Shown one piece after another: positions 1 to 64,000 of a stretch of 64,000 nt of DNA. Source of the DNA: an uncultured bacterium (GTDB lineage Bacteria; Cyanobacteriota; Vampirovibrionia; Gastranaerophilales; Gastranaerophilaceae). The DNA lies in NCBI GenBank assembly GCA_902792085.1, contig CADAYE010000009.1, positions 1 to 64,000 on the forward strand. The letters run 5' to 3'. Below the pieces are notes generated by a model that saw only the letters and a program-made list of their open reading frames with translations, did no database searches and was not told where the DNA came from. The translations under genes were made by a program, and so were the position numbers. Numbering within the stretch: the first letter of the stretch is position 1; each line of letters opens with the position of its first letter.

Positions 1-147
1 CAAAAACACATATTACTGCGTTAGCAGTCTTATGCCGCCGTTAGGCGGTATTGTAATCAGCGATGTTTTCTTTTCTTTGGTTCATTTCTTTTCTTTTGCC
101 TCGCAAACAAAAGAAAAGAAATGAACAACTTATAATTCACATTATAA
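1..147. repeat. Right part of composite hairpin element (copy A)
   Basis: No gene. The stretch is a chain of perfect hairpins: ACTGC-GTTA-GCAGT (15-28), CCGCC-GTTA-GGCGG (35-48), a long T-rich stem with 19-bp arms (80-98 and 108-126) and CTTATAA/TTATAAG (129-148 approx.). The same chain, with altered but still pairing stems, recurs at 5303-5740 and, inverted, at 59506-60123. The left end lies outside the window, so the boundaries of this copy are unknown. Confidence 0.75.
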
Positions 148-160
148 GAACAAAAATATC

Positions 161-472
161 TTACTTGTGATATTTTTGTTCCACCATCTCGAGCCACTTC
201 GCATGGTTGTAGTTTTTATAACTGTTTGCAAAGTTGATTAAAGATGTAACAAGTTTGCGCCCGCTGTCTGATTTCCCGACTATAAAATAATCGCCGTTTT
301 CGTTTTCGCAATACAAAATTTCTCTATGAACAATTTTTTCGACATTACTTTTGGGGTTTTTATTGATAACCTGAAATAACCATTTGTGCAAAAGTTCTAA
401 TGGCGTGGTTTTATGTGTCATCAGTTCGTCGTTATATTGCTGTAAAAATTTTGCAAATTCTGATAGTATCAT
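161..472 (-). CDS. Hypothetical protein, coupled to comF
   Basis: I do not recognise this 103-residue protein. It is charged and hydrophilic, with no signal peptide, membrane segment or metal motif, so it is probably cytosolic. Its ATG overlaps the comF stop codon in an ATGA arrangement (469-472), which implies translation coupled to comF and possibly a shared role. Its stop codon sits in the loop of a 13-bp palindrome (148-160/169-181) at the edge of repeat element A. The only support for function is the operon position. Confidence 0.6.
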   Translation of the reverse strand: MILSEFAKFLQQYNDELMTHKTTPLELLHKWLFQVINKNPKSNVEKIVHREILYCENENGDYFIVGKSDSGRKLVTSLINFANSYKNYNHAKWLEMVEQKYHK

Positions 473-1116
473 AATATTGGTGTTGTCGTTGCAAAGCAGA
501 CTATATCATAAATTTCTGCTTTGTTCAGTTCTCTAATCATTTCCTCAAAGGTTGAACCTGTTGTGCAAATATCGTCAATCAATAGCAAACGCTTGTTTTC
601 AATGAGTTTTGTTTTATCGACTTCAAATGCTTTATCCAGATTAACAAGTCTTTGAGATTTTTTCAGGTTATATTGCGGTTTGGTATCTTTTATTCGTTTA
701 ATCAAACTTGTATTTAGTGCAAAGCCGGTGAGTTTTGACAGTTCTTCCCCAACTAAATCCATGTGATTGTATTTGCGTTTCTTTTTGCGCTTTGAGTAAA
801 TCGGAACAGGCACAATTTGAAAATCACCTTCAAGCCCTAACCTTTGCCAGTACTCATACATAAATTTTGCCATGTAATATGCAAGGTCGCTTTGGCGGTG
901 GTATTTTATCCCTCTTATCATTTTTTGAAGATTTTTTGAATATTCCCCTGCGCAATAGATATTTATGCCGTTGAAAGTTCTGTTTACTTCGGCGGGCAAA
1001 TGTTCAAGTGTGTCGTAACAATTTGAACACATTTTTACGCACTCTTTTGATGAACCGCAAAAATAGCACTTCTTTTTATATATCCAGTCTAAAAGATTTT
1101 CAAAAAATTTGTTCAT
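469..1116 (-). CDS. comF: ComF family phosphoribosyltransferase-like protein
   Basis: A 215-residue ComF-type protein, associated in naturally transformable bacteria with handling of incoming single-stranded DNA. The N-terminus has a four-cysteine zinc site (C17, C20, C30, C33) and the C-terminal half is a type I phosphoribosyltransferase fold with the PRPP-binding stretch IDDICTTGST at about 180-189. Length is normal for the family. It is followed by a coupled unknown gene (ATGA overlap). There is no Shine-Dalgarno sequence; a TGGTAAAAT box lies six bases upstream of the ATG, suggesting a leaderless mRNA. Whether it serves competence here is inferred from the family only. Confidence 0.88.
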   Translation of the reverse strand: MNKFFENLLDWIYKKKCYFCGSSKECVKMCSNCYDTLEHLPAEVNRTFNGINIYCAGEYSKNLQKMIRGIKYHRQSDLAYYMAKFMYEYWQRLGLEGDFQIVPVPIYSKRKKKRKYNHMDLVGEELSKLTGFALNTSLIKRIKDTKPQYNLKKSQRLVNLDKAFEVDKTKLIENKRLLLIDDICTTGSTFEEMIRELNKAEIYDIVCFATTTPIL

Positions 1117-1131
1117 AAAAAGATTTTACCA
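1117..1131 (-). promoter_or_regulatory. Extended -10 box of comF, leaderless start
   Basis: On the minus strand TGG-TAAAAT (TAAAAT at 1123-1128) is followed by exactly six bases and then the comF ATG (1116-1114). No ribosome-binding site fits between. The same spacing recurs at seven or more other genes in this window. Confidence 0.55.
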
Positions 1132-2160
1132 TTAATTAAAATGATTAAAAATTCTATTTTCTACATCTTGTTTTGAGTAGTGGATTTTTCGAGTTTGTCC
1201 TGTGTGAGATCCTGAAACGAGTTCAGGATGACGACTCTCAAAAACTACATCAACCCCTAAACCTTTTTTAACAACACCGATTTGAGTACCGGCATCAAAA
1301 TCCTGCGGTACGACTGCGACAAGTCCGTAATCTTCACCGCCAAACAAAACCATATCCTGCCAAGAATCAAATTGTTCAAGGTCTTTATCGTGCGGTATCT
1401 TGTCAAAATCTATTTCCAATAAAACTCCGCTTTCGTTTGCAATAGTTGATAATGCGTCCATAAGTCCGTCTGATGTGTCCATCATGGCATAAAGAATTGT
1501 ATCTTTACAAGATGGGAGATTCTTCGGTCGCTTCGCTTTCTCAGAATGACAATATGTGCTGATTTTTTCTGAAAACTCAATCTGTGCTTGTGGTTCTAAA
1601 TGTGCTTTTACAAATTTTTGCGGCTCTGTTTTTCCTTCAAGCAACAATTTTAATCCTGCGCAACTTGAGCCATGCAAACCAGAAACAACGACTTTGTAAC
1701 CCTCTTTTGCATTTTTTCTTGATGAAATATTATGCCCTTTTGCATCTCCAATTGCGCAGACCGAAACATAAATTTTATCAGCAGACGTTATATCTCCGCC
1801 GACAATTTCAATATTTTCCCCCTCTCCTTTTGGGAGAGGGTCTGGGTGAAGGTTGCAAGCCTTTTTTGCACCTTCATAAAACTCTTTTACAAAATCCGAA
1901 TCAATATCGTTTGGCAAAGAAAGGGAAATTGTCAAATAAGTGGGTTTTGCACCGCTTGCACAAATATCTGAAATATTTACCATGACAGATTTATAGCCTA
2001 ACTGAAACGGAGAGATTAAATCCCTTTTAAAATGCACATCTTCAACAAGACTATCCTGTGAAACGACTATGCCCAAATCTTTTAGATATGCACAGTCATC
2101 CCCGATATAATCCGACTGCAAAACATTTTTTATTATATTTATAAATTCTTTTTCTTTCAT
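1132..2160 (-). CDS. thiL: Thiamine-monophosphate kinase with three in-frame repeat insertions
   Basis: ThiL phosphorylates thiamine monophosphate to the cofactor thiamine diphosphate using ATP and Mg2+. Family signatures are clear: GDDCA near the N-terminus, SLVEDVHF, NISDICASGA, GGDIT, MDTSDGLMDAL and FGGEDYGL. I place the start at the ATG at 2160; the ten codons upstream from a TTG lie in a GTTGGGC/GCCCAAC palindrome. Unusually, three stretches interrupt otherwise family-like sequence: LHPDPLPKGEGE (about 1815-1852), CHSEKAKRPKNLPS (about 1505-1550) and RHPELVSGSH (about 1205-1235). Each is encoded by a palindromic repeat of a type found elsewhere in the window, so they look like inserted DNA read in frame. 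No other thiamine synthesis gene is adjacent. Confidence 0.92.
   Translation of the reverse strand: MKEKEFINIIKNVLQSDYIGDDCAYLKDLGIVVSQDSLVEDVHFKRDLISPFQLGYKSVMVNISDICASGAKPTYLTISLSLPNDIDSDFVKEFYEGAKKACNLHPDPLPKGEGENIEIVGGDITSADKIYVSVCAIGDAKGHNISSRKNAKEGYKVVVSGLHGSSCAGLKLLLEGKTEPQKFVKAHLEPQAQIEFSEKISTYCHSEKAKRPKNLPSCKDTILYAMMDTSDGLMDALSTIANESGVLLEIDFDKIPHDKDLEQFDSWQDMVLFGGEDYGLVAVVPQDFDAGTQIGVVKKGLGVDVVFESRHPELVSGSHTGQTRKIHYSKQDVENRIFNHFN
1205..1235. repeat. Palindromic repeat of HPELVSGS type inside thiL
   Basis: CCTGAA-acgag-TTCAGG at 1211-1227, read in thiL as RHPELVSGSH. The same palindrome type stands outside genes at 2221-2239 and, with compensating changes (CCCGAA/TTCGGG), twice at 56705-56721 and 56777-56793. 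Confidence 0.7.
1505..1550. repeat. CHSE-type repeat inside thiL
   Basis: The minus strand reads GTCATTCTGAG, then GAAGCGA and GAAGAATCTC, a sequence style I know from dispersed intergenic repeats of other bacteria. In thiL it encodes about 15 residues that have no place in the ThiL family. Confidence 0.55.
1815..1852. repeat. CCCTCTCC/GGGAGAGGG repeat inside thiL
   Basis: The arms CCCTCTCC and GGAGAGGG (around 1819-1846) flank a four-base loop; the minus-strand reading is LHPDPLPKGEGE. Related sequence occurs in element B (5487-5525), at the end of spmA (58535-58577) and in element C (59726-59765). Confidence 0.65.
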
Positions 2161-2172
2161 ATTATTTCTTAT

Positions 2173-2239
2173 GTTGGGCTGAAAGCCCAACTTACATATT
2201 AAAATTTTTGAGGAAAAAGATCCTGAATCAAGTTCAGGA
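2173..2239. repeat. Two small palindromes downstream of the GGDEF gene
   Basis: GTTGGGC-tgaaa-GCCCAAC (2173-2191) and TCCTGAA-tcaag-TTCAGGA (2221-2239) fill the gap between the GGDEF gene and thiL. Neither is followed by a clear T-run on the minus strand, so I call them repeats rather than terminators. Confidence 0.5.
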
Positions 2240-2244
2240 TGCCA

Positions 2245-4152
2245 TCAAACTATATCATGTTCAAGCAGTGAAATAAACTCACTAACAAGGTTTGTATTCC
2301 ATTTTTTACCTGCATCTGATTTAATGATTTCGACCGCATCACGATTAGACATCTTTGCTCTGTAAGGTCTTGCTTCAATCAAGGCAAAGTACTCATCAAC
2401 AATCAAAATTATTTGGGAAGTCAAAGGAATTTCTTCTTTTGATTTTTGGTTCGGATATCCGCTTCCGTCCCAATTTTCGTGGTGTTGTTCAATAATCGGC
2501 AAAATATCCTGAACGTAAGAAATTGGTTTCAAAATCTTTTGCGCTGCAATAATCGGGTGATTTTTGATTGTTCCTTTTTCTTCCTCAGTCAAAGGGGTAG
2601 CCTTTTGTAAAAGCCCCGGAGAAATCATCAGATTGCCTATATCGTATAACAAAACAGCGACTTTAAGATTATCAACCTCCTGTTTTGGCAGGTCAAATCT
2701 TTTTGCAAGCGACACAGCCATAAGAACTTTGTTTTTAACAACTCCGTTTTCGTGCATAGGGTTGTATAGTTTGGTCAGCATATCGGCAACCATATAGAGG
2801 GAATTTTGTCTGCTTTCGCCCTCATCAGCACTGTCTTTAAGTTTTTGGCACAACTCTTTTGAAAGTCTTTGAGCCATAGGTACACGATTTTTAGACAATA
2901 TATCAATGAATGTATTAACGGCAATTTCCTGCCATGAAGTTTCAGACATAGATTTTGCAAGAGTAACCTGATTTCTGCCGTTTCGTTTCGAATTATACAT
3001 TGCCTGATCTGTAAGTTCCAAAAGTTCTTCTACATTTGAGGTATGTTCTAAAAATGTTGCAACTCCCAAACTGCCTGTAATATGCCCGATAGTTTCAATC
3101 TCCTGACTTTCTATTGCCTTACGAATTCTTTCTGCCGCTACCATTGCACCATCAGATGATATACCGGGTAACAGAACATCAAATTCTTCCCCGCCGATTC
3201 TTGCAGGAATATCAATTGAGCGGGCATTGGATTTTAAAATATCTGCAATAGTTTTTATTGCCAAATCGCCATAAGAATGTCCGTAAGTATCGTTGATTTT
3301 TTTAAGAAAATCCAAATCAATTCCGATAACAGAGAACGGAATATTTTGGCGTCTTGCACGCTGAACTTCTTTATTTAAAGATTCTTCAAAATATCTGCGG
3401 TTATAAAGACCCGTCAGGGCATCTGTCACTGCTTCTTCTCTAACTGCCTGAAATAAGTCGGCAATAGTAATTGCCATTTCAATCTGTTTTGCAAAAAGCC
3501 CCAAAAAATCAGTTTCGGCAGGCGCGAGTTCTTCACGAGACGAAAATACGCAAAACCAGCCAAATTCTTTATCTCTTGGTAATAAAGGTATCGTAATAAT
3601 AGATTTTACAGGTTGATTTGTTAAAATTTGACCGATAGTATCCTGATTAAGTTCCGGCATTATCGCTTTTAAAGACAAATCAAGCGACTTTGACTGCATA
3701 ATTTTATTTTCTTTAAGAGTATCTGAAAAAATACTGCTTTCAGTGTAACTTAACCGTCTTGTCTGAATAGACGGAGAGCCGATAATGTGATTTAATCTTT
3801 CGATTAAACCGTCTTTTGATTGTGCAATTATTCTGCAAAAATCACCGTCAGAGTCTTTACATTTGCGGATAATCGCACAATGCATATAACCAAGTTCGCC
3901 CTGTGTACTGTTTACAATTGCTTCCAATACATTCTCAAGCGGAGTTGAAGAATTCATCATATCCCAAATGTGCTGTAAAGTCAGCATTCTGCGGTTTGCA
4001 TCATGCAACTCTGCCGTTCGTTCTTCAATCTCTTTTTCTAACTGTTGATTTCTCTCATATATTTCCAGATAGTCACGCTTTTCGTTGTAAAGATTACTTT
4101 CAACTTCCTTTACTCTATTGGAAAATTCTTTAAATATATTAAATAAGCCCAT
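2245..4152 (-). CDS. GAF-GGDEF-HD domain signalling protein
   Basis: A 635-residue cytosolic regulator. Residues 10-60 are a coiled coil, about 60-235 look like a GAF sensory domain, and 240-400 form a GGDEF diguanylate cyclase with GGEEF at 320-324 and an intact RxxD inhibitory site (RSID, 311-314). The C-terminal 440-630 resembles an HD-GYP domain with HHENWDGSGYP at 557-567, but the expected HD pair is YDIG (503-506): the first metal-binding histidine is tyrosine. I infer an active cyclase and a doubtful or inactive phosphodiesterase. There is no membrane segment. A normal leader with an AGGA ribosome site precedes the ATG. Confidence 0.88.
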   Translation of the reverse strand: MGLFNIFKEFSNRVKEVESNLYNEKRDYLEIYERNQQLEKEIEERTAELHDANRRMLTLQHIWDMMNSSTPLENVLEAIVNSTQGELGYMHCAIIRKCKDSDGDFCRIIAQSKDGLIERLNHIIGSPSIQTRRLSYTESSIFSDTLKENKIMQSKSLDLSLKAIMPELNQDTIGQILTNQPVKSIITIPLLPRDKEFGWFCVFSSREELAPAETDFLGLFAKQIEMAITIADLFQAVREEAVTDALTGLYNRRYFEESLNKEVQRARRQNIPFSVIGIDLDFLKKINDTYGHSYGDLAIKTIADILKSNARSIDIPARIGGEEFDVLLPGISSDGAMVAAERIRKAIESQEIETIGHITGSLGVATFLEHTSNVEELLELTDQAMYNSKRNGRNQVTLAKSMSETSWQEIAVNTFIDILSKNRVPMAQRLSKELCQKLKDSADEGESRQNSLYMVADMLTKLYNPMHENGVVKNKVLMAVSLAKRFDLPKQEVDNLKVAVLLYDIGNLMISPGLLQKATPLTEEEKGTIKNHPIIAAQKILKPISYVQDILPIIEQHHENWDGSGYPNQKSKEEIPLTSQIILIVDEYFALIEARPYRAKMSNRDAVEIIKSDAGKKWNTNLVSEFISLLEHDIV

Positions 4153-4191
4153 CTGTAATTCCTGTGTTCGACTTTCTATTATAACATTATT

Positions 4192-5247
4192 TTAACTGAA
4201 TATCAACCCGTTTATTGCATCAATAACATCATTTGCGCTCGGTGAAAATGTGCATGCTTCAAAGTTTTCTTTATTAAAGCATTTTCGTTTGAAACACGGT
4301 TGGCAATTTAACCCTCTTCCGCCTAAAGAAATATATTTGTCATAACTGCCCAAAGGTCCTAAAACCTCTTTCGGAGTACAGGTAAAAATTGCAATAACTT
4401 TCGGATTGCGTGTTGCCCATGCAAGATGTGCACTTCCACTGTCAGGCGAGATGACAAGATTTGCTCTTGAAAATATTTCGGCAAGTTCCAAAATATTTGT
4501 CTTTCCTGCAAGGTTTAACCCTTTTTCCTGCGAAATATATTCTATAAGTTCGTTATCATTTGGTCCGCCTGTGAAAATCAAATTAACTTTATCTGATAAA
4601 TAATTTACAACTTCACGCCAATTATCTTTGTTCCAGTGCTTATTACCCCATGTTGTAGCAGGTGAAATTACAACGATTTGCTTTGTGTTATCCAAATTTT
4701 TTAAAAGTTCGTTTACCTTCTGAATTTGAGAGTCTGTGCGTTTTGGAAGTGTGACTTTTATATCTTCCGGAGCAATTTCTATCCCCAAATGATTTGCGTA
4801 TCTTAAATAGTTCATAACTATCGGAGAATCGGGTTTGTAAGAAATATTATCTATCCACTCGTTGCCGCCTAAGAGTGATAATTCTCTGCCTTCTTTTGAT
4901 ATAATGCGCCTTTTTGCTCCGCAAAATGCCATAAAATAGAGGCTTTTAAACATCATTTGAGAATCTATTGCGATATCAAATTTTTCTTCTCTTAACTGTT
5001 TAATTATGTCTAAATATTCAAAGAAACTTGTCAGACACATTCCGCGTTTTTTCCACTCTTTCATTGGTGCAAGAATAACCTTGTCAACACAAGAATTGTT
5101 TTTTACAATATCAATTCCTTTTTCCGATACAAGCCATGTAACTTCGTAACCTGCATCTTTTAGTGCATTAGCAAGCGGAACATTAAAAATTACATCACCC
5201 AAAGATGATAATTTTATAAGTAAAACTTTTTTCTTTCTGTTTTCCGA
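4192..5247 (-). CDS. Glycosyltransferase family 9 (heptosyltransferase-like)
   Basis: A 351-residue GT-B enzyme of the ADP-heptose:LPS heptosyltransferase family, expected at the inner face of the cytoplasmic membrane in lipopolysaccharide core or related glycan synthesis. Signatures are LIKLSSLGDVIFNVPL at the N-terminus, ISPATTWGNKHW mid-protein, and the family nucleotide-site region SPDSGSAHLAWA. I start at the ATG at 5247 because GGAG lies seven bases upstream; 12 further in-frame residues would need an ATG without a ribosome site. The sugar donor is unknown. Hairpin element B separates it from rsmD upstream. Confidence 0.85.
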   Translation of the reverse strand, partial: SENRKKKVLLIKLSSLGDVIFNVPLANALKDAGYEVTWLVSEKGIDIVKNNSCVDKVILAPMKEWKKRGMCLTSFFEYLDIIKQLREEKFDIAIDSQMMFKSLYFMAFCGAKRRIISKEGRELSLLGGNEWIDNISYKPDSPIVMNYLRYANHLGIEIAPEDIKVTLPKRTDSQIQKVNELLKNLDNTKQIVVISPATTWGNKHWNKDNWREVVNYLSDKVNLIFTGGPNDNELIEYISQEKGLNLAGKTNILELAEIFSRANLVISPDSGSAHLAWATRNPKVIAIFTCTPKEVLGPLGSYDKYISLGGRGLNCQPCFKRKCFNKENFEACTFSPSANDVIDAINGLIFS

Positions 5248-5302
5248 CATAATTAACTCCGCTATAAATTCATGCAATTGCATTATACATCAAACAATTA
5301 CT

Positions 5303-5740
5303 TACATAAATAATATTATCTGTATGTTCATTCTTTCTCTTTTCTTGCGATGAAAAGAGAAAGAATGAACCAAGAAAGAGAAAATACGCTATTTCACTGC
5401 AATGCCTGACGGCATCGCTCCAAACTACGGCGCCTTTGATATTACCCTCACCCGCAGTTGTATGGTTCATAAATTCACCTACAACTGCTCCCTCTCCCAA
5501 GAGGAGAGGGGTTGGGTGAGGGGTAAACGTGCGCCGTTGTCTTTATGCACGCTAAGAGATTTTTGCCGACAGGCAAAAACACATATTACTGCGTTAGCAG
5601 TCTAATGTCGCCGTTAGGCGATATTGTACCTTAGCGTGTTTTTCTTTTCGATTCACTTTTCTTTTTGCGTCGCAATCAAAAAGAAAAGTGAACATAATAA
5701 GAATATCTTAGCGAGATATTCGGATAATATTATTTATGTA
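5303..5740. repeat. Composite hairpin element, copy B, with 18-bp terminal inverted repeats
   Basis: A 438-bp non-coding element between rsmD and the GT9 gene. Its ends (5303-5320 and 5723-5740) are perfect 18-bp inverted repeats; the right one contains the last codons and stop of rsmD. Inside are T-rich hairpin B1 (arms 5326-5344/5352-5370), ATGCC-TGAC-GGCAT (near 5402), a central CCTCTCC/GGAGAGG hairpin enclosed by TACCCTCACCC and GGGTGAGGGGTA, TTTTTGCC-GACA-GGCAAAAA, ACTGC-GTTA-GCAGT, TCGCC-GTTA-GGCGA, and hairpin B2 (5652-5667/5677-5692). There is no plausible protein. The symmetric layout suggests a MITE-like element or a structured RNA. Confidence 0.75.
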
Positions 5741-6254
5741 AAAATGTAATAATTTTATTACCGTATTTTTTTTGTTTCAAAATTTCAAAATTTTGCGGAA
5801 TTTCAACCTCTGTTACATGTTCTAAAATGACAATTCCATCGCAAATATCTTTTATAGCGTCTAAACTTTTTTCATAAATCCCCGCATAATAGGGCGGGTC
5901 AATATAAATAACATCAAACTTTTGCGTTAATTTCGGGCAGACTTTCAGACTGTTGCCCAAAATCAGTTTGAGGTCGTGAGATTTTTCATATTTTGAAAAA
6001 TTTGATTTTATAACGGAATAAACTTTTTTGTTCTGCTCTATTGCAACTGTGCTTCCAAAACCTCTTGACAGCGCTTCAAGACTCATTATCCCCGAGCCAG
6101 AGAACATATCAAGAAAACTTTTGCCGTTGAAATCAATTATTGCACCAAGAGTATTAAAAACACTCATACGCACCTTGGAAAGTGTCGGACGGGTAATATT
6201 TTCATCCGGAGCTTTAATCTTTTGTCTGTTATAAATTCCGCCTGTGATATTCAT
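5730..6254 (-). CDS. rsmD: 16S rRNA guanine-N2 methyltransferase RsmD
   Basis: A 174-residue SAM-dependent enzyme that methylates G966 of 16S rRNA during small-subunit assembly. The Rossmann glycine motif is DMFSGSGIMSLEA at about 46-58, and the catalytic DPPY motif occurs as IDPPYY near 117-122. N-terminal NITGGIYNRQKIKAP and RPTLSKVR also match the family. Length is typical. The last four codons lie in the terminal inverted repeat of element B, so the element ends exactly at this gene's 3' edge. It starts 12 bases after the large prepilin gene ends and may be co-transcribed with it. Confidence 0.92.
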   Translation of the reverse strand: MNITGGIYNRQKIKAPDENITRPTLSKVRMSVFNTLGAIIDFNGKSFLDMFSGSGIMSLEALSRGFGSTVAIEQNKKVYSVIKSNFSKYEKSHDLKLILGNSLKVCPKLTQKFDVIYIDPPYYAGIYEKSLDAIKDICDGIVILEHVTEVEIPQNFEILKQKKYGNKIITFLHK

Positions 6255-6266
6255 ATATTGTAATTA

Positions 6267-7817
6267 TTACTTGTGGCCGATGTAATAGAAATCGGAATCA
6301 TAAACATTACCGTCACTGCGTTCATAGTTTCCGTCTTCGTTTTGTTTATAGGTCATGCTAAACCCTTTATAGGTGCCGTCTCCCATATCACGAACGTATA
6401 ACTGTCCCTTATAGTCATACCAGACACCATTATGGGTTGCACCGACAGGATTAAGGTTACTGTCATAAACATATTTCCCGTTTACATAATTACCGTCAGT
6501 ATTCTTTGTATAAGTTTTTCCAGAGTCGCTTATATAATTCCCGTTCGCATCTTCTCTGACAAACAAACCGTTTTTGAAATCATACCAATTGTTATTTTTG
6601 CTTTTCCCGATCGTATTAAAGTTTTCGTCAAAATAAGTTCCGTCGGAACGTTTATACAAACCTTCGTTAGTTTTTGTATATGTCATTCCGCCCTTTCCTT
6701 TATAGGTGCCGTTCCCCATATCACGAACCAACACATCGCCTTTAAATGCAAACCAATTACCTTTGTAATTTTGTCCGAGCAGATTCATATTTTCATCATA
6801 AACACTACCGTCACTGCCTACATAATTCCCGTCGGCATTTTTTGTGAAAACTTTGCCCTGTGCATCTACATAGTTGCCGTTGTCATCTTTTTTATAGTAA
6901 CCTCCGTCAGAAATATAATTTCCTTCGGAATCTTTTTGGGAATATTTATTGTTTCCGCCCAGGTATTCGTATTCTCCGCCTTTAAAGGTTACCATTTTAG
7001 GTGCGACTTCTTCGTTTTCGTCGTTGTTCGAACCATTTGGGTTCTCTTTACCGTTTCCGCCCAAAAATGCACTTAAAGCAGCATTTGTAGCCGGATGGAC
7101 ATGCCCGTCATGGAATATGACAGGGAAAATATCTCCCATTGAGCCGTTTGTAACTTTACAGGTTTTATCTACTGATATAATAGTAGATTCTTCCGCACAT
7201 TTTACTTCTCTGTTCGGCGGTGTGGGTCCGTTTACGTCTATAAAGCCTATACAATTTGTCAGACCTTTTTCTTCTATCACTTCCGTTGTAAGAGAGTTAC
7301 CAATCCCGATACCGCAGTTTTTCATGTTCGGGTTAAATGCAACAAATGCTCCGTCAGCAAATGAAAAGAATAAAAAGTTGTCTATTGAAATACTGGAAAC
7401 TTCGGCTTTGTATGGTGTAGTATTATTTGCCGCTTTTACATTTCCGTATTTACCCAGATAAGTCTGTCCTGCCAACGTATTATTAAATAATCCGCAAAGT
7501 GATAATTTCCCGCCTGAAACGGTATCACTTGCACATGTCGAATCCTGACTGGCTAAAGACAGGTTTGAATAATCTATATCATACTGAGCCTGTGCACCGA
7601 TTACAGCCTGATTCAAAGTTGACAATGATTTTTTTAATTGAGCAACAAACTTTTTTGAATTTGAATTCTGAATTAACGTCGGAATTGTTAAAGCTGCAAC
7701 AACCCCGATAATTCCTATGGTTATTAAAATTTCGACAAGAGTAAAACCTTGCTTAAATTTGTTATAACGTTTTTTTATCCCAAATATGTTTAAATTTTTC
7801 ATGTTCATAATATCCAA
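6267..7817 (-). CDS. Large prepilin-like protein with C-terminal GxYx repeats
   Basis: A 516-residue secreted or pilus-associated protein. The N-terminus is a type IV prepilin signal: a basic leader, then G24-F25 with FTLVEILITIGIIGVVAAL, the cleavage and assembly helix. Residues to about 270 form a pseudopilin-like domain with several cysteines. From about 280 to the end the sequence is built of tandem units of 50-60 residues rich in G, N, D and Y (recurring themes: DGNYV, WYDFKG, VRDMGNGTYKG, YDENMN). I start at TTG 7817 because GGGG lies seven bases before it; the nearest ATG is too far from any ribosome site. A consensus-like promoter lies upstream. The function of the repeat stalk (adhesion, surface display) is inference. 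Confidence 0.78.
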   Translation of the reverse strand: MDIMNMKNLNIFGIKKRYNKFKQGFTLVEILITIGIIGVVAALTIPTLIQNSNSKKFVAQLKKSLSTLNQAVIGAQAQYDIDYSNLSLASQDSTCASDTVSGGKLSLCGLFNNTLAGQTYLGKYGNVKAANNTTPYKAEVSSISIDNFLFFSFADGAFVAFNPNMKNCGIGIGNSLTTEVIEEKGLTNCIGFIDVNGPTPPNREVKCAEESTIISVDKTCKVTNGSMGDIFPVIFHDGHVHPATNAALSAFLGGNGKENPNGSNNDENEEVAPKMVTFKGGEYEYLGGNNKYSQKDSEGNYISDGGYYKKDDNGNYVDAQGKVFTKNADGNYVGSDGSVYDENMNLLGQNYKGNWFAFKGDVLVRDMGNGTYKGKGGMTYTKTNEGLYKRSDGTYFDENFNTIGKSKNNNWYDFKNGLFVREDANGNYISDSGKTYTKNTDGNYVNGKYVYDSNLNPVGATHNGVWYDYKGQLYVRDMGDGTYKGFSMTYKQNEDGNYERSDGNVYDSDFYYIGHK

Positions 7818-7840
7818 TACAATACCCCTTTTTAATATTT

Positions 7841-7869
7841 ACTATACACTTTTAATTGTATAAATTCAA
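7841..7869 (-). promoter_or_regulatory. Promoter of the large prepilin gene
   Basis: On the minus strand TTGAAT (7869-7864), a 17-base spacer and TATAGT (7846-7841) form a good sigma-70 promoter about 24 bases before the TTG start. Confidence 0.55.
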
Positions 7870-7888
7870 GTAATATTTATAAAAATTA

Positions 7889-7920
7889 GTAAAAAAAACA
7901 GGCTCTGAAAACAGAACCTG
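7889..7920 (-). terminator. Intrinsic terminator after the HEAT-like gene
   Basis: Minus strand: a 9-bp stem CAGGTTCTG/CAGAGCCTG with loop TTTT, followed by eight T. It ends the two-gene unit 8892-7954. Confidence 0.8.
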
Positions 7921-7953
7921 CTATAGTTTAAAATATATATCAACAATACTTTA

Positions 7954-8343
7954 TTAACTCAATGCCATCAATGCCTTAACCGAACGGGCATTTTCTCTGA
8001 CATCTTCTTCAATTCCTTCACCTGAAATTGTGTTTTCAAGAACTTTCATCGCTTCTTCTTTATCTTCCAAAGACAATAAGCAATTAATCGTACTCATTGC
8101 AACGACTGTGGACATGTCGTTGATACCTTTGCCTCTTTGAGAAATTATAACTGATAATGAATTTGGCTCATTTCTTTTTACAAGCGCTCTTGCAGTCATT
8201 TCTCTGACTTCGTCGATAGAAGAATTTGTACCGATCTCCTCCAATACCGCAACAGCGTCGGGATTCGGATTAATAGTTAATGAATCAATAATATCACTAA
8301 CTCTGTTGTATGTTTTTGTAGTTTTATTAATTGTTGTATTCAT
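7954..8343 (-). CDS. Small HEAT-repeat-like protein
   Basis: 129 residues, all predicted helical, with an alternating pattern typical of HEAT/ARM repeats (AVLEEIGTN..VREMTARALVKR; later VRENARSVKALMAL). Such solenoids bind other proteins; no partner can be named. There is no signal peptide or cysteine. It lies 12 bases after the preceding unknown gene and shares its terminator, so the two probably act together. Confidence 0.6.
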   Translation of the reverse strand: MNTTINKTTKTYNRVSDIIDSLTINPNPDAVAVLEEIGTNSSIDEVREMTARALVKRNEPNSLSVIISQRGKGINDMSTVVAMSTINCLLSLEDKEEAMKVLENTISGEGIEEDVRENARSVKALMALS

Positions 8344-8355
8344 TATTTTTTCTCC

Positions 8356-8892
8356 CTATGCTGCCACTGTCAATTCTTCTTCCAATGCTTTTATAGCATT
8401 CGATAACATCGGTTTTACTTCGGTGTGCGGGTCAAGTTTTGCAAGTCTTGCAACTTCTTTTTCTCTTGTATTAAACAATTTGCCCATATCCGTTGCAAGT
8501 ACATTTTTTACTGCGTTATAACCGTTTTTCAAACCTTCGACCGGATGAATTTCTGTACTGCCTATTTCGCATACTTTATTCCATGCACCGACAATACCGT
8601 TTTTCATTCTGATACCGAATTCTTTTATTGATTCAATACCTTCGTAGAATTTTTTACCAAAATCATTGATAGAACCTACGAAAGTTGAGTATATTCTTTT
8701 TGTTCCCTGAGTGATTCCTCCTGTAAAACTAACATTTTTCTTGTCAGAAGATTCAAAAACATCTTCCATCAAGATATTTTTCTGAAAATTTGATTGTGCA
8801 AAAGGATTAGAACTTCTGCGTACATTTTGCTCATTGGCGGTCGTATTAAAAATACGGTGACTCCATTGGCTTACTCTTTCAATTGTTGACAT
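8356..8892 (-). CDS. Hypothetical protein with VSFTGG motif
   Basis: I do not recognise this 178-residue protein. The N-terminal 50 residues are polar and probably disordered, then comes NVSFTGG (53-59), a short motif also present as ITFTG, NFKG and ITFG in other small proteins of this window. The rest is helical and charged. GAGG lies before the ATG. It heads a two-gene unit with the HEAT-like protein. Confidence 0.6.
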   Translation of the reverse strand: MSTIERVSQWSHRIFNTTANEQNVRRSSNPFAQSNFQKNILMEDVFESSDKKNVSFTGGITQGTKRIYSTFVGSINDFGKKFYEGIESIKEFGIRMKNGIVGAWNKVCEIGSTEIHPVEGLKNGYNAVKNVLATDMGKLFNTREKEVARLAKLDPHTEVKPMLSNAIKALEEELTVAA

Positions 8893-8985
8893 ATTTTTCT
8901 ACCTCATTTCTTACAAACTATATATCCACCTGTTAAGTCTATCATATCGGCTGAATATAAAATCGTCTTTTCAGATGATTTGTGC

Positions 8986-8997
8986 TAAAATACGGGC
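8986..8997 (+). promoter_or_regulatory. Extended -10 box of mazG, leaderless start
   Basis: TGC-TAAAAT (TAAAAT 8986-8991) is followed by six bases and the mazG ATG at 8998. The stretch TTTGTGCTAAAAT recurs identically before nrnA (60529-60534). Confidence 0.55.
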
Positions 8998-9768
8998 ATG
9001 GGATACAAAAATTTGGAAGAACTTATTGAGGTTGTTGCGAAATTAAGAGCACCTGACGGATGTCCTTGGGACAGGGAGCAAACTCATAATTCACTTCGTC
9101 CGAACATGCTTGAAGAAGCATACGAAGCAGTTGACGCTATTGATGAAAATAACATGGCGCATTTGAGAGAAGAACTTGGAGATGTTCTTTTGCAGGTGCT
9201 TTTACATTCTCAAATTGCATCAGAGCATGGCGATTTTGATATTGAAGCAGTAGCAAAAGAGTTGAAGGACAAACTTATTCACCGTCATCCGCATGTTTTT
9301 GGAAATGCAAAAATTGATAATGCACAGGATGTTTTAAAGGCATGGGATAAATTAAAAGCGGAAGAAAAAACAGAGCGAAAATCCGCAATGGACGGTCTGT
9401 CTAAAAGCCAGCCGGCACTTGTATCAGCACAAAAGATTTCCAAACGGGCAGTAAAAGTCGGTTTTGAATGGCCCAATGAACAATCTTTGTATGACTGTTT
9501 TTATTCGGAAATAGAAGAATTTAAACAGGCGAAAAATGAACAGGATAAAGCCCACATGGAAGAAGAATACGGCGATATTCTTTTTGCAGCCGTAAATCTT
9601 GCACGCTGGAACAAGATTGATGCTGAACAGGCATTACTTAAAGCAAACAAAAAATTTGAAAAGCGTTTCCGCAAGATGGAAGAACTTGCAACAAAACCTT
9701 TAATAGAGTATTCATTTGAAGAATATGATGTGCTTTGGAAACAGGCTAAAAGTGAACTGAATCATTAA
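8998..9768 (+). CDS. mazG: Nucleoside triphosphate pyrophosphohydrolase MazG
   Basis: 256 residues with two tandem MazG domains, hydrolysing NTPs to NMP plus pyrophosphate, known as a housecleaning enzyme and modulator of ppGpp levels. The first domain shows LRAPDGCPWDREQTH, the metal-binding EExxE region (MLEEAYEAVDAI) and EELGDVLLQV; the second shows EEEYGDILFA. Length is standard. It is transcribed alone to the right, with no ribosome site and a -10 box six bases from the ATG. A small damaged HTH gene follows 10 bases later. Confidence 0.93.
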   Translation: MGYKNLEELIEVVAKLRAPDGCPWDREQTHNSLRPNMLEEAYEAVDAIDENNMAHLREELGDVLLQVLLHSQIASEHGDFDIEAVAKELKDKLIHRHPHVFGNAKIDNAQDVLKAWDKLKAEEKTERKSAMDGLSKSQPALVSAQKISKRAVKVGFEWPNEQSLYDCFYSEIEEFKQAKNEQDKAHMEEEYGDILFAAVNLARWNKIDAEQALLKANKKFEKRFRKMEELATKPLIEYSFEEYDVLWKQAKSELNH

Positions 9769-9778
9769 CATTACATAT

Positions 9779-10034
9779 ATGCAACAGATTGATAAAGAAA
9801 ATTTACAAAAATTATCTAAAAAAATTAAAGAACTTAGATTAAAACAATCAAAGTCTTTAAATCAATTTGTTTTTGCCAATGGTTATTTGACAACAGCAAC
9901 ATGGAGCAGATTGGAAAACGGGGGTAAATGATTATAAATTTTCTACTTTATTAAGAGTTTCCCGTTTATTGAATGTAACAATTGATGAGTTGCTCAAAGA
10001 TATTGATTTTAATTATGATTTTAAAGATGATTAA
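9779..10034 (+). pseudogene. XRE-type HTH regulator, frameshifted
   Basis: From ATG 9779 the reading frame gives 50 residues of an XRE-like helix-turn-helix protein (KIKELRLKQSKSLNQFV ... TWSRLENG) and stops at TGA 9929-9931. In the next frame the same domain continues without a gap (VNDYKFSTLLRVSRLLNVTIDELL) to TAA 10032-10034. Removing one G from the GGGGG run at 9920-9924 restores a single protein of about 84 residues. It could be a pseudogene, a phase-variable tract or an assembly error. Confidence 0.75.
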
Positions 10035-10040
10035 CATTTG

Positions 10041-10070
10041 AAAAAGGTACGCCATAAAGACGTACCTTTT
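10041..10070. terminator. Bidirectional terminator
   Basis: A 10-bp perfect stem AAAAGGTACG/CGTACCTTTT with a nine-base loop, between the HTH pseudogene and the convergent flotillin gene; A and T runs on both flanks serve both directions. Confidence 0.75.
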
Positions 10071-10097
10071 CAAAAATTCTAAATAATTTATTTAAAA

Positions 10098-11552
10098 TTA
10101 TTTTTCTTCTTTTTTAATTACCGGAGTTTGCGGTTTTTCTTTGGCAGGAGATGCTGCGACTTTAATGTCCTCAATTCCGTTATCAACTTTACCCAAAACT
10201 GACGGCAATTCAATACCAGCCTGATTTGCCAAATCATGCATTGCAGGGAGTGATTTGATTAAATCTCTCATAAAGTTAGCGGTAGTTGAACCGTTAGCGC
10301 TGCCTGCTCCGCCGTCCCAAACAGTAATCTTATCAAATTTGATATTCTTAATTGCTTCAACTTGTTTTGCTACGAGGTCTTGAATTTTTTCAATCATCAA
10401 GAAACTTGTCGCAATTTCAGGTCTGTTATTAGAAATTCTTACTAAATCCGCATAACCTTTTGCTTTTGCTTCCAATACGGCCTTGACACCTTCTGCTTCC
10501 GCAAAGTATTTAGCCTTGATAGCGTCAGCCTGACCGTTTGCGACGCGTCTTAATTTTTCTGCTTCTGCATCAGCCTGAACCTGAATTTTAAGTTTTTCAA
10601 CTTCTTGTCTTGCAAGTTCTTCTTTCTTAAGTTTTGCTTCTTCTTGTTCTTTTTGTGCAAGTAATACATCTCTTTGAGCGTTTGCTTTTGCTACTTCACC
10701 TTCTCTGAACGCATCAGCCTGTTTTACTGATAATGTTGCATTGTATTCGGCAATATTTGCTTTTGCAATGTTTTCACCTTCGACAGCCTGTGCTTCCAAA
10801 TCAGCAGTTTTGATACGTTGTTCTTTTGATGCGTTTGTTTTACCGATTTCGGTCATTGCTGTTTGTTGTGCAACTTGTACTTCTTTTTCTTTGTTTGCTT
10901 CGGCTTCACCGACTGCACCAAGTTTTTCCTGTTGTGCAACTTCAACTTTTGCTTTGTTAATTGCTTCTGCTGCTGCCTTACGACCAATAGCATCGATATA
11001 TCCTGATTCATCCGTAATATCTTTGATGTTTACGTTGATGATTTCAAGACCGATTTTTTTCAACTCTGTGTTCACATTTGCGTTAATTTGTTCCAAGAAT
11101 TTTTCTCTGTCCTGGTTGATTTCTTCAATTGATAATGTAGCAATTGCAAGACGTAATTGACCTAAAATAATATCGCTTGCCTGCGTGATAACTTCTGCTC
11201 TTGACAATCCGAGCAAACGTTCTGCTGCGTTTATCATAATTGATGGTTCGGTGGAAATACCGAATGTGAATGTTGACGGTACAGCAACACGGATATTACC
11301 TTTTGACAATGCACCTTTAAGGTCGATATCTGTTGTCATAGGTTCAAGAGATAATACTCCGTAATCCTGAATTAGAGGGATAATAAATGTACCTCCGCCG
11401 TGTACGCATTTTGCTGTTCTTTCGCCGCCAGTTTTACCGTAAACTACGATAATTTTGTTTGACGGGCATCTTTTGTATTGGTTTGCTACGAATGCAAATA
11501 CTGCAATCAGTATTAACACTGCTGCAACAATTAAACCAAAAATACCTTCCAT
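10098..11552 (-). CDS. floT: Flotillin (SPFH domain protein)
   Basis: 484 residues. One N-terminal membrane segment (about 4-23) anchors an SPFH/band-7 domain (about 30-200), followed by a long Ala/Glu-rich coiled coil (200-390: many AEA, KEA and QEK units) and a C-terminal flotillin region with ATSFLMIEKIQDLVAKQ. Flotillins scaffold ordered membrane microdomains. An AAAGGAG ribosome site precedes the ATG. The gene follows a YuaF-like gene at 18 bases, matching the yuaF-floT order of Bacillus. The symbol is given by similarity of domain and context. Confidence 0.88.
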   Translation of the reverse strand: MEGIFGLIVAAVLILIAVFAFVANQYKRCPSNKIIVVYGKTGGERTAKCVHGGGTFIIPLIQDYGVLSLEPMTTDIDLKGALSKGNIRVAVPSTFTFGISTEPSIMINAAERLLGLSRAEVITQASDIILGQLRLAIATLSIEEINQDREKFLEQINANVNTELKKIGLEIINVNIKDITDESGYIDAIGRKAAAEAINKAKVEVAQQEKLGAVGEAEANKEKEVQVAQQTAMTEIGKTNASKEQRIKTADLEAQAVEGENIAKANIAEYNATLSVKQADAFREGEVAKANAQRDVLLAQKEQEEAKLKKEELARQEVEKLKIQVQADAEAEKLRRVANGQADAIKAKYFAEAEGVKAVLEAKAKGYADLVRISNNRPEIATSFLMIEKIQDLVAKQVEAIKNIKFDKITVWDGGAGSANGSTTANFMRDLIKSLPAMHDLANQAGIELPSVLGKVDNGIEDIKVAASPAKEKPQTPVIKKEEK

Positions 11553-11570
11553 TGTTTATTTTCTCCTTTC

Positions 11571-12128
11571 TTATATTACTTTTTCTATATACAACAATTC
11601 ATTTTCAACTTTAACAACTTTGATTGCATCAAAAGATTTGATTTCATCTTCAGTATTATTTATTGCTTCTGCAACATTTAATTGACCATTAATTTCAATT
11701 TCAACACGTCCTTGCCCTTTTGGAGCAAAATTGGTGTAAGCTTTGCCGATTTTATCCAATGCGGTTGTTTTATCTTTTACAACATTTTTTTCAAGTTTTT
11801 TTACTAATGTCATTAAATATGCCGTAGCGAGCATAAATATCAGACCAACCCCAAATGCACTGCCAAATGTTGCAAGTTGTCCCATATTAAATGATTTCAG
11901 GGCTGCATATCCCATCCAGCCAAAACCCATTAAAAATGCAAGGATTGTCTGTAATGATATGAAATGGAAAGTTCCGTCAGTGTCTGTTTCTGTATTGAAA
12001 TCAGAACTTACTTCCGAATCACCCCCTCCAAAAACCGAAAATATTATCAGTTTTATAACAAAGAAAATTGTAGCGAACCATGCCAAATAATAATAGTACT
12101 GAATTGCGTTTTGTGTAATCGTTTCCAT
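11571..12128 (-). CDS. YuaF/NfeD-like membrane protein
   Basis: 185 residues: a transmembrane segment at about 12-34, two more at about 58-110, then a soluble C-terminal OB-fold-like domain (about 125-185, starting near APKGQGRVEIEING). This architecture and its position directly before flotillin match YuaF/NfeD-type partners, which associate with flotillin assemblies in the membrane. AGGAGG lies before the ATG. It begins 10 bases after rel ends, so rel-yuaF-floT may be one transcript. Confidence 0.8.
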   Translation of the reverse strand: METITQNAIQYYYYLAWFATIFFVIKLIIFSVFGGGDSEVSSDFNTETDTDGTFHFISLQTILAFLMGFGWMGYAALKSFNMGQLATFGSAFGVGLIFMLATAYLMTLVKKLEKNVVKDKTTALDKIGKAYTNFAPKGQGRVEIEINGQLNVAEAINNTEDEIKSFDAIKVVKVENELLYIEKVI

Positions 12129-12138
12129 ATATGACCTC

Positions 12139-14340
12139 CTAATTTTTCTTACTTTTATAATTTTTTTTCTGCGGTTTGCTTGCAGAAGTATTTTTTATCA
12201 TATTTGCTGATGTTTGAATACGCTTTACGCTGTAAACATCCGGTAATGCCTGAATACAATTGATAACTTTTTTGAGTGTATCAATATTATCAAGTTCTAT
12301 CCCTATTTCTATAATACCGACATGATTTTTTGTTTTGATATTTGCACTGACGATATTTGTATTATTATCTGATACCGCTGCAATAACATCCTTTAAAAGT
12401 CCCAATTTTTCAGCGGTTTCAACTCTTATAGTTGTTGTATAAGTTTTGTTTGTATTAATTCCTGCCCATTTAATATCCATCATTCGTTCAGGCGGAATGG
12501 TTTCTAAAGTTTTGCAATCTACCCTGTGAACCGTAACCCCTTTATTACGGGTTACAACTCCGACAATCGGTTCTCCCGGAATTGGGGAACAACATCTTGC
12601 AAAAGAGTATAACATCCCCTCCAAACCAATAATATCTTTATTAGACCCTTTTCTCCCCAATTTGTGGAATGTATCTTCAAGATGTTTTTCTTCAGGTTTT
12701 TTGAGTTTATTGGTAATTTTACTGACTGTTGTTTCACCGTAGCCAAGAGCCGCAAACAAATCATCCGCTGATTGATAATTCATGGTTTTGGCTATTTTTT
12801 CAAACTCCCCGTTTTTAATATTTTCATCAAATACGGCTTTTGTCAGTTCGTGTTCAAGGCTTGATTTTCCAAGATTGATGTGTTCATCACGGTTATTTTT
12901 CTTAAACCATTGTTTAATCTTTGATGAAGCCTGTTTGGTTACAACAAATGTAAGCCAGTCAAGACGAGGCGCAGGGGTTTTTGAAGTCAAGACTTCAATA
13001 ATATCGCCGTTATTGAGTTTTGTGTTCAGAGGAACAATTCTTCCGTTTATTAACGCCCCAACTGTTTTATGACCGACATCTGTGTGAATTCTGTATGCAA
13101 AATCCACGCAGGTTGCATCTTTTGGAAAATCGTAAATATCTCCGTTTGGAGTGAACGCAAATACCTGATCGGAAAACAAATCCAATTTAACACTCGATAC
13201 AAAATCTTTAGCGTTAGTTACTTCTTTATCGTATTCAACAAGTTTATGAAGCCATGAAAACTGTTTATCTGTCGCCGCATCAGCCTTTTGAGAGCCTTTT
13301 TCTTTATATCTCCAGTGCGCCGCAACACCATATTCTGCTGTTCTGTGCATATCCCATGTACGAATCTGAACTTCCAACGGTTTCAACCTCGGACCGATTA
13401 CCGAGGTATGTAATGATTGATACATATTGCCTTTTGGCATTGCGATATAATCCTTAAATCGTCCCGGAATAGGTTTGAACTGAGAGTGAATAATCCCCAA
13501 AACCTCATAACATTCTTTTATTGAATCTACGATTACACGCACCGCAGTAACATCATAAAGGTCGTTGAATGTGATATTTTGACGCTTCATTTTGGCATAA
13601 ATACTGTAATAATGTTTTGCTCTGCCTGTTATCTGCGCTTTTATTCCGCTTTTTTCAACATCATGAGAAATTTTATCAATAAGTTCATTGACGGTAGATT
13701 CTCTGTCTGCTTTGGTTTGGGCTACAAGTTGGGCAATTTCAAAATACTTTTCCGGCTCTAAATACTTTAGCGATAAATCTTCTAATTCCGCTTTTATTGT
13801 GTAAATACCTAAACGATTTGCTAATGGCGCAAAAATATCAAGAGTTTCCCGTGCAATTTTCTTCTGCTTTTCAGGGGTCATAAAGTTAAGAGTTCTCATA
13901 TTGTGCAGGCGATCTGCAAGTTTGAGAAAAATTACCCTGATATCATTTGCCATTGCTATAAACAGACGGCGAAAATTCTCTGCCTGACGCTCTTCTTTTG
14001 ATTTAAATTTTAATTTCCCTAATTTTGTTACTCCCTGAACAAGATTTAAAACATCTTCCCCAAACATTTCTTTAATCGTATCAGGTGAAGTATCCGTATC
14101 CTCCAATACATCATGCAAAAAAGCAGCCATAAGAGTATGAATATCAACTTCAAGGTTAGCAAGAATTTTTGCAACCTCAACAGGATGAATGATGTACGGT
14201 TCACCTGAAACTCTGTATTGACCATCATGAGTTTTCTTTGCAAACTTGTATGCTTTTTCTACAAGTGCAATATCTTCACTTGAATGTTTTTGTTCAACTA
14301 AAATTTCTTTTAGTTCTTTGAATGTTTCGACGTCTGACAT
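12139..14340 (-). CDS. rel: Bifunctional (p)ppGpp synthetase/hydrolase Rel
   Basis: 733 residues, the long RSH type. In order: HD hydrolase (YIIHPVEVAKIL at about 45, FLHDVLEDT near 75), RelA/SpoT synthetase (RVIVDSIKECYEVLG; PGRFKDYIAMPKGNMYQSLHT near 275), TGS domain (VFAFTPNGDIYDFPK near 385), a helical/CC region (RCCSPIPGEPIVG near 580) and a C-terminal ACT domain. It makes and degrades the stringent-response alarmone on the ribosome. Both catalytic domains look complete, so dual activity is likely. Confidence 0.93.
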   Translation of the reverse strand: MSDVETFKELKEILVEQKHSSEDIALVEKAYKFAKKTHDGQYRVSGEPYIIHPVEVAKILANLEVDIHTLMAAFLHDVLEDTDTSPDTIKEMFGEDVLNLVQGVTKLGKLKFKSKEERQAENFRRLFIAMANDIRVIFLKLADRLHNMRTLNFMTPEKQKKIARETLDIFAPLANRLGIYTIKAELEDLSLKYLEPEKYFEIAQLVAQTKADRESTVNELIDKISHDVEKSGIKAQITGRAKHYYSIYAKMKRQNITFNDLYDVTAVRVIVDSIKECYEVLGIIHSQFKPIPGRFKDYIAMPKGNMYQSLHTSVIGPRLKPLEVQIRTWDMHRTAEYGVAAHWRYKEKGSQKADAATDKQFSWLHKLVEYDKEVTNAKDFVSSVKLDLFSDQVFAFTPNGDIYDFPKDATCVDFAYRIHTDVGHKTVGALINGRIVPLNTKLNNGDIIEVLTSKTPAPRLDWLTFVVTKQASSKIKQWFKKNNRDEHINLGKSSLEHELTKAVFDENIKNGEFEKIAKTMNYQSADDLFAALGYGETTVSKITNKLKKPEEKHLEDTFHKLGRKGSNKDIIGLEGMLYSFARCCSPIPGEPIVGVVTRNKGVTVHRVDCKTLETIPPERMMDIKWAGINTNKTYTTTIRVETAEKLGLLKDVIAAVSDNNTNIVSANIKTKNHVGIIEIGIELDNIDTLKKVINCIQALPDVYSVKRIQTSANMIKNTSASKPQKKNYKSKKN

Positions 14341-14421
14341 AGCAGATTAATCATATAAATTACACTAATAATTTGCAATTAAATAAGAAAAAAATCCTAT
14401 AAAAGATGTATCCATAGGTAT

Positions 14422-14449
14422 AAAAAAAAGGCATCTTTTCTAAGATGCC
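14422..14449 (-). terminator. Intrinsic terminator after sepF
   Basis: Minus strand: GGCATCTT/AAGATGCC 8-bp stem (14430-14449) with a four-base loop and a run of eight T (14429-14422). It closes the yggS-sepF unit. Confidence 0.85.
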
Positions 14450-14485
14450 CAAATTTACAAACTATCTCTTCTCATACCAAGATTA

Positions 14486-14980
14486 CTACTGGAGATTTGT
14501 TCTCCATGCAGTATCATACTTATTTTGAACAGTCGGAGTATCTGCTGATAAAGTGACATTATTTGGAGCAAATACAAATACTCTGTCTCCGACTCTCTTT
14601 GGCTGACCGCCCAATGCTTGAGATGCCCCGCAAATATAGTCAATTGTTCTTTGTGATTGGTGATTGTCTAAAAGATGCATATCAAGCATAACAATTTTTC
14701 TGTCTTTTAATTTATCTACAATAGTGGCAACATCATCAAAAGAGTGCGGTTCAATAACCACAATTTCGTTTCCGCCATGGTTAAATCTCGGGTCACGAAC
14801 AACTTTTGATTCTCTAATCGGTTCTGTTACAGGTTCATAATCAATTGCTCTTACCGCATTGGAGCCCGGTTCAATGTATTCTCCGTTTTCTTCATCCATT
14901 ATTTCATCAAACGGATCATCATCAACAAAACCACCCTTAACAAAATCTACTACTTTTCTTAAACTCTCTACAATCGCCAC
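14486..14980 (-). CDS. sepF: Cell division protein SepF
   Basis: 164 residues. SepF anchors and bundles FtsZ at midcell in Gram-positives and Cyanobacteria. The N-terminal amphipathic segment (MAIVESLRKVVDFVKG) fits membrane binding; an acidic linker follows; the C-terminal SepF domain (about 75-150) has VVIEPHSFDDVATIVDKL and DYICGASQALGG. It lies 19 bases after the YggS-type gene, the common ylm-type order (yggS-sepF). Its presence fits the proposed cyanobacterial relationship. Confidence 0.92.
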   Translation of the reverse strand: MAIVESLRKVVDFVKGGFVDDDPFDEIMDEENGEYIEPGSNAVRAIDYEPVTEPIRESKVVRDPRFNHGGNEIVVIEPHSFDDVATIVDKLKDRKIVMLDMHLLDNHQSQRTIDYICGASQALGGQPKRVGDRVFVFAPNNVTLSADTPTVQNKYDTAWRTNLQ

Positions 14981-14999
14981 TTTATCTTCCTCCGTATAA

Positions 15000-15662
15000 T
15001 TATGTAAATAACTTTCTGCCTATTCTTAACATTGTCGAACCCTGAACTGCTGCAATTCTGTAATCCTGACTCATCCCCATTGAAATTTCTTTCAAATCAC
15101 AGCCAAACCTTGTGTTCAACTCGTCTTTTATTTGCCTGATTTCTGAGAACAATCTGTTTAGTTCAGATTCATCCTCCCCCAGCGGAGCCATATTCATAAC
15201 CCCGACTACTTCTATGTTATCCAACTTTTGTATTTGTTGGAATACTTCAAACAGAGTATTTTTTGAAAACCCGAATTTTTGTTCTTCATTGGCATTATTA
15301 ACCTGAAGCAAAATCTTTTGGGTTTTACCAACCTCTTTTGCATGCTGCGAAATACATTGTGCAAGTTTTAGCGAATCAACAGAATGAATATAATCAAAAG
15401 TTTTTATAACCAATTTCACTTTGTTTGTCTGTAAATGACCTATAAAATGAAATGTCGAATTTTGTTTTATTTCTATCGGCAGAGAACTTATCTTTTCACA
15501 AGCCTCAACCGCTCTTGATTCCCCAAAATCGCGAATGCCTGCTTTATAAGCACTGACTATCGCTTCTTGCCCGAAATACTTCGTAACTGCAATTATTTTT
15601 GGTCTACAAGGTTCAATTTCTTCCCGTATCCGTAAAAGATTATCCCTAACTGTTTCAAACAT
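15000..15662 (-). CDS. yggS: YggS family PLP-binding homeostasis protein
   Basis: 220 residues, alanine-racemase-like single-domain fold binding pyridoxal phosphate through the lysine in IIAVTKYFG (near 26-32). Also visible are GESRAVEACEK, FHFIGHLQTNK, HSVDSLKLA and the C-terminal SMGMSQDYRIAAVQGSTMLRIG phosphate-binding region. The family controls PLP and amino-acid homeostasis and has no known catalytic turnover. A GAGG site precedes the ATG, and sepF follows closely. Confidence 0.93.
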   Translation of the reverse strand: MFETVRDNLLRIREEIEPCRPKIIAVTKYFGQEAIVSAYKAGIRDFGESRAVEACEKISSLPIEIKQNSTFHFIGHLQTNKVKLVIKTFDYIHSVDSLKLAQCISQHAKEVGKTQKILLQVNNANEEQKFGFSKNTLFEVFQQIQKLDNIEVVGVMNMAPLGEDESELNRLFSEIRQIKDELNTRFGCDLKEISMGMSQDYRIAAVQGSTMLRIGRKLFT

Positions 15663-15992
15663 TCAATCATTACCTCTACAAGAAAGACACTCAAACAATG
15701 AGCATATTCTTATTTTACAATTTTTTTTCATGTTGTCCAAGATATTTATTAAATAAGTGTTTTAAGAATATTAAATTCCCCTGAAATCATGTCAGCGACA
15801 TGGTTTCAGCCTTTTACTCAAATACTGACTACGCTTAACATTCCTTAATATTTTATGGACTGAATGTGACCGAAATGCATGCCACATGTGAATGTCATGG
15901 CATTTTTTATATTTTTCCATCAATCGGAAGGTTGAACATTGTAGTTGAAAAATATTTTTATGATATGATAAACTTACAAAGGATTTACACGA
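15663..15992. other. Divergent intergenic region with two hairpins
   Basis: 330 bases between yggS and the ZIP transporter. I see no credible gene. It contains a 13-bp hairpin with one G-T pair (15781-15793/15797-15809) and a second stem (ATGCCA/TGGCAT, 15879-15902) followed by six T, which on the plus strand looks like an intrinsic terminator although no plus-strand gene precedes it. It could end a small RNA or act as an attenuator in the leader of the transporter gene. Confidence 0.4.
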
Positions 15993-16802
15993 ATGATTAT
16001 ACCGAACAATTTCGCAGTGGCTTTCAGTCTTACTATGCTTGCGGGTTTGACTACCGCAATCGGTGGGGTCGTGGCTTTTATAACAAAAAAAGATAATCTC
16101 AAAACATTATCCCTTGGTTTGGGGTTTAGTGCAGGTGTAATGATTTTTATTTCCTTTATGGATATCTTACCTGAAGCAAAAAATCTTTTGAAATTAAATT
16201 TCCCAAACACTTTTGAGTGGCTCGTGTTTGCAGGATTTATCGGGGGGTTATTAATTTCTATAGCAATAGACTATTTTTTGCCTGATCACGTTGATACAAA
16301 AGAACTTTTAAATCCTGACGCTCCTGAAGAAAATGATGGGTTTAAACATTATAAACTTAAAAGAGCAGGTATAATGACAGCTGTTGCAATTTGTGTACAC
16401 AATTTCCCTGAAGGGCTTGCGACATTTTTAACCACGACACAAAATATTACTTTAGGGGTTTCTGTTGCACTTGCGATTGCAATACATAATATTCCTGAAG
16501 GGATTGCGGTTGCACTTCCCATCTACCATGCAACGGGCAAAAAGCGTTATGCAATGCTTTACGCTGCGCTATCAGGCATAACAGAACCTATTGGTGCATT
16601 AGTCGGAATGTTAATTTTTGGGTTATTCTTACCGCAGGTTCTGGTAGGTATTTTAATGGCAGGGGTTGCAGGAATTATGACATACATTTCGTTCGATACA
16701 CTGCTGCCGCTTGCAAAAGAATACGGGAATTGGCACTTATCAATTGTCGGTATAATGTCAGGCATACTGTTTATTTGGCTTAGTCTGATTCTTGTTGGGT
16801 AA
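15993..16802 (+). CDS. zupT: ZIP family metal transporter (ZupT-like)
   Basis: 269 residues with about eight membrane helices. The ZIP metal-site motifs are HNFPEG at 136-141 (helix IV) and HNIPEG at 165-170 (helix V). The loop between helices III and IV is acidic and contains histidines (about 98-120). The protein imports Zn2+ and possibly other divalent metals into the cytoplasm. The ribosome site AAAGGA lies about ten bases before the ATG. The upstream terminator-like hairpin may regulate it. Confidence 0.9.
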   Translation: MIIPNNFAVAFSLTMLAGLTTAIGGVVAFITKKDNLKTLSLGLGFSAGVMIFISFMDILPEAKNLLKLNFPNTFEWLVFAGFIGGLLISIAIDYFLPDHVDTKELLNPDAPEENDGFKHYKLKRAGIMTAVAICVHNFPEGLATFLTTTQNITLGVSVALAIAIHNIPEGIAVALPIYHATGKKRYAMLYAALSGITEPIGALVGMLIFGLFLPQVLVGILMAGVAGIMTYISFDTLLPLAKEYGNWHLSIVGIMSGILFIWLSLILVG

Positions 16803-16814
16803 ATAATGTGAATT

Positions 16815-16900
16815 GTGAATCGTGAATGGTGAATTGTCATTTACGGTGCTGTCGAACATTTTACAACCTTTAAACAAGTAAAGGTCTATTCACGATTCAC
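16815..16900. repeat. Inverted GTGAATCGTGAAT repeat
   Basis: A 13-base sequence (16815-16827) recurs as a perfect inverted copy at 16888-16900; between them is ACCTTTA/TAAAGGT. It fills the gap between zupT and the convergent aminotransferase and could also stop transcription, though it lacks a clear T-run. Confidence 0.45.
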
Positions 16901-16902
16901 TA

Positions 16903-18069
16903 TTACGATTGACGCAAATTAATAACAAACCTTTCAAGTCTTTCCATTGCAATTTTGAGTTTTTCTAACGAATAAGCATAAGATATTCTCAAATATCCTT
17001 CTCCGCTGTCACCAAACGCAGTTCCCGGAACTGCGGCAACTTTTTCCTCCTGCAAAAATTTTGTCGCAAATTCTTCGCTTGTCATCCCAAATTCTTTTAT
17101 ACAAGGGAACACATAAAAAGCGCCGTAAGGTTCAAAACATTCCAATCCCATTTTTTTAAACGCATCCATCAGAAATCTTCTGCGCTGATTATAAGATTCT
17201 CGCATAATTTTAACATCTTCATTTCCGTTTTTGAGTGCTTCAATTGCCGCATATTGACTGATTGTTGGGGCACACATAATTGCATATTGATGAATTTTTG
17301 TCATTTGTTTAATAAGCCAATCAGGACCGCAGCAATAGCCCAAACGCCACCCTGTCATTGCATAACTTTTTGAAAATCCGTTTATAAGAAGTGTTCGCTC
17401 TTTCATTCCGTCAAGACTTACGATTGAAACATGCGTTCCTTTATAAGTTAATTCTGAATATATTTCATCTGAAATTACAAATATATCGTGTTTTTTAATT
17501 ACCTGTGCAATTTCTTCAAGATTTTTTCTTTCCATAATTGCGCCTGTCGGATTATTAGGATAAGGCAGTATCAGAACCTTTGTTTTGTCGGTAATTGCAT
17601 TTTCAAGTTCTTGCGCAGTCAGGCGAAATTCGTTTTCGGATTTTAAGTTGATAAAAACATTCTTTCCCCCCGCAAGATATGAACAAGGCGCATAAGAAAC
17701 ATAAGATGGCTGAGGAATAATCACTTCATCCCCATCATTTATTATTGCCCTTAAACCTATATCAATGGCTTCTGAGCCTCCTACAGTGACAAGTATTTCA
17801 TTTTGAGGGTTATAAGTTACCTGCTGAGTCCGCTTGATATAATTTGAAATTTCCTGCCTTAAAGGTAACAAGCCTGAATTTGAAGTATAAAAAGTCCGAC
17901 CTTTTTCAAATGCATAAATACCTTCATCTCTTATATGCCATGGCGTTTCAAAATCAGGTTCGCCGACTCCGAGAGAAATCGCATCTTTCATTTCGCTTAC
18001 GATGTCAAAAAATTTCCTTATTCCTGATGGTTTGATATTTTGAACTTTGTCTGATAAAAATTCCCTCAC
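16903..18069 (-). CDS. Class I/II PLP-dependent aminotransferase
   Basis: 388 residues, fold-type I aminotransferase of the aspartate/PatA group. Visible are LGVGEPDFETP, YPNNPTGAIM, the PLP-lysine motif INGFSKSYAMTGWRLGY and the carboxylate-binding arginine in YLRISYAYS. The substrate is unknown. It starts at a GTG that overlaps the stop of the Lrp-type regulator (GTGA, 18066-18069), so the two are translated together; the regulator probably controls this gene in response to an amino acid. Confidence 0.88.
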   Translation of the reverse strand: MREFLSDKVQNIKPSGIRKFFDIVSEMKDAISLGVGEPDFETPWHIRDEGIYAFEKGRTFYTSNSGLLPLRQEISNYIKRTQQVTYNPQNEILVTVGGSEAIDIGLRAIINDGDEVIIPQPSYVSYAPCSYLAGGKNVFINLKSENEFRLTAQELENAITDKTKVLILPYPNNPTGAIMERKNLEEIAQVIKKHDIFVISDEIYSELTYKGTHVSIVSLDGMKERTLLINGFSKSYAMTGWRLGYCCGPDWLIKQMTKIHQYAIMCAPTISQYAAIEALKNGNEDVKIMRESYNQRRRFLMDAFKKMGLECFEPYGAFYVFPCIKEFGMTSEEFATKFLQEEKVAAVPGTAFGDSGEGYLRISYAYSLEKLKIAMERLERFVINLRQS

Positions 18070-18548
18070 GGAGTAACAACCTCTCTTACATCCTCTTTTA
18101 CTTCGTCTAAAATAGTGCCGTGGTCTTTGTATTTTTTAAGTACAAAATGAGTTCCCGTACTCAAAACATTGTCTAAAGTGGAGAGTTTATCTGAAACGAA
18201 AGCAGCAATTTCTTTCAGGGTTTTTTCTTCTAATGTTACCATCAAATCAAATCCGCCTGAAATTAAGTAAACGGATTTTACTTCAGGGTAGTTATAAATT
18301 CTTTGAGCGATTTTGTCAAACCCCTGCCCTCTTTGAAGTGTTACCCGAACTTCAATTATTGCAGAAACTTTTTCAATAGATGTTTTTTCCCAATCAATAA
18401 GAGTATGATAACCGCAAATTACTCTTTCTTCTTCAAGTTTTTTAATTTCGTTTGCAACTTCAATTTCTTCTCTGCCTAACAAAACGGCAAGTTCACTAAT
18501 CCCGATTCTGCTGTTTTTTTCGATTATTGATAACAACTGTTCTCTCAT
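18066..18548 (-). CDS. Lrp/AsnC family transcriptional regulator
   Basis: 160 residues: an N-terminal winged helix (RIGISELAVLLGREEIEVANEIKKLEEE, about 15-45) and a C-terminal RAM/AsnC ligand domain (about 65-140, with GFDLMVTLEEKTLKEIAAFV). Members bind amino acids and regulate their metabolism. It forms a translationally coupled pair with the aminotransferase. GGAG lies seven bases upstream of the ATG. Confidence 0.88.
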   Translation of the reverse strand: MREQLLSIIEKNSRIGISELAVLLGREEIEVANEIKKLEEERVICGYHTLIDWEKTSIEKVSAIIEVRVTLQRGQGFDKIAQRIYNYPEVKSVYLISGGFDLMVTLEEKTLKEIAAFVSDKLSTLDNVLSTGTHFVLKKYKDHGTILDEVKEDVREVVTP

Positions 18549-18693
18549 GTTTAACTCCTTATTTGTTGTTATTGTAGCATAAATAAGTCAATTGTGAATT
18601 TGTGAATTGTTTAATACAAAATTATAAACAAAAAACCGAAGTTAAAATATGATAATTATGTATAGATGTTAATATATCAGATTTTGAACTGAA

Positions 18694-20280
18694 TTATAAT
18701 TCAACATCAGATTCGTGAATCGGGGCACCGATTACACGCTCAATTTCTGCCGCATTTATATTGTAATTCAGTAATACATTGTAGTAATCAAGTTGGGCAT
18801 TGAGGTATGTATTTTCGGAATCTTTAAATTCAATAGCATCTCCCAAGCCTACCTGATAGCGTCTGAATGCCTGATACTGTTGTTCTTTTGCCTGTTGAAG
18901 CGCAAGTTTTGAGACTCTTATACTATCATAAGAATTCATAAGGCTTATATAAGCACTTTTTACGTCAAGATAGACATTTTGTCTTTCTTTTTCATAATCC
19001 GCTACGGCTTTTTTGTATGTCGCAGTCGCTTCATCAACCTGTTTTTTGAGTTTCATAAGGTTTACACCCGAATACTGCAATTGCGCACCAAATTGATAAC
19101 CGTAGTCACCATTGATTTCTCGTCCGCCATGCTGATATGAGCCAAATGCACTTATATCCGGAGTGTAAGCCCTTTTCGATGCACGAACTGTTAATTCTGC
19201 GGCATCCATTTTTTTCTTAGCTGAAAGAAGTGACGGTCTTGATTCCTGAGCAGTTTTTATTAAATCTGTAAAATTAACCTGATATTCTTTTGAATTTAAT
19301 TCGTCTTTCAATATAACCCCTGCAAGTTCAGGAATACCAACGGCGTTGGCAAGTTGCACCGCAGCAAGTTCAAGAGTATTTTTTGCTTTTATTTCGTTTA
19401 GTTGTGCTTTGCCAAGGTTATATTCAGCATAAGTTACATCAATTTTTGGTTTTTTACCGATTTCATAGTATGCTCGTGCTTGTTTTAACTGAAGTTCGTA
19501 ATCTTTTACTGTTTCCGCATAAACTTCCTTTTGCACCTTTGCAAATACCATATTGTAATACGCAACTTTCACTCTGTATATTACATTTTCAATACTTGTT
19601 TCGGCATCATAACGGGTTGATTCATAAATTCTTTTGGCATTATCAGCCTGCGCTTTGGTTTTACCAAAGTCAAATAAAAGCATATCCGCAGACAGATTAG
19701 GGACATAGAACATATTATATGTCTGTGGTATCATACCTGCCATTGCTCCACCCATTGTCATAAGCATATTGTTTCGTGAATAACTTATTCCTGCAGTTAA
19801 TTTTGGGAAATAATTACTCCAAGCCTGACCGATTTTGGTCTTATATATTTCAGCATTACTAATTGCAGACATAATTGTCGGGTTGTGAGTAATTGCAAGT
19901 TTTATACAGTCTTTGAGCGTTACCTCCTGAGGAATATTTGATGTATCGTAAAAATTTATTTGACTGTCAATGACAGGAAATTTTGATTCATACATTCCTT
20001 CTGCTTCTTTTGAAGATTTTTCTTTTGTTACTGCTTTTAGTTTTGTCTTTTTATTTTCTTGTCTTTTGTTTACTTTTTTCTGCTTTTCAGGTTTGACAAT
20101 TTGAACAGGCGTAACCGTATTAGAGGTTTTAGAAGATGCAAGCACATTTGCTTTGTCATTTTTAATCTGCTGAACTATTTCTTCATCAGGCATATTTATA
20201 TTAACTTTTTTGGCAAGTGCACTATTTAGCCCCATTGCACTTATTGAAATTATCAACGCTATATTTAAAATCTTTTTCAT
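18694..20280 (-). CDS. TolC family outer membrane efflux protein
   Basis: 528 residues with a Sec signal peptide (MKKILNIALIISISAMGLNSALA), a Lys-rich linker (25-100) that is longer than usual, then the two TolC repeats of coiled coil and beta-barrel strands (for example LKDCIKLAITHNPTIMSAISNAEIYK; FRRYQVGLGDAIEFKDSENTYLNAQLDYYN). It forms the outer-membrane exit duct for the RND pump encoded just upstream in the same operon. Its presence implies a diderm cell. Confidence 0.9.
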   Translation of the reverse strand: MKKILNIALIISISAMGLNSALAKKVNINMPDEEIVQQIKNDKANVLASSKTSNTVTPVQIVKPEKQKKVNKRQENKKTKLKAVTKEKSSKEAEGMYESKFPVIDSQINFYDTSNIPQEVTLKDCIKLAITHNPTIMSAISNAEIYKTKIGQAWSNYFPKLTAGISYSRNNMLMTMGGAMAGMIPQTYNMFYVPNLSADMLLFDFGKTKAQADNAKRIYESTRYDAETSIENVIYRVKVAYYNMVFAKVQKEVYAETVKDYELQLKQARAYYEIGKKPKIDVTYAEYNLGKAQLNEIKAKNTLELAAVQLANAVGIPELAGVILKDELNSKEYQVNFTDLIKTAQESRPSLLSAKKKMDAAELTVRASKRAYTPDISAFGSYQHGGREINGDYGYQFGAQLQYSGVNLMKLKKQVDEATATYKKAVADYEKERQNVYLDVKSAYISLMNSYDSIRVSKLALQQAKEQQYQAFRRYQVGLGDAIEFKDSENTYLNAQLDYYNVLLNYNINAAEIERVIGAPIHESDVEL

Positions 20281-20327
20281 ATTTTATCCTTTTTACAGGT
20301 CGGTCGTACTGTTATGCCGACATTTTA

Positions 20328-23300
20328 TTATTCATCATAAGTCAAATCTTCTTGCGTAATCTGGCGTTTTGGAAATTTATCAACAAATTCCTGAACGATT
20401 ACATAAAAAGCAGGAGTCAAAACTGCCCCCAAAGTTGCCGCCGCAACCATACCGCCAAATACGGTTGAGCCAACCGAGATTCTTGAATTTGCACCTGCAC
20501 CGGTAGCAAAAATCATAGGTAATACCCCGATAATAAATGCAAGTTCAGTCATCATAATGGCTCTGAAACGAAGTTTTGCAGCCTTTATTGCCGCATCTCG
20601 AACAGACAAACCGTTATCCTCGTGTTCGGTTTTTGCAAATTCTACAATCAAAATAGATTGTTTTGCTGCAAGACCAATCAATGTAATCATACCAACCTGA
20701 GAATAAATATCAAAAGCCTGATTTATCATCAATTGGAATATCAAAGCACCAAGAGCAGCAACAGGAGAAATCAAAAGAACTGCAAACGGTATCGTAAAAC
20801 TTTCATACAATGCAACAAGGAACAAATATACAAATATCAAAGCAAAACTGACTATCATAATAGTTTGTCCTGATGCTTCCCTTTCCTGTGCGGATGTACC
20901 TGACCAGTCAAATGTCATATCTGACGGTAAAACTCTTTTTGCCACTTCTTCCATAGCATTCATAGCATCACCGGAACTCTTACCCGGAGTCTGTTGCCCC
21001 TGAATTTGAACGGATGTATATAAGTTATATCTTGTAATTGAAGCAGTACCAATTGTCTGTTTTAATTTTACAAGTGACAAGACAGGAACCTGAACACCTG
21101 CTCTGTTAGTAACATAAATACCTTCCAAATCTGTTGCTTTATCTCTGAATTTACTTAATGCCTGCAATTCAACCTTAAATACACGTCCGTATTTATTGAA
21201 GTCGTTTACATAATAAGTTCCGAGCATTGAAGCAAGGGTTGCATACAATTCCTGCAAATCAACATTCTGCGCCATTGCTTTTGCATAATCTATATCAAGA
21301 ATATATTGCGGAACATTCGCCTGAAATGTTGTATTTACATCGGAAAGTGTCTCGTTCTGATTTGCTTCCATAATAAGTTTATTTGCCCACTGCTCCATCT
21401 GTTGCGGAGTGTAATCCCCTTGTGAAAGCATTTGGAACTCAAAACCACCCATCATACTCATACCTTGAATTGCAGGAGGTGAGAATGATATAATTGAAGC
21501 CTCTTTTGTATTTGCAGCAATTTGTCTTATTCTGTTCAAAATTGCCGTATGAGAAAGGTCTGTCTCTCGCCCCTGAATTTTTCTTTTTATCCATCTTAAT
21601 GGTCCGATTTTTCTGTAATCATAATCTTTCAACAATACAATGGCAAAAGCAGAGTTTGAAGCTCCGTTTCCGCCAAATACCGTTAGTTTTTTCTTATCAA
21701 CACCATCAAGTTCCCCTACCTGAGCAACAAATCGTCTTGAAACTTCTTCGGTTCTCGGTAAAGATGCACCGTCAGGCAAAGTTATACTTGCAATCAAAAC
21801 CTTTTGGTCTTCGTCAGGAATAAACCCTGTTGATGTTATTTTGAACGCGCCTGCCGTAATCAAAAGTATTGCTATATAAAATATAATAGTTAGTTTCTTA
21901 TTATAAACAAATTTTTCAACAAATTCCATATAGAAATTTTCTAATTTGTCAAATCCCTGATTAAATTTTGCAACATAACGCAAGGTTCTTTGATTTATTC
22001 TGCTTATAACATGTTTTAAATGCGAGCGCAAAGATGTTTCGTGCATATCAATTTCATCATTTTGCTTTTTGCCCAAAAAGTGAGAACACATTGCAGGAGA
22101 TAAAGACAATGCACAAATTGCAGAAATTGCAATAGAAACAGCAATACAAACAGCAAACTGTTTATACATAACCCCTGTCATACCGCCCATAAATATAATT
22201 GGTACAAATACCGCCATCAAAACCATTGCCATTGCAACAAGAGATGAACCCACTTCTTCCATTGTTAATTGAGTTGCAACAATAGCAGATTTACCTTCGT
22301 CAATATGCCTTTTAACATTTTCAATTACAACAATAGCATCGTCAACAACAACCCCAACTGCCAAAACCAATGCAAATAATGACAAAAGGTTGATAGACAT
22401 ATTCATAACTTTTAAAGCAAAAAATGTACCGATTAAGGATACAGGAATAGTCGCACACGGAACAAGTGTTGCCATCGCATCACCCAAGAACAAATAGATA
22501 ATTAATACGACGATTAAAGCGGTCAAAAGAATTGTAAATTCAACTTCTGACATTGATTCTTCAATATAATCGGCATCATCTTTTGTTGTACTGATAACCA
22601 AGCCGTTATTTAACCTTGAATTAAGTTCATCGACTTTTTTGTGTACGGCTTTAGACATATCTATAATATTTGCATCAGGCAACTGCGAAATTACAATAAC
22701 CGCAGACGGTTTACCGTCAACCAAACCTAAATTCTGATAAGATTGCGCACCGAGTTCGACTTTTGCAATATCTTTTATTTTTACATTTGAACCATCTATA
22801 TTTGAACGGATAATTATATTTTCAAATTCTTTTACATCTTGTAATCTTCCCTTTGTTTTTAGGGTAATTTGTAGTGCCTGTTCATCATCAGTCGGTCTTT
22901 GCCCCAAAGCACCTGCCGTAACCTGAGTATTTTGAGCGGCTATTGCAGCCTTCACTTCACTTGTTGAAATATTTAACCCTGCCATTTTTTGAGGGTCGAG
23001 CCATATTCTCATTGCATAATCGCCGGAGCCGTAAACATCAACATCTGCAACTCCTTCAACACGTTTCAATTCATCTTTTACATAGATTGAACCATAGTTT
23101 GTCAGGTCTAATTGCGACCAATTCCCTCTTTCAGGAATAAGTGTCAAAATCAAAGCGCCTGAACCCGCAGACCTGCTCAGAGCCGTAACCCCCGTTCTTT
23201 GGACATCTTCAGGGAGTTGTGACTGAACTTGCTGGATTCTGTTTTGAACATTCATAAGGTTTACATTTTTATCAGTCCCGACTTTAAAGAACATTTTTAA

Positions 23301-23588
23301 CTGATACATCCCATCATAGCAGGTTGATGTCATATATGTAAGATTTTCAACCCCGTTCAATTTTTGTTCAAGAACAGTTGCCACAGAAGATTCGACAACC
23401 TCTGCACTTGCGCCCATATAGTTAGCACTTACCTGAATTTGCGGAGGAGTAACATCAGGATAACTTTCTTGTTTTAACCCCGCAAGTGAAATCAAACCCA
23501 TCAAAACTATACAGATTGAAATTACAAGTGCAAATCTTGGTTTTTGTATAAAGAAATATAAGTTTTTTTTATCAAATATCTTTTTCAT
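20328..23588 (-). CDS. RND family efflux transporter (HAE1/AcrB type)
   Basis: 1086 residues, standard for AcrB-like pumps: an N-terminal membrane helix, two large periplasmic porter/docking loops and twelve membrane helices. The proton-relay aspartate pair is in [18 protein letters not shown] near residue 410. Other signatures are [17 protein letters not shown] and the C-terminal [15 protein letters not shown]. It exports drugs, dyes or lipids from the periplasm using the proton gradient. It sits between the adaptor gene (21 bases) and the TolC gene (47 bases) in one leftward operon. The substrate cannot be told. Confidence 0.94.
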
Positions 23589-23609
23589 TGTATTTATCCT
23601 AAATTAAGG

Positions 23610-24782
23610 CTATTCACTTTTTTGTTTCTTTTCGTATTCTTTTTTTGTCAAAATTTTAACTTTTTGTCCTTCAACACTGATATTCTGAACCCCTGCGATT
23701 ACAATTTTGTCATTTTTATCAAGTCCTGATTCAACAATCCAGTGATTATCAATCTGGTCAGAAACTTTTATATCTTTTCTCTTAACGGTATTGTCTTTGT
23801 TTACAACCCAAACATAGTATCCGCTCATAGCATCACCCTTAGTGCAGGCTTGCGGAACAGTCATATATTTGAATTTTTTAGGAGATACCAAAGAAACTTT
23901 CATATAATCTCCCGGAACAAGCCACCAGTCAGAGTTATCAAATGTCGCTCTCATCTGAATCGAACCGGAATTTTTATCAATTTGGTTATCTACAAAATCA
24001 ACTACACCTGTCTTGTCGTACCATTTTCCGCCTTCGAACTGGACTTTTACTTTTACATCTTTAAACTCGTTACTTGCTTTGAGCATTTTTATAAAGTCCG
24101 AACTTCTCAGGCTAAAGGTTACATAAACAGGATCCATACTTGATACATTTACTAACGGACCCGAAGTAAGTGATACATAGTTCCCTTCGGTAATTTTTAC
24201 CTTACCTATTCTGCCGTCTATTGGTGATTTTATAGTTGTGTAACCCAAATTTACTCTTGCAAGTTGCAATTTTTGCCTTGCGGCATCTAACAATGCCTGA
24301 TTTTGATTTCTTGACGCAAGAGATTGGTCAACATAAGAATGGCTGACCAAATCTTCTTTAATCAGTGCATTTGCTCTGTCTAATTCTTGTTGTGAATTTA
24401 AAAGCAATGCGTTATACTGATTAACAGTCGCCTGTGAATTACGTACTTCAAGTTGAAATTCCTGAGGGTCAATTTGGAACAATGTTTGACCTTTTTTTAC
24501 AAAATCACCTTCATTAAAGTATTTTTTCTGTAAAAATCCTGCAACTCGAGCCATTACATCAATTGAATATTTTGCTTCAACCCTGCCCGTTGATTCGGCA
24601 CTGATATAAGAATCTGTATTAACAGGATAATCAACAACAACTTCTTTGGGCATCCTCATCATTTGCTGCATGATAAGCCCCGTAACAAGTCCTGATAATT
24701 TGTTATAAACTATTGGCGCAATAATTATAATCAAAGTAAGTATTGCAAGTTTTTTTCTTGTCATTTTAATATTTAATTTCAT
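23610..24782 (-). CDS. RND periplasmic adaptor (membrane fusion protein)
   Basis: 390 residues. An N-terminal signal-anchor (about 9-35), a lipoyl half-motif (VEAKYSIDVMARVAGFLQKKYFNEGDFVKKGQ), an alpha-hairpin (about 115-180), the second lipoyl half (TTIKSPIDGRIGKVKITEGNYV) and beta-barrel and membrane-proximal domains. It bridges the RND pump and TolC duct in the periplasm and is first in the operon. The ribosome site CGGAGA precedes the ATG. No local repressor gene is present. Confidence 0.92.
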   Translation of the reverse strand: MKLNIKMTRKKLAILTLIIIIAPIVYNKLSGLVTGLIMQQMMRMPKEVVVDYPVNTDSYISAESTGRVEAKYSIDVMARVAGFLQKKYFNEGDFVKKGQTLFQIDPQEFQLEVRNSQATVNQYNALLLNSQQELDRANALIKEDLVSHSYVDQSLASRNQNQALLDAARQKLQLARVNLGYTTIKSPIDGRIGKVKITEGNYVSLTSGPLVNVSSMDPVYVTFSLRSSDFIKMLKASNEFKDVKVKVQFEGGKWYDKTGVVDFVDNQIDKNSGSIQMRATFDNSDWWLVPGDYMKVSLVSPKKFKYMTVPQACTKGDAMSGYYVWVVNKDNTVKRKDIKVSDQIDNHWIVESGLDKNDKIVIAGVQNISVEGQKVKILTKKEYEKKQKSE

Positions 24783-24911
24783 AGATTTTCTCCGATTTTA
24801 CTATTTTTTAATTTAACCATAAACTTTGCTAACATTCAAGTAATATACATAATATGTGTTTATAAAGAATATTCAGATCAAATTTGTGTAAATAATTATT
24901 TTAAAGCAGAA

Positions 24912-24942
24912 AAATGGCATACTACTTTACAGCAGTATGCCA
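24912..24942 (-). terminator. Intrinsic terminator of tpiA
   Basis: Minus strand: a 9-bp perfect stem TGGCATACT/AGTATGCCA (24915-24923/24934-24942) followed by TTTTT, 27 bases after the tpiA stop. Confidence 0.82.
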
Positions 24943-24968
24943 TTATCTTAATTTTTATCTAATGAAAA

Positions 24969-25763
24969 TTAAACAGCAACTTTCATTGTTTTTTCAATAA
25001 TTTCGTTGAAACTGTCTGCTTTTAATGAAGCACCACCGATTAAAGCTCCATCGATATCTGATTGAGCCATTTGTTCTTCGATTGTAGAAGGTTTTACAGA
25101 ACCACCGTAAAGAATTCTGATTGAATCAGCCGCACTTTGACCTGCTACATCTGCCACAACTCCACGAATCATTTTGATAACTCTGTTTGCTTCAGTTGCA
25201 TCACAAGATTTACCCGTTCCTATAGCCCAAATAGGTTCGTATGCAATAACCGATTTTGCAACATCTTCGGATGAAATTCCATCTAAAGCTGCTCTGATTT
25301 GTGAAGCAATCCAACTGTCAGTAATACCTGATTCTCTTTGTTCTAAAGATTCGCCACAGCAAATAATAGGAATTAGACCGCCTGCCAAAATTGCTTTTGC
25401 TTTTTTGTTAATCATTTCATCAGTTTCAGAAAAATATTGTCTTCTTTCGGAGTGTCCGATAATAATATATGAACAACCTGCATCTTTTGCCATTTCAACA
25501 GAAATTTCACCTGTATATGCCCCTGAAGTTTCCCAGTGGCAATTTTGAGCGGCAATGGCTAATTTGGTACCGTTACATCCGCAATCACATGGAATTTCTT
25601 TTACCTGATTTAAACAAGTAAATACAGGTGCAATCACAACTGAAGGTAATTGAACTGCGCTATAATTTGAAACAAACGAACTTATACCTTCATATAATGC
25701 TCTTGCATCACTTTGAAGTAAATTCATTTTCCAGTTTCCTGCAATAATTGGTTTTCTTGACAT
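24969..25763 (-). CDS. tpiA: Triosephosphate isomerase
   Basis: 264 residues from the ATG at 25763, chosen because AAAGGAG lies eight bases upstream and GNWKMN then sits near the N-terminus as usual. It interconverts dihydroxyacetone phosphate and glyceraldehyde 3-phosphate in glycolysis. Catalytic residues are seen: Lys in GNWKMN, His in IIGHSERR, Glu in AYEPIWAIGTG; the phosphate loop is LYGGSVKP. The protein is slightly longer than the usual 250 because of a small cysteine-containing insert after FTCLNQ. It has its own terminator. Confidence 0.96.
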   Translation of the reverse strand: MSRKPIIAGNWKMNLLQSDARALYEGISSFVSNYSAVQLPSVVIAPVFTCLNQVKEIPCDCGCNGTKLAIAAQNCHWETSGAYTGEISVEMAKDAGCSYIIIGHSERRQYFSETDEMINKKAKAILAGGLIPIICCGESLEQRESGITDSWIASQIRAALDGISSEDVAKSVIAYEPIWAIGTGKSCDATEANRVIKMIRGVVADVAGQSAADSIRILYGGSVKPSTIEEQMAQSDIDGALIGGASLKADSFNEIIEKTMKVAV

Positions 25764-25845
25764 AATAAAATCTCCTTTTCTTATCTGATACATACACATT
25801 GATTTTATATTAAACAAAAATTTAATACAACAATAATATGCCTTA

Positions 25846-25874
25846 TTGCATATGACTTTAAAATATTGTATAAT
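25846..25874 (+). promoter_or_regulatory. Promoter of the prepilin pair
   Basis: TTGCAT (25846-25851), a 17-base spacer and TATAAT (25869-25874), then GGAGG before the ATG at 25903. A textbook sigma-70 layout with a short leader. Confidence 0.7.
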
Positions 25875-25902
25875 TTTGTATATAAATCGGAGGTATAAAA
25901 AT

Positions 25903-26445
25903 ATGTTTGGTTATAAAGGGTATAAAAAATCAGGTTTTACATTAGCGGAAGTTCTTATTACATTAGGTATTATCGGTACCGTCGCCGCTATGACAATTCC
26001 TACATTGATGATGAACTACCATAAACGTATTTGGGAGTCAAAATTAAAGAAAATATATTCAATCGCAACAAATGCATGCGAGCGTATGCTTATTGAAGAA
26101 AATGTATCAAGAGTAAACGAAACCACAGTATACGGAGAAGTTACGAATGACAATTTGAGAGCATATTTTAAACTGATGAAAGACGGAGAACAGGTAACTG
26201 GTAAAGGATTTTCTATATTGCTTCCTGATGGCGGAGTTTTGTATCTCAATGCAACAGATAACGGATTTACATTTTATACCGATGTAAACGGAACAGACAC
26301 GCGCCCGAATACTGCTGGTCGTGATGAATTTGAATTCAGGCTGGACCAAAATTGTGCATACGACAGTAATATAGGCGAAGGAGCATCTGATGCCGCTACC
26401 GCATTTAAAGATGTTGTTGAAAATAATTGGGAAATTCATAATTAA
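25903..26445 (+). CDS. Prepilin-like protein (type IV pilin N-terminus)
   Basis: 180 residues from ATG 25903 (GGAGG nine bases upstream). After the short leader MFGYKGYKKSG the prepilin peptidase site G-FTLAEVLITLGIIGTVAAM begins, giving the hydrophobic assembly helix. The remainder resembles the periplasmic domain of minor pilins seen in multiple copies in Gastranaerophilales-like genomes. It may be part of a type IV pilus or type II secretion pseudopilus. It forms a pair with the next gene, 11 bases downstream. Confidence 0.82.
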   Translation: MFGYKGYKKSGFTLAEVLITLGIIGTVAAMTIPTLMMNYHKRIWESKLKKIYSIATNACERMLIEENVSRVNETTVYGEVTNDNLRAYFKLMKDGEQVTGKGFSILLPDGGVLYLNATDNGFTFYTDVNGTDTRPNTAGRDEFEFRLDQNCAYDSNIGEGASDAATAFKDVVENNWEIHN

Positions 26446-26456
26446 GGTACGATAGT

Positions 26457-27155
26457 ATGAAAAAAGCATTTACATTTCTCGAAGTTATGTTCGCACTCAT
26501 GATTGTCGGTTTGATCAGTGCAATGGTCATCCCTGTATTTTACAATACATACGGACACAAAGTTATGAGTACCCAACTCAAAAAAGCCTGTGTTCAGATA
26601 ACACTTGCAACAAAAGAAATTATGACGGATGAAAGAGCCGATGACACAATGACATTGGACAATGAAGAACTTGACAGTGACACCGAACGAGGATTTTATT
26701 ATACTTCTGCAGGTGTTAAAACTTCAAATGCAACTCAGGGTGTTCAATATTTTCTCAATGAATATTTTCAACATTCAAAAGTAAATTGCGGTTCTGGTGG
26801 AACAGACGATTGTGTTGGGGCAAAATACAGAACCCCGGGGAAAAAAGATCTTGGGAAAATACCAACTGATTTTTACTGTATTAAAACGGTCAATTTTGCT
26901 GCAATATGTATGAAATTTGATGAAACTGATAAAGTTACAAAAGTAATAGTAGATGTAAACGGCGCAGAAAAGCCTAATATTACCGGTTCTGATACATTTG
27001 TAATGTATATCACAAATGACGGGAATCTAAAAGATTTGGATGAAGATGAGGCAAACTGCAATGCTGACAGAACAACAGGAGATTCTGTTATTGATTATGC
27101 AGCAGGGTGTTTTACAAAAGTCGTTGCTAACGGCTGGGTCATGCCAAAAGACTAA
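26457..27155 (+). CDS. Second prepilin-like protein
   Basis: 232 residues. The leader is very short (MKKA) before FTFLEVMFALMIVGLISAMVIPVFYNTYG; the usual glycine at the cleavage site is alanine, which is tolerated in some pseudopilins. Several cysteines (CGSGGTDDC, CIKTVNFAAIC) suggest disulfides, consistent with the VKOR-DsbA protein nearby. It is co-transcribed with the preceding prepilin. Its stop codon overlaps the convergent YD-repeat gene by four bases. Confidence 0.78.
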   Translation: MKKAFTFLEVMFALMIVGLISAMVIPVFYNTYGHKVMSTQLKKACVQITLATKEIMTDERADDTMTLDNEELDSDTERGFYYTSAGVKTSNATQGVQYFLNEYFQHSKVNCGSGGTDDCVGAKYRTPGKKDLGKIPTDFYCIKTVNFAAICMKFDETDKVTKVIVDVNGAEKPNITGSDTFVMYITNDGNLKDLDEDEANCNADRTTGDSVIDYAAGCFTKVVANGWVMPKD

Positions 27156-28573
27156 ATATCATCTCCAAGCAAATCACAAAGCGCCTCATATTTGATTCTT
27201 TTGCCGTCTTTATTTGTATAAATAAACTTGGTAAAACCGCTTTCGTTGTTTTGAATAATAAATTCTTTACCGATTAGGTTGTTATTAGGGAAAAGAAAAA
27301 CATTGATATTTTTTAATACATTACTTTTATTTTTTCTTAAATGGTCAATGTGATAGCGTTCGTTGCCCAAACCGTCTTTAACAATAGTTTTTATACATTC
27401 CCCGTCTTTATTTATATACTGTTTTGATGACTTTATATTATTTTTTGCATCTTTTTCTACAAATTTTATTATACAGTCGTTTTCATCATAAAAAGTCTCA
27501 GTTTTAAAATCATCATAAATTTCCGAAAGCTTTATAAGATGTTTATTTTCATCATATTCAGACAAATTTTTATATGAGCCGAGAGAATCATAATAGGTTA
27601 TTTCACATGATTTTATTGATTTATTCGGATAATATTTATTAACTGTTTTTTCGATAAGTTTATTATTTTGATTATAAACAGATTCTTTTACTAAAAGATT
27701 ATCCTTGTTAAATATACTTTTTGTTGTCTGGATTGTCTTACCGAATTTATTAAGGCGTCTTGAGAATATTACATTCCCTTTTCCGTCAAAAGTATTTTCT
27801 ATAAACCATTTACCATTACATTCGCTTGATATTTCCCGAAATTTATGCCCGAAATCATCATAGAAAACTTTTTTATCATAATTCCATTTATTCGCACTGT
27901 CACTTGCCTGCACCCAAATCGGATTACCTTTTTTATCAACAATATAATTCATATTTGCACTAAAATTTCCGTTTGCGCTTTTAAATATACAGGTATAATT
28001 ATTCCCCTCAGAACTTATAACAGAAATTGCGCCGTTTTTTGAATTACGAATAATCGTTTTATCAACAACCCCGTTATTCAAAATAAAATCACCCTGCAAA
28101 TTTTTTAGTTGAATACGACCTTTGCCCAAATATTCTGCCTGATTTAAAAAATATCTCGTTTCGATACTTATATCATCTGTATATTTTATAAAGCCGAAAA
28201 GAAGTTTAGGTGATATTACATATCGTATCAATTTCCCTGCCTGATTAAATGTTCTTCCTATAACACCATTAATTGTTTCCTGACGGGTATAATCAAGTCC
28301 GATATGATGTTTAATTTCTTTTACAAAAACATCTTTACCATTCTTTTTAACATTTATAAGATTACCGCTTGAATCGTATTCGTATAAATGCTGATTCAAG
28401 ATATTATCTTTCGTTTTTGATGCAGAATGAAGCAAGCCGTTTTTATAATTCAAACACAAAAGACTTCCGATTTCTGTTTTTGTAAAAAATGTCCCGGAAT
28501 ATCTTTTAGCACCCTTTAGCAAAATTTTCCCATCGTATTTTAATGATTTATCAAAAGAATTTATTTTAAACAT
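27152..28573 (-). CDS. Hypothetical YD-like repeat protein
   Basis: 473 residues, not a family I can name. It is made of repeated 20-25-residue beta-rich units of the YD/RHS or MORN-like kind (YDSSGNLINVKKNG; YDENKHLIKLSE; NKDGECIKTIVKDGLGNERYHID). There is no signal peptide and no RHS core or toxin C-terminus, so it is much smaller than real RHS proteins. It is AT-rich like its neighbours. It may be a cytosolic or non-classically secreted scaffold. Confidence 0.5.
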   Translation of the reverse strand: MFKINSFDKSLKYDGKILLKGAKRYSGTFFTKTEIGSLLCLNYKNGLLHSASKTKDNILNQHLYEYDSSGNLINVKKNGKDVFVKEIKHHIGLDYTRQETINGVIGRTFNQAGKLIRYVISPKLLFGFIKYTDDISIETRYFLNQAEYLGKGRIQLKNLQGDFILNNGVVDKTIIRNSKNGAISVISSEGNNYTCIFKSANGNFSANMNYIVDKKGNPIWVQASDSANKWNYDKKVFYDDFGHKFREISSECNGKWFIENTFDGKGNVIFSRRLNKFGKTIQTTKSIFNKDNLLVKESVYNQNNKLIEKTVNKYYPNKSIKSCEITYYDSLGSYKNLSEYDENKHLIKLSEIYDDFKTETFYDENDCIIKFVEKDAKNNIKSSKQYINKDGECIKTIVKDGLGNERYHIDHLRKNKSNVLKNINVFLFPNNNLIGKEFIIQNNESGFTKFIYTNKDGKRIKYEALCDLLGDDI

Positions 28574-28609
28574 GCTGTAAATAAAACGCCTAAAGATTTT
28601 TTTTGCGCC

Positions 28610-29170
28610 TTATCGCATTGCAAATTTACATCCGCAATAATTTTGGCGATATAGATTTAATTCCTTTGAAATTTTATTTGTTTTTAAAAAGCCGTCATTT
28701 TTTCTGAAATTTATCGGCAGATATTTTAAATTATATTTTTGTGCAATCTGTGTACCAATTTGAGATAATTTTTCATAATTTTTGTGCGGACTGATTACCA
28801 TTGATGTTGTAAATTCTTCTATACCAAGTTCATTTGCTTTTTGTGCGGATTTATTTAAACGAAGTTCAAAACATTTATCGCACCTTGCACCTTTTTCGGG
28901 TTCATTTTCAAGTCCTTTTACAGATTCATAATAAACATCAGTTTCATAATTTCCGACAAAAAGTTCACATCCATAATGTGCACACAAAGTTTTTTCCGCT
29001 TCAAGTCTTCTTTGATATTCTTCATCAGGAAAAATATTAGGGTTATAAAAATATACGACAACAGAATATCCCATATCTTGTAATAAAGATATGGGATAAC
29101 CCGAACATATACCGCAGCATGCGTGCAGTAAAACCTTTTTAGAAGAATTTATATTTTGGTTTTGCTCCAT
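28610..29170 (-). CDS. queH: Epoxyqueuosine reductase QueH
   Basis: QueH (DUF208) performs the last step of queuosine synthesis in tRNA, reducing epoxyqueuosine, in bacteria without cobalamin-dependent QueG. The 187-residue protein has the paired cysteines LLHACCGICSGYP, RCDKCFELR, and NYCGCKF near the C-terminus, which bind the Fe-S cluster and metal. It overlaps the 3' end of the VKOR-DsbA gene by about 30 bases. I take ATG 29170 as start; a TTG two codons earlier is the alternative. QueE is encoded at 40440. Confidence 0.92.
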   Translation of the reverse strand: MEQNQNINSSKKVLLHACCGICSGYPISLLQDMGYSVVVYFYNPNIFPDEEYQRRLEAEKTLCAHYGCELFVGNYETDVYYESVKGLENEPEKGARCDKCFELRLNKSAQKANELGIEEFTTSMVISPHKNYEKLSQIGTQIAQKYNLKYLPINFRKNDGFLKTNKISKELNLYRQNYCGCKFAMR

Positions 29171-30365
29171 TTTCAATCAACCATTTTTTTAATTCAGGAT
29201 ACGGTTTTACACCCATATCAAACTTGTCGCCGATTTTCATTGACGGAGTACCGACCATACCTTTAGAAAAAGCATAATCTATATCTTTATTAATAGCATC
29301 AGCTATTTCTTTAGAATTTGCATCTTTTTTAAGTTTGTCAAAATCAAGTTTTATACCTGATTCTTTCAAGTTTTTAATAACATCTTCTTCATTTGTTGCA
29401 GGTTTATCAAACAACAAAGATTCAACTTCCCAGAATTTACCCTGCTTTTTTGCCGCCAGACCGTATTTTGCACTAACACATGAACCGATATGGAAATCTC
29501 CTCTCATATATTTATTACAAGCCTTATCCAAAGGCATATTATGATGTTCAACACGAACATTCTTAAATTCAGTTACTACTTTATGTACCATAAGGTTGCA
29601 TGTATAACAAATCGGGCACATATAATCGGAATAAACTTCCAAAACTACCGCATCCTTATCAGGTGAACCCAAAACATTTCCTTTAACTGCATAAATATTT
29701 GATTTGAGTTTTAAGAATTCGCCAAACGCTCTGTAACCTTTTAATGCCGGAGAAAATTTTGCACTTGTAAATGTCCAAGAGAAAAATCCGCATGCAAGAG
29801 CCATCACAAGAATAAATGCTATTCTGTAAGGTAATGGTTTCAATGCATCTACAAAATCGACCCAACTTTGTCTGACTGCCCCGATAAAATGTCCCTGCAA
29901 ACCCGCAGCAGCAACAAGACCGATTAAGAAATTGAGTAAATATGTCACAAGACACATTACACACAATTTTTTAATCTCAAAATAACTTATACCAAATAAT
30001 GTCATTGAAATTAAAAACGAAATTAATCCTAATGCCGCAATATAGTGAAATTTATTTTTAAATACTTCAAGAAATTTCAAAAACGGTACTTTTTTAAGTC
30101 TGTCAACCATTAACATTATGCCCATAAATACATACAGGAACAAACCCCAATATGCCAAAGGCACACCCAAAAACTGTGATTCAACAGTTCTTGCAACACC
30201 GTCACAGTCAATAAAATCGTTTACCGAACAAAAACTTGGCAACGCATGTTCATTGAAATTTGCCTGATAATAAATATATGCTAAATCAATTGTTACACCA
30301 ATTCCTATCAAAACAAGGACGGCAATTATAAATGTTTTCCAAAAATGTTTTTTGTTCTCTTCCAT
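29139..30365 (-). CDS. VKOR-DsbA fusion (disulfide bond formation)
   Basis: 408 residues. The N-terminal half is a vitamin K epoxide reductase domain with five or six membrane helices, loop cysteines in FCSVNDFIDCDG and the quinone-side CxxC in KKLCVMCLVTY. The C-terminal half (about 225-408) is a DsbA-like thioredoxin fold with active site CPIC in SDYMCPICYTC and cis-proline loop GTPSM. The protein oxidises cysteines of secreted proteins and passes electrons to quinone. Such fusions are typical of Cyanobacteria and relatives. GGGAG precedes the ATG. It overlaps queH. Confidence 0.92.
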   Translation of the reverse strand: MEENKKHFWKTFIIAVLVLIGIGVTIDLAYIYYQANFNEHALPSFCSVNDFIDCDGVARTVESQFLGVPLAYWGLFLYVFMGIMLMVDRLKKVPFLKFLEVFKNKFHYIAALGLISFLISMTLFGISYFEIKKLCVMCLVTYLLNFLIGLVAAAGLQGHFIGAVRQSWVDFVDALKPLPYRIAFILVMALACGFFSWTFTSAKFSPALKGYRAFGEFLKLKSNIYAVKGNVLGSPDKDAVVLEVYSDYMCPICYTCNLMVHKVVTEFKNVRVEHHNMPLDKACNKYMRGDFHIGSCVSAKYGLAAKKQGKFWEVESLLFDKPATNEEDVIKNLKESGIKLDFDKLKKDANSKEIADAINKDIDYAFSKGMVGTPSMKIGDKFDMGVKPYPELKKWLIENGAKPKYKFF

Positions 30366-30440
30366 TATATTTTCTCCCTTTTAACAATTAAATATTACCC
30401 TTTAAATACAAATTAATCAACTCATTTTTATTTATTATGG

Positions 30441-30452
30441 TATAATTGCATT
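30441..30452 (+). promoter_or_regulatory. Extended -10 box, leaderless start of the kinase gene
   Basis: TGG-TATAAT (30441-30446), six bases, ATG at 30453. No ribosome site is possible between. Confidence 0.6.
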
Positions 30453-32240
30453 ATGGTTAATGAAGAAAAACAAAATTCAACAACTCAAAATCGTTTAATA
30501 ATCTTCGGGCTTGTATTTAGCACTATTCTTGTAATGGTTATAGCAGTGTTGACAAATGTAAATATTCAGAAAAAACTGAATATGAGCCATCACGCATTCG
30601 GGCAAATTATATCTAAAACTATAGCAATTGAAAGCGCGGATTTGATAAAAGAAACAGTACTTACAGGAAAAACCGAGAAACTAAAAAATCATTCGGAATT
30701 ACTGCTTAAATCCAATAAAGATATTATTTTTGTCGAATTTAGCGACCAAAGCGGAAAGAATATCTACAAAACAGTAAATAAAGAAGCAGGCAGAGAAAAA
30801 TCCGATATTACGGTATCTTCTCAAATCAAAGATTCAAAAACCGAAGAAAATCTTGGTTCTGTATCAATCGGATTATCGGGGAATGCCATAGGGAATTTAT
30901 CCTCGACAACTAAAGCCTCTATATTATTTGTTTTTATTATTGTCTGGTTAGTTTTTGCATTTGTTATATTAATAAATAATTTTCTTATCACAAGAGAATT
31001 AAAAATATTTAGAGATGGTGTAAAACGTATATCATCAAAAGAATTTGGGGTAAAAATTGCAAGCGAGGAAGTAAGTCAGGAAGTCCGAGAACTCTTTAAC
31101 GCTTTTAACGATATGTCAAACAAACTTCACCTTTATGAAGAATCAAATATTGAACAATTAACGCTTGAAAGAAACAAATTACAAGCAGTATTGATGAGTA
31201 TTGCAAACGGGGTTATAGTTTGTGATAACAACGACGAAGTAACCATGCTAAACGACCATGCAAAAGAATTGTTGGAATTGCAGGGTGACCAATTACTGAA
31301 TACAAATATAAAAAATTATGTAGATTCTGACGGGAATTTCTGTTTCAGCGAAAAGATTGACGAATACAAACAATTATCTCTTGAAGAGAGAGCATCAAAA
31401 CCCGTTATATTCAATGTAAAACTTGATGATAAAACATTAAAGTCAATTATTTCGCCAATGTTTACTCAAAATCGTGATTATGTCGGATACATAATAGTTA
31501 TGATTGATGTAACAAAAGAAGCAGAGACAGATTTAATGAAATCTCATTTTATCTCAAATGTTTCTCACGAACTTCGTACACCTGTTACGGTTTTGAGAAG
31601 TTATATAGACACTTTATATGATATGGGAAGTGATTTTAGTTACGAAGAACAAAAAGAATTTATAACAACACTTCACACAGAAATTGTCAGACTTCAAAAT
31701 ATGGTAAACGATATTCTTGATTTTTCAAGACTTGATTCCAATGCAAAAATTGAGAAAAGCGAAAATGATTTGTCACAATTGGTTGATTATTGCGTGAATG
31801 AAGTTCAGGCACTATTAAAAGAACATAATTTAAAAATAGAAGTTGAAAAAGAAGCTGATCTGCCGATGGTAAACTGCAATTATGATTCAATCGCAAGAGC
31901 ATTAACAAATTATCTTTCTAACGCAATTAAATATGCCCCAAACGATTCGTCAATCAAAGTAAGACTATATCGGGATAATAATGATGTTGTTCTGACAGTC
32001 CGAGATGAAGGTATCGGAATTGCACCGGAATTTCAGAAAAAAGTATTTGAAAGATTTTACAGAGTTGAAAATAAAACTCACAGTGTCAAAGGCACAGGTT
32101 TAGGCCTGCATCTTGTAAAAACCACTATTGAAAAACACCACCATGGACATGTATTTGTAAATTCAGTTCCCGACCATGGTTCGACTTTCGGATTTACGCT
32201 GCCGATTGAAGATATTGAAGAAGATGAAGATTTAATGTAA
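30453..32240 (+). CDS. Sensor histidine kinase (PhoR-like), orphan
   Basis: 595 residues. Membrane helix at about 15-35, a periplasmic domain of about 115 residues, a second helix (155-178), HAMP (178-230), PAS (240-355), HisKA with phospho-acceptor H372 in SHELRTP, and HATPase with NYLSNAIKYAP (N box), DEGIGI (G1) and GTGLGLHLVK (G2). All catalytic boxes are intact. No response regulator adjoins it; the single-domain regulator at 42626-43006 is a possible but unproven partner. It appears to be leaderless. Confidence 0.92.
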   Translation: MVNEEKQNSTTQNRLIIFGLVFSTILVMVIAVLTNVNIQKKLNMSHHAFGQIISKTIAIESADLIKETVLTGKTEKLKNHSELLLKSNKDIIFVEFSDQSGKNIYKTVNKEAGREKSDITVSSQIKDSKTEENLGSVSIGLSGNAIGNLSSTTKASILFVFIIVWLVFAFVILINNFLITRELKIFRDGVKRISSKEFGVKIASEEVSQEVRELFNAFNDMSNKLHLYEESNIEQLTLERNKLQAVLMSIANGVIVCDNNDEVTMLNDHAKELLELQGDQLLNTNIKNYVDSDGNFCFSEKIDEYKQLSLEERASKPVIFNVKLDDKTLKSIISPMFTQNRDYVGYIIVMIDVTKEAETDLMKSHFISNVSHELRTPVTVLRSYIDTLYDMGSDFSYEEQKEFITTLHTEIVRLQNMVNDILDFSRLDSNAKIEKSENDLSQLVDYCVNEVQALLKEHNLKIEVEKEADLPMVNCNYDSIARALTNYLSNAIKYAPNDSSIKVRLYRDNNDVVLTVRDEGIGIAPEFQKKVFERFYRVENKTHSVKGTGLGLHLVKTTIEKHHHGHVFVNSVPDHGSTFGFTLPIEDIEEDEDLM

Positions 32241-32281
32241 TTTTCATTTATATATATGACGAAAAAGCCTGTTAAATTCGC

Positions 32282-32293
32282 TATAATTTTTTT
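32282..32293 (+). promoter_or_regulatory. -10 box six bases from ATG
   Basis: TATAAT at 32282-32287, then six T, then ATG 32294. Same spacing as at mazG, nrnA and others. Confidence 0.55.
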
Positions 32294-33001
32294 ATGAAAA
32301 TATTTAAAAGAATTATCAGAATTTGTGCATTGTTTGCAAAAAAAAGACGCTTGAAACGGATATTAAAACATTATCATAAAACAAGTGCAGGGAACGATAT
32401 TTCAAAAACAATAATTTCTGAGGGCGCGAATGTAACTCTCAATTCAAAATCCAAAAGTATATCACAGGAAGTTTACAACAATGTAAAAGACATAGTAAAA
32501 CAGACAAATTGTGACGGTGAAAAACTTTTGGGGTATGTAAAGGCCTCCGGAACAAAGATTTATACCGTTATAAATGCAGAAAAACTACTAAAAAACATTT
32601 CTGAAGAAGAAGGATTTATACCGGAACAAAAGGGATTTGATGCATTGTATTTATCATTTATAACAATGAGCGGATTAAAATTAAAAACAGAACCGATGTT
32701 TGTATTTGGGAAAACAAATCCTGAAAGATACCTCGTTTTGTATAATTTTTACAAGTGGTATTCAATGAAAGCGGGATTGGGCGGATTTGAGTATGAAATT
32801 CAAAAAAAATATAATAAACTTATGAAAAACATAAATAAAGCAAATGTAGATAATTTACCGCTTGAAGATATTGCAGGGTTGCAGGAAGCAATCGCCAGAG
32901 ACAGTGAGGCAACTGACTTTGTACTGAATTATGAAAAAGAAAATGAGGTATCCAAAAAAGTTAGCGAAAAAATTTCTCAAGATGGCGGAGCAAGTATTTA
33001 A
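32294..33001 (+). CDS. Hypothetical protein
   Basis: 235 residues, no family recognised. The first 28 residues are strongly basic (RRLKRILKHYHK) with a mildly hydrophobic start, which may contact membrane or nucleic acid. The middle is mixed alpha/beta; the C-terminal 60 residues are charged and helical. It lies 53 bases after the kinase gene, has its own -10 box, and precedes tRNA-Lys. Confidence 0.55.
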   Translation: MKIFKRIIRICALFAKKRRLKRILKHYHKTSAGNDISKTIISEGANVTLNSKSKSISQEVYNNVKDIVKQTNCDGEKLLGYVKASGTKIYTVINAEKLLKNISEEEGFIPEQKGFDALYLSFITMSGLKLKTEPMFVFGKTNPERYLVLYNFYKWYSMKAGLGGFEYEIQKKYNKLMKNINKANVDNLPLEDIAGLQEAIARDSEATDFVLNYEKENEVSKKVSEKISQDGGASI

Positions 33002-33010
33002 AAAATATTC

Positions 33011-33042
33011 TTGACATTAAAATTTGTTCTTGTTAGGATAAT
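33011..33042 (+). promoter_or_regulatory. Probable promoter of tRNA-Lys
   Basis: TTGACA at 33011-33016 with TAGGAT (33034-33039, 17-base spacer) or GATAAT (33037-33042) as -10, about 40 bases before the tRNA. Confidence 0.5.
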
Positions 33043-33080
33043 TATACACGGTTTAGCCGAGATTATTGAATAGCACATAA

Positions 33081-33153
33081 GCGCTTGTAGCTCAGCAGGT
33101 AGAGCACTCCCCTTTTAAGGGATAGGTCGCGCGTTCGAATCGCGCCAAGCGCA
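33081..33153 (+). tRNA. tRNA-Lys (TTT)
   Basis: A full cloverleaf: acceptor GCGCTTG/CAAGCGC, D stem GCTC/GAGC, anticodon loop CTTTTAA (33112-33118, anticodon TTT at 33114-33116), T arm GCGCG-TTCGAAT-CGCGC, discriminator A. The CCA end is not encoded. The outer pair of the anticodon stem (C-T) is mismatched. Confidence 0.95.
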
Positions 33154-33154
33154 T

Positions 33155-33190
33155 AAAATAAAAGATAGGTTTTATCCTATCTTTTATTTT
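33155..33190 (+). terminator. Terminator of tRNA-Lys
   Basis: A perfect 15-bp stem (33155-33169/33176-33190) with a six-base loop, ending in a T-rich arm directly after the tRNA. Confidence 0.85.
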
Positions 33191-33401
33191 ATATGTTTAG
33201 CAAAGATTTGAGCGCAATTTGCGTTCGGCGGATTTTTCTGCTTTTCATAATAACATATTCGAGAGGATAAGGGGCTGTAATGTTTAGGATCCTTAAAATA
33301 TTTTTGCTTTTATGTTTGTTTACATTCATTTACAAAAAAGCAATTTTTTAGCGATTATATACTTTATATATATAAAGCATATAAGATAAGGAGTGCGCGC
33401 T

Positions 33402-33884
33402 ATGGATGTACAACAATTATTAGACAAAATTGCGGATTTAGAACTTGAGAGTGAATACGGTGCACCGGCAGATGCGGCGAAAGCATCAATGGAACTTGCA
33501 AAATGCCAAAACCAATTAGCGAAAATGTATGGTTTTGACAATTTTTCTGATTTCAAGGCATCAGGAGAATTTGATATGATTATAAGAGCACATGAGGAAG
33601 GAAAACCAACACCACAAGGGATGCACACTGAAGAATACAATGGAGGTTCTGTTTTTACAGCAAAAGTTAAGATGAATTATGGCAAAAGTCACTTAGATTT
33701 TTGTGACGGATTAAGAACAATCGGATATTCAGAGGCTGAGATTAAAAATATGTGCAGACAAGAAGGGATAAAATATAATCCGCCTATGTTTCAGGTTGGT
33801 AGTAAACCAAAAGCAAAAAATCCGGTAAAATACAATCAGCCAAATCCTGTTAGACCTAATACAATTACAAGAATTTGGAACTGA
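33402..33884 (+). CDS. Hypothetical protein
   Basis: 160 residues from the ATG at 33402, which has AAGGAG eight bases upstream; a GTG three codons earlier overlaps the ribosome site and is unlikely. I recognise no family. The N-terminal half is helical and acidic, the middle has HTEEYNGGSVFTAKVKMNYG, and the last 30 residues are Pro/Asn/Lys-rich and probably unstructured. It could be a small DNA- or protein-binding adaptor, but nothing proves this. Confidence 0.6.
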   Translation: MDVQQLLDKIADLELESEYGAPADAAKASMELAKCQNQLAKMYGFDNFSDFKASGEFDMIIRAHEEGKPTPQGMHTEEYNGGSVFTAKVKMNYGKSHLDFCDGLRTIGYSEAEIKNMCRQEGIKYNPPMFQVGSKPKAKNPVKYNQPNPVRPNTITRIWN

Positions 33885-34020
33885 TAGTAAAAAAGATGTG
33901 ATTTGAACTGAACTCTAAAAATTAGACAAAGTAAAAAGAAGTCGATTTTAGGGCTTTAGTTCATTGGTACCCTCGCCTTATATTTTATTATTGTTGGGTA
34001 TCATCCAACCTACAATTCTA

Positions 34021-34200
34021 TATAGGTGATACCACAAAAATAAGTTAAAATCAGCACCCACCCCAACCCTCCCTCGTGAGGGATGGAGAAATTTCAAATT
34101 GAACAGAATGTGAAATTTAGAAATTTGGGTGGGTGATTTTCCATTAGGGATAACCGTTTTGCCAAAATTTTGTGATAAATAATATATAATTGCCATAATT
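34021..34200. repeat. Dispersed repeat D, copy 1
   Basis: Nearly the same sequence stands at 45400-45560. Ends TACCACAAAA (34030-34039) and TTTTGTGATA (34168-34177) are inverted; internal CAGCACCCACCC pairs with GGGTGGGTG. Copy 1 has about 13 extra bases before GGGTGGGTG. It looks like a small mobile palindromic element. Confidence 0.7.
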
Positions 34201-34346
34201 TTTTATATTTATTGTAGGGTTTCACCCAACCTACAATTCTTAGGGAAGGAAAATTAAAAGGCGGAGTTGATACCTCCGCCCTACATTTTATTTTATAGGA
34301 CAGTTTTGGTTTTGAAATTAAACAATTTGTGTAACAAAAAACTTAA

Positions 34347-37001
<2,655 letters not shown>

Positions 37002-37006
37002 AACAC

Positions 37007-37035
37007 AAAAGACCGAACATAATGTTCGGTCTTTT
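37007..37035 (+). terminator. Terminator of gyrB
   Basis: AAAAGACCGAACAT (37007-37020) and its perfect inverted copy (37022-37035) form a strong hairpin ending in TTTT, six bases after the gyrB stop. Confidence 0.85.
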
Positions 37036-37110
37036 ACATAAATAATATTTTGTTAAAAGTTTAGAATTATGTTAAAATCTTTTTATCAGAATTGGTAAGG
37101 AGATTTTAAT

Positions 37111-37707
37111 ATGACACAGCCTGCAACAAAAAACGTAAAATTTGACCCGGGATTTGCTCAACATACAACAATTTTATCCATAAATCTTGAATATATTTAT
37201 GCAAAAATAAATTCCTTCAAAAACTTTGGGCAGAAAAAAACAAGTTTTAAATTTAATTATAAACAGATAACAAGAATGGTTGAAAATAATGTCGGATTTT
37301 GTTTGGGCAGTCTTTTGTGGGCAGTTTATATAAAATCATCAGGCGATTTGAATATCGAAGGGAATCCCTGCTTTGGGGATACTTTTGACAAAGACGAAAC
37401 CTGTGGAGAAATTGATTTTTCCATTGAGTATTTTGAACAACTCAAAAAAGATGCAAAATATTATTTGGGACAAAATTATGAAATTAACCCTTTGTATATA
37501 ACAATTTTAAATTTATACAAAGAATTTTTGCTTGAAAATAAAAACTTTGTTTCAACAAAAACAACAAATGATATTATTTTGCCAAAAGATATTATCATTC
37601 CGGCGGAAGCGGATTTAAAAACAATTCACTCAAAGATAGAAGAAGTAATTCAAACAGGCAACCTGCTTGACCTGACTGAAGTATTTAATTTGGTTTATAC
37701 AAAATAA
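37111..37707 (+). CDS. Hypothetical protein
   Basis: 198 residues, no family recognised. There is no signal peptide; one moderately hydrophobic stretch (NNVGFCLGSLLWAVYIK) lies mid-protein and is probably buried core. The C-terminal third is acidic and helical. AAGGAGA lies eight bases before the ATG. It stands alone between the gyrB terminator and nagZ (45 bases downstream) and may be co-transcribed with nagZ. Confidence 0.6.
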   Translation: MTQPATKNVKFDPGFAQHTTILSINLEYIYAKINSFKNFGQKKTSFKFNYKQITRMVENNVGFCLGSLLWAVYIKSSGDLNIEGNPCFGDTFDKDETCGEIDFSIEYFEQLKKDAKYYLGQNYEINPLYITILNLYKEFLLENKNFVSTKTTNDIILPKDIIIPAEADLKTIHSKIEEVIQTGNLLDLTEVFNLVYTK

Positions 37708-37752
37708 AAATTCCTCTCTATTATTGGGAATGGAAAACAAAAGTAACGGATA

Positions 37753-38718
37753 ATGGTAAATTTAAAAACAAAACTTTATCAGATGTTTATACTCGGTCTT
37801 GAAGGCGGAGAGTATAAAAACGCTCTAAAGCAGGGATTAGGCGGAGTTATATTTTTCTCAAAAGATATTCATTCAAAAGAGCAATTTAAAGAACTGATAA
37901 ATGACATAAAGTCGCAAAGTCTGATTTCACCGTTTCTTTCAATAGATCAGGAAGGCGGAAGGGTTGAACGCACCGAAAATATCCATTTCGGTAAAAAATA
38001 TTTATCGGCAAAGTTTGCATTTGAAAAAGGAGAAGAATTTTTATCGGAACAAACCCGACAAATTGCGCAGGAATTAAAATCTTACGGTATTAATCTTAAT
38101 TTTGCTCCATGTATTGATGTTAATACAAATCCTGATAATCCGATTATCGGCGAAAGGGCGTTTTCCTCTGAACCTGATGATGTTATAAAGGCAGAAAAGG
38201 TTGTATCAGCGATTTACAAAAATAACGGCATTATTCCATGTGTAAAACATTACCCAGGACACGGAGATGCTAATACAGACAGCCACCTGACTTTGCCAAA
38301 GATAGATTTAACTCTTGAACAGATGGAGCAAATTCATATAAAACCGTTTAAATATGCAATAAAAAACGGAGCGCAAATGGTTATGGCTGCGCATTTGCAC
38401 TGTACCTGCTTTGAAAAAGAGCCGATTCCGACATCGCTTAGCAAAAATGCGCTGAATTATCTGCGTCACGCTTTGGGTTTTGACGGGGTAATAATATCAG
38501 ATGATATGATAATGAAAGGGGTTGCCGATTTTGGTCAGGTCGAAGCCTGCGTGATGGGGATAAAGGCAGGTTTAAATATGTTTATCTACCGCAACTCGGA
38601 CAAGGACACAATAAATATTATTGAAAGTATTTATGACCTTGTCAAAAAAGACAACGAATTGCAGGAAAAAATTGAAAAGTCTTACAATAAAATTATTGAA
38701 TTAAAGTATCAAATATGA
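37753..38718 (+). CDS. nagZ: Glycoside hydrolase family 3, NagZ-like beta-N-acetylhexosaminidase
   Basis: 321 residues, cytoplasmic single-domain GH3. The signature KHYPGHGDANTDSH (about 175-188) carries the His/Asp catalytic dyad of NagZ, and IISDDMIMKG contains the aspartate nucleophile. NagZ removes N-acetylglucosamine from anhydromuropeptides in peptidoglycan recycling. Length is standard. Its 3' end overlaps the convergent small gene by ten bases. Confidence 0.92.
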   Translation: MVNLKTKLYQMFILGLEGGEYKNALKQGLGGVIFFSKDIHSKEQFKELINDIKSQSLISPFLSIDQEGGRVERTENIHFGKKYLSAKFAFEKGEEFLSEQTRQIAQELKSYGINLNFAPCIDVNTNPDNPIIGERAFSSEPDDVIKAEKVVSAIYKNNGIIPCVKHYPGHGDANTDSHLTLPKIDLTLEQMEQIHIKPFKYAIKNGAQMVMAAHLHCTCFEKEPIPTSLSKNALNYLRHALGFDGVIISDDMIMKGVADFGQVEACVMGIKAGLNMFIYRNSDKDTINIIESIYDLVKKDNELQEKIEKSYNKIIELKYQI

Positions 38719-38930
38719 TTATATAGTAAACACTCATAGTTCTCGCATAATTCTATTAAATCATTTAATTTTATATTTAGTATCTCTGTTACTTCAGCGA
38801 TATGTTCACAGTCAACTCCATTATCAGAGTTATAGATTATTACCTCATTTATAATTCGTACGATATTTGCTATTTTATAAATTTCTGATGTAATTTTTTC
38901 TGCATTATTTATTATTTCTTTTTTATACAT
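38709..38930 (-). CDS. Small helical hypothetical protein, divergent from HTH gene
   Basis: 73 residues from the ATG at 38930, which has AAAGG six bases upstream. It is a single, mostly helical acidic protein (MYKKEIINNAEKITSEIYKIANIVRIINEVI...) with two cysteines near the end and no family I know. It is transcribed away from a 73-residue HTH protein, with a 46-bp palindrome between. The arrangement recalls regulator-target or toxin-antitoxin pairs, but nothing in the sequence proves either. Confidence 0.5.
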   Translation of the reverse strand: MYKKEIINNAEKITSEIYKIANIVRIINEVIIYNSDNGVDCEHIAEVTEILNIKLNDLIELCENYECLLYNHI

Positions 38931-38963
38931 ACTAAACCTTTCAAATGTAAAAAAATGTTTCAA

Positions 38964-39009
38964 GTATATTCATGTTTGAGATATAAATATATCTTAAACA
39001 TGAATATAC
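38964..39009. promoter_or_regulatory. 46-bp near-perfect palindrome, probable operator
   Basis: The arms 38964-38986 and 38987-39009 are inverted copies with one internal mismatch and one at the centre (core CATGTTTGAGATATA/TATATCTTAAACATG). It lies between two divergent starts and just upstream of the -35 box at 39028, a fitting place for autoregulation by the HTH protein. Confidence 0.6.
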
Positions 39010-39027
39010 TACTAATAATGTTATGTT

Positions 39028-39062
39028 TTGTCAATGATTTTAAAATAATATATAATTACTAT
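39028..39062 (+). promoter_or_regulatory. Promoter of HTH gene, leaderless
   Basis: TTGTCA (39028-39033), a 17-base spacer, TATAAT (39051-39056), six bases, ATG (39063). Both boxes fit, so transcription should begin at or next to the start codon. Confidence 0.65.
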
Positions 39063-39284
39063 ATGCAAAAAGGCGCAAAAGAATACATAAAATCACTTTT
39101 GGCATTAAGAGGCATAACAATAAAACAACTTGCCGAAATGATTGCCCTCAAAACAGGTAAACCATGTTTACCGACATCTCTTTCAAATAAATTTTCAAGA
39201 GGAACTATGCAATTCAGCGAAGTCCAAATGATTGCAGAACTACTTGGTTTTGAAATTACATTCAACGATATTGAATTAAAATAA
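39063..39284 (+). CDS. Small HTH-like regulator
   Basis: 73 residues from the ATG at 39063, placed by the promoter six bases upstream. The sequence (IKSLLALRGITIKQLAEMIALKTGKP ... SLSNKFSRGTMQFSEVQMIAELLGFEITF) reads as a lambda-repressor-like helix-turn-helix with a recognition helix around SLSNKFSRG and a LLGFEI end typical of phage-type repressors. It probably binds the palindrome at 38964-39009. A longer reading frame upstream runs through the promoter and is not credible. Confidence 0.72.
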   Translation: MQKGAKEYIKSLLALRGITIKQLAEMIALKTGKPCLPTSLSNKFSRGTMQFSEVQMIAELLGFEITFNDIELK

Positions 39285-39346
39285 TAATTACGGTCTACCC
39301 CTTTTGGACATGTTGATTTTTGAAAAAACATCATTAAATAGTTTGT

Positions 39347-40456
39347 ATGGTGTTTAATAGTGTAAAAAATTATTATGAAATTTTAGAAGTTGATACGGAT
39401 GCAGATATTACTCAAATAAAATCTGCTTACCGCAAACTTGCACGCAAATATCACCCCGATGTTAATAAATCGCCGGAAGCGATAGAGATGTTCAAAGAAA
39501 TTACAAATGTTTATGAAACACTTTGCAATGACGAAGAACGCAAAAAATACGACATAGTAAACGGTATTTTTAAAAAATCCCCCAAAACTGAAAACAGCAC
39601 TAAAGCCGAAAATATTAAAGAGCAAGCAAAACAGACAACTCAATCAGAACCAAAAGAAGAAAATAACAAGACGGAAGAAGTAAAACAGGAACCCCCAAAA
39701 CAAGACTCGCCAAAAAGCGAACAAAAGACACACTCAAAATCACAAAAACAAAATTCAATTTTTAAAACCATAAAATATTGGAGTGCAAAATTCAGAAAAA
39801 GCCAAAAAGAAAAAGAATCTAAAAAGCCACAAAAAGGTGAAAACTTAACAACAGAAGTCGTAATTACTCCTGATGAAGTTATGACGGGTTCAAAACGAAT
39901 AATAAATATCCGCACCACAAAGACATGTCCAAAATGTTTCGGGCATAAATTTGCAAATGGCGACAAATGTGCTAATTGCGGCGGCAAGGGAACTATTACA
40001 GAAACAAAAAAAATTACACTCACAATCCCGAAAGGGGTAAAAGACGGAGCAAAACTTCGTCTGAAAGGCGAGGGAGCCTCAGGCAAAAACGGCGGAGCAA
40101 ACGGTGATGTTTATGTCAAAATCAGAATTGAGACAAAAACTCAGGTGCATTTTGATAAACTGAACATTTATTATAATGTGCCTATAACGCCGTTTGAAGC
40201 CGCTTTGGGGGAAGAAATTTCCATTCCTGCATTTGACGGAACAATAAAATTGAAACTTCCTAAAAACACCTGTTCGGGACAAAAATTCCGTATTGCAAAG
40301 CAGGGTTTAAAGAAAAACGGCAAAGTTGGTGATTTAATTATTACTGTAAGTATTGAATTTTCTCATAATTTGTCGGATGATGAAATCAAACTGTACGAAC
40401 AGTTGAAAAATTTATCATCAGATAATGTGAGGAAAAATTTTGGCTACGGAAGTTAA
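39347..40456 (+). CDS. DnaJ-like co-chaperone with reduced zinc finger
   Basis: 369 residues. The N-terminal J domain (about 8-72) has the HPD motif in KYHPDVNK that stimulates Hsp70. Residues 80-165 are a long Lys/Glu/Gln/Ser linker in place of the usual Gly/Phe region. The zinc region has only two of the four CxxC units (CPKC and CANC with GGKG), and the C-terminal substrate domains follow (LTIPKGVKDGAKLRLKGEG). It is therefore between DnaJ and CbpA in design. The 3' end overlaps queE by 17 bases. No dnaK is nearby. Confidence 0.87.
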   Translation: MVFNSVKNYYEILEVDTDADITQIKSAYRKLARKYHPDVNKSPEAIEMFKEITNVYETLCNDEERKKYDIVNGIFKKSPKTENSTKAENIKEQAKQTTQSEPKEENNKTEEVKQEPPKQDSPKSEQKTHSKSQKQNSIFKTIKYWSAKFRKSQKEKESKKPQKGENLTTEVVITPDEVMTGSKRIINIRTTKTCPKCFGHKFANGDKCANCGGKGTITETKKITLTIPKGVKDGAKLRLKGEGASGKNGGANGDVYVKIRIETKTQVHFDKLNIYYNVPITPFEAALGEEISIPAFDGTIKLKLPKNTCSGQKFRIAKQGLKKNGKVGDLIITVSIEFSHNLSDDEIKLYEQLKNLSSDNVRKNFGYGS

Positions 40457-41117
40457 AATCAAAGAAATATTTGAATCAATACAGGGCGAAAGCCCGTTTG
40501 TCGGAACAAAACAGCTATTTATCCGATTTTGCGGTTGTAATCTTAATTGTGACTATTGCGATACGAATTTTGATGCAAAAGATGCAGTTTCTTATACTGC
40601 AGAAAGTTTGGTAAAAAAAATTCAAAATAATTATGACCTTAAAAGAATTCATTCCGTTTCTTTAACGGGCGGAGAACCGCTTTTGCACGCACAGTTTATA
40701 AATGAATTTGTTCATTTTTTGCCAGATATAAAAATTTATCTTGAAACTAATGCGACATTAACAGATGAATTGTTAAATGTAAAAGATAAAATTGATATAA
40801 TTTCTGCAGATATCAAACTGCCAAGTTCGGCAGGCAAAGACACATTTGACCTGCACGATAAGTTTTTAGAAAATTGCAACGGGATTTATACTTTTGCAAA
40901 AATAGTTTTTGATAAAAATATAACTGACGAAGAAATAAAGACCTGTGCAAATTTAGGTGAAAAACACAATATAGTGCTTATACTTCAACCCAAAATGGAC
41001 GGGAATAAAATGAGCGTGGATAACGATTTTTGCCAAAATATTTTAAATAAATTTTTAAATATTTATCCAAATACCAGACTCATACCTCAGGTACATAAAT
41101 TTTTGAATTTAAGATAG
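40440..41117 (+). CDS. queE: 7-carboxy-7-deazaguanine synthase QueE
   Basis: 225 residues, a radical SAM enzyme converting 6-carboxytetrahydropterin to 7-carboxy-7-deazaguanine in the queuosine pathway. The N-terminal FESIQGESPFVG is diagnostic; the cluster-binding CNLNCDYC has the CxxxCxxC spacing, and SLTGGEPLL is the SAM-binding GGE motif. It begins at TTG with GAGG upstream, inside the end of the DnaJ-like gene. QueH at 28610 acts later in the same pathway. Confidence 0.93.
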   Translation: MATEVKIKEIFESIQGESPFVGTKQLFIRFCGCNLNCDYCDTNFDAKDAVSYTAESLVKKIQNNYDLKRIHSVSLTGGEPLLHAQFINEFVHFLPDIKIYLETNATLTDELLNVKDKIDIISADIKLPSSAGKDTFDLHDKFLENCNGIYTFAKIVFDKNITDEEIKTCANLGEKHNIVLILQPKMDGNKMSVDNDFCQNILNKFLNIYPNTRLIPQVHKFLNLR

Positions 41118-41243
41118 CAAAAAAAATTGTTTTTTATACATACTTTACTGAAATAAAACAAATTTAATTCAGTAACATACCAATTAAATCAAAAATGTTT
41201 GACCTTGCACATAAAATTTTGGCAAAATTATAAAGGTTTTAAT

Positions 41244-42626
41244 TTAGCCAAAATATTTTTGCAGGCTGTCTTTATCAAAGACTTCAATACTATTTTTCGA
41301 GTGAATAAATATCATTGATGTGGTTATTGTTTTTAAGGTGTCAAAGTCTGAGAATGCCATTTTAGAGCGCAAATCATCCATATTATTTGATAAAAACTCC
41401 ATAATAATGGTTTTCCCATCATAAACAAGACTTGAGAAATAATCAAAAGATGCTTTTGATTTAATACCCTCAAGATAGATTATATCGGGGTTTTGGAAGG
41501 TTATAAATCTTGCAGCCTTATCCATATTAAACCCGACATTTTCGTTAAATTCGCACTGATTAACACCTTTAAGTTCATATTTTGCGATACTTTCAAGCGT
41601 CATAATATTTTTCGAAGTCGTTTTTGCCGCTTCCTGCAACAGTGAATAAATAACATGAGTTTTACCGCTTAATGATGAACCGCAAACTAAAATTATACCC
41701 GGCTTTTCAAGTGACTGACGGATTTCTGACAATTCAAATTTTGAACCGATAATTTCGGATAACTGTTTGGGCGGTTTATAAATTTTTAGGAAAATTCTTT
41801 CCCCCATAATTGTTGGGAAAGTTGAAACACTTGACATTACAACAATATCATCTACTTTAAAACAAAGTTTACCAAGTTGCGGAACCTCAGATACTGACGG
41901 ATCAAGTTCGGATAAACTCTTTAATTTCGCGACAAAAGAGGAGATTAAAACGGCAGGAATAAAGCCTTTGTTAATTATCTCACTCTGTTTTTTAAAGTTT
42001 ACACCCAAACCTTCATCTTCACCCTGAAAAACTACTTCATGAATATCTTCCACAATTGCCTGTTTTAAAATTGCACGAATAATTTTTTGAATATGGTCAT
42101 CGCTCAAATCTTCTTTATGAAGTTCCTCTCTCCAATCATATCCGCTATCATAACCTGTCAAGATATTCCCGACTGTTACATCTGTTTTGTAATATTCATC
42201 AATTTTTTTCAAAATAGTTTCTTCATTTGCAAGTACAGGGTCAATTTCGCACTCCGCACTTTCCATAATTTTATCTATGGCAAAAAGATTACGAGGATCT
42301 GACATTGCAACAGTCAGAGTGTTTTCAATTTTAAAAAGCGGAATGATTTTATATCGTCTCGCATCTGAATAATTTATGTACTTTAAGCATTTTTTATCCG
42401 GTTCATAATCGTCAAGATTTACAAACGGAGTATGTAGTTTTGCCTCAAGAAATTTTATAAGTTGTTCTTCAGTTATAAATCCGGAATCAATTAGTGCCTG
42501 ACCGATATTGATATTTCTGGCATCCGCAATTTCCTGTGCCTGTTCAACTATTTCATACTGAACAAGCCCATCTCTAACTAAATCATACTTTAATGTTTCA
42601 AGAGTTTTGTTTGTAATTGCAGTCAT
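41244..42626 (-). CDS. PilB/GspE-like protein with degenerate ATPase motifs
   Basis: 460 residues. The N-terminal 60-90 residues match the MshEN/GspE N-domain (NIGQALIDSGFITEEQLIKFLEAKLHTPFVNL), a type known to bind cyclic-di-GMP. The C-terminal half has the T2SS/T4P ATPase fold with an intact Walker A (GSSLSGKT), but the Walker B reads PDIIYLEGIKS where PDIIMVGEIRD is expected, the Asp box is LESIAKY, the His-box histidine is absent, and the four-cysteine zinc site is missing. I infer a regulatory or structural relative rather than an active pilus motor. Its ATG overlaps the regulator's stop by one base. Confidence 0.8.
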   Translation of the reverse strand: MTAITNKTLETLKYDLVRDGLVQYEIVEQAQEIADARNINIGQALIDSGFITEEQLIKFLEAKLHTPFVNLDDYEPDKKCLKYINYSDARRYKIIPLFKIENTLTVAMSDPRNLFAIDKIMESAECEIDPVLANEETILKKIDEYYKTDVTVGNILTGYDSGYDWREELHKEDLSDDHIQKIIRAILKQAIVEDIHEVVFQGEDEGLGVNFKKQSEIINKGFIPAVLISSFVAKLKSLSELDPSVSEVPQLGKLCFKVDDIVVMSSVSTFPTIMGERIFLKIYKPPKQLSEIIGSKFELSEIRQSLEKPGIILVCGSSLSGKTHVIYSLLQEAAKTTSKNIMTLESIAKYELKGVNQCEFNENVGFNMDKAARFITFQNPDIIYLEGIKSKASFDYFSSLVYDGKTIIMEFLSNNMDDLRSKMAFSDFDTLKTITTSMIFIHSKNSIEVFDKDSLQKYFG

Positions 42627-43006
42627 TAACCTTCTACTTCCGTTGTTTCCAAATATTTTTGTACGATTTGTAAGACTTCATCCAAATCAAAAGGTTTTGT
42701 GATATATTCATTTGCTCCTGTTTCTTCACCTATAAGTTTATCTTCTTCCTGTGAGCGCGCGGTAATCATCAATATAGGAATATTTTGATATTTTTTATCG
42801 AACTTTAAAAGACGACTGATTTTGTATCCATTAATTCTTGGCATCATAACATCAAGAATAATTAAATCCGGTATGATTTCTCTTGCCAAATTTAAGCCAT
42901 CTTCTCCGTTATAAGCGCAATAGCAAGTATAATTACTGCCTTCGAGAACAAATTTTAAACTCTCAACTATATCCTGTTCATCATCAACAATAAGAATTTT
43001 TTTCAT
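42626..43006 (-). CDS. Single-domain response regulator (CheY-like)
   Basis: 126 residues, receiver domain only. The acidic pair is in ILIVDDEQDIV, the phospho-aspartate in LIILDVMMPRINGY, the switch threonine in ILMITARS and the lysine in YITKPFD. With no output domain it must act by protein contact, and the obvious partner is the PilB-like protein translated from the overlapping TAATG. An AAGGG site precedes the ATG. The activating kinase is not adjacent. Confidence 0.9.
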   Translation of the reverse strand: MKKILIVDDEQDIVESLKFVLEGSNYTCYCAYNGEDGLNLAREIIPDLIILDVMMPRINGYKISRLLKFDKKYQNIPILMITARSQEEDKLIGEETGANEYITKPFDLDEVLQIVQKYLETTEVEG

Positions 43007-43089
43007 ACTTTCACCCTTAAAACAATGCTAATTTACTACAATATAACATATTTTTTACTTTAGGGAAATTTGTAACAAATGTATAAAAT

Positions 43090-43190
43090 AAAAGGCGATA
43101 GGGCGTTAAGTCTATAAGGCGATAGGGTATTTAAGATTATTAATATTAGTACTGTCTTATTACCCTCACGCATTATAGCCTTATCTGTTT
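43090..43190. repeat. Small GGCGATAGGG direct and inverted repeats
   Basis: AAGGCGATAGGG occurs twice (near 43092 and 43117), and ATAAGGC / GGGTA are matched by TACCC / GCCTTAT at 43160-43187, so the second copy can pair with the region downstream. Intergenic; function unknown. Confidence 0.4.
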
Positions 43191-43193
43191 GAA

Positions 43194-43403
43194 TTAATAA
43201 TTTTCACGATAAAAAATATCTTTATATGTAGTAAGTAAAAGAATAATCCCTGAAATACCGACGATTGAATAAATAATTCTTGACATAAGTGTCATTTCAC
43301 CAAATATCAAAGCAACCAAATCAAGATTCATAAATCCTATAAGTCCCCAATTTATTGCGCCGATAAGCACGAGTATATAGGCAATTGTTCTCAAAATATT
43401 CAT
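43194..43403 (-). CDS. DUF378 family small membrane protein
   Basis: 69 residues with two membrane helices (about 5-30 and 38-60). INWGLIGFMNLDLVALIFGE matches the DUF378/YuzA family of small membrane proteins of unknown function. AAAGGAG lies before the ATG. It stands alone between the regulator unit and yjbQ. Confidence 0.85.
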   Translation of the reverse strand: MNILRTIAYILVLIGAINWGLIGFMNLDLVALIFGEMTLMSRIIYSIVGISGIILLLTTYKDIFYRENY

Positions 43404-43536
43404 TATAAAACTCCTTTCTTTTTCATAATATTCTTTTGATAAATTAAATATTTCATCAGTCTGTTTACTTAGGTAAAATTTGCAAAAAAACTTTGTCCTT
43501 TGTAAAATATGAGAAAAGTTTTTGGGATAAATTATT

Positions 43537-43953
43537 ATGACGGTTATTAATGAAAATTTTACGGTTCACACCAAGGGGAATACAGATATTATTGATTTGA
43601 CGCCACAAATCAGAAATGTAGTTTATAATCATGGCTTACAAAATGCGGTAATTTATGTTTATGCACAGGGCAGTACGGTTTCAATTACCAATATAGAATT
43701 TGAACCCGGATTATTGGTTGATTTTCCAGAAGTAATGGAAAAACTTATTCCGACCAACAAGGATTATCACCATGATGCTATGTGGCATGACGGCAACGGG
43801 TATTCACATATTAGAGCATCTATTGTGGGGAATTCGACTTATGTGCCTTTAATTGACGGAGTATTGCAACTTGGTCAATGGCAGCAGGTTGTACTGATAG
43901 ACTTTGACAACAAAGCAAGAGCAAGAAAAGTCAATGTGCAGATAGTTTACTAA
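43537..43953 (+). CDS. yjbQ: YjbQ family protein (UPF0047)
   Basis: 138 residues, single-domain fold. The family motifs are HDAMWHDGNGYSHIRASIVGNS and GQWQQVVLIDFD near the C-terminus. YjbQ homologues have weak thiamine-phosphate synthase activity and bind metal through conserved histidines; the in vivo role is unsettled. ThiL at 1132 makes a link to thiamine metabolism conceivable. There is no clear ribosome site. Confidence 0.9.
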   Translation: MTVINENFTVHTKGNTDIIDLTPQIRNVVYNHGLQNAVIYVYAQGSTVSITNIEFEPGLLVDFPEVMEKLIPTNKDYHHDAMWHDGNGYSHIRASIVGNSTYVPLIDGVLQLGQWQQVVLIDFDNKARARKVNVQIVY

Positions 43954-44033
43954 CAAACTCTTGAAGTCTTTTACAACTTGCATTTTTATCATGCTGATAC
44001 TATAATTAAGTCTTAGAGGATTAAAGAAAAGTA

Positions 44034-45377
44034 ATGGATGGTTCAGGCATAAATACCATAGTTTTTAATTGGGTTATAGTATTTTTGTTATTGCTTGTGA
44101 ATGCGTTCTTTGTCGGTGCGGAGTTTGCGATTGTTCGTGCAAGAAAAAACCGCATTGAACAAATGGAAAAAGACGGCAATATTGATGCAAAACTTGCACT
44201 AAAAGCATTGGAAGATGTTAATTTCTTTATTGCTGCAGTTCAGGTCGGTGTAACTATTGCAAGTATCGGTATCGGTTGGTTTGGCTCTCCGACAATAGAA
44301 AAAATGCTGGCTCCTTTGTTGGAATCAATACCTGAAGTTCATGGTTATATCGCGCATATTGTTGTTGCAGTAGTAGCATTTATTTTAATAACATTTTTGC
44401 ATGTTTTAATCGGTGAACAAGTGCCAAAATGTATTGCACTCCAATATCCCGAAAAAATTTCACTTTTAGTTGCTAAACCGATGGATGTTTTTATGACATT
44501 GTCAAAGCCGTTTGTCTGGTTACTCAATAAAACCTGCAACGGGATTTTAAAAACATTGAGAATCCCTGTTAATCCGTCTTTAAAAACAGTTCATACAATT
44601 GACGATTTGGATATGTATGTTGAAAACAGTTATGACGAGGGGGTTTTAAACGAAACAGAAAAAGATATGTTCCATAATGTTTTGCAGTTTTCGGATTTGA
44701 CTGCGCACGAAGTTATGACTCCACGAACCGATATGGTTTGCGTTTCTATTGACACCCCGATTGATGAATTAAACAGCATTGCAACAGAAAATCAATATAC
44801 AAGATACCCTGTATATAGTGAAGACATTGACCATATTACAGGTTTTGTGCATGTAAAAGATTTGTTTATTCTTGCACTAAAAGACGAAACTCAACCAATT
44901 GAAAAAATTCAAAGAAAAATTCCGCTTGTACCGGAAACTATTACGCTTGATAAACTTGTGATGTTATTTAAAAAGCAACGCGCGCAAATGGCAATTGTTG
45001 TTGATGAATTTGGCGGAACTTCAGGTCTTATTACTCTTGAAGATGTTTTGGAAGAAATTTTTGGTGATGTTCAGGACGAATTTGATATTGATGAAGAAAA
45101 AGACATAAAAGAAATAAGACCGAAAGTCTTTGAAGTCGCAGGGACTATGCGTCTTGACGAACTCGCAAAATTTTTTGACATACCTGAAGAAGATTTGGAA
45201 GTTGAAGATGTTGATACCGTCGCAGGCCTTGTTGTAAAGGAACTTGAAAGAATTGCAAAGGTCGGCGACAGAGTAAATTATGGCGATTTTGTATTCACCG
45301 TTTCAGAAATTGACGGTGCAAGAATAATTAAAATTCTGCTTGTTAAAAATGAACAAAAGCAACCAATTGAACAATAA
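44034..45377 (+). CDS. CNNM/CorC family transporter-like protein (HlyC/CorC)
   Basis: 447 residues. The N-terminal DUF21/CNNM domain (about 5-200) has four membrane helices with the EFAIVRARKNRIEQ signature; two CBS domains (about 215-340) include VMTPRTDMVCV and VDEFGGTSGLITLEDVLEEIFG; a CorC_HlyC domain (about 360-440) ends the protein. The family handles Mg2+/Co2+ export or tolerance and is often misnamed hemolysin. A -10 box and GAGGA lie upstream of the ATG. Confidence 0.9.
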   Translation: MDGSGINTIVFNWVIVFLLLLVNAFFVGAEFAIVRARKNRIEQMEKDGNIDAKLALKALEDVNFFIAAVQVGVTIASIGIGWFGSPTIEKMLAPLLESIPEVHGYIAHIVVAVVAFILITFLHVLIGEQVPKCIALQYPEKISLLVAKPMDVFMTLSKPFVWLLNKTCNGILKTLRIPVNPSLKTVHTIDDLDMYVENSYDEGVLNETEKDMFHNVLQFSDLTAHEVMTPRTDMVCVSIDTPIDELNSIATENQYTRYPVYSEDIDHITGFVHVKDLFILALKDETQPIEKIQRKIPLVPETITLDKLVMLFKKQRAQMAIVVDEFGGTSGLITLEDVLEEIFGDVQDEFDIDEEKDIKEIRPKVFEVAGTMRLDELAKFFDIPEEDLEVEDVDTVAGLVVKELERIAKVGDRVNYGDFVFTVSEIDGARIIKILLVKNEQKQPIEQ

Positions 45378-45399
45378 AATATTTATTTTTGGTAACTAT

Positions 45400-45560
45400 A
45401 TAGGAGTTACCACAAAAATAAGTTAAAATCAGCACCCACCCCAACCCTCCCTCGTGAGGGAGGGAGAAATTTCAAATTGAACAGAATGTTTGGGTGGGTG
45501 ATTCCCCGTTAGGGATATTCGTTTTGCTAAAATTTTGTGGTAAATAATATATAATTGCCT
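45400..45560. repeat. Dispersed repeat D, copy 2
   Basis: Near-identical to 34021-34200. Inverted ends TACCACAAAA (45409-45418) and TTTTGTGGTA (45533-45542); an extra hairpin GGTAACT/AGTTACC (45392-45412). In copy 1 the equivalent outer arms are GGTATCA/TGATACC, changed on both sides. It lies between two convergent stop codons. Confidence 0.7.
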
Positions 45561-47041
45561 TATTTTTTATTTTTCTTTTCTTTTCGGTCACATTCTAATG
45601 CTTTATTCAGGTGTTCAATCAGTTCTGATGCGTGATAGTGCATTGCATGCTCAGATTTGTGGTGAATATCTACCAAATGATAATGCATTGCCATTTCAAC
45701 CTGAATTAAAGCAATATTATAATTGTAAATACTGTCTATATAACTGTCTAACGCCCTTATATAATCTTTTCTTGCATACTGCAACGCAACATAATTCAAC
45801 ACATCGGAACGATATTTTTTCTCAACAATTTCAAGATTTCTAAGAGCCTGTTCAAGTTCAATTTTTGCAGTCGGAACCTGTTTCTTTGCCCTATCAACAT
45901 TATTAAATGCTCTCAATAACTCATATTGCAAATCTTTTTTAAATAAATTGATTTCATTCTCCGCAATATTTAATTGTGCATCAGCACCCTTGACAGAATG
46001 TCTTAATTCCATCAAATTGACACTCGTTGATAAATTTACCCCGATACTCAAACTGTTATTGTTTGTAAAATTTGTATGGTTTAAACCATACCCGACATCA
46101 GCAGTCAAATCAGGCAGATAAGTCCTTTTTACATACTTTAAAGATTCTTCCATTGCATTTTTTGTGTTAATTAAAACCTGCAAGTCAGGACTGTTTTGGT
46201 ATGCGATATTTAAAGATTCACTCATCTTGAACGGAAAAACATAAGCCTCAAAAGGTTTAACTTCAACCCTTGATTTTGAGCCGTACGCATAATCATCATT
46301 GTAAGTAAATGTTTGAGTGTTCTGAATTTCATAATCAGGCTGGGAATCAATATACATAGCATTACTCAAGTCATATTTCGTATTATTATATGTATTTTCC
46401 GCCTCAATATATTTTATTTTTGCTTCACTCAAATTAAGTTCGGCAGTTGCAATATCAGGTTCAGTTTTTGTTCTCGCTATTTCCAAAAATTTCTCATTAA
46501 GATCCACATTGTTTTTCGCCACATTCAACAATGCTTTCGCCCTCAAAAGATTATAATATTTTGCCTTTATGTCAAATAAGGTGTAGCAAAGACTGTCCAT
46601 AAATTCATATTCAGCGGCAATTTTATTAAATTCTTCCATTTTAATAAATGCGGTAGTCTTGCCAAAATTATATATCAACTGACTCAAACCAACACTAATC
46701 TGAGGTAAATCTCTGTATCTTTTATCATAATAAATCCCATCAGAATTGCGCTGGTAATTAAATCCGACACCTGCACCTAAGGTCGGGAAGTATTGAGATT
46801 TTGCAATGCCTACATTACTCTTTGCAATGTCTAATTCGTATTTCTTGCGTTTAATTTTCGGACTGTTCTTAAAAGCCAAAGAAACACAGTCAATTATACT
46901 CAAAACCGTACCGTTTTTAATTTCTACGGCGGGTTTTAAAAATAATTCTTCCTCGTCGTGCTCATGTATTGCGCTGACGCTGTTTCCGGCTAATAAACAT
47001 GCTATTACCAGTGCCGAACATAATACCTTCTTTATGTTCAT
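45560..47041 (-). CDS. Second TolC family protein with His-rich tail
   Basis: 493 residues with a signal peptide (MNIKKVLCSALVIACLLAGNSVSA) followed by HEHDEEE. Two TolC/CzcC repeats of coiled coil and barrel strands fill the rest. The last 60 residues are rich in histidine (MHYHLVDIHHKSEH, MHYHASEL) and lysine, which suggests metal binding in the periplasm. There is no pump or adaptor gene next to it. A TGA-TATAAT box six bases before the ATG suggests a leaderless mRNA. Confidence 0.87.
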   Translation of the reverse strand: MNIKKVLCSALVIACLLAGNSVSAIHEHDEEELFLKPAVEIKNGTVLSIIDCVSLAFKNSPKIKRKKYELDIAKSNVGIAKSQYFPTLGAGVGFNYQRNSDGIYYDKRYRDLPQISVGLSQLIYNFGKTTAFIKMEEFNKIAAEYEFMDSLCYTLFDIKAKYYNLLRAKALLNVAKNNVDLNEKFLEIARTKTEPDIATAELNLSEAKIKYIEAENTYNNTKYDLSNAMYIDSQPDYEIQNTQTFTYNDDYAYGSKSRVEVKPFEAYVFPFKMSESLNIAYQNSPDLQVLINTKNAMEESLKYVKRTYLPDLTADVGYGLNHTNFTNNNSLSIGVNLSTSVNLMELRHSVKGADAQLNIAENEINLFKKDLQYELLRAFNNVDRAKKQVPTAKIELEQALRNLEIVEKKYRSDVLNYVALQYARKDYIRALDSYIDSIYNYNIALIQVEMAMHYHLVDIHHKSEHAMHYHASELIEHLNKALECDRKEKKNKK

Positions 47042-47056
47042 ATATTAATTATATCA
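47042..47056 (-). promoter_or_regulatory. Extended -10 box of the second TolC gene
   Basis: Minus strand TGA-TATAAT (TATAAT 47053-47048), six bases, ATG 47041-47039. No ribosome site. Confidence 0.55.
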
Positions 47057-47067
47057 TGACTGTCAAG

Positions 47068-47275
47068 GGGTAAATGTTGCCACCATTGGTTGAGCAAAGT
47101 TGACATTGGGTTAAGTATTTTTGGGTAAATGTTGCCACCATTGGTTGAGCAAAGTTGACATTGGTTTTAGTATATTTGGGTAAATGTTGCCACCATTGGT
47201 TGAGCAAAGTTGACATTTGGTTAAGTATTTTTGGGTAAATATTGCCACCATTGATTTAGTTAACTTGACAGGCTA
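47068..47275. repeat. Tandem array, four units of 55 bp
   Basis: Units start at 47068, 47123, 47178 and 47233, each beginning GGGTAAAT and containing TTGCCACCATTG and TTGACA (47100, 47155, 47210, 47265). The first three are almost identical; the fourth has diverged and supplies the -35 box of the rightward promoter. It lies between the divergent TolC gene and a small unknown gene, suggesting a set of binding sites. Confidence 0.9.
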
Positions 47276-47293
47276 ATTTTGATATTTTATTAT
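47265..47293 (+). promoter_or_regulatory. Consensus promoter at the end of the tandem array
   Basis: TTGACA (47265-47270), a 17-base spacer, TATTAT (47288-47293), 33 bases before the ATG at 47326, which has its own AAAGGGG ribosome site. Confidence 0.75.
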
Positions 47294-47325
47294 AAGTTCA
47301 TCAGATTTACACAAAGGGGAATTTT

Positions 47326-47796
47326 ATGAAAATTAGTGCATTAGCGCAATACAACTATTTTTGTGTATCAAATAATATCAAAAATCAACAGAATTTTAAA
47401 GGCTCAAAAGCCGAAATACTTACTCCGGAGCAATATGAAGAATACAATGATTTAAGAGTTTTTAATCATCATATTTATGAATATAAAAAGGGAATCAGAA
47501 GTCTTATCCTGACAACCGAAAAATCAAAATACCGCAAAGCAATAGAAGAAAAATTACAAAAAAACAATATTCCATATCTTATAAACAAACACGATAACAA
47601 AGAACTTATAAATGTATTTTTCGGAGATGAATCTTGTATAAAAGTCATCAGCACATTCAGCCCGAAACTTAACAGGCTTAATGCTGAACAGGATTTTATT
47701 TTAGGTGTATTGTTAGGGTATGATAAAGTTGCACAATGCGACAGATATCTTTCAATTAAAACAGGTAAATTGAAACTCGGACCAACAGAAGAATAA
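47326..47796 (+). CDS. Hypothetical protein with NFKG motif
   Basis: 156 residues, no family recognised. The N-terminus is polar with NQQNFKGSK at 21-28, similar in place and style to the ITFTG/VSFTG motifs of other small proteins here. The body is mixed alpha/beta and ends LSIKTGKLKLGPTEE. A strong promoter fed by a four-unit tandem array precedes it, so it may be highly or specifically regulated. Confidence 0.65.
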   Translation: MKISALAQYNYFCVSNNIKNQQNFKGSKAEILTPEQYEEYNDLRVFNHHIYEYKKGIRSLILTTEKSKYRKAIEEKLQKNNIPYLINKHDNKELINVFFGDESCIKVISTFSPKLNRLNAEQDFILGVLLGYDKVAQCDRYLSIKTGKLKLGPTEE

Positions 47797-47979
47797 GACA
47801 GTACGGCTATAGAAAAATGAGAGAGGGTTAAGCATATTGGTATGAAATATCGTATTTAGTATAACTTAGTCTGACTTCTGCACTATTTAATAAATGAGAT
47901 ACGGCACTTTTATAAAACTTAACTTAAAACAAATTAATAAAACATTTTTTTGATAACTTGTTCTTGATAATCTAAAAAT

Positions 47980-50900
47980 ATGGCTGACGAAATGCAATAT
48001 GTGCCGCTCCATTTGCACACGGAATATTCTTTGTTAGATGGGGCAATAAGAATAGGGGATTTGTGCAAATTCTGCAAAGAACATAACATGCCGGGTGTTG
48101 CAGTAACTGACCACGGTGTTATGTACGGTGCAATGGATTTGTATATTGAAGCAGATAAAATCAATGCTCCCGAAAAAGAAAAAATGCAGCAAGACCCTGA
48201 ATATCAGCCAAATTTGTTTAATCCTATTGTCGGGCAGGAATTTTATGTTCATGATGGCGATATATCAGAACGCAACCCGAATCACAATCCTCGCTATCAC
48301 TTGGTTTTATTAGCAAAAAATAACACAGGGTACAAAAATCTTGTAAAATTATCTTCTATTGCGCATATTGACGGATTTTATGTAAAGCCGAGAATAAATT
48401 TTGAACTTATTGAAAAATACCATGAGGGATTAATTTGTTGTAGTGCCTGCCTTGCGGGGGAAGTTATACAAAACCTTTTGCGTACTGATTATGAAGGTGC
48501 GAAAGCAGTTGCGAAAAAATATCAGGATTTGTTTGGGGACGATTATTATATCGAACTTCAGGATCATGGTTTGGATGATCAAAAGCGAACAAACCCGGAA
48601 CTCATAAAAATTGCCAAAGAACTTGGGATAAAAATGGTAATCACAAATGATTCACACTATCTAAAAAAAGAAGATGCAGATTGGCATGACACTTTACTGT
48701 GTATGCAAACAAAATCTTTAAAAACCGATACTAACCGTTTTCATTTTCCTAACAATGAATTTTATGTCAAAACGGTAGATGAACTTCGTGAAGCATTTCG
48801 CTGGATGGACGGGGAAACATTTAACGAATGTATTAAAAATACTGTTGATATTTGTAAAAAATGTTCAATTACTGTAGAGTGGAAAGCGCCTTTACCGGAT
48901 TTTCCGGTACCTGACGGTTATACTACTGACACATATTTGGAGTCACTTGTTGACCAAGGGATGAAACGCAAATATCCTAAAGAAAAAATTACAAAAGAAC
49001 TTAAAGACAGAGCAAGATATGAACTCGGTATTATTCAAAAAATGGGATTCAGCGCATATTTCCTTATTACATGGGATTTTATCCATTATGCCAAAACTCA
49101 TGATATTCCTGTCGGACCGGGCAGGGGCTCCGCTGCGGGTTCACTTGTTGCGTATTGCCTTGATATAACAGACTTAGACCCGATTGAACATCATCTATTG
49201 TTTGAAAGATTTTTGAATCCTGAAAGATTTTCAATGCCTGATATTGATACGGACTTTTGCATTGATAAGCGTGGGGAAGTTATTGATTATGTTGTTCAAA
49301 AATATGGCGAAGATAAGGTTTGCCAGATTATAACCTTTAACACACTTGCAGCCCGTAACGCAATGAAAAGCGTTGCAAGGGTATTTGATATCCCTTATGC
49401 AAGGAGTAAAGAACTTTCCGATTTGATTTCCGATGCTCCGGGGGCAAAAATATCCGAAGCTCTGCAAGACGGTATGGAACTAAAAAAACTTTATGATTCT
49501 GATGAAGAAGTTAAAAAACTTGTTGATACGGCTTTGCATGTCGAGGGCTTGAAAAACGCAACGGGTATGCACGCAGCAGGGGTCATCATTTCATATAAGC
49601 CTTTAGACGAAATCGTTCCTGTTCAGCATGGGAAAGACGGTGTTGTTGTAACCCAATACCACAGAGAAATTCTTGAAAAGATGAAACTTTTAAAGATGGA
49701 CTTTTTGGGATTGCGCAACCTTACAATGATTTCAAAAACCGTAAAACTTATCAAGAAATGTCAAAATATTGATGTTGATATAAACCACATACCGCTTGAT
49801 GATAAACCCACTTACGATATGTTGATAAGAGGTGAAACTGTCGGGGTATTTCAACTTGAATCTCAAGGAATGACAAATCTGGTTAAAAAACTTCAGCCTG
49901 ATGTATTTGAAGATTTGGGTGCATTAGTTGCTCTGTTCCGTCCGGGGCCTTTGGGTTCAGGGATGGTTGATGAATTTGTTGACCGTAAACACGGCAGAAA
50001 AGCCATTACATATCCTCACCCAAGATTAGAGCCTGTCTTGAAAGATACTTATGGTACAATGGTTTACCAAGAACAGATTATGCAAATCTTTCAGGTTATG
50101 GCTGATTATTCGCTCGGTCAGGCAGATCAGGTTCGAAGAATGATGGGGCATAAAGATCCTGCCGCAATGGCTGCTCAAGAAGGAAAACTCATTGAAGGTT
50201 CTGCAAAATACGGTATGAAAGCCGAAGATGCAAAAGTATTGTTTGAACAAATACAAAACTTTGCAGCATACTGTTTCAACCGCGCACATTCATCTGCTTA
50301 TGCCTTTGTAGCATATCAAACGGCATATTTAAAGTGTCATTATCCTGTTGAATATTTATCTGAACTTTTGACAAGTGTGGCAGGTGATCAGGAAAAGACT
50401 CAGGCATATATTGAAGAAGCACAAAAATACGGTATAAAAGTTCTGCCGCCGGATATAAATAAATCTTTCTCAGAATACGCACCTGACGGTCACAATATCC
50501 GCTTTGGACTTGCATCAATCAAACAGGTTGGGGAAGGCGTCGTTGATGAAATTATCAAAGAAAGAGAAGCAAACGGTGATTTTACTTCAATTTATGATTT
50601 TATAAAACGAGTTGATGTAAAATGTTCAAATAAAAGAGCCTTAGAGGGCTTAATTAAATCAGGGGCATTCTCGCAAATTGAAAAAAGCCGAAAACAACTG
50701 ATGGAAAACCTTGATTATATAGTTTCAACGGCGTCAAAAGAAGCCAAAGAAAAAGAATCAGGTCAGGCAAGTTTATTTGACATGTTAGGGGACTCAACAT
50801 CTGTTGACAATGCAAAATTCAGCCTTGGCGGTAGTGATGAAGAATATGATGCAAGACAAATTCAAATCTTTGAAAAGGAATTTTTAGGATTTTATGTAAC

Positions 50901-51495
50901 AAGTCATCCGCTTTCAACCATTCGCGACAAATTGCCGTTTTTAATGACTCATAAAATCTCACAAATTCCGAATATTCCAAATGATAAATCGGTTACAATC
51001 TGCGGACTTGTTACGGCAACAAGACAAATTCCTCAAAAGTCTGATCCGACAAAATTTATAAGATTTGTCACAATAGAAGATTTGACCGGAAAAATAGATA
51101 CTCTTGCTTTTAATTCCAAAATAGCAGATTACGGCGATTTATTGCAAAATGAACAAAGAATAATTGTATCAGGAAAAGTCAGCCGAAGAAGTGACGATGA
51201 ACCGCCTATTATTCTTGTTGATACTGTAAAACCAGTCGATAATACAAATATTGTAACGCTTGAGTTAAAAGACGAATTTAAATACGAAGAAATAATTTTA
51301 TTAAAACAAATGCTTTGCAAATATAAAGGCTCTGACCCTGTTATGCTAAAATTGCCTGACCTTACGGGGGAATCCAAAATTCTGACTGCATCAATGTTTT
51401 GGGTAAACACATCAAACGACCTTGTTAATACACTAAACAAAAGTTTTGGGAACAGACTTGAAGTCAGTGTTAAATCAATGGATAAAAAATGGTAA
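47980..51495 (+). CDS. dnaE: DNA polymerase III subunit alpha
   Basis: 1171 residues, the replicative polymerase. The N-terminal PHP domain starts VPLHLHTEYSLLDGAI; the catalytic aspartates are in MPDIDTDFCID (near 425); the fingers and beta-binding region follow (GLRNLTMISKTV; MMGHKDPAAM), then helix-hairpin-helix and OB domains (VTICGLVTATRQI). Length fits DnaE1. The ATG at 47980 has no clear ribosome site; GATAAT lies eight bases upstream. Confidence 0.97.
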   Translation: MADEMQYVPLHLHTEYSLLDGAIRIGDLCKFCKEHNMPGVAVTDHGVMYGAMDLYIEADKINAPEKEKMQQDPEYQPNLFNPIVGQEFYVHDGDISERNPNHNPRYHLVLLAKNNTGYKNLVKLSSIAHIDGFYVKPRINFELIEKYHEGLICCSACLAGEVIQNLLRTDYEGAKAVAKKYQDLFGDDYYIELQDHGLDDQKRTNPELIKIAKELGIKMVITNDSHYLKKEDADWHDTLLCMQTKSLKTDTNRFHFPNNEFYVKTVDELREAFRWMDGETFNECIKNTVDICKKCSITVEWKAPLPDFPVPDGYTTDTYLESLVDQGMKRKYPKEKITKELKDRARYELGIIQKMGFSAYFLITWDFIHYAKTHDIPVGPGRGSAAGSLVAYCLDITDLDPIEHHLLFERFLNPERFSMPDIDTDFCIDKRGEVIDYVVQKYGEDKVCQIITFNTLAARNAMKSVARVFDIPYARSKELSDLISDAPGAKISEALQDGMELKKLYDSDEEVKKLVDTALHVEGLKNATGMHAAGVIISYKPLDEIVPVQHGKDGVVVTQYHREILEKMKLLKMDFLGLRNLTMISKTVKLIKKCQNIDVDINHIPLDDKPTYDMLIRGETVGVFQLESQGMTNLVKKLQPDVFEDLGALVALFRPGPLGSGMVDEFVDRKHGRKAITYPHPRLEPVLKDTYGTMVYQEQIMQIFQVMADYSLGQADQVRRMMGHKDPAAMAAQEGKLIEGSAKYGMKAEDAKVLFEQIQNFAAYCFNRAHSSAYAFVAYQTAYLKCHYPVEYLSELLTSVAGDQEKTQAYIEEAQKYGIKVLPPDINKSFSEYAPDGHNIRFGLASIKQVGEGVVDEIIKEREANGDFTSIYDFIKRVDVKCSNKRALEGLIKSGAFSQIEKSRKQLMENLDYIVSTASKEAKEKESGQASLFDMLGDSTSVDNAKFSLGGSDEEYDARQIQIFEKEFLGFYVTSHPLSTIRDKLPFLMTHKISQIPNIPNDKSVTICGLVTATRQIPQKSDPTKFIRFVTIEDLTGKIDTLAFNSKIADYGDLLQNEQRIIVSGKVSRRSDDEPPIILVDTVKPVDNTNIVTLELKDEFKYEEIILLKQMLCKYKGSDPVMLKLPDLTGESKILTASMFWVNTSNDLVNTLNKSFGNRLEVSVKSMDKKW

Positions 51496-51575
51496 ATATA
51501 TATTTATAAAACAATAGCAAAAAAAATTTTTTTTATGTTTTAAACATTGTAAGATACTAAATAAAAGGGCTCACA

Positions 51576-52034
51576 ATGAATAGAATTAATGATATTACAT
51601 TTACCGGAATCAAATATACATCTGCAGGAAGAATATTTGCAAGTAATCAATCTAAAAAATCTCAGGTATTACTACAAAAAGCGGAAAAAGAAATGAAAAA
51701 TTATCGATATACAAACTTTGTAGTAAATAAAAATGGATATAGCATACAATATGCGGATGAAACCGGCAAACATTCTACACAATTGAAAGACATTCGCTTT
51801 ACTTGCGATAATGATGTTATATTTATACTTAAAAATAAACAGAGATTAAGATTTTCATTTTTAGATGAACTTGATATGCATCAAAAATGTGCTTTAGCTG
51901 CTTCGATAGATGCTTCAGAGAATAATTCTAATCTTAATTCAAGCATTATATTAACAAATTTATTAGAACATAAAAATACATATCCAATTAAAAAAAATTT
52001 TTTTGAAAAATTAAAAGACTATATAACAAAATAA
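51576..52034 (+). CDS. Hypothetical protein with ITFTG motif
   Basis: 152 residues, no family recognised. The start MNRINDITFTGIKYTSAG shows the short [IV]-[ST]-F-x-G motif near the N-terminus. The protein is basic with a beta-rich middle (GYSIQYADETGKHSTQLKDIRF) and a poly-Lys/Asn end. AGGG lies eight bases before the ATG. It is 80 bases after dnaE and convergent with a small gene beyond the candidate RNA. Confidence 0.6.
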   Translation: MNRINDITFTGIKYTSAGRIFASNQSKKSQVLLQKAEKEMKNYRYTNFVVNKNGYSIQYADETGKHSTQLKDIRFTCDNDVIFILKNKQRLRFSFLDELDMHQKCALAASIDASENNSNLNSSIILTNLLEHKNTYPIKKNFFEKLKDYITK

Positions 52035-52035
52035 A

Positions 52036-52170
52036 AAAGTCCCATACAAGCGGATTTTGTTACCTGCTGATCTCTGCAGGTGGGTGAGAACCCTGAGTAA
52101 TCCGTTTCCCGCTTGCGATATAAAATCGGCGGGTATACTTCAGCCTCATCGGAGTTAACTCTCCCTATTT
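52036..52170 (-). ncRNA. Candidate structured non-coding RNA
   Basis: Between two convergent genes is a GC-richer block of paired sequence. On the minus strand: GGAG/CTCC hairpin (52151-52164), CCCGC/GCGGG enclosing CGA/TCG (52107-52133), then a three-way junction: CAAGCG..GGATT pairs with AATCCGCTTG (52047-52056) around GGGT/ACCC (52082-52093) and ACCTGC/GCAGGT (52062-52081). GCGG can pair either upstream or downstream, giving two exclusive folds. TTTTTT follows at 52039-52034. It matches none of the riboswitch, SRP, tmRNA or RNase P motifs I know; a 6S-like RNA is possible. The strand is uncertain. Confidence 0.5.
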
Positions 52171-52254
52171 ATGTAAATGTAGGAACAAAATTAACACCTG
52201 TATGGAACTGTAAAACAGTTTAGCATATATTATTGTGCTTTGCAAACAAAATGA

Positions 52255-52674
52255 TTAGTTAAAAAATTTTTTTGCTAATGTTTCGTAATAATATTCTATT
52301 TTTTTGTTTACAGTAAGTTGCAAATCTCTTATAGAAAGTTTATCAATATCTGAGATTGATGTCCTCAAAATTGGCGTTTTTACCCCGTCATAAATTCTTT
52401 GCGCTCTTTCCGTATTATGTAAAAAATTCAATAATGTAACATTTTCAAATGTTTTAGGTATCTCATCACTAAAGAACAACAGCTTTGCAGGAGTAGAGTG
52501 TATTATGTCAAGTGTCAAATCCCCCTTAATATTTGAGCCGATAAATATATCCGTTGGGTATAATTCACCAAGCCCGAAAATATATGGCATTTTATCAATA
52601 TTTCCCTGCTTCATATATTTTACTAATGACGGTTTTATATAAGTTTGTCCGAATGTTATTTTATCCGTTTTCAT
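52255..52674 (-). CDS. Hypothetical protein with ITFG motif
   Basis: 139 residues, no family recognised. It begins MKTDKITFGQTYIKPS, again a [IV]-T-F-x element in the first ten residues. The body is mixed alpha/beta with no signal peptide, cysteine or metal motif. No ribosome site is evident. It shares its style, not its sequence, with the ITFTG protein on the other side of the candidate RNA. Confidence 0.55.
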   Translation of the reverse strand: MKTDKITFGQTYIKPSLVKYMKQGNIDKMPYIFGLGELYPTDIFIGSNIKGDLTLDIIHSTPAKLLFFSDEIPKTFENVTLLNFLHNTERAQRIYDGVKTPILRTSISDIDKLSIRDLQLTVNKKIEYYYETLAKKFFN

Positions 52675-52790
52675 ATATGATATAAAACAACTAAAAATAT
52701 TTTTTGCGAATTTGTAAAAAAAAGTAAATATTATTGTTGAATTTAACTGTTTATGTTACACTTTAAAAGTAACAAATTGGGGTATAAAGA

Positions 52791-52991
52791 ATGCTGGTTG
52801 ATTCAATCGGATATTTAAAGAAGAGTAGCGGGGCAGTTAATGCTGATGTTAAAAAAGCACAAATTAGGCCTTATGTAAATTACTATCTTAACGACATTAG
52901 CGGTCAGTCTTTTGCAAAAAACATGGATTTTAATGCTGCAAAAAGAAATTCAGATTCGCTTATCGGTAAATTTTTAAATTTATTTGCTTAA
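52791..52991 (+). CDS. Small hypothetical protein
   Basis: 66 residues, soluble, slightly basic, no family known. A promoter-like TTGTTG-N17-TACACT lies upstream, and GGGG stands about ten bases before the ATG. The stop overlaps the convergent MFS gene by four bases. Coding status rests on these signals and an uninterrupted frame only. Confidence 0.5.
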   Translation: MLVDSIGYLKKSSGAVNADVKKAQIRPYVNYYLNDISGQSFAKNMDFNAAKRNSDSLIGKFLNLFA

Positions 52992-54157
52992 TTATTCGTT
53001 TTTGGGAATAAGAATTTTACAAGATATGAGCATACGGCGGGGATAACAGATATTCCCACAAGTACCGGAACGATACTTGTATTTTGTGCTATGAACCCAA
53101 CCACTGACATTATAATTGCAACAATTCCCCACGAAAATCCGTTTATAAATCCTCCGATAATACTTTTATATTGCGGAATAACATTTTGCGCCAAGTTCAT
53201 TGTTATAGGAGTTGCAAACATTGTGACAAACCCCATTATCCCGAATATTGCAAAAGATAATATCGGCATGCTTTTATAAGTGAGCATAAATAAAACCATC
53301 AACGGCAAAGTTGTTATCATTGAAAAATAAAATACATTTGCAGTTCCGATTTTATGTTCAAATTTTGGACTTATAAGTGATGCAATTCCACCCAAAAATA
53401 TGAAAAAGAATAACGCAAGTCCGATTTGAAATTTTGAGTACCCTTGCGATTTCCACAAAAAAGGTAATAAAATTGAGCATGAGGTTGTCATTAATGACTT
53501 TAACATTGCTATGATATTTAATATATTCAATTTTCGGTTTGAAAGAATATCTTTCAGCGCTTTACCCAAATGAATATCAGGTTTTTGAACAATCTCAGCA
53601 GAAAATTTAGGAACCATCTTGAACATCAAAATTGCCCAAATAACACCAAGCGAAGCCAAATACGGCATTTTGTTTAATCCGAAATACTGTGCAATAAAAG
53701 ATGAAAACAAAGGTCCCATTGAATAACCTAATGTTCCGAAGGCAATAAAAATTCCCATATTTCTTACAACATCAGATTTAGAGAATTTTGAAATTAATCC
53801 CAAAGATTGCGGATGAAAAAGACTTGAACCAAGACTGCCAAGCATTATAAATAAAACCATATTGATAATATTTTGACTTGCCGGTGCAAACGAAATAAAC
53901 ACAGATGTGAAAATTAACCCCCAAAAAATTAATGCCCTTTTGCGCATTTTATCCGCAAAGAAGCCAAAAAACGGCTGTAAAAGTGATGAAAATATATGCG
54001 AACAACTCAAAATTATAGTTGCAACAGGCATAGAAATCTTCACCTGTTCTGCAATAAACGGCATAATAGGGTTTAAAAATCCCGTATAAATGTCATTAAT
54101 AAAATGCCCGCCGCAGAACCATATTTGGGGTTTTCGTTCTTCTTTAGTGTAAATCAT
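52988..54157 (-). CDS. MFS transporter, fosmidomycin-resistance (Fsr) type
   Basis: 389 residues, twelve membrane helices. GGHFINDIYTGFLNPIMPFI in helix 1 and FGFFADKMRKRALIFWG after helix 2 match the Fsr/MFS drug-exporter group, which uses the proton gradient. Substrates of relatives include fosmidomycin; the true substrate here is unknown. The box TGC-GAAAAT six bases before the ATG could make it leaderless. Confidence 0.85.
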   Translation of the reverse strand: MIYTKEERKPQIWFCGGHFINDIYTGFLNPIMPFIAEQVKISMPVATIILSCSHIFSSLLQPFFGFFADKMRKRALIFWGLIFTSVFISFAPASQNIINMVLFIMLGSLGSSLFHPQSLGLISKFSKSDVVRNMGIFIAFGTLGYSMGPLFSSFIAQYFGLNKMPYLASLGVIWAILMFKMVPKFSAEIVQKPDIHLGKALKDILSNRKLNILNIIAMLKSLMTTSCSILLPFLWKSQGYSKFQIGLALFFFIFLGGIASLISPKFEHKIGTANVFYFSMITTLPLMVLFMLTYKSMPILSFAIFGIMGFVTMFATPITMNLAQNVIPQYKSIIGGFINGFSWGIVAIIMSVVGFIAQNTSIVPVLVGISVIPAVCSYLVKFLFPKTNN

Positions 54158-54289
54158 AAAGTTATTTTCGCATTAAAACAAATGTTTTGCAAATCTGGAT
54201 GAAACTAAGAAAATTCTCAAATTTAATATATACATTTGGATATATACATGTTAATATGACTTTGTAGGTAACATAAAGGAGTATAAATA

Positions 54290-54892
54290 ATGCAAGTAAA
54301 AAATATTATTTCATCGATTTTAATTGCAGGCACAACTTTAACCTGCGTAAATTGCAAAAATAATAATAAAATAGTTCAACCGCTTGAAAAGCAGGCAAAA
54401 ACGGTTGTAAAAGACACTTTACCGAAAGCATATGCAGACCTTAAAATATATTGCGGATTTGAGCCAAAATATAATTTAAGAGTAGAAAACGGCGTATCTT
54501 TCATTACAGATAATATAAAATATTCAGCACAAAATGGTAAAATAATCGGAGAATTTACGGATATTGCAAAGGGTTTTAAAAGTGAAAAATTCATTGTCGA
54601 GCAACGTGATTATACGCAACAAGCTGTTGAAACAATAAAAATGCTTGCGGGATTTACAAAAGAAAATGCATCTGATACCTTAACTCTTAGCAAAGCAGAT
54701 ATTGCAAGTGCAAAATCAAGACTAAAACTTGGAACTATTTGGAATGATGCAAAGAATTTTTTTGAAAAAGCAGATTTGTCATATCTTCATTTTGGTAAAG
54801 TAAAAAATACAAATGAAACAAACGGAATAAAAATTGATATTTATGACAGTGATTATAAACTCAGCGATATTCAATTCAATACGGAAAAATAA
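54290..54892 (+). CDS. Hypothetical exported protein
   Basis: 200 residues. A signal-peptide-like start (MQVKNIISSILIAGTTLTCVNC) has a cysteine after ATTLT that is only a weak lipobox, so lipoprotein status is doubtful. The mature part is beta-rich and then helical, without a family I recognise. AAGGAG precedes the ATG. It is convergent with etfA, one base apart. Confidence 0.6.
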   Translation: MQVKNIISSILIAGTTLTCVNCKNNNKIVQPLEKQAKTVVKDTLPKAYADLKIYCGFEPKYNLRVENGVSFITDNIKYSAQNGKIIGEFTDIAKGFKSEKFIVEQRDYTQQAVETIKMLAGFTKENASDTLTLSKADIASAKSRLKLGTIWNDAKNFFEKADLSYLHFGKVKNTNETNGIKIDIYDSDYKLSDIQFNTEK

Positions 54893-54893
54893 T

Positions 54894-55892
54894 TTATAAT
54901 TCCAAATATTTTGGGACAATTTCAAAGAAATCACCTACAATTCCGGTATCGGCGATTTTGAATATCTGTGCATCAGGATCATTATTTATTGCAATAATAT
55001 GCTCCGATTTATCCATTCCGACAGTATGCTGAATTGCGCCTGAAATTCCGCATGCAATATAGATTTTTGGTCTGACTGTTTTTCCGGTCTGCCCTATTTG
55101 AATTGAATGAGGAGCAAGTCCGTTTTCAACAGCAGGTCTTGTTGCCGCAACTGAAGCCCCTATTTTATCGGCAAATTTTTGCAAAAGTTCAAAACCCTTC
55201 TCATTTTTTAACCCCATCCCGCCTGCTACAACAATATCTGCATTATCAAGATTATTAATCTCATTTTCAATTGTCTTTTTAAATTCCAATACTTCAACAT
55301 CATTTTTCAAACCGTCTAAAATTGAAGTATCTTTTCTGATAAACTCAGTGTCAGCGTAATAATCTACACTGTGGACTTTAAATACATTCGGTCTTACTGT
55401 TGCCATTTGCGGATAATTTTTGCACAAAATTGTCGCCATGAGTTCTCCGCCAAAAGTTGGTCTTGTTGCGGCAAGTTGACCTTTTTCATTTATATCAAGT
55501 TCTATACAGTCCGCAGTCAGACCTGTATGCAATGAACTTGAAATTCTCGGTGCCAAATCTCTGCCCTGATTAGTTGCGCCGATAAGTAAAATTTCAGGCT
55601 TTACTTCTTTTACAAGTTCAGTGAAAAGTTTTGAATAATACTTCGTTGAATATTTTTCAAGCCGCTTATCTTCAAAATAATATACTTTATTCACACCCAT
55701 ATTTTGAAATGAATCTTTAAAACCCTCAATAGTATCAGGAGAAGTAAAACAAACCGCACTAATTTCAACCCCGCCTAATTTTTGAGATAACTCATGCGCT
55801 TTTTCAAGGAGTTCAAAAAATACCGTATGAATATAATTTTCATGGGTTAATTGTGCATATAACATAATTCCGGAATTATTTTCATTAGGCAT
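54894..55892 (-). CDS. etfA: Electron transfer flavoprotein subunit alpha
   Basis: 332 residues. The C-terminal FAD domain has GQTGKTVRPKIYIACGISGAIQHTVGM, the ETF-alpha signature, and the N-terminal domain pairs with EtfB. The dimer shuttles electrons from acyl-CoA or other dehydrogenases. The start overlaps etfB by eight bases. No acyl-CoA dehydrogenase or quinone reductase is adjacent, so the electron donor is open; the NfnA-like flavoprotein upstream is a candidate partner. Confidence 0.95.
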   Translation of the reverse strand: MPNENNSGIMLYAQLTHENYIHTVFFELLEKAHELSQKLGGVEISAVCFTSPDTIEGFKDSFQNMGVNKVYYFEDKRLEKYSTKYYSKLFTELVKEVKPEILLIGATNQGRDLAPRISSSLHTGLTADCIELDINEKGQLAATRPTFGGELMATILCKNYPQMATVRPNVFKVHSVDYYADTEFIRKDTSILDGLKNDVEVLEFKKTIENEINNLDNADIVVAGGMGLKNEKGFELLQKFADKIGASVAATRPAVENGLAPHSIQIGQTGKTVRPKIYIACGISGAIQHTVGMDKSEHIIAINNDPDAQIFKIADTGIVGDFFEIVPKYLEL

Positions 55893-56682
55893 TTTTCACC
55901 TCCAAACTTTTAATTTTTTCATCCAAAAGTTTGACACTTTCCTCTGTTGAAAGTTCAAATTTTTGCGCATTATGATTTGACATATTGCGAAATGCTCTGC
56001 TAACATAAGTCGGAGAGCCTTTTAATCCTACTTGCTCGGGCTCTAAACCGATAATTTGCGCATCACAAATTCGGATTTCCTGTTTTAATGCAAATTTTAT
56101 TCCGTTTATTGTCGGACGCCTTGGCTCAAATTTACCTTCTAACACGCAAATAAGCGCAGGATATGTCGTTTTAACTCTTTCAATTCCGTTTTCCAAAATC
56201 CGTTTTAATTCAATTGATTTTTTATCAACCTTTTCAAATTTTTGTGTGTAAGTGACCTGCGGAATGTTTAAAAATTCTGCAATACAAGGTCCTGTCTGTG
56301 CCGTATCTCCATCAACAGCAAACTGACCGCAAACAATTAAATCGAAATCGGGAAGTTCGGTTTTGATTGCGGAAGAAATTGTTTTTCCAGTTGCATAAGT
56401 ATCCGCTCCTGCAAATTTCCTGTCAGAAATCAAAACAGCCTTATCACATCCTATCGCAAGAAGTTTGCGTAACATATCTTCTGCCTGATTTGGTCCCATA
56501 GTAAAAACTGTTATTTCAACATCTTTTAATTGCTCTTTGATTTTAAGAGCAAATTCAGCCGCATAAATATCATAAGGATTAATTACACTTTCAACTCCTT
56601 CACGCTGAATAGTATTATTTTCGGTCCAGCGAATATCGGTTGTATCAGGCACCTGTTTTACGCATAATGCTATTTTTAACAT
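55885..56682 (-). CDS. etfB: Electron transfer flavoprotein subunit beta
   Basis: 265 residues with the N-terminal VKQVPDTTDIRW and the nucleotide-site segment TGKTISSAIK; the region DTAQTGPCIAEFLNIPQVTY is also typical. It partners EtfA. The family splits into AMP-type and bifurcating FAD-type; I cannot assign this one with confidence by eye. AAGGAG precedes the ATG. A 150-base repeat tract separates it from the small Cys-rich gene upstream. Confidence 0.95.
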   Translation of the reverse strand: MLKIALCVKQVPDTTDIRWTENNTIQREGVESVINPYDIYAAEFALKIKEQLKDVEITVFTMGPNQAEDMLRKLLAIGCDKAVLISDRKFAGADTYATGKTISSAIKTELPDFDLIVCGQFAVDGDTAQTGPCIAEFLNIPQVTYTQKFEKVDKKSIELKRILENGIERVKTTYPALICVLEGKFEPRRPTINGIKFALKQEIRICDAQIIGLEPEQVGLKGSPTYVSRAFRNMSNHNAQKFELSTEESVKLLDEKIKSLEVKNA

Positions 56683-56704
56683 ATAAACTCCTTAATATTG
56701 AAAA

Positions 56705-56823
56705 CCCGAAACAAGTTCGGGATAAGGTATTTGTACGGCTCGTTACACTCGATTATACCATGCTTTTCGCAGGGATCCCGAAACAAGTTCGGGATAAGGT
56801 ATTTGTACGGCTCGTTACACTCG
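56705..56823. repeat. Two 47-bp direct repeats with palindrome
   Basis: 56705-56751 is repeated exactly at 56777-56823 (72-base period). Each begins with CCCGAA-acaag-TTCGGG, related to the HPELVSGS-type palindrome in thiL. The tract lies inside the Etf operon, between etfB and the Cys-rich gene. Confidence 0.85.
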
Positions 56824-56835
56824 CCTACAACTACC

Positions 56836-57015
56836 TTACTTTTTTGCGGCTTTCTGTTTTGCATTTGCACTCAAAAGCGCATCATAAGCCATTAAATACA
56901 TCGCACATTTTTTTACATTTGCAATATACCAGGCACACTTATCACCTGAACAAACCATGTCAATTCCTGTTCCGATACTTGTCAAAGGACAAGATTTCAT
57001 CTGCTGTTCTGCCAT
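56836..57015 (-). CDS. Small Cys-rich protein in the Etf operon
   Basis: 59 residues, short enough to escape most gene callers. MAEQQMKSCPLTSIGTGIDM starts it; cysteines are C9, C22, C27 and C37, with the core VCSGDKCAWY and a basic tail. GGAG stands six bases before the ATG and the gap to the NfnA-like gene is nine bases, so it is clearly part of this operon. The spacing C-x12-C-x4-C-x9-C could hold zinc or an Fe-S cluster. No family can be named. Confidence 0.75.
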   Translation of the reverse strand: MAEQQMKSCPLTSIGTGIDMVCSGDKCAWYIANVKKCAMYLMAYDALLSANAKQKAAKK

Positions 57016-57024
57016 AACTATCTC

Positions 57025-57861
57025 CTATACTCCCTGTTTTAATAAGTTGCAATTTTCATCTCTTTTGCGCTCTTGATCTTTATAAATTTTTGTTCTGTTT
57101 ATAACTTCATCAAAATCAATTTCGTGAGCGTTAAAATCAGGACCGTCAACACAGGCAAATTTTGTTTTCCCGCCGACAGTAACCCTACAAGCCCCGCACA
57201 TGCCTGTTCCGTCAACCATAATCGGGTTCATACTTGCTTCGGTATAAATACCTTTATCTCTTGTAAGTTCCGCTACCGCTCTCATCATAGGCATCGGACC
57301 GACTGCGATTACATAATCAACTTTTTCTCTTTCTATAATTTGTTGCAAAACAGTAGTACCAAATCCTTTTATACCGTAAGAGCCATCATCGGTTGTCATA
57401 TATAGTTCAGTACAGGCATCTTTCATCTTATCTTCCCAGAAAAGTAAATCTTTTGTCCTTGCTCCGGAAATCATATAAACTTTGTTTCCTGCTTCTTTTA
57501 AAGCTTTCGAGATTAAATAACAAGGGGCCGCACCGTATCCGCCCGCAACACAAACTGCCGTACCATATTTTTTTATATCGGTAGGTTTCCCTAAAGGCCC
57601 TACGATATCAACAATTTCATCACCTGCATTTAGTTGTGCAAGTTTTTTGGTCGAATAACCGACAGCCATAAATACAAGTGTCAAAACACCTTTTTCTTTA
57701 TCGACATCAGCAATAGTCAAAGGCACTCTTTCGCCTTCTTCTTCCACTCTAAAAATTATAAACTGCCCTGCCCTTGCGTTGCGTACAACATAAGGCGCAT
57801 CAATTGTTATTTCATATTGATTCGGACAAATTTCTTTTTTTGATAATATTTTATATCCCAT
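57025..57861 (-). CDS. FAD/NAD(P)- and [2Fe-2S]-binding reductase subunit (NfnA/SudB/PyrK-like)
   Basis: 278 residues of ferredoxin-NADP reductase type: an FAD domain (RVPLTIADVD), an NAD(P) domain (VCVAGGYGAAPCY, then ISGARTKDLLFWED) and a C-terminal [2Fe-2S] site in GTGMCGACRVTVGGKTKFACVDGPDF. This matches NfnA/SudB, normally paired with an NfnB/SudA flavoprotein, which is absent here; instead EtfBA follow. A role in passing NAD(P)H electrons to or from Etf or ferredoxin is inferred. AGGAG precedes the ATG. Confidence 0.88.
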   Translation of the reverse strand: MGYKILSKKEICPNQYEITIDAPYVVRNARAGQFIIFRVEEEGERVPLTIADVDKEKGVLTLVFMAVGYSTKKLAQLNAGDEIVDIVGPLGKPTDIKKYGTAVCVAGGYGAAPCYLISKALKEAGNKVYMISGARTKDLLFWEDKMKDACTELYMTTDDGSYGIKGFGTTVLQQIIEREKVDYVIAVGPMPMMRAVAELTRDKGIYTEASMNPIMVDGTGMCGACRVTVGGKTKFACVDGPDFNAHEIDFDEVINRTKIYKDQERKRDENCNLLKQGV

Positions 57862-57948
57862 TTCTCTCTCCTAATCTCTCAAAATTATACTACAAGTTTA
57901 AGGAGGTTTCAAGTTGACCGAACTTACTTTTGGTGTAATAATCAACTT

Positions 57949-58602
57949 ATGAATTACATATTCTTTTTTCTGATAGTAATTTCAATAGTAATTGGGGCGA
58001 TAAACGGCAAGTTGCAGGATGTTGTGAACGCCGTTATGAGCGGTGCGGAATTGTCCGTTAAAGTTGCTTTTTCTTTAATCGGGATTATGGCATTTTGGCT
58101 TGGAATAATGAAAATTGCCCAAAAATCAGGCATCATAGATTTTTTATCTAAAATATTAAAACCCGTTACAAAAGTTTTGTTTAACGAAATTCCGCCTGAG
58201 TCTCCAGCTGTTGGCGATATTGCAATGAATTTTACAGCCAATGCGTTCGGACTTTCTAATGCCGCAACACCATTTGGCATAAAAGCAATGGAAGAATTAC
58301 AAAAAGAAAATAAAGACAAAACTTCGGCATCAAATTCAATGTGTTTGTTTTTGGGGATGAATACCGCCGGATTTCAACTTATTCCGACAACAGTTCTTGC
58401 AGTATTGGTCGGTATCGGGTACAAAAACCCGACAGAAATAATTGCGCCGACATTGCTTGTAACTTGTATTGCGTTTACTTTTGCGATTGTATTATCAAAA
58501 GTTTTGCAAAAAGTGTGGAAGGGGCAGGATTTACCCCTCACCCCTACCCCCTCTCCCCAAAGTGGCGAGGGGAATAATACTGAACAAGGAGGGGCAAAAT
58601 GA
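57949..58602 (+). CDS. spmA: Spore maturation protein A-like membrane protein
   Basis: 217 residues with a nucleoside-recognition/gate fold and about five membrane helices; SVKVAFSLIGIMAFWLGIMKIA and NFTANAFGLSNAATPFGIKAM are family signatures. In spore formers SpmA/SpmB affect spore core dehydration; here, in a diderm without visible sporulation genes, the role is unknown. The last 22 residues (LPLTPTPSPQSGEGNN...) are encoded by a CCCTCACC..CCCTCTCC repeat and replace the normal end. The stop overlaps spmB by ATGA. Confidence 0.88.
   Translation: MNYIFFFLIVISIVIGAINGKLQDVVNAVMSGAELSVKVAFSLIGIMAFWLGIMKIAQKSGIIDFLSKILKPVTKVLFNEIPPESPAVGDIAMNFTANAFGLSNAATPFGIKAMEELQKENKDKTSASNSMCLFLGMNTAGFQLIPTTVLAVLVGIGYKNPTEIIAPTLLVTCIAFTFAIVLSKVLQKVWKGQDLPLTPTPSPQSGEGNNTEQGGAK
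58535..58577. repeat. CCCTCACCCC/CCCTCTCC repeat at the end of spmA
   Basis: Same family as the repeat in thiL and inside elements B and C; it is read in frame as PLTPTPSPQSGEG and leaves the spmB ribosome site (AAGGAGG) intact just downstream. Confidence 0.65.
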
Positions 58603-59132
58603 ATAATATTTTGAACCTCATATCTCTTTGGGCTTTGCCGTTTTTAATATTATTGGTTCTGACTGTTGGGATTATAAAAAAAGTTCCTGTTTACGAAGAA
58701 TTTACAGACGGAGCGAAAGACGGGTTTAAGGTCGCAATAAATATTATTCCTTATTTAGTTGCAATTATTGTTGCAATATCAATGCTTCGAGCAAGCGGAG
58801 TAATAGAAATGCTTGCAAATGCTTTTGCTCCGTTATTAAAATCGTGGCATATACCAGCAGATGTATTGCCTTTGACGATTGTGCGCTCACTATCGGGGTC
58901 GGCTGCTTTGGGGGTATTTTCAGATATTGCAAACAATTTGGGACCTGATTCTTATGCAACAAAACTCGCCGCCATCATGGTCGGAAGCAGCGAAACTACC
59001 TTCTATGTTCTTGCCGTATATTTTGGCGCTGTTAAGATTTCAAAAATCAGGTATGCTCTATTAGTCGGGTTGCTTGCTGATTTAGTCGGGATTATTGCAG
59101 CAGTTTGGGTATGTAACCTGATGTTTGGATAG
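58599..59132 (+). CDS. spmB: Spore maturation protein B-like membrane protein
   Basis: 177 residues, the standard partner of SpmA, with a nucleoside-recognition domain of about five membrane helices. FTDGAKDGFKVAINIIPYLVAIIVA, VRSLSGSAALGVFSDI and MVGSSETTFYVLAVYFG are family signatures. It is translated from an ATGA overlap with spmA, preceded by AGGAGG. The 3' end overlaps the convergent zinc-ribbon gene by 41 bases. Confidence 0.9.
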   Translation: MNNILNLISLWALPFLILLVLTVGIIKKVPVYEEFTDGAKDGFKVAINIIPYLVAIIVAISMLRASGVIEMLANAFAPLLKSWHIPADVLPLTIVRSLSGSAALGVFSDIANNLGPDSYATKLAAIMVGSSETTFYVLAVYFGAVKISKIRYALLVGLLADLVGIIAAVWVCNLMFG

Positions 59133-59463
59133 CATCTACCCAACTTTGGGAATATTCTTCCGCCTCATTTTTGACGATTGCCTTTACAAGTACGGCATAA
59201 TTTATATTTATGCAGTCAATTTTTTCAAGTCTTTCTACCGTATAATCTTTACCTCCGCAGTTATGGCAAAAATTATCAAGCGGAACTACTTCACCGTTTT
59301 TGACTGTTGCTATTTCTTTTAATCCGCAAGACGCGCATCTGACCAGATACCATTGGTTTTCTATCAATTCTCCGCAATCGGGGCAATAGTAATATTCCGC
59401 ATCTAAAGGTACTTTATCGTGCGAACATTCTTTGCTGAATCCTAAAATCTGACACCATCTCAT
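59092..59463 (-). CDS. Zinc-ribbon hypothetical protein
   Basis: 123 residues. Three CxxC pairs (CPDC, CASC, CHNC) plus single cysteines near the N-terminus (WCQILGFSKECSHD) give one or two zinc ribbons; the C-terminal half is helical (LVKAIVKNEAEEYSQSWVDAI). I know no named family. The last 41 bases overlap the end of spmB on the other strand. Element C lies upstream. A TTATAC box seven bases from the ATG may make it leaderless. Confidence 0.65.
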   Translation of the reverse strand: MRWCQILGFSKECSHDKVPLDAEYYYCPDCGELIENQWYLVRCASCGLKEIATVKNGEVVPLDNFCHNCGGKDYTVERLEKIDCININYAVLVKAIVKNEAEEYSQSWVDAIQTSGYIPKLLQ

Positions 59464-59505
59464 ATTATTTGTATAAGAATAATTTTTTGAAAGTCAAAAT
59501 TATTT

Positions 59506-60123
59506 ACATAATATATGTTATTGGTAGTGATTGAGAGATTGATAATTTCTACCTGTTCATTTTTTCTTTTTGTCTTGAAGCAAAAAGAAAAAACGAACCA
59601 AAAAAGAAAAACTCGCTGTGGTACAATACCGCCTGACGGCGGCATAAGACTGCTAACGCAGTAATATGTGTTTTTGCCTATCGGCAAAAATCTCTTAGCG
59701 CTGCTAAAACTACGCAGCGCATTAACCCCTCACCCCACCCCTCAGCCATACGGCGAGGGTAGTTTTTCAATGCGAGATATGAGCATTGGAAAAACGGGTG
59801 AGGGTAATCCAGACCTTTACGAAGTGAGCAATCATTGTTTGCGACACGACAACAAGGTGGGATTTGTTTGAACGATAGTGAGTTATCTCGCCTGTATGTG
59901 GAACAAATACAAATGATTAGCAAACGAAGTGCAGGTCAGGGAGTTTCTGCTTGGTTGCTCGCCATCGACAGCTCTACGCATTTTGCTTTTTGTGGCTTTT
60001 ACCACAAGCAAAATGGCTTCGGCTTTGGCTCGCAATCCGCTTTGCGCCCCGTTTCTTTGCGGGCAAAGAAATGGGGCATGGTAGTTTTGATGAAACAAAA
60101 ACTACCAATAACATATATTATGT
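59506..60123. repeat. Composite hairpin element, copy C, with 23-bp terminal inverted repeats
   Basis: About 618 bp without a credible gene. The ends (59506-59528 and 60101-60123) are perfect 23-bp inverted repeats. Inside, inverted relative to copy A: T-rich hairpin C1 (59555-59572/59581-59598), CCGCC-TGAC-GGCGG, ACTGC-TAAC-GCAGT, TTTTTGCC/GGCAAAAA, GCGCTGC/GCAGCGC, a TTAACCCCTCACCCC/GGGTGAGGGTAA arch, and near the right end CCCCGTTTCTTTG/CAAAGAAATGGGG (60047-60059/60064-60076). Several frames of 60-110 codons cross it, but all run through hairpins and resemble no protein. Confidence 0.75.
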
Positions 60124-60172
60124 CAAATATTTTAAAATATTATTTGTATTGGGTTTATTCACTCAATACAAA

Positions 60173-60502
60173 TTAATCCTCCTGCCACTTTTTTGTGTCA
60201 AATTTTAAATCGGCAACATTCATTCTCAAGGATTCAACATAGGGTTTTAATTTGGTCAGGAGTTGGGCTTTATAAAGTAAAAGTTCTTGCGCAACGGCAG
60301 GAGTTTTACAGGCAATAACCATTATATTACCTTTTAACATAGAATAAGGTTTTGAATATTTGCTGAATTTTTCTCCGGCGACTTTATTCCAAAATTTATA
60401 CAAATTACTGCGTTTTATTGCCCGTTTAAATTCTTTTTGCTCCCCTAACTGAGCAATAAGTTCATCAATGTATTGAAATTTTGTATAAAGTATTTTCTTC
60501 AT
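60173..60502 (-). CDS. DUF721 / DciA-like protein
   Basis: 109 residues, a single KH-like DUF721 domain (LYKFWNKVAGEKFSKYSKPYSMLKGNIMVIACKTPAVAQELLLYKAQLLTKL). DciA-type proteins load the replicative helicase DnaB in most bacteria lacking DnaC. Here the protein is minimal, without the extended tail of many DciA. It is divergent from nrnA and precedes element C. The helicase-loader role is inferred from the family. Confidence 0.82.
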   Translation of the reverse strand: MKKILYTKFQYIDELIAQLGEQKEFKRAIKRSNLYKFWNKVAGEKFSKYSKPYSMLKGNIMVIACKTPAVAQELLLYKAQLLTKLKPYVESLRMNVADLKFDTKKWQED

Positions 60503-60528
60503 AATTTTTGTTAAATAATTTTTTGTGC

Positions 60529-60540
60529 TAAAATCTTGAA
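60529..60540 (+). promoter_or_regulatory. Extended -10 box of nrnA, leaderless start
   Basis: TGC-TAAAAT (60529-60534), six bases, ATG 60541; identical to mazG over TTTGTGCTAAAAT. Confidence 0.55.
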
Positions 60541-61500
60541 ATGACCATCAAACAATTAGATATTAGCATAAAAAATTCAAAAAATATATTGCTCGTTTCC
60601 CACATAAACCCTGACGGAGATACTTTGGGTGCAATGTGCGGAATGTATCATCTGATAAAAGATAATTACAAAAAAAAATCAGATATGGTAATTGTGTCAA
60701 AATTACCGTCAGTTTATGAGTTTCTGCCTGAGATAAATAATGCAAAATTTATAGAAAATATGGATTTATCAAGAGAATATGATTTGGTCATAAATCTTGA
60801 TGTTGCGTCAATAGACAGATGTGACAATGCCAAAATTCTTTTTGAAAAAGCAAATACAACTTTTAATATTGACCATCACGAAACAAATAATTCTTATGCG
60901 GAATTTAATATTATTAAACCTTTTGCCTCTGCAACAGGGGAAGTTTTGTATGAAATTGCAAAAGAGTTAGAATGGAAAATATTAAAAGAAAGTGCTATTT
61001 GTTTATACACTGCGATTTTAACCGACACAGGCGGTTTCAGATTTTCAAATACCTCACAAAAAACAATGACTTATGCAGGGGAACTTTTATCTTTTGGTGT
61101 TGAACCATCTGAAGTTTTTCAAAAGTGTTATGAATCACAATCTAAAGATATGGTGCTTTTTCAAAGTTACTGCGTAAATAAAGCAAAATTTACAAATGAT
61201 GATAAAATTGCTTACACTGTTGTTTATAAGAAGGATTTGGAAAAATTTAACTATAATGGAGATGATTTCACCGACGGTCTGACAGAAAAACTGAGAGCCA
61301 TAAAAACAACACAGGTTGCTTTTGTGGTAAAGGAACTCAATGCCAACACTTCAAAAGTTTCAATGAGAAGCAGAGCAAAAGACATTGCAAAAATATGTTC
61401 GGCTTTTGGAGGCGGAGGACATAAACTTGCAGCAGGTGCAGTTATTAAAGCAGATGTCGAAACATCAGTTCAAATGATTTTAGAAGAGTTAAAAAAATAG
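60541..61500 (+). CDS. nrnA: Bifunctional oligoribonuclease/PAP phosphatase NrnA
   Basis: 319 residues, a DHH/DHHA1 phosphoesterase that degrades short RNA (including pGpG) and 3'-phosphoadenosine 5'-phosphate. Metal motifs are HINPDGDTLGA (near 21-31), NLDVAS, FNIDHHETN, TDTGGFRF, and the DHHA1 glycine loop GGGGHKLAAGA at the C-terminus. Length is standard. Since pGpG is the product of c-di-GMP breakdown, it complements the GGDEF protein. A YihY gene follows after five bases. Confidence 0.93.
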   Translation: MTIKQLDISIKNSKNILLVSHINPDGDTLGAMCGMYHLIKDNYKKKSDMVIVSKLPSVYEFLPEINNAKFIENMDLSREYDLVINLDVASIDRCDNAKILFEKANTTFNIDHHETNNSYAEFNIIKPFASATGEVLYEIAKELEWKILKESAICLYTAILTDTGGFRFSNTSQKTMTYAGELLSFGVEPSEVFQKCYESQSKDMVLFQSYCVNKAKFTNDDKIAYTVVYKKDLEKFNYNGDDFTDGLTEKLRAIKTTQVAFVVKELNANTSKVSMRSRAKDIAKICSAFGGGGHKLAAGAVIKADVETSVQMILEELKK

Positions 61501-61505
61501 GAATT

Positions 61506-62432
61506 ATGTTAAAAAATATCATTAAAAACTTAATGAAAAATAAATGCACTCATTGGCTTGTTGCGTTGATAAGGTCAATAATTAAAAACGATTTTTTTGG
61601 AATGGCAGCAGAGATGGGTTTTATGCTCGTTGTAGGAATTTTCCCGTTCATGTTGTTTTTGATGGCAATTTTTGGGTGGATGGGTAACCGTTCTTATATG
61701 GATCCTATTTTGAAAGTCTTGTCAAAAATCACCCCACATCAAACAATGGATTTACTCCAAAGTGTATTAAACCAAACAATGATTTTCGGACACGGAAAAC
61801 TAATGGCAATAATTGGAATTTGTACCTCTCTGTTTTTATCCTTAAACGGTGTAGCAGTAATTTTGAAAGGATTGAACAGGGCATACAAAGTTGAAGAAAC
61901 AAGGAGTTTTCTCTATACAAGAGTTTTATCGCTTTTAATGGTTTTTGTAAATGTTTTAATCCTGTTTCTAACGATAAATATCATTATTTTCGGGAAAGTA
62001 ATTGTTATGTTTTTTGTAAATAATTTCGGATTATCAGATACGATTGCATATACAATATTGACTCTGCGCTGGCCTGTATCATTTTTGGCACTGTATATAC
62101 TTGCATTTTTAAGTTATTATATTTTGCCTGATTTGAAAGGGAATGACAAATTCAAACGCAAAAGCGCAATACCAGGAACTATATTTTTCACAACTTTTTG
62201 GTTAATCGGTTCGTGGGGATTTTCTTTATATGTAAACAATTTATCAACATATAATATCGTATTCGGTACAATCGGTGCGTTCTTTATACTTATGATTTGG
62301 CTTTATTACACATCAATTCTTTTGCTAATCGGCGGAGAAATGAATTCAAAAGTGTATAACAGACTTGAACACAAATCTGCTGAAATTAAAGAAGAACTTG
62401 AACAGTTAAGAAAAACAACTTTTAACAGATAA
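61506..62432 (+). CDS. YihY/BrkB family membrane protein
   Basis: 308 residues with six membrane helices; MAAEMGFMLVVGIFPFMLFLMAIFGW, LNGVAVILKGLNRAYKVEETRSF and IWLYYTSILLLIGGEMNSKV are family signatures. The family was once called ribonuclease BN by mistake; its function is unknown (perhaps phospholipid transport or envelope-related). AGGA lies just before the ATG. It is probably co-transcribed with nrnA. Confidence 0.9.
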   Translation: MLKNIIKNLMKNKCTHWLVALIRSIIKNDFFGMAAEMGFMLVVGIFPFMLFLMAIFGWMGNRSYMDPILKVLSKITPHQTMDLLQSVLNQTMIFGHGKLMAIIGICTSLFLSLNGVAVILKGLNRAYKVEETRSFLYTRVLSLLMVFVNVLILFLTINIIIFGKVIVMFFVNNFGLSDTIAYTILTLRWPVSFLALYILAFLSYYILPDLKGNDKFKRKSAIPGTIFFTTFWLIGSWGFSLYVNNLSTYNIVFGTIGAFFILMIWLYYTSILLLIGGEMNSKVYNRLEHKSAEIKEELEQLRKTTFNR

Positions 62433-62453
62433 TTTTTTTTTCCTTAATTCACT

Positions 62454-63635
62454 TTAACTGCACATTTTTATTGCTTCTTTCGGACATACATGACTGCACA
62501 ATGAACATCCTATACAAGATTTTTTATTTACAGATACACAATCTCTTGCAATACTCAATGCATTGTATTCGGATTCGGAACATATTTTGGCGCATTTTCC
62601 GCATTTTACGCACTTTTCATTATCAATTGAAGGATAGAGATGCGATTTTTTATTTAATTTTTCGTGTGATGTAATTTTCTTAACCCCAATATTTTTTAAT
62701 TCAGATATGTCATTGAAACCTTTGGCTTCCAAAAAATTTAAAAGCCCTGATTTTAAACCGTTAATAATTCCATAACCGTTTAGCATAACTTCCGTACAAA
62801 CCTGAACTGCATCCGAACCGAGCGCAATATATTGCGCTGCATCTTCCCAACTTGAAATTCCGCCCATACCCAAAATAGGCAATTGAGAATTTTGTCTTAA
62901 TTGAGCAACACACCTGAAGCCAATCGGTTTTACGGTTTCGCCTGACAATCCGCCATAGGTTGAATATCCGTCTATATTAAGAACAGGTTCTAATGTATCA
63001 AGATTAATACCCATAAAACCCTGCACGGTATTTATTGCTGCCAAACCGTCAGCACCTGCTTTTTCTACTGCCTGGGCAATCCATGCAATATCTGTCACAT
63101 TAGGAGTTAATTTTACAAAAACAGGTTTTGAGGCAACTGATTTTACCCAGGAGGTAATAAGTATTGATATATCAGTATTTGTTCCTATTGCCATACCGAT
63201 ATTTCTTTCCGGCATGCCATGTGGACAGGAAAAATTTAATTCATAAGCATCTATTGGAGTTTCATTAAATACTTTAACAAGATTTTGCCAGCCTTCACGC
63301 TCTAAAGGTGCCATAATACTTGCTATTATAACTTTTGTCGGGTGTTTTTCTTTCAAATATTTAATCCCGTCCACCCAATATTGAACTGTCTCATGGCTTA
63401 ATAATTCTATATTCTGAAAGCATATAACTTTGCCTTTTTCCTTGATTGTTGCATAGCGGGGACTTGCTTCAATCATTTCCAAATCATCAGGAGTTATTGT
63501 CTTTAATACAGCACCTCCCCAACCCATTTCGAACGCTTTATCTATACTTTCTATTGATGCTGTCGGAGGAGCCGATGCCAATAAAAACGGATTTTCAAAT
63601 TCTATTCCTAATATTGATGTTTTTAATGTAGCCAT
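62454..63635 (-). CDS. preA: Dihydropyrimidine dehydrogenase subunit PreA-like
   Basis: 393 residues. The N-terminal 300 form a dihydroorotate-dehydrogenase-like FMN barrel (FENPFLLASAPPTAS; FSCPHGMPERNIGMAIG; GGISSWEDAAQYI); the C-terminal 60 hold two [4Fe-4S] motifs (CVKCGKCAKIC and CIGCSLCSHVCPKEA). PreA with PreT reduces uracil and thymine with NAD(P)H. PreT is not in the window. deoC follows the reading direction upstream by five bases, fitting pyrimidine nucleoside breakdown. Confidence 0.9.
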   Translation of the reverse strand: MATLKTSILGIEFENPFLLASAPPTASIESIDKAFEMGWGGAVLKTITPDDLEMIEASPRYATIKEKGKVICFQNIELLSHETVQYWVDGIKYLKEKHPTKVIIASIMAPLEREGWQNLVKVFNETPIDAYELNFSCPHGMPERNIGMAIGTNTDISILITSWVKSVASKPVFVKLTPNVTDIAWIAQAVEKAGADGLAAINTVQGFMGINLDTLEPVLNIDGYSTYGGLSGETVKPIGFRCVAQLRQNSQLPILGMGGISSWEDAAQYIALGSDAVQVCTEVMLNGYGIINGLKSGLLNFLEAKGFNDISELKNIGVKKITSHEKLNKKSHLYPSIDNEKCVKCGKCAKICSESEYNALSIARDCVSVNKKSCIGCSLCSHVCPKEAIKMCS

Positions 63636-63639
63636 ATAT

Positions 63640-64000
63640 TTAATCCTTTACAATTTTTACGCCCGAACTTGTACCAAGTCTTACAGCGCCTGCATTTATC
63701 ATATCAAGTGCTGCTTGTTTATCACGAATACCGCCTGAGGCTTTGACCTGTAATCCTGCATTTTTGACGGTTTCAAACATTAGTTTTACATCTTCAGCCT
63801 TTGCACCGACTCCGCCTTTAACAAAACCTGTTGATGTTTTTACAAAATCAGCACCACCTAAGACCGAATACTCACATGCCCTTATAATTTCTTCTTTATT
63901 GAGCAAGTCAGTTTCAATAATAACCTTCAAATTATGCCCCATACACGCTTTTTTAATTGCTTGTATTTCGTTCACAATAAAATCTTTATCATTATCTTTG
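63640..64000 (-). CDS. deoC: Deoxyribose-phosphate aldolase, C-terminal part (runs off the window)
   Basis: The C-terminal 120 residues; the frame is open to the window edge, so the N-terminus lies beyond 64000. [11 protein letters not shown] carries the Schiff-base lysine, and [11 protein letters not shown] the proton-relay lysine. The enzyme splits deoxyribose 5-phosphate into glyceraldehyde 3-phosphate and acetaldehyde. It is upstream of preA in one unit, together serving pyrimidine deoxynucleoside catabolism. A GTG at 63975 is an internal valine, not the start. Confidence 0.92.

Follow-up and report, generated by a model that had tools for sequence, protein, structure and literature searches.

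The window, as we call the whole 64,000-nucleotide stretch of DNA analysed here, corresponds to contig C9 of a 1.92-Mb Gastranaerophilales rumen MAG (G000), whose genus includes many rumen MAGs. It carries thiL, a single-copy gene in this genome, between a GGDEF/HD gene on one side and a comF-like gene on the other, an order that is conserved in relatives. In a profile search, the thiL frame scored 215.8 bits against TIGR01379, above the cut-off, and was also matched by both PF00586 and PF02769. The frame is open over 1132-2190, with a TTG start located within a repeat; relatives share the ATG at 2160 (MKEKEF) as their start, and the coding sequence was therefore set to 1132-2160. Read in frame from the TTG, this repeat, the fourth at the locus, would give LGFQPNI; it also lies 5' of thiL in three relatives (G004, G030 and G064). 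The AlphaFold2 model of ThiL had a mean pLDDT of 89.3 and matched Aquifex ThiL (3c9u) with a Z of 33.8 and an rmsd of 2.1 over 284 residues. The GDD, GGD, DTSDG and GGED motifs are invariant, and ThiL of insert-free congeners has about 300 residues.

The first-pass annotation had proposed that three different palindromic repeats are read in frame within thiL. Three repeat types, here called families A, B and C, do lie within the one open frame (Table 1), and each corresponds in the AF2 model to a low-confidence loop flanked by regular secondary structure. Insert 1, which amounts to 11 extra residues relative to congeners in the ThiL alignment, occupies the loop between helix 88-102 and strand 118-126 (pLDDT about 72). 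Insert 2 lies between helix 194-203 and strand 225-228 (pLDDT 53-68), and insert 3 between strands 302-307 and 324-328 (pLDDT 55). These placements agree with surface loops as the probable sites, as far as the model goes. Single-strand folding predicted a hairpin at site 1 (-8.6 kcal/mol, z -2.0) and another at site 3 (-7.7 kcal/mol, z -2.5), but none for the site-2 copy (-0.4 kcal/mol, z +2.1); the term palindromic therefore suits two of the copies in thiL and not the third.

Table 1. Features of the thiL locus and nearby repeat copies (positions in the window)
Feature	Position	Strand	Support
thiL, thiamine-monophosphate kinase, 342 aa with inserts	1132..2160	-	TIGR01379, AIRS domains, AF2 model
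Insert 3, family C (CGTC-ATCCTGAA-CTCGT-TTCAGGAT-CTC), read RHPELVSGSH	1204..1233	-	76 genomic copies
Insert 2, family B (TGTCATTCTGAG...GAAGAATCTC), read CHSEKAKRPKNLPS	1510..1551	-	5-15 genomic copies
Insert 1, family A (CCCTCTCC-N5-GGAGAGGG), read LHPDPLPKGEGE	1816..1851	-	14 genomic copies
Fourth repeat, TTGGGCTTTCAGCCCAA hairpin, immediately 5' of thiL ATG	2165..2196	.	hairpin z -5.0
Family C intergenic copy, between thiL and GGDEF/HD gene	2217..2243	.	hairpin z -4.0
Family A intergenic copy	5490..5519	.	pattern match

Each repeat type also occurs outside genes, as initially annotated. The genomic copy numbers in Table 1 (for family B, 5 with a strict and 15 with a looser pattern) come from pattern searches plus the sequence stretches around matches, which miss divergent copies; reversed-pattern controls gave 0 for every family, and the repeats are thus present far beyond chance. 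The site-3 type was found in 45 of the 46 genomes of the genus, at 1 to 186 copies each. Most copies are single and outside ORFs. Of 71 C and 15 B copies, only 9 and 5, respectively, are located well within ORFs, in comparison with a coding fraction of 88% in the window; such avoidance is the pattern that purging would give. Family C copies were also seen in pairs of opposite orientation, including those in IspE and the U32 peptidase described below.

One C copy lies about 150 bp from a truncated RAYT, and a RAYT was considered as the mobiliser. This candidate was rejected: the genome has an intact RAYT and a fragment, and the intact one is flanked by a different palindrome. None of the three families could be linked to a transposase. 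The intact RAYT-like protein (173 aa, PF01797; L081, G000:C22:80099-80434) has its own inverted GTAGACTTTAGTCTAC palindromes on its flanks. Other repeats were noted in the same genome. A MITE-like repeat is present twice in the window (34018-34203 and 45396-45568), and a 99-nt part of it recurs beside a truncated RAYT-type transposase (L082, G000:C36). A 47-nt unit that holds a variant of the site-3 palindrome (CCCGAAACAAGTTCGGG) occurs twice, 72 nt apart, at 56701-56823, and a tandem array of nearly identical 55-nt units lies at 47068-47270.

ThiL was found in 46 congeneric species, and the retrieved proteins were aligned. Extra residues at the insert sites are confined to a clade of nine species (the window genome G000 with G002, G004, G064, G062, G063, G016, G012 and G030); in ThiL of the approximately 37 other congeners the sites are short and the inserts absent. 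The three segments are also missing from solved ThiL structures, and the idea that they are a conserved feature of ThiL was rejected. Among other congeners, the length of these loops varies even in the absence of repeats. Within the clade the occupants differ, with five different contents at site 1, four at site 2 and two at site 3. At site 1, five members have the A repeat, G030 and G064 have other repeat-like sequences (TPNGEVRR, SLPLDKG), and the remaining two, G062 and G063, have short extensions. Site 2 carries the B repeat forward in G000 and G030, while reversed and composite versions of it occur in the pairs G002/G064 and G016/G012; it is empty in G004, G062 and G063. At site 3, family C is found in G000; G030 and G012 have a B-like composite there, and the other six members have nothing.

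Parsimony on a tree of flanking genes, with site occupants assigned by eye, required at least five, five and three state changes at sites 1, 2 and 3, respectively, at least 13 in total. The glycosyltransferase codon alignment of G004 holds a stop, giving G004 a long branch in this tree; its placement beside G002 and G000 agrees with sequence identities. The ThiL gene tree itself was poorly supported, with conflict between parts of the gene. Two pairs of species have tracts of identity. G002 and G064 share 173 identical nucleotides across insert 2 and diverge by about 14% elsewhere, with an expectation of about 2e-9 for such a run given how far the sequences differ beyond the tract; in G012 and G016, a 635-nt stretch of identity gives way to abrupt divergence around site 3. 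Both tracts are, from the aligned sequences, signs of interspecies recombination. No target-site duplication was seen in the closest filled/empty pairs (G012/G016 and G000/G004), in which the flanks differ too; no pair is cleanly empty and filled, and the residues flanking the inserts change along with the insert. The apparent reuse might alternatively go back to a single ancient insertion in each loop that was later remodelled.

The same peptides were found in other proteins of the genome. In-frame repeats are present in an IspE-like kinase, PgeF, Mfd, a zinc alcohol dehydrogenase (ADH), an ABC ATPase with several inserts, an MFS protein and a U32 peptidase. IspE has two loops with changing occupants, one of which holds different families. 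The U32 loop contains a C dimer in G000, G004, G002, G062 and the distant congener G008; in G030 it holds a B-type segment, in G021 one C copy, and in most other aligned members no recognisable repeat. Three families in one enzyme, singled out at first pass as remarkable, is accurate for ThiL, but ThiL is not alone in having multiple inserts: IspE, an ABC ATPase and Mfd each have more than one as well.

Other repeat-containing frames were observed in the course of the survey. One 482-aa ORF of the window genome (L054, G000:C22) has several repeat-derived stretches, one of them before a signal-peptide-like segment, and gave no Pfam match. In G008, C-type inserts lie in frame in leucyl-tRNA synthetase-, RibD- and NIF3-like proteins (L243, L260 and L280; named by eye). 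In the same genome, N-terminal in-frame repeat mosaics, from tens to about 200 aa in length, precede a prepilin-type motif (AFTLAEVLITIGVIGVVAAMTIP) at L252, L257, L258, L260, L262, L263, L266, L271, L273 and L274. If translated, these mosaics would be leaders that prepilin peptidase removes; another possibility is that they are open intergenic DNA.

Protein-coding palindromic repeats are classically known from Rickettsia (RPE; Ogata 2000, 2002, as reviewed in PMC2229807), where a guanylate kinase with an RPE insert is translated and active (PMC2229807). By description, RPEs are likewise dispersed repeats found in frame in conserved genes (PMC2229807). The parallel with Rickettsia, drawn already from the sequence at first pass, was supported: the orthologues outside the clade (about 37 congeners, solved ThiLs) are without the segments, thiL is not decaying, the inserts fall in loops and the peptides recur in other proteins. 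The RPEs reviewed in PMC2229807 are, however, 105-146 bp long, compared with 30-42 nt here, and belong to another phylum; in the present case, unlike that of Rickettsia, the loops are refilled by different families across sister species. Enterobacterial RU/ERIC elements are also small mobile repeats fused in frame, yielding peptide in conserved genes (Delihas 2007, as reviewed in PMC2229807), but are MITE-like, 103-168 bp in size and described from enterobacteria (PMC2229807).

CGTC- and GTAG-tagged REPs are described by Di Nocera 2013 (PMC3733652) as occurring inside genes, sometimes with two insertions in one ORF; in recB of two Xanthomonas species, different REPs occupy roughly the same position, and RPE-4 and RPE-6 are equated with CGTC repeats. 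Family C shares with the CGTC-REPs of PMC3733652 the CGTC tag, an 8-bp stem starting with AT (8-9 bp in the description) and a 5-nt loop (4-5 nt). CGTC-REPs are further described as forming opposite pairs and as having no dedicated transposase; opposite pairs of family C were seen here. Its three-base tail is CTC, whereas most, but not all, CGTC-REPs have CCA. Families A and B fit the CGTC/GTAG scheme poorly. Gastranaerophilales are not among the groups named for these REPs in the parts of PMC3733652 that were consulted, and the reuse of fixed loops is followed here over nine species and in three genes. A literature search for Gastranaerophilales together with palindromic repeats returned only unrelated studies. 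Given the resemblance to the RPE and CGTC-REP descriptions, the present case belongs to a known phenomenon, in a new lineage; the repeated refilling of loops across sister species in three genes goes beyond what was found described.

Very probably, short dispersed REP-like repeats landed in frame in thiL within one rumen Gastranaerophilales clade, survive in tolerant loops and have been exchanged as alleles by recombination. Mobile or copied, such repeats would insert at many places, and stop-free in-frame copies in tolerant loops would persist; inserts in thiL would survive because the frame used contains no stop and because they sit in loops at the surface of ThiL. That different families refill these loops would then reflect a filter, by which insertion is widespread and only the tolerant-loop cases are kept, and homologous recombination between sister species would move filled and empty alleles. 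We infer both the direction of the first insertions and a mobilising enzyme.

The main competing explanation is that the loops are true insertion hot spots, at which a resident repeat or the site DNA attracts or templates further repeats. In its favour are the concentration of the inferred changes at just three ThiL sites, the lack of similar inserts elsewhere in the ThiL alignments, the opposite orientations and composites at site 2, and the different families at one IspE loop. We regard it as unlikely, however, since tolerance alone accounts for the repeat-free length variation of these loops in other congeners, repeats are mostly single and intergenic, and no mobiliser is known. Selection for the inserts, whose peptides or mRNA hairpins would tune the stability, regulation or interactions of ThiL, might be read from their persistence in several species and from the hairpins at two of the three sites. 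Yet the occupants in sister species differ in sequence, length and orientation and are absent from others, the site-2 copy does not fold and many unrelated genes carry inserts, which makes such a role improbable.

Less credible still is a thiL that has become a pseudogene in decay, in which any insertion would be tolerated. Such decay would fit with the ThiL protein diverging faster than the products of the adjacent genes, but the frame is open in nine of nine clade members, the motifs are invariant, the gene is single copy and the dN/dS of the core is 0.07-0.21 in all pairs. The core is therefore under purifying selection and thiL is no pseudogene; decay, named beforehand as an outcome that would count against in-frame inserts in a working enzyme, was not found. 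An artefact of assembly or binning deserves equally little credence. Every genome used is a MAG, and repeats are easily misassembled, but gene order and inserts agree, with graded divergence, in independent MAGs (RUG, RGIG) from different animals and studies. We infer that the insert-bearing ThiL keeps its activity and that the segments are translated. Since the predicted fold is kept and the enzyme still selected, the added peptides are most likely near-neutral.

Beyond the preferred explanation, namely in-frame landing of dispersed repeats with survival in tolerant loops, we tentatively raise the possibility, to which we give somewhat less than even weight, that fixed loops of housekeeping enzymes in this genus serve as exchangeable slots, in which repeat families swap in frame, at constant positions and in either orientation, and which recombination trades between species. 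If true, such slots would be an ongoing route to peptide gain, observable across dozens of sister species. For annotators, HPELVSGS, ILKQVQND and HPNPLPKGE in proteins of this kind are to be read as repeat-encoded and not as family features. With its 46 sequenced congeners, this distant gut lineage offers filled, refilled and empty loops in ThiL, IspE and the U32 peptidase, and this variety makes peptide gain from repeat DNA, the tolerance of loops and the spread of alleles testable. The analysis points to repeat DNA as a recurrent source of new peptide in working housekeeping enzymes.
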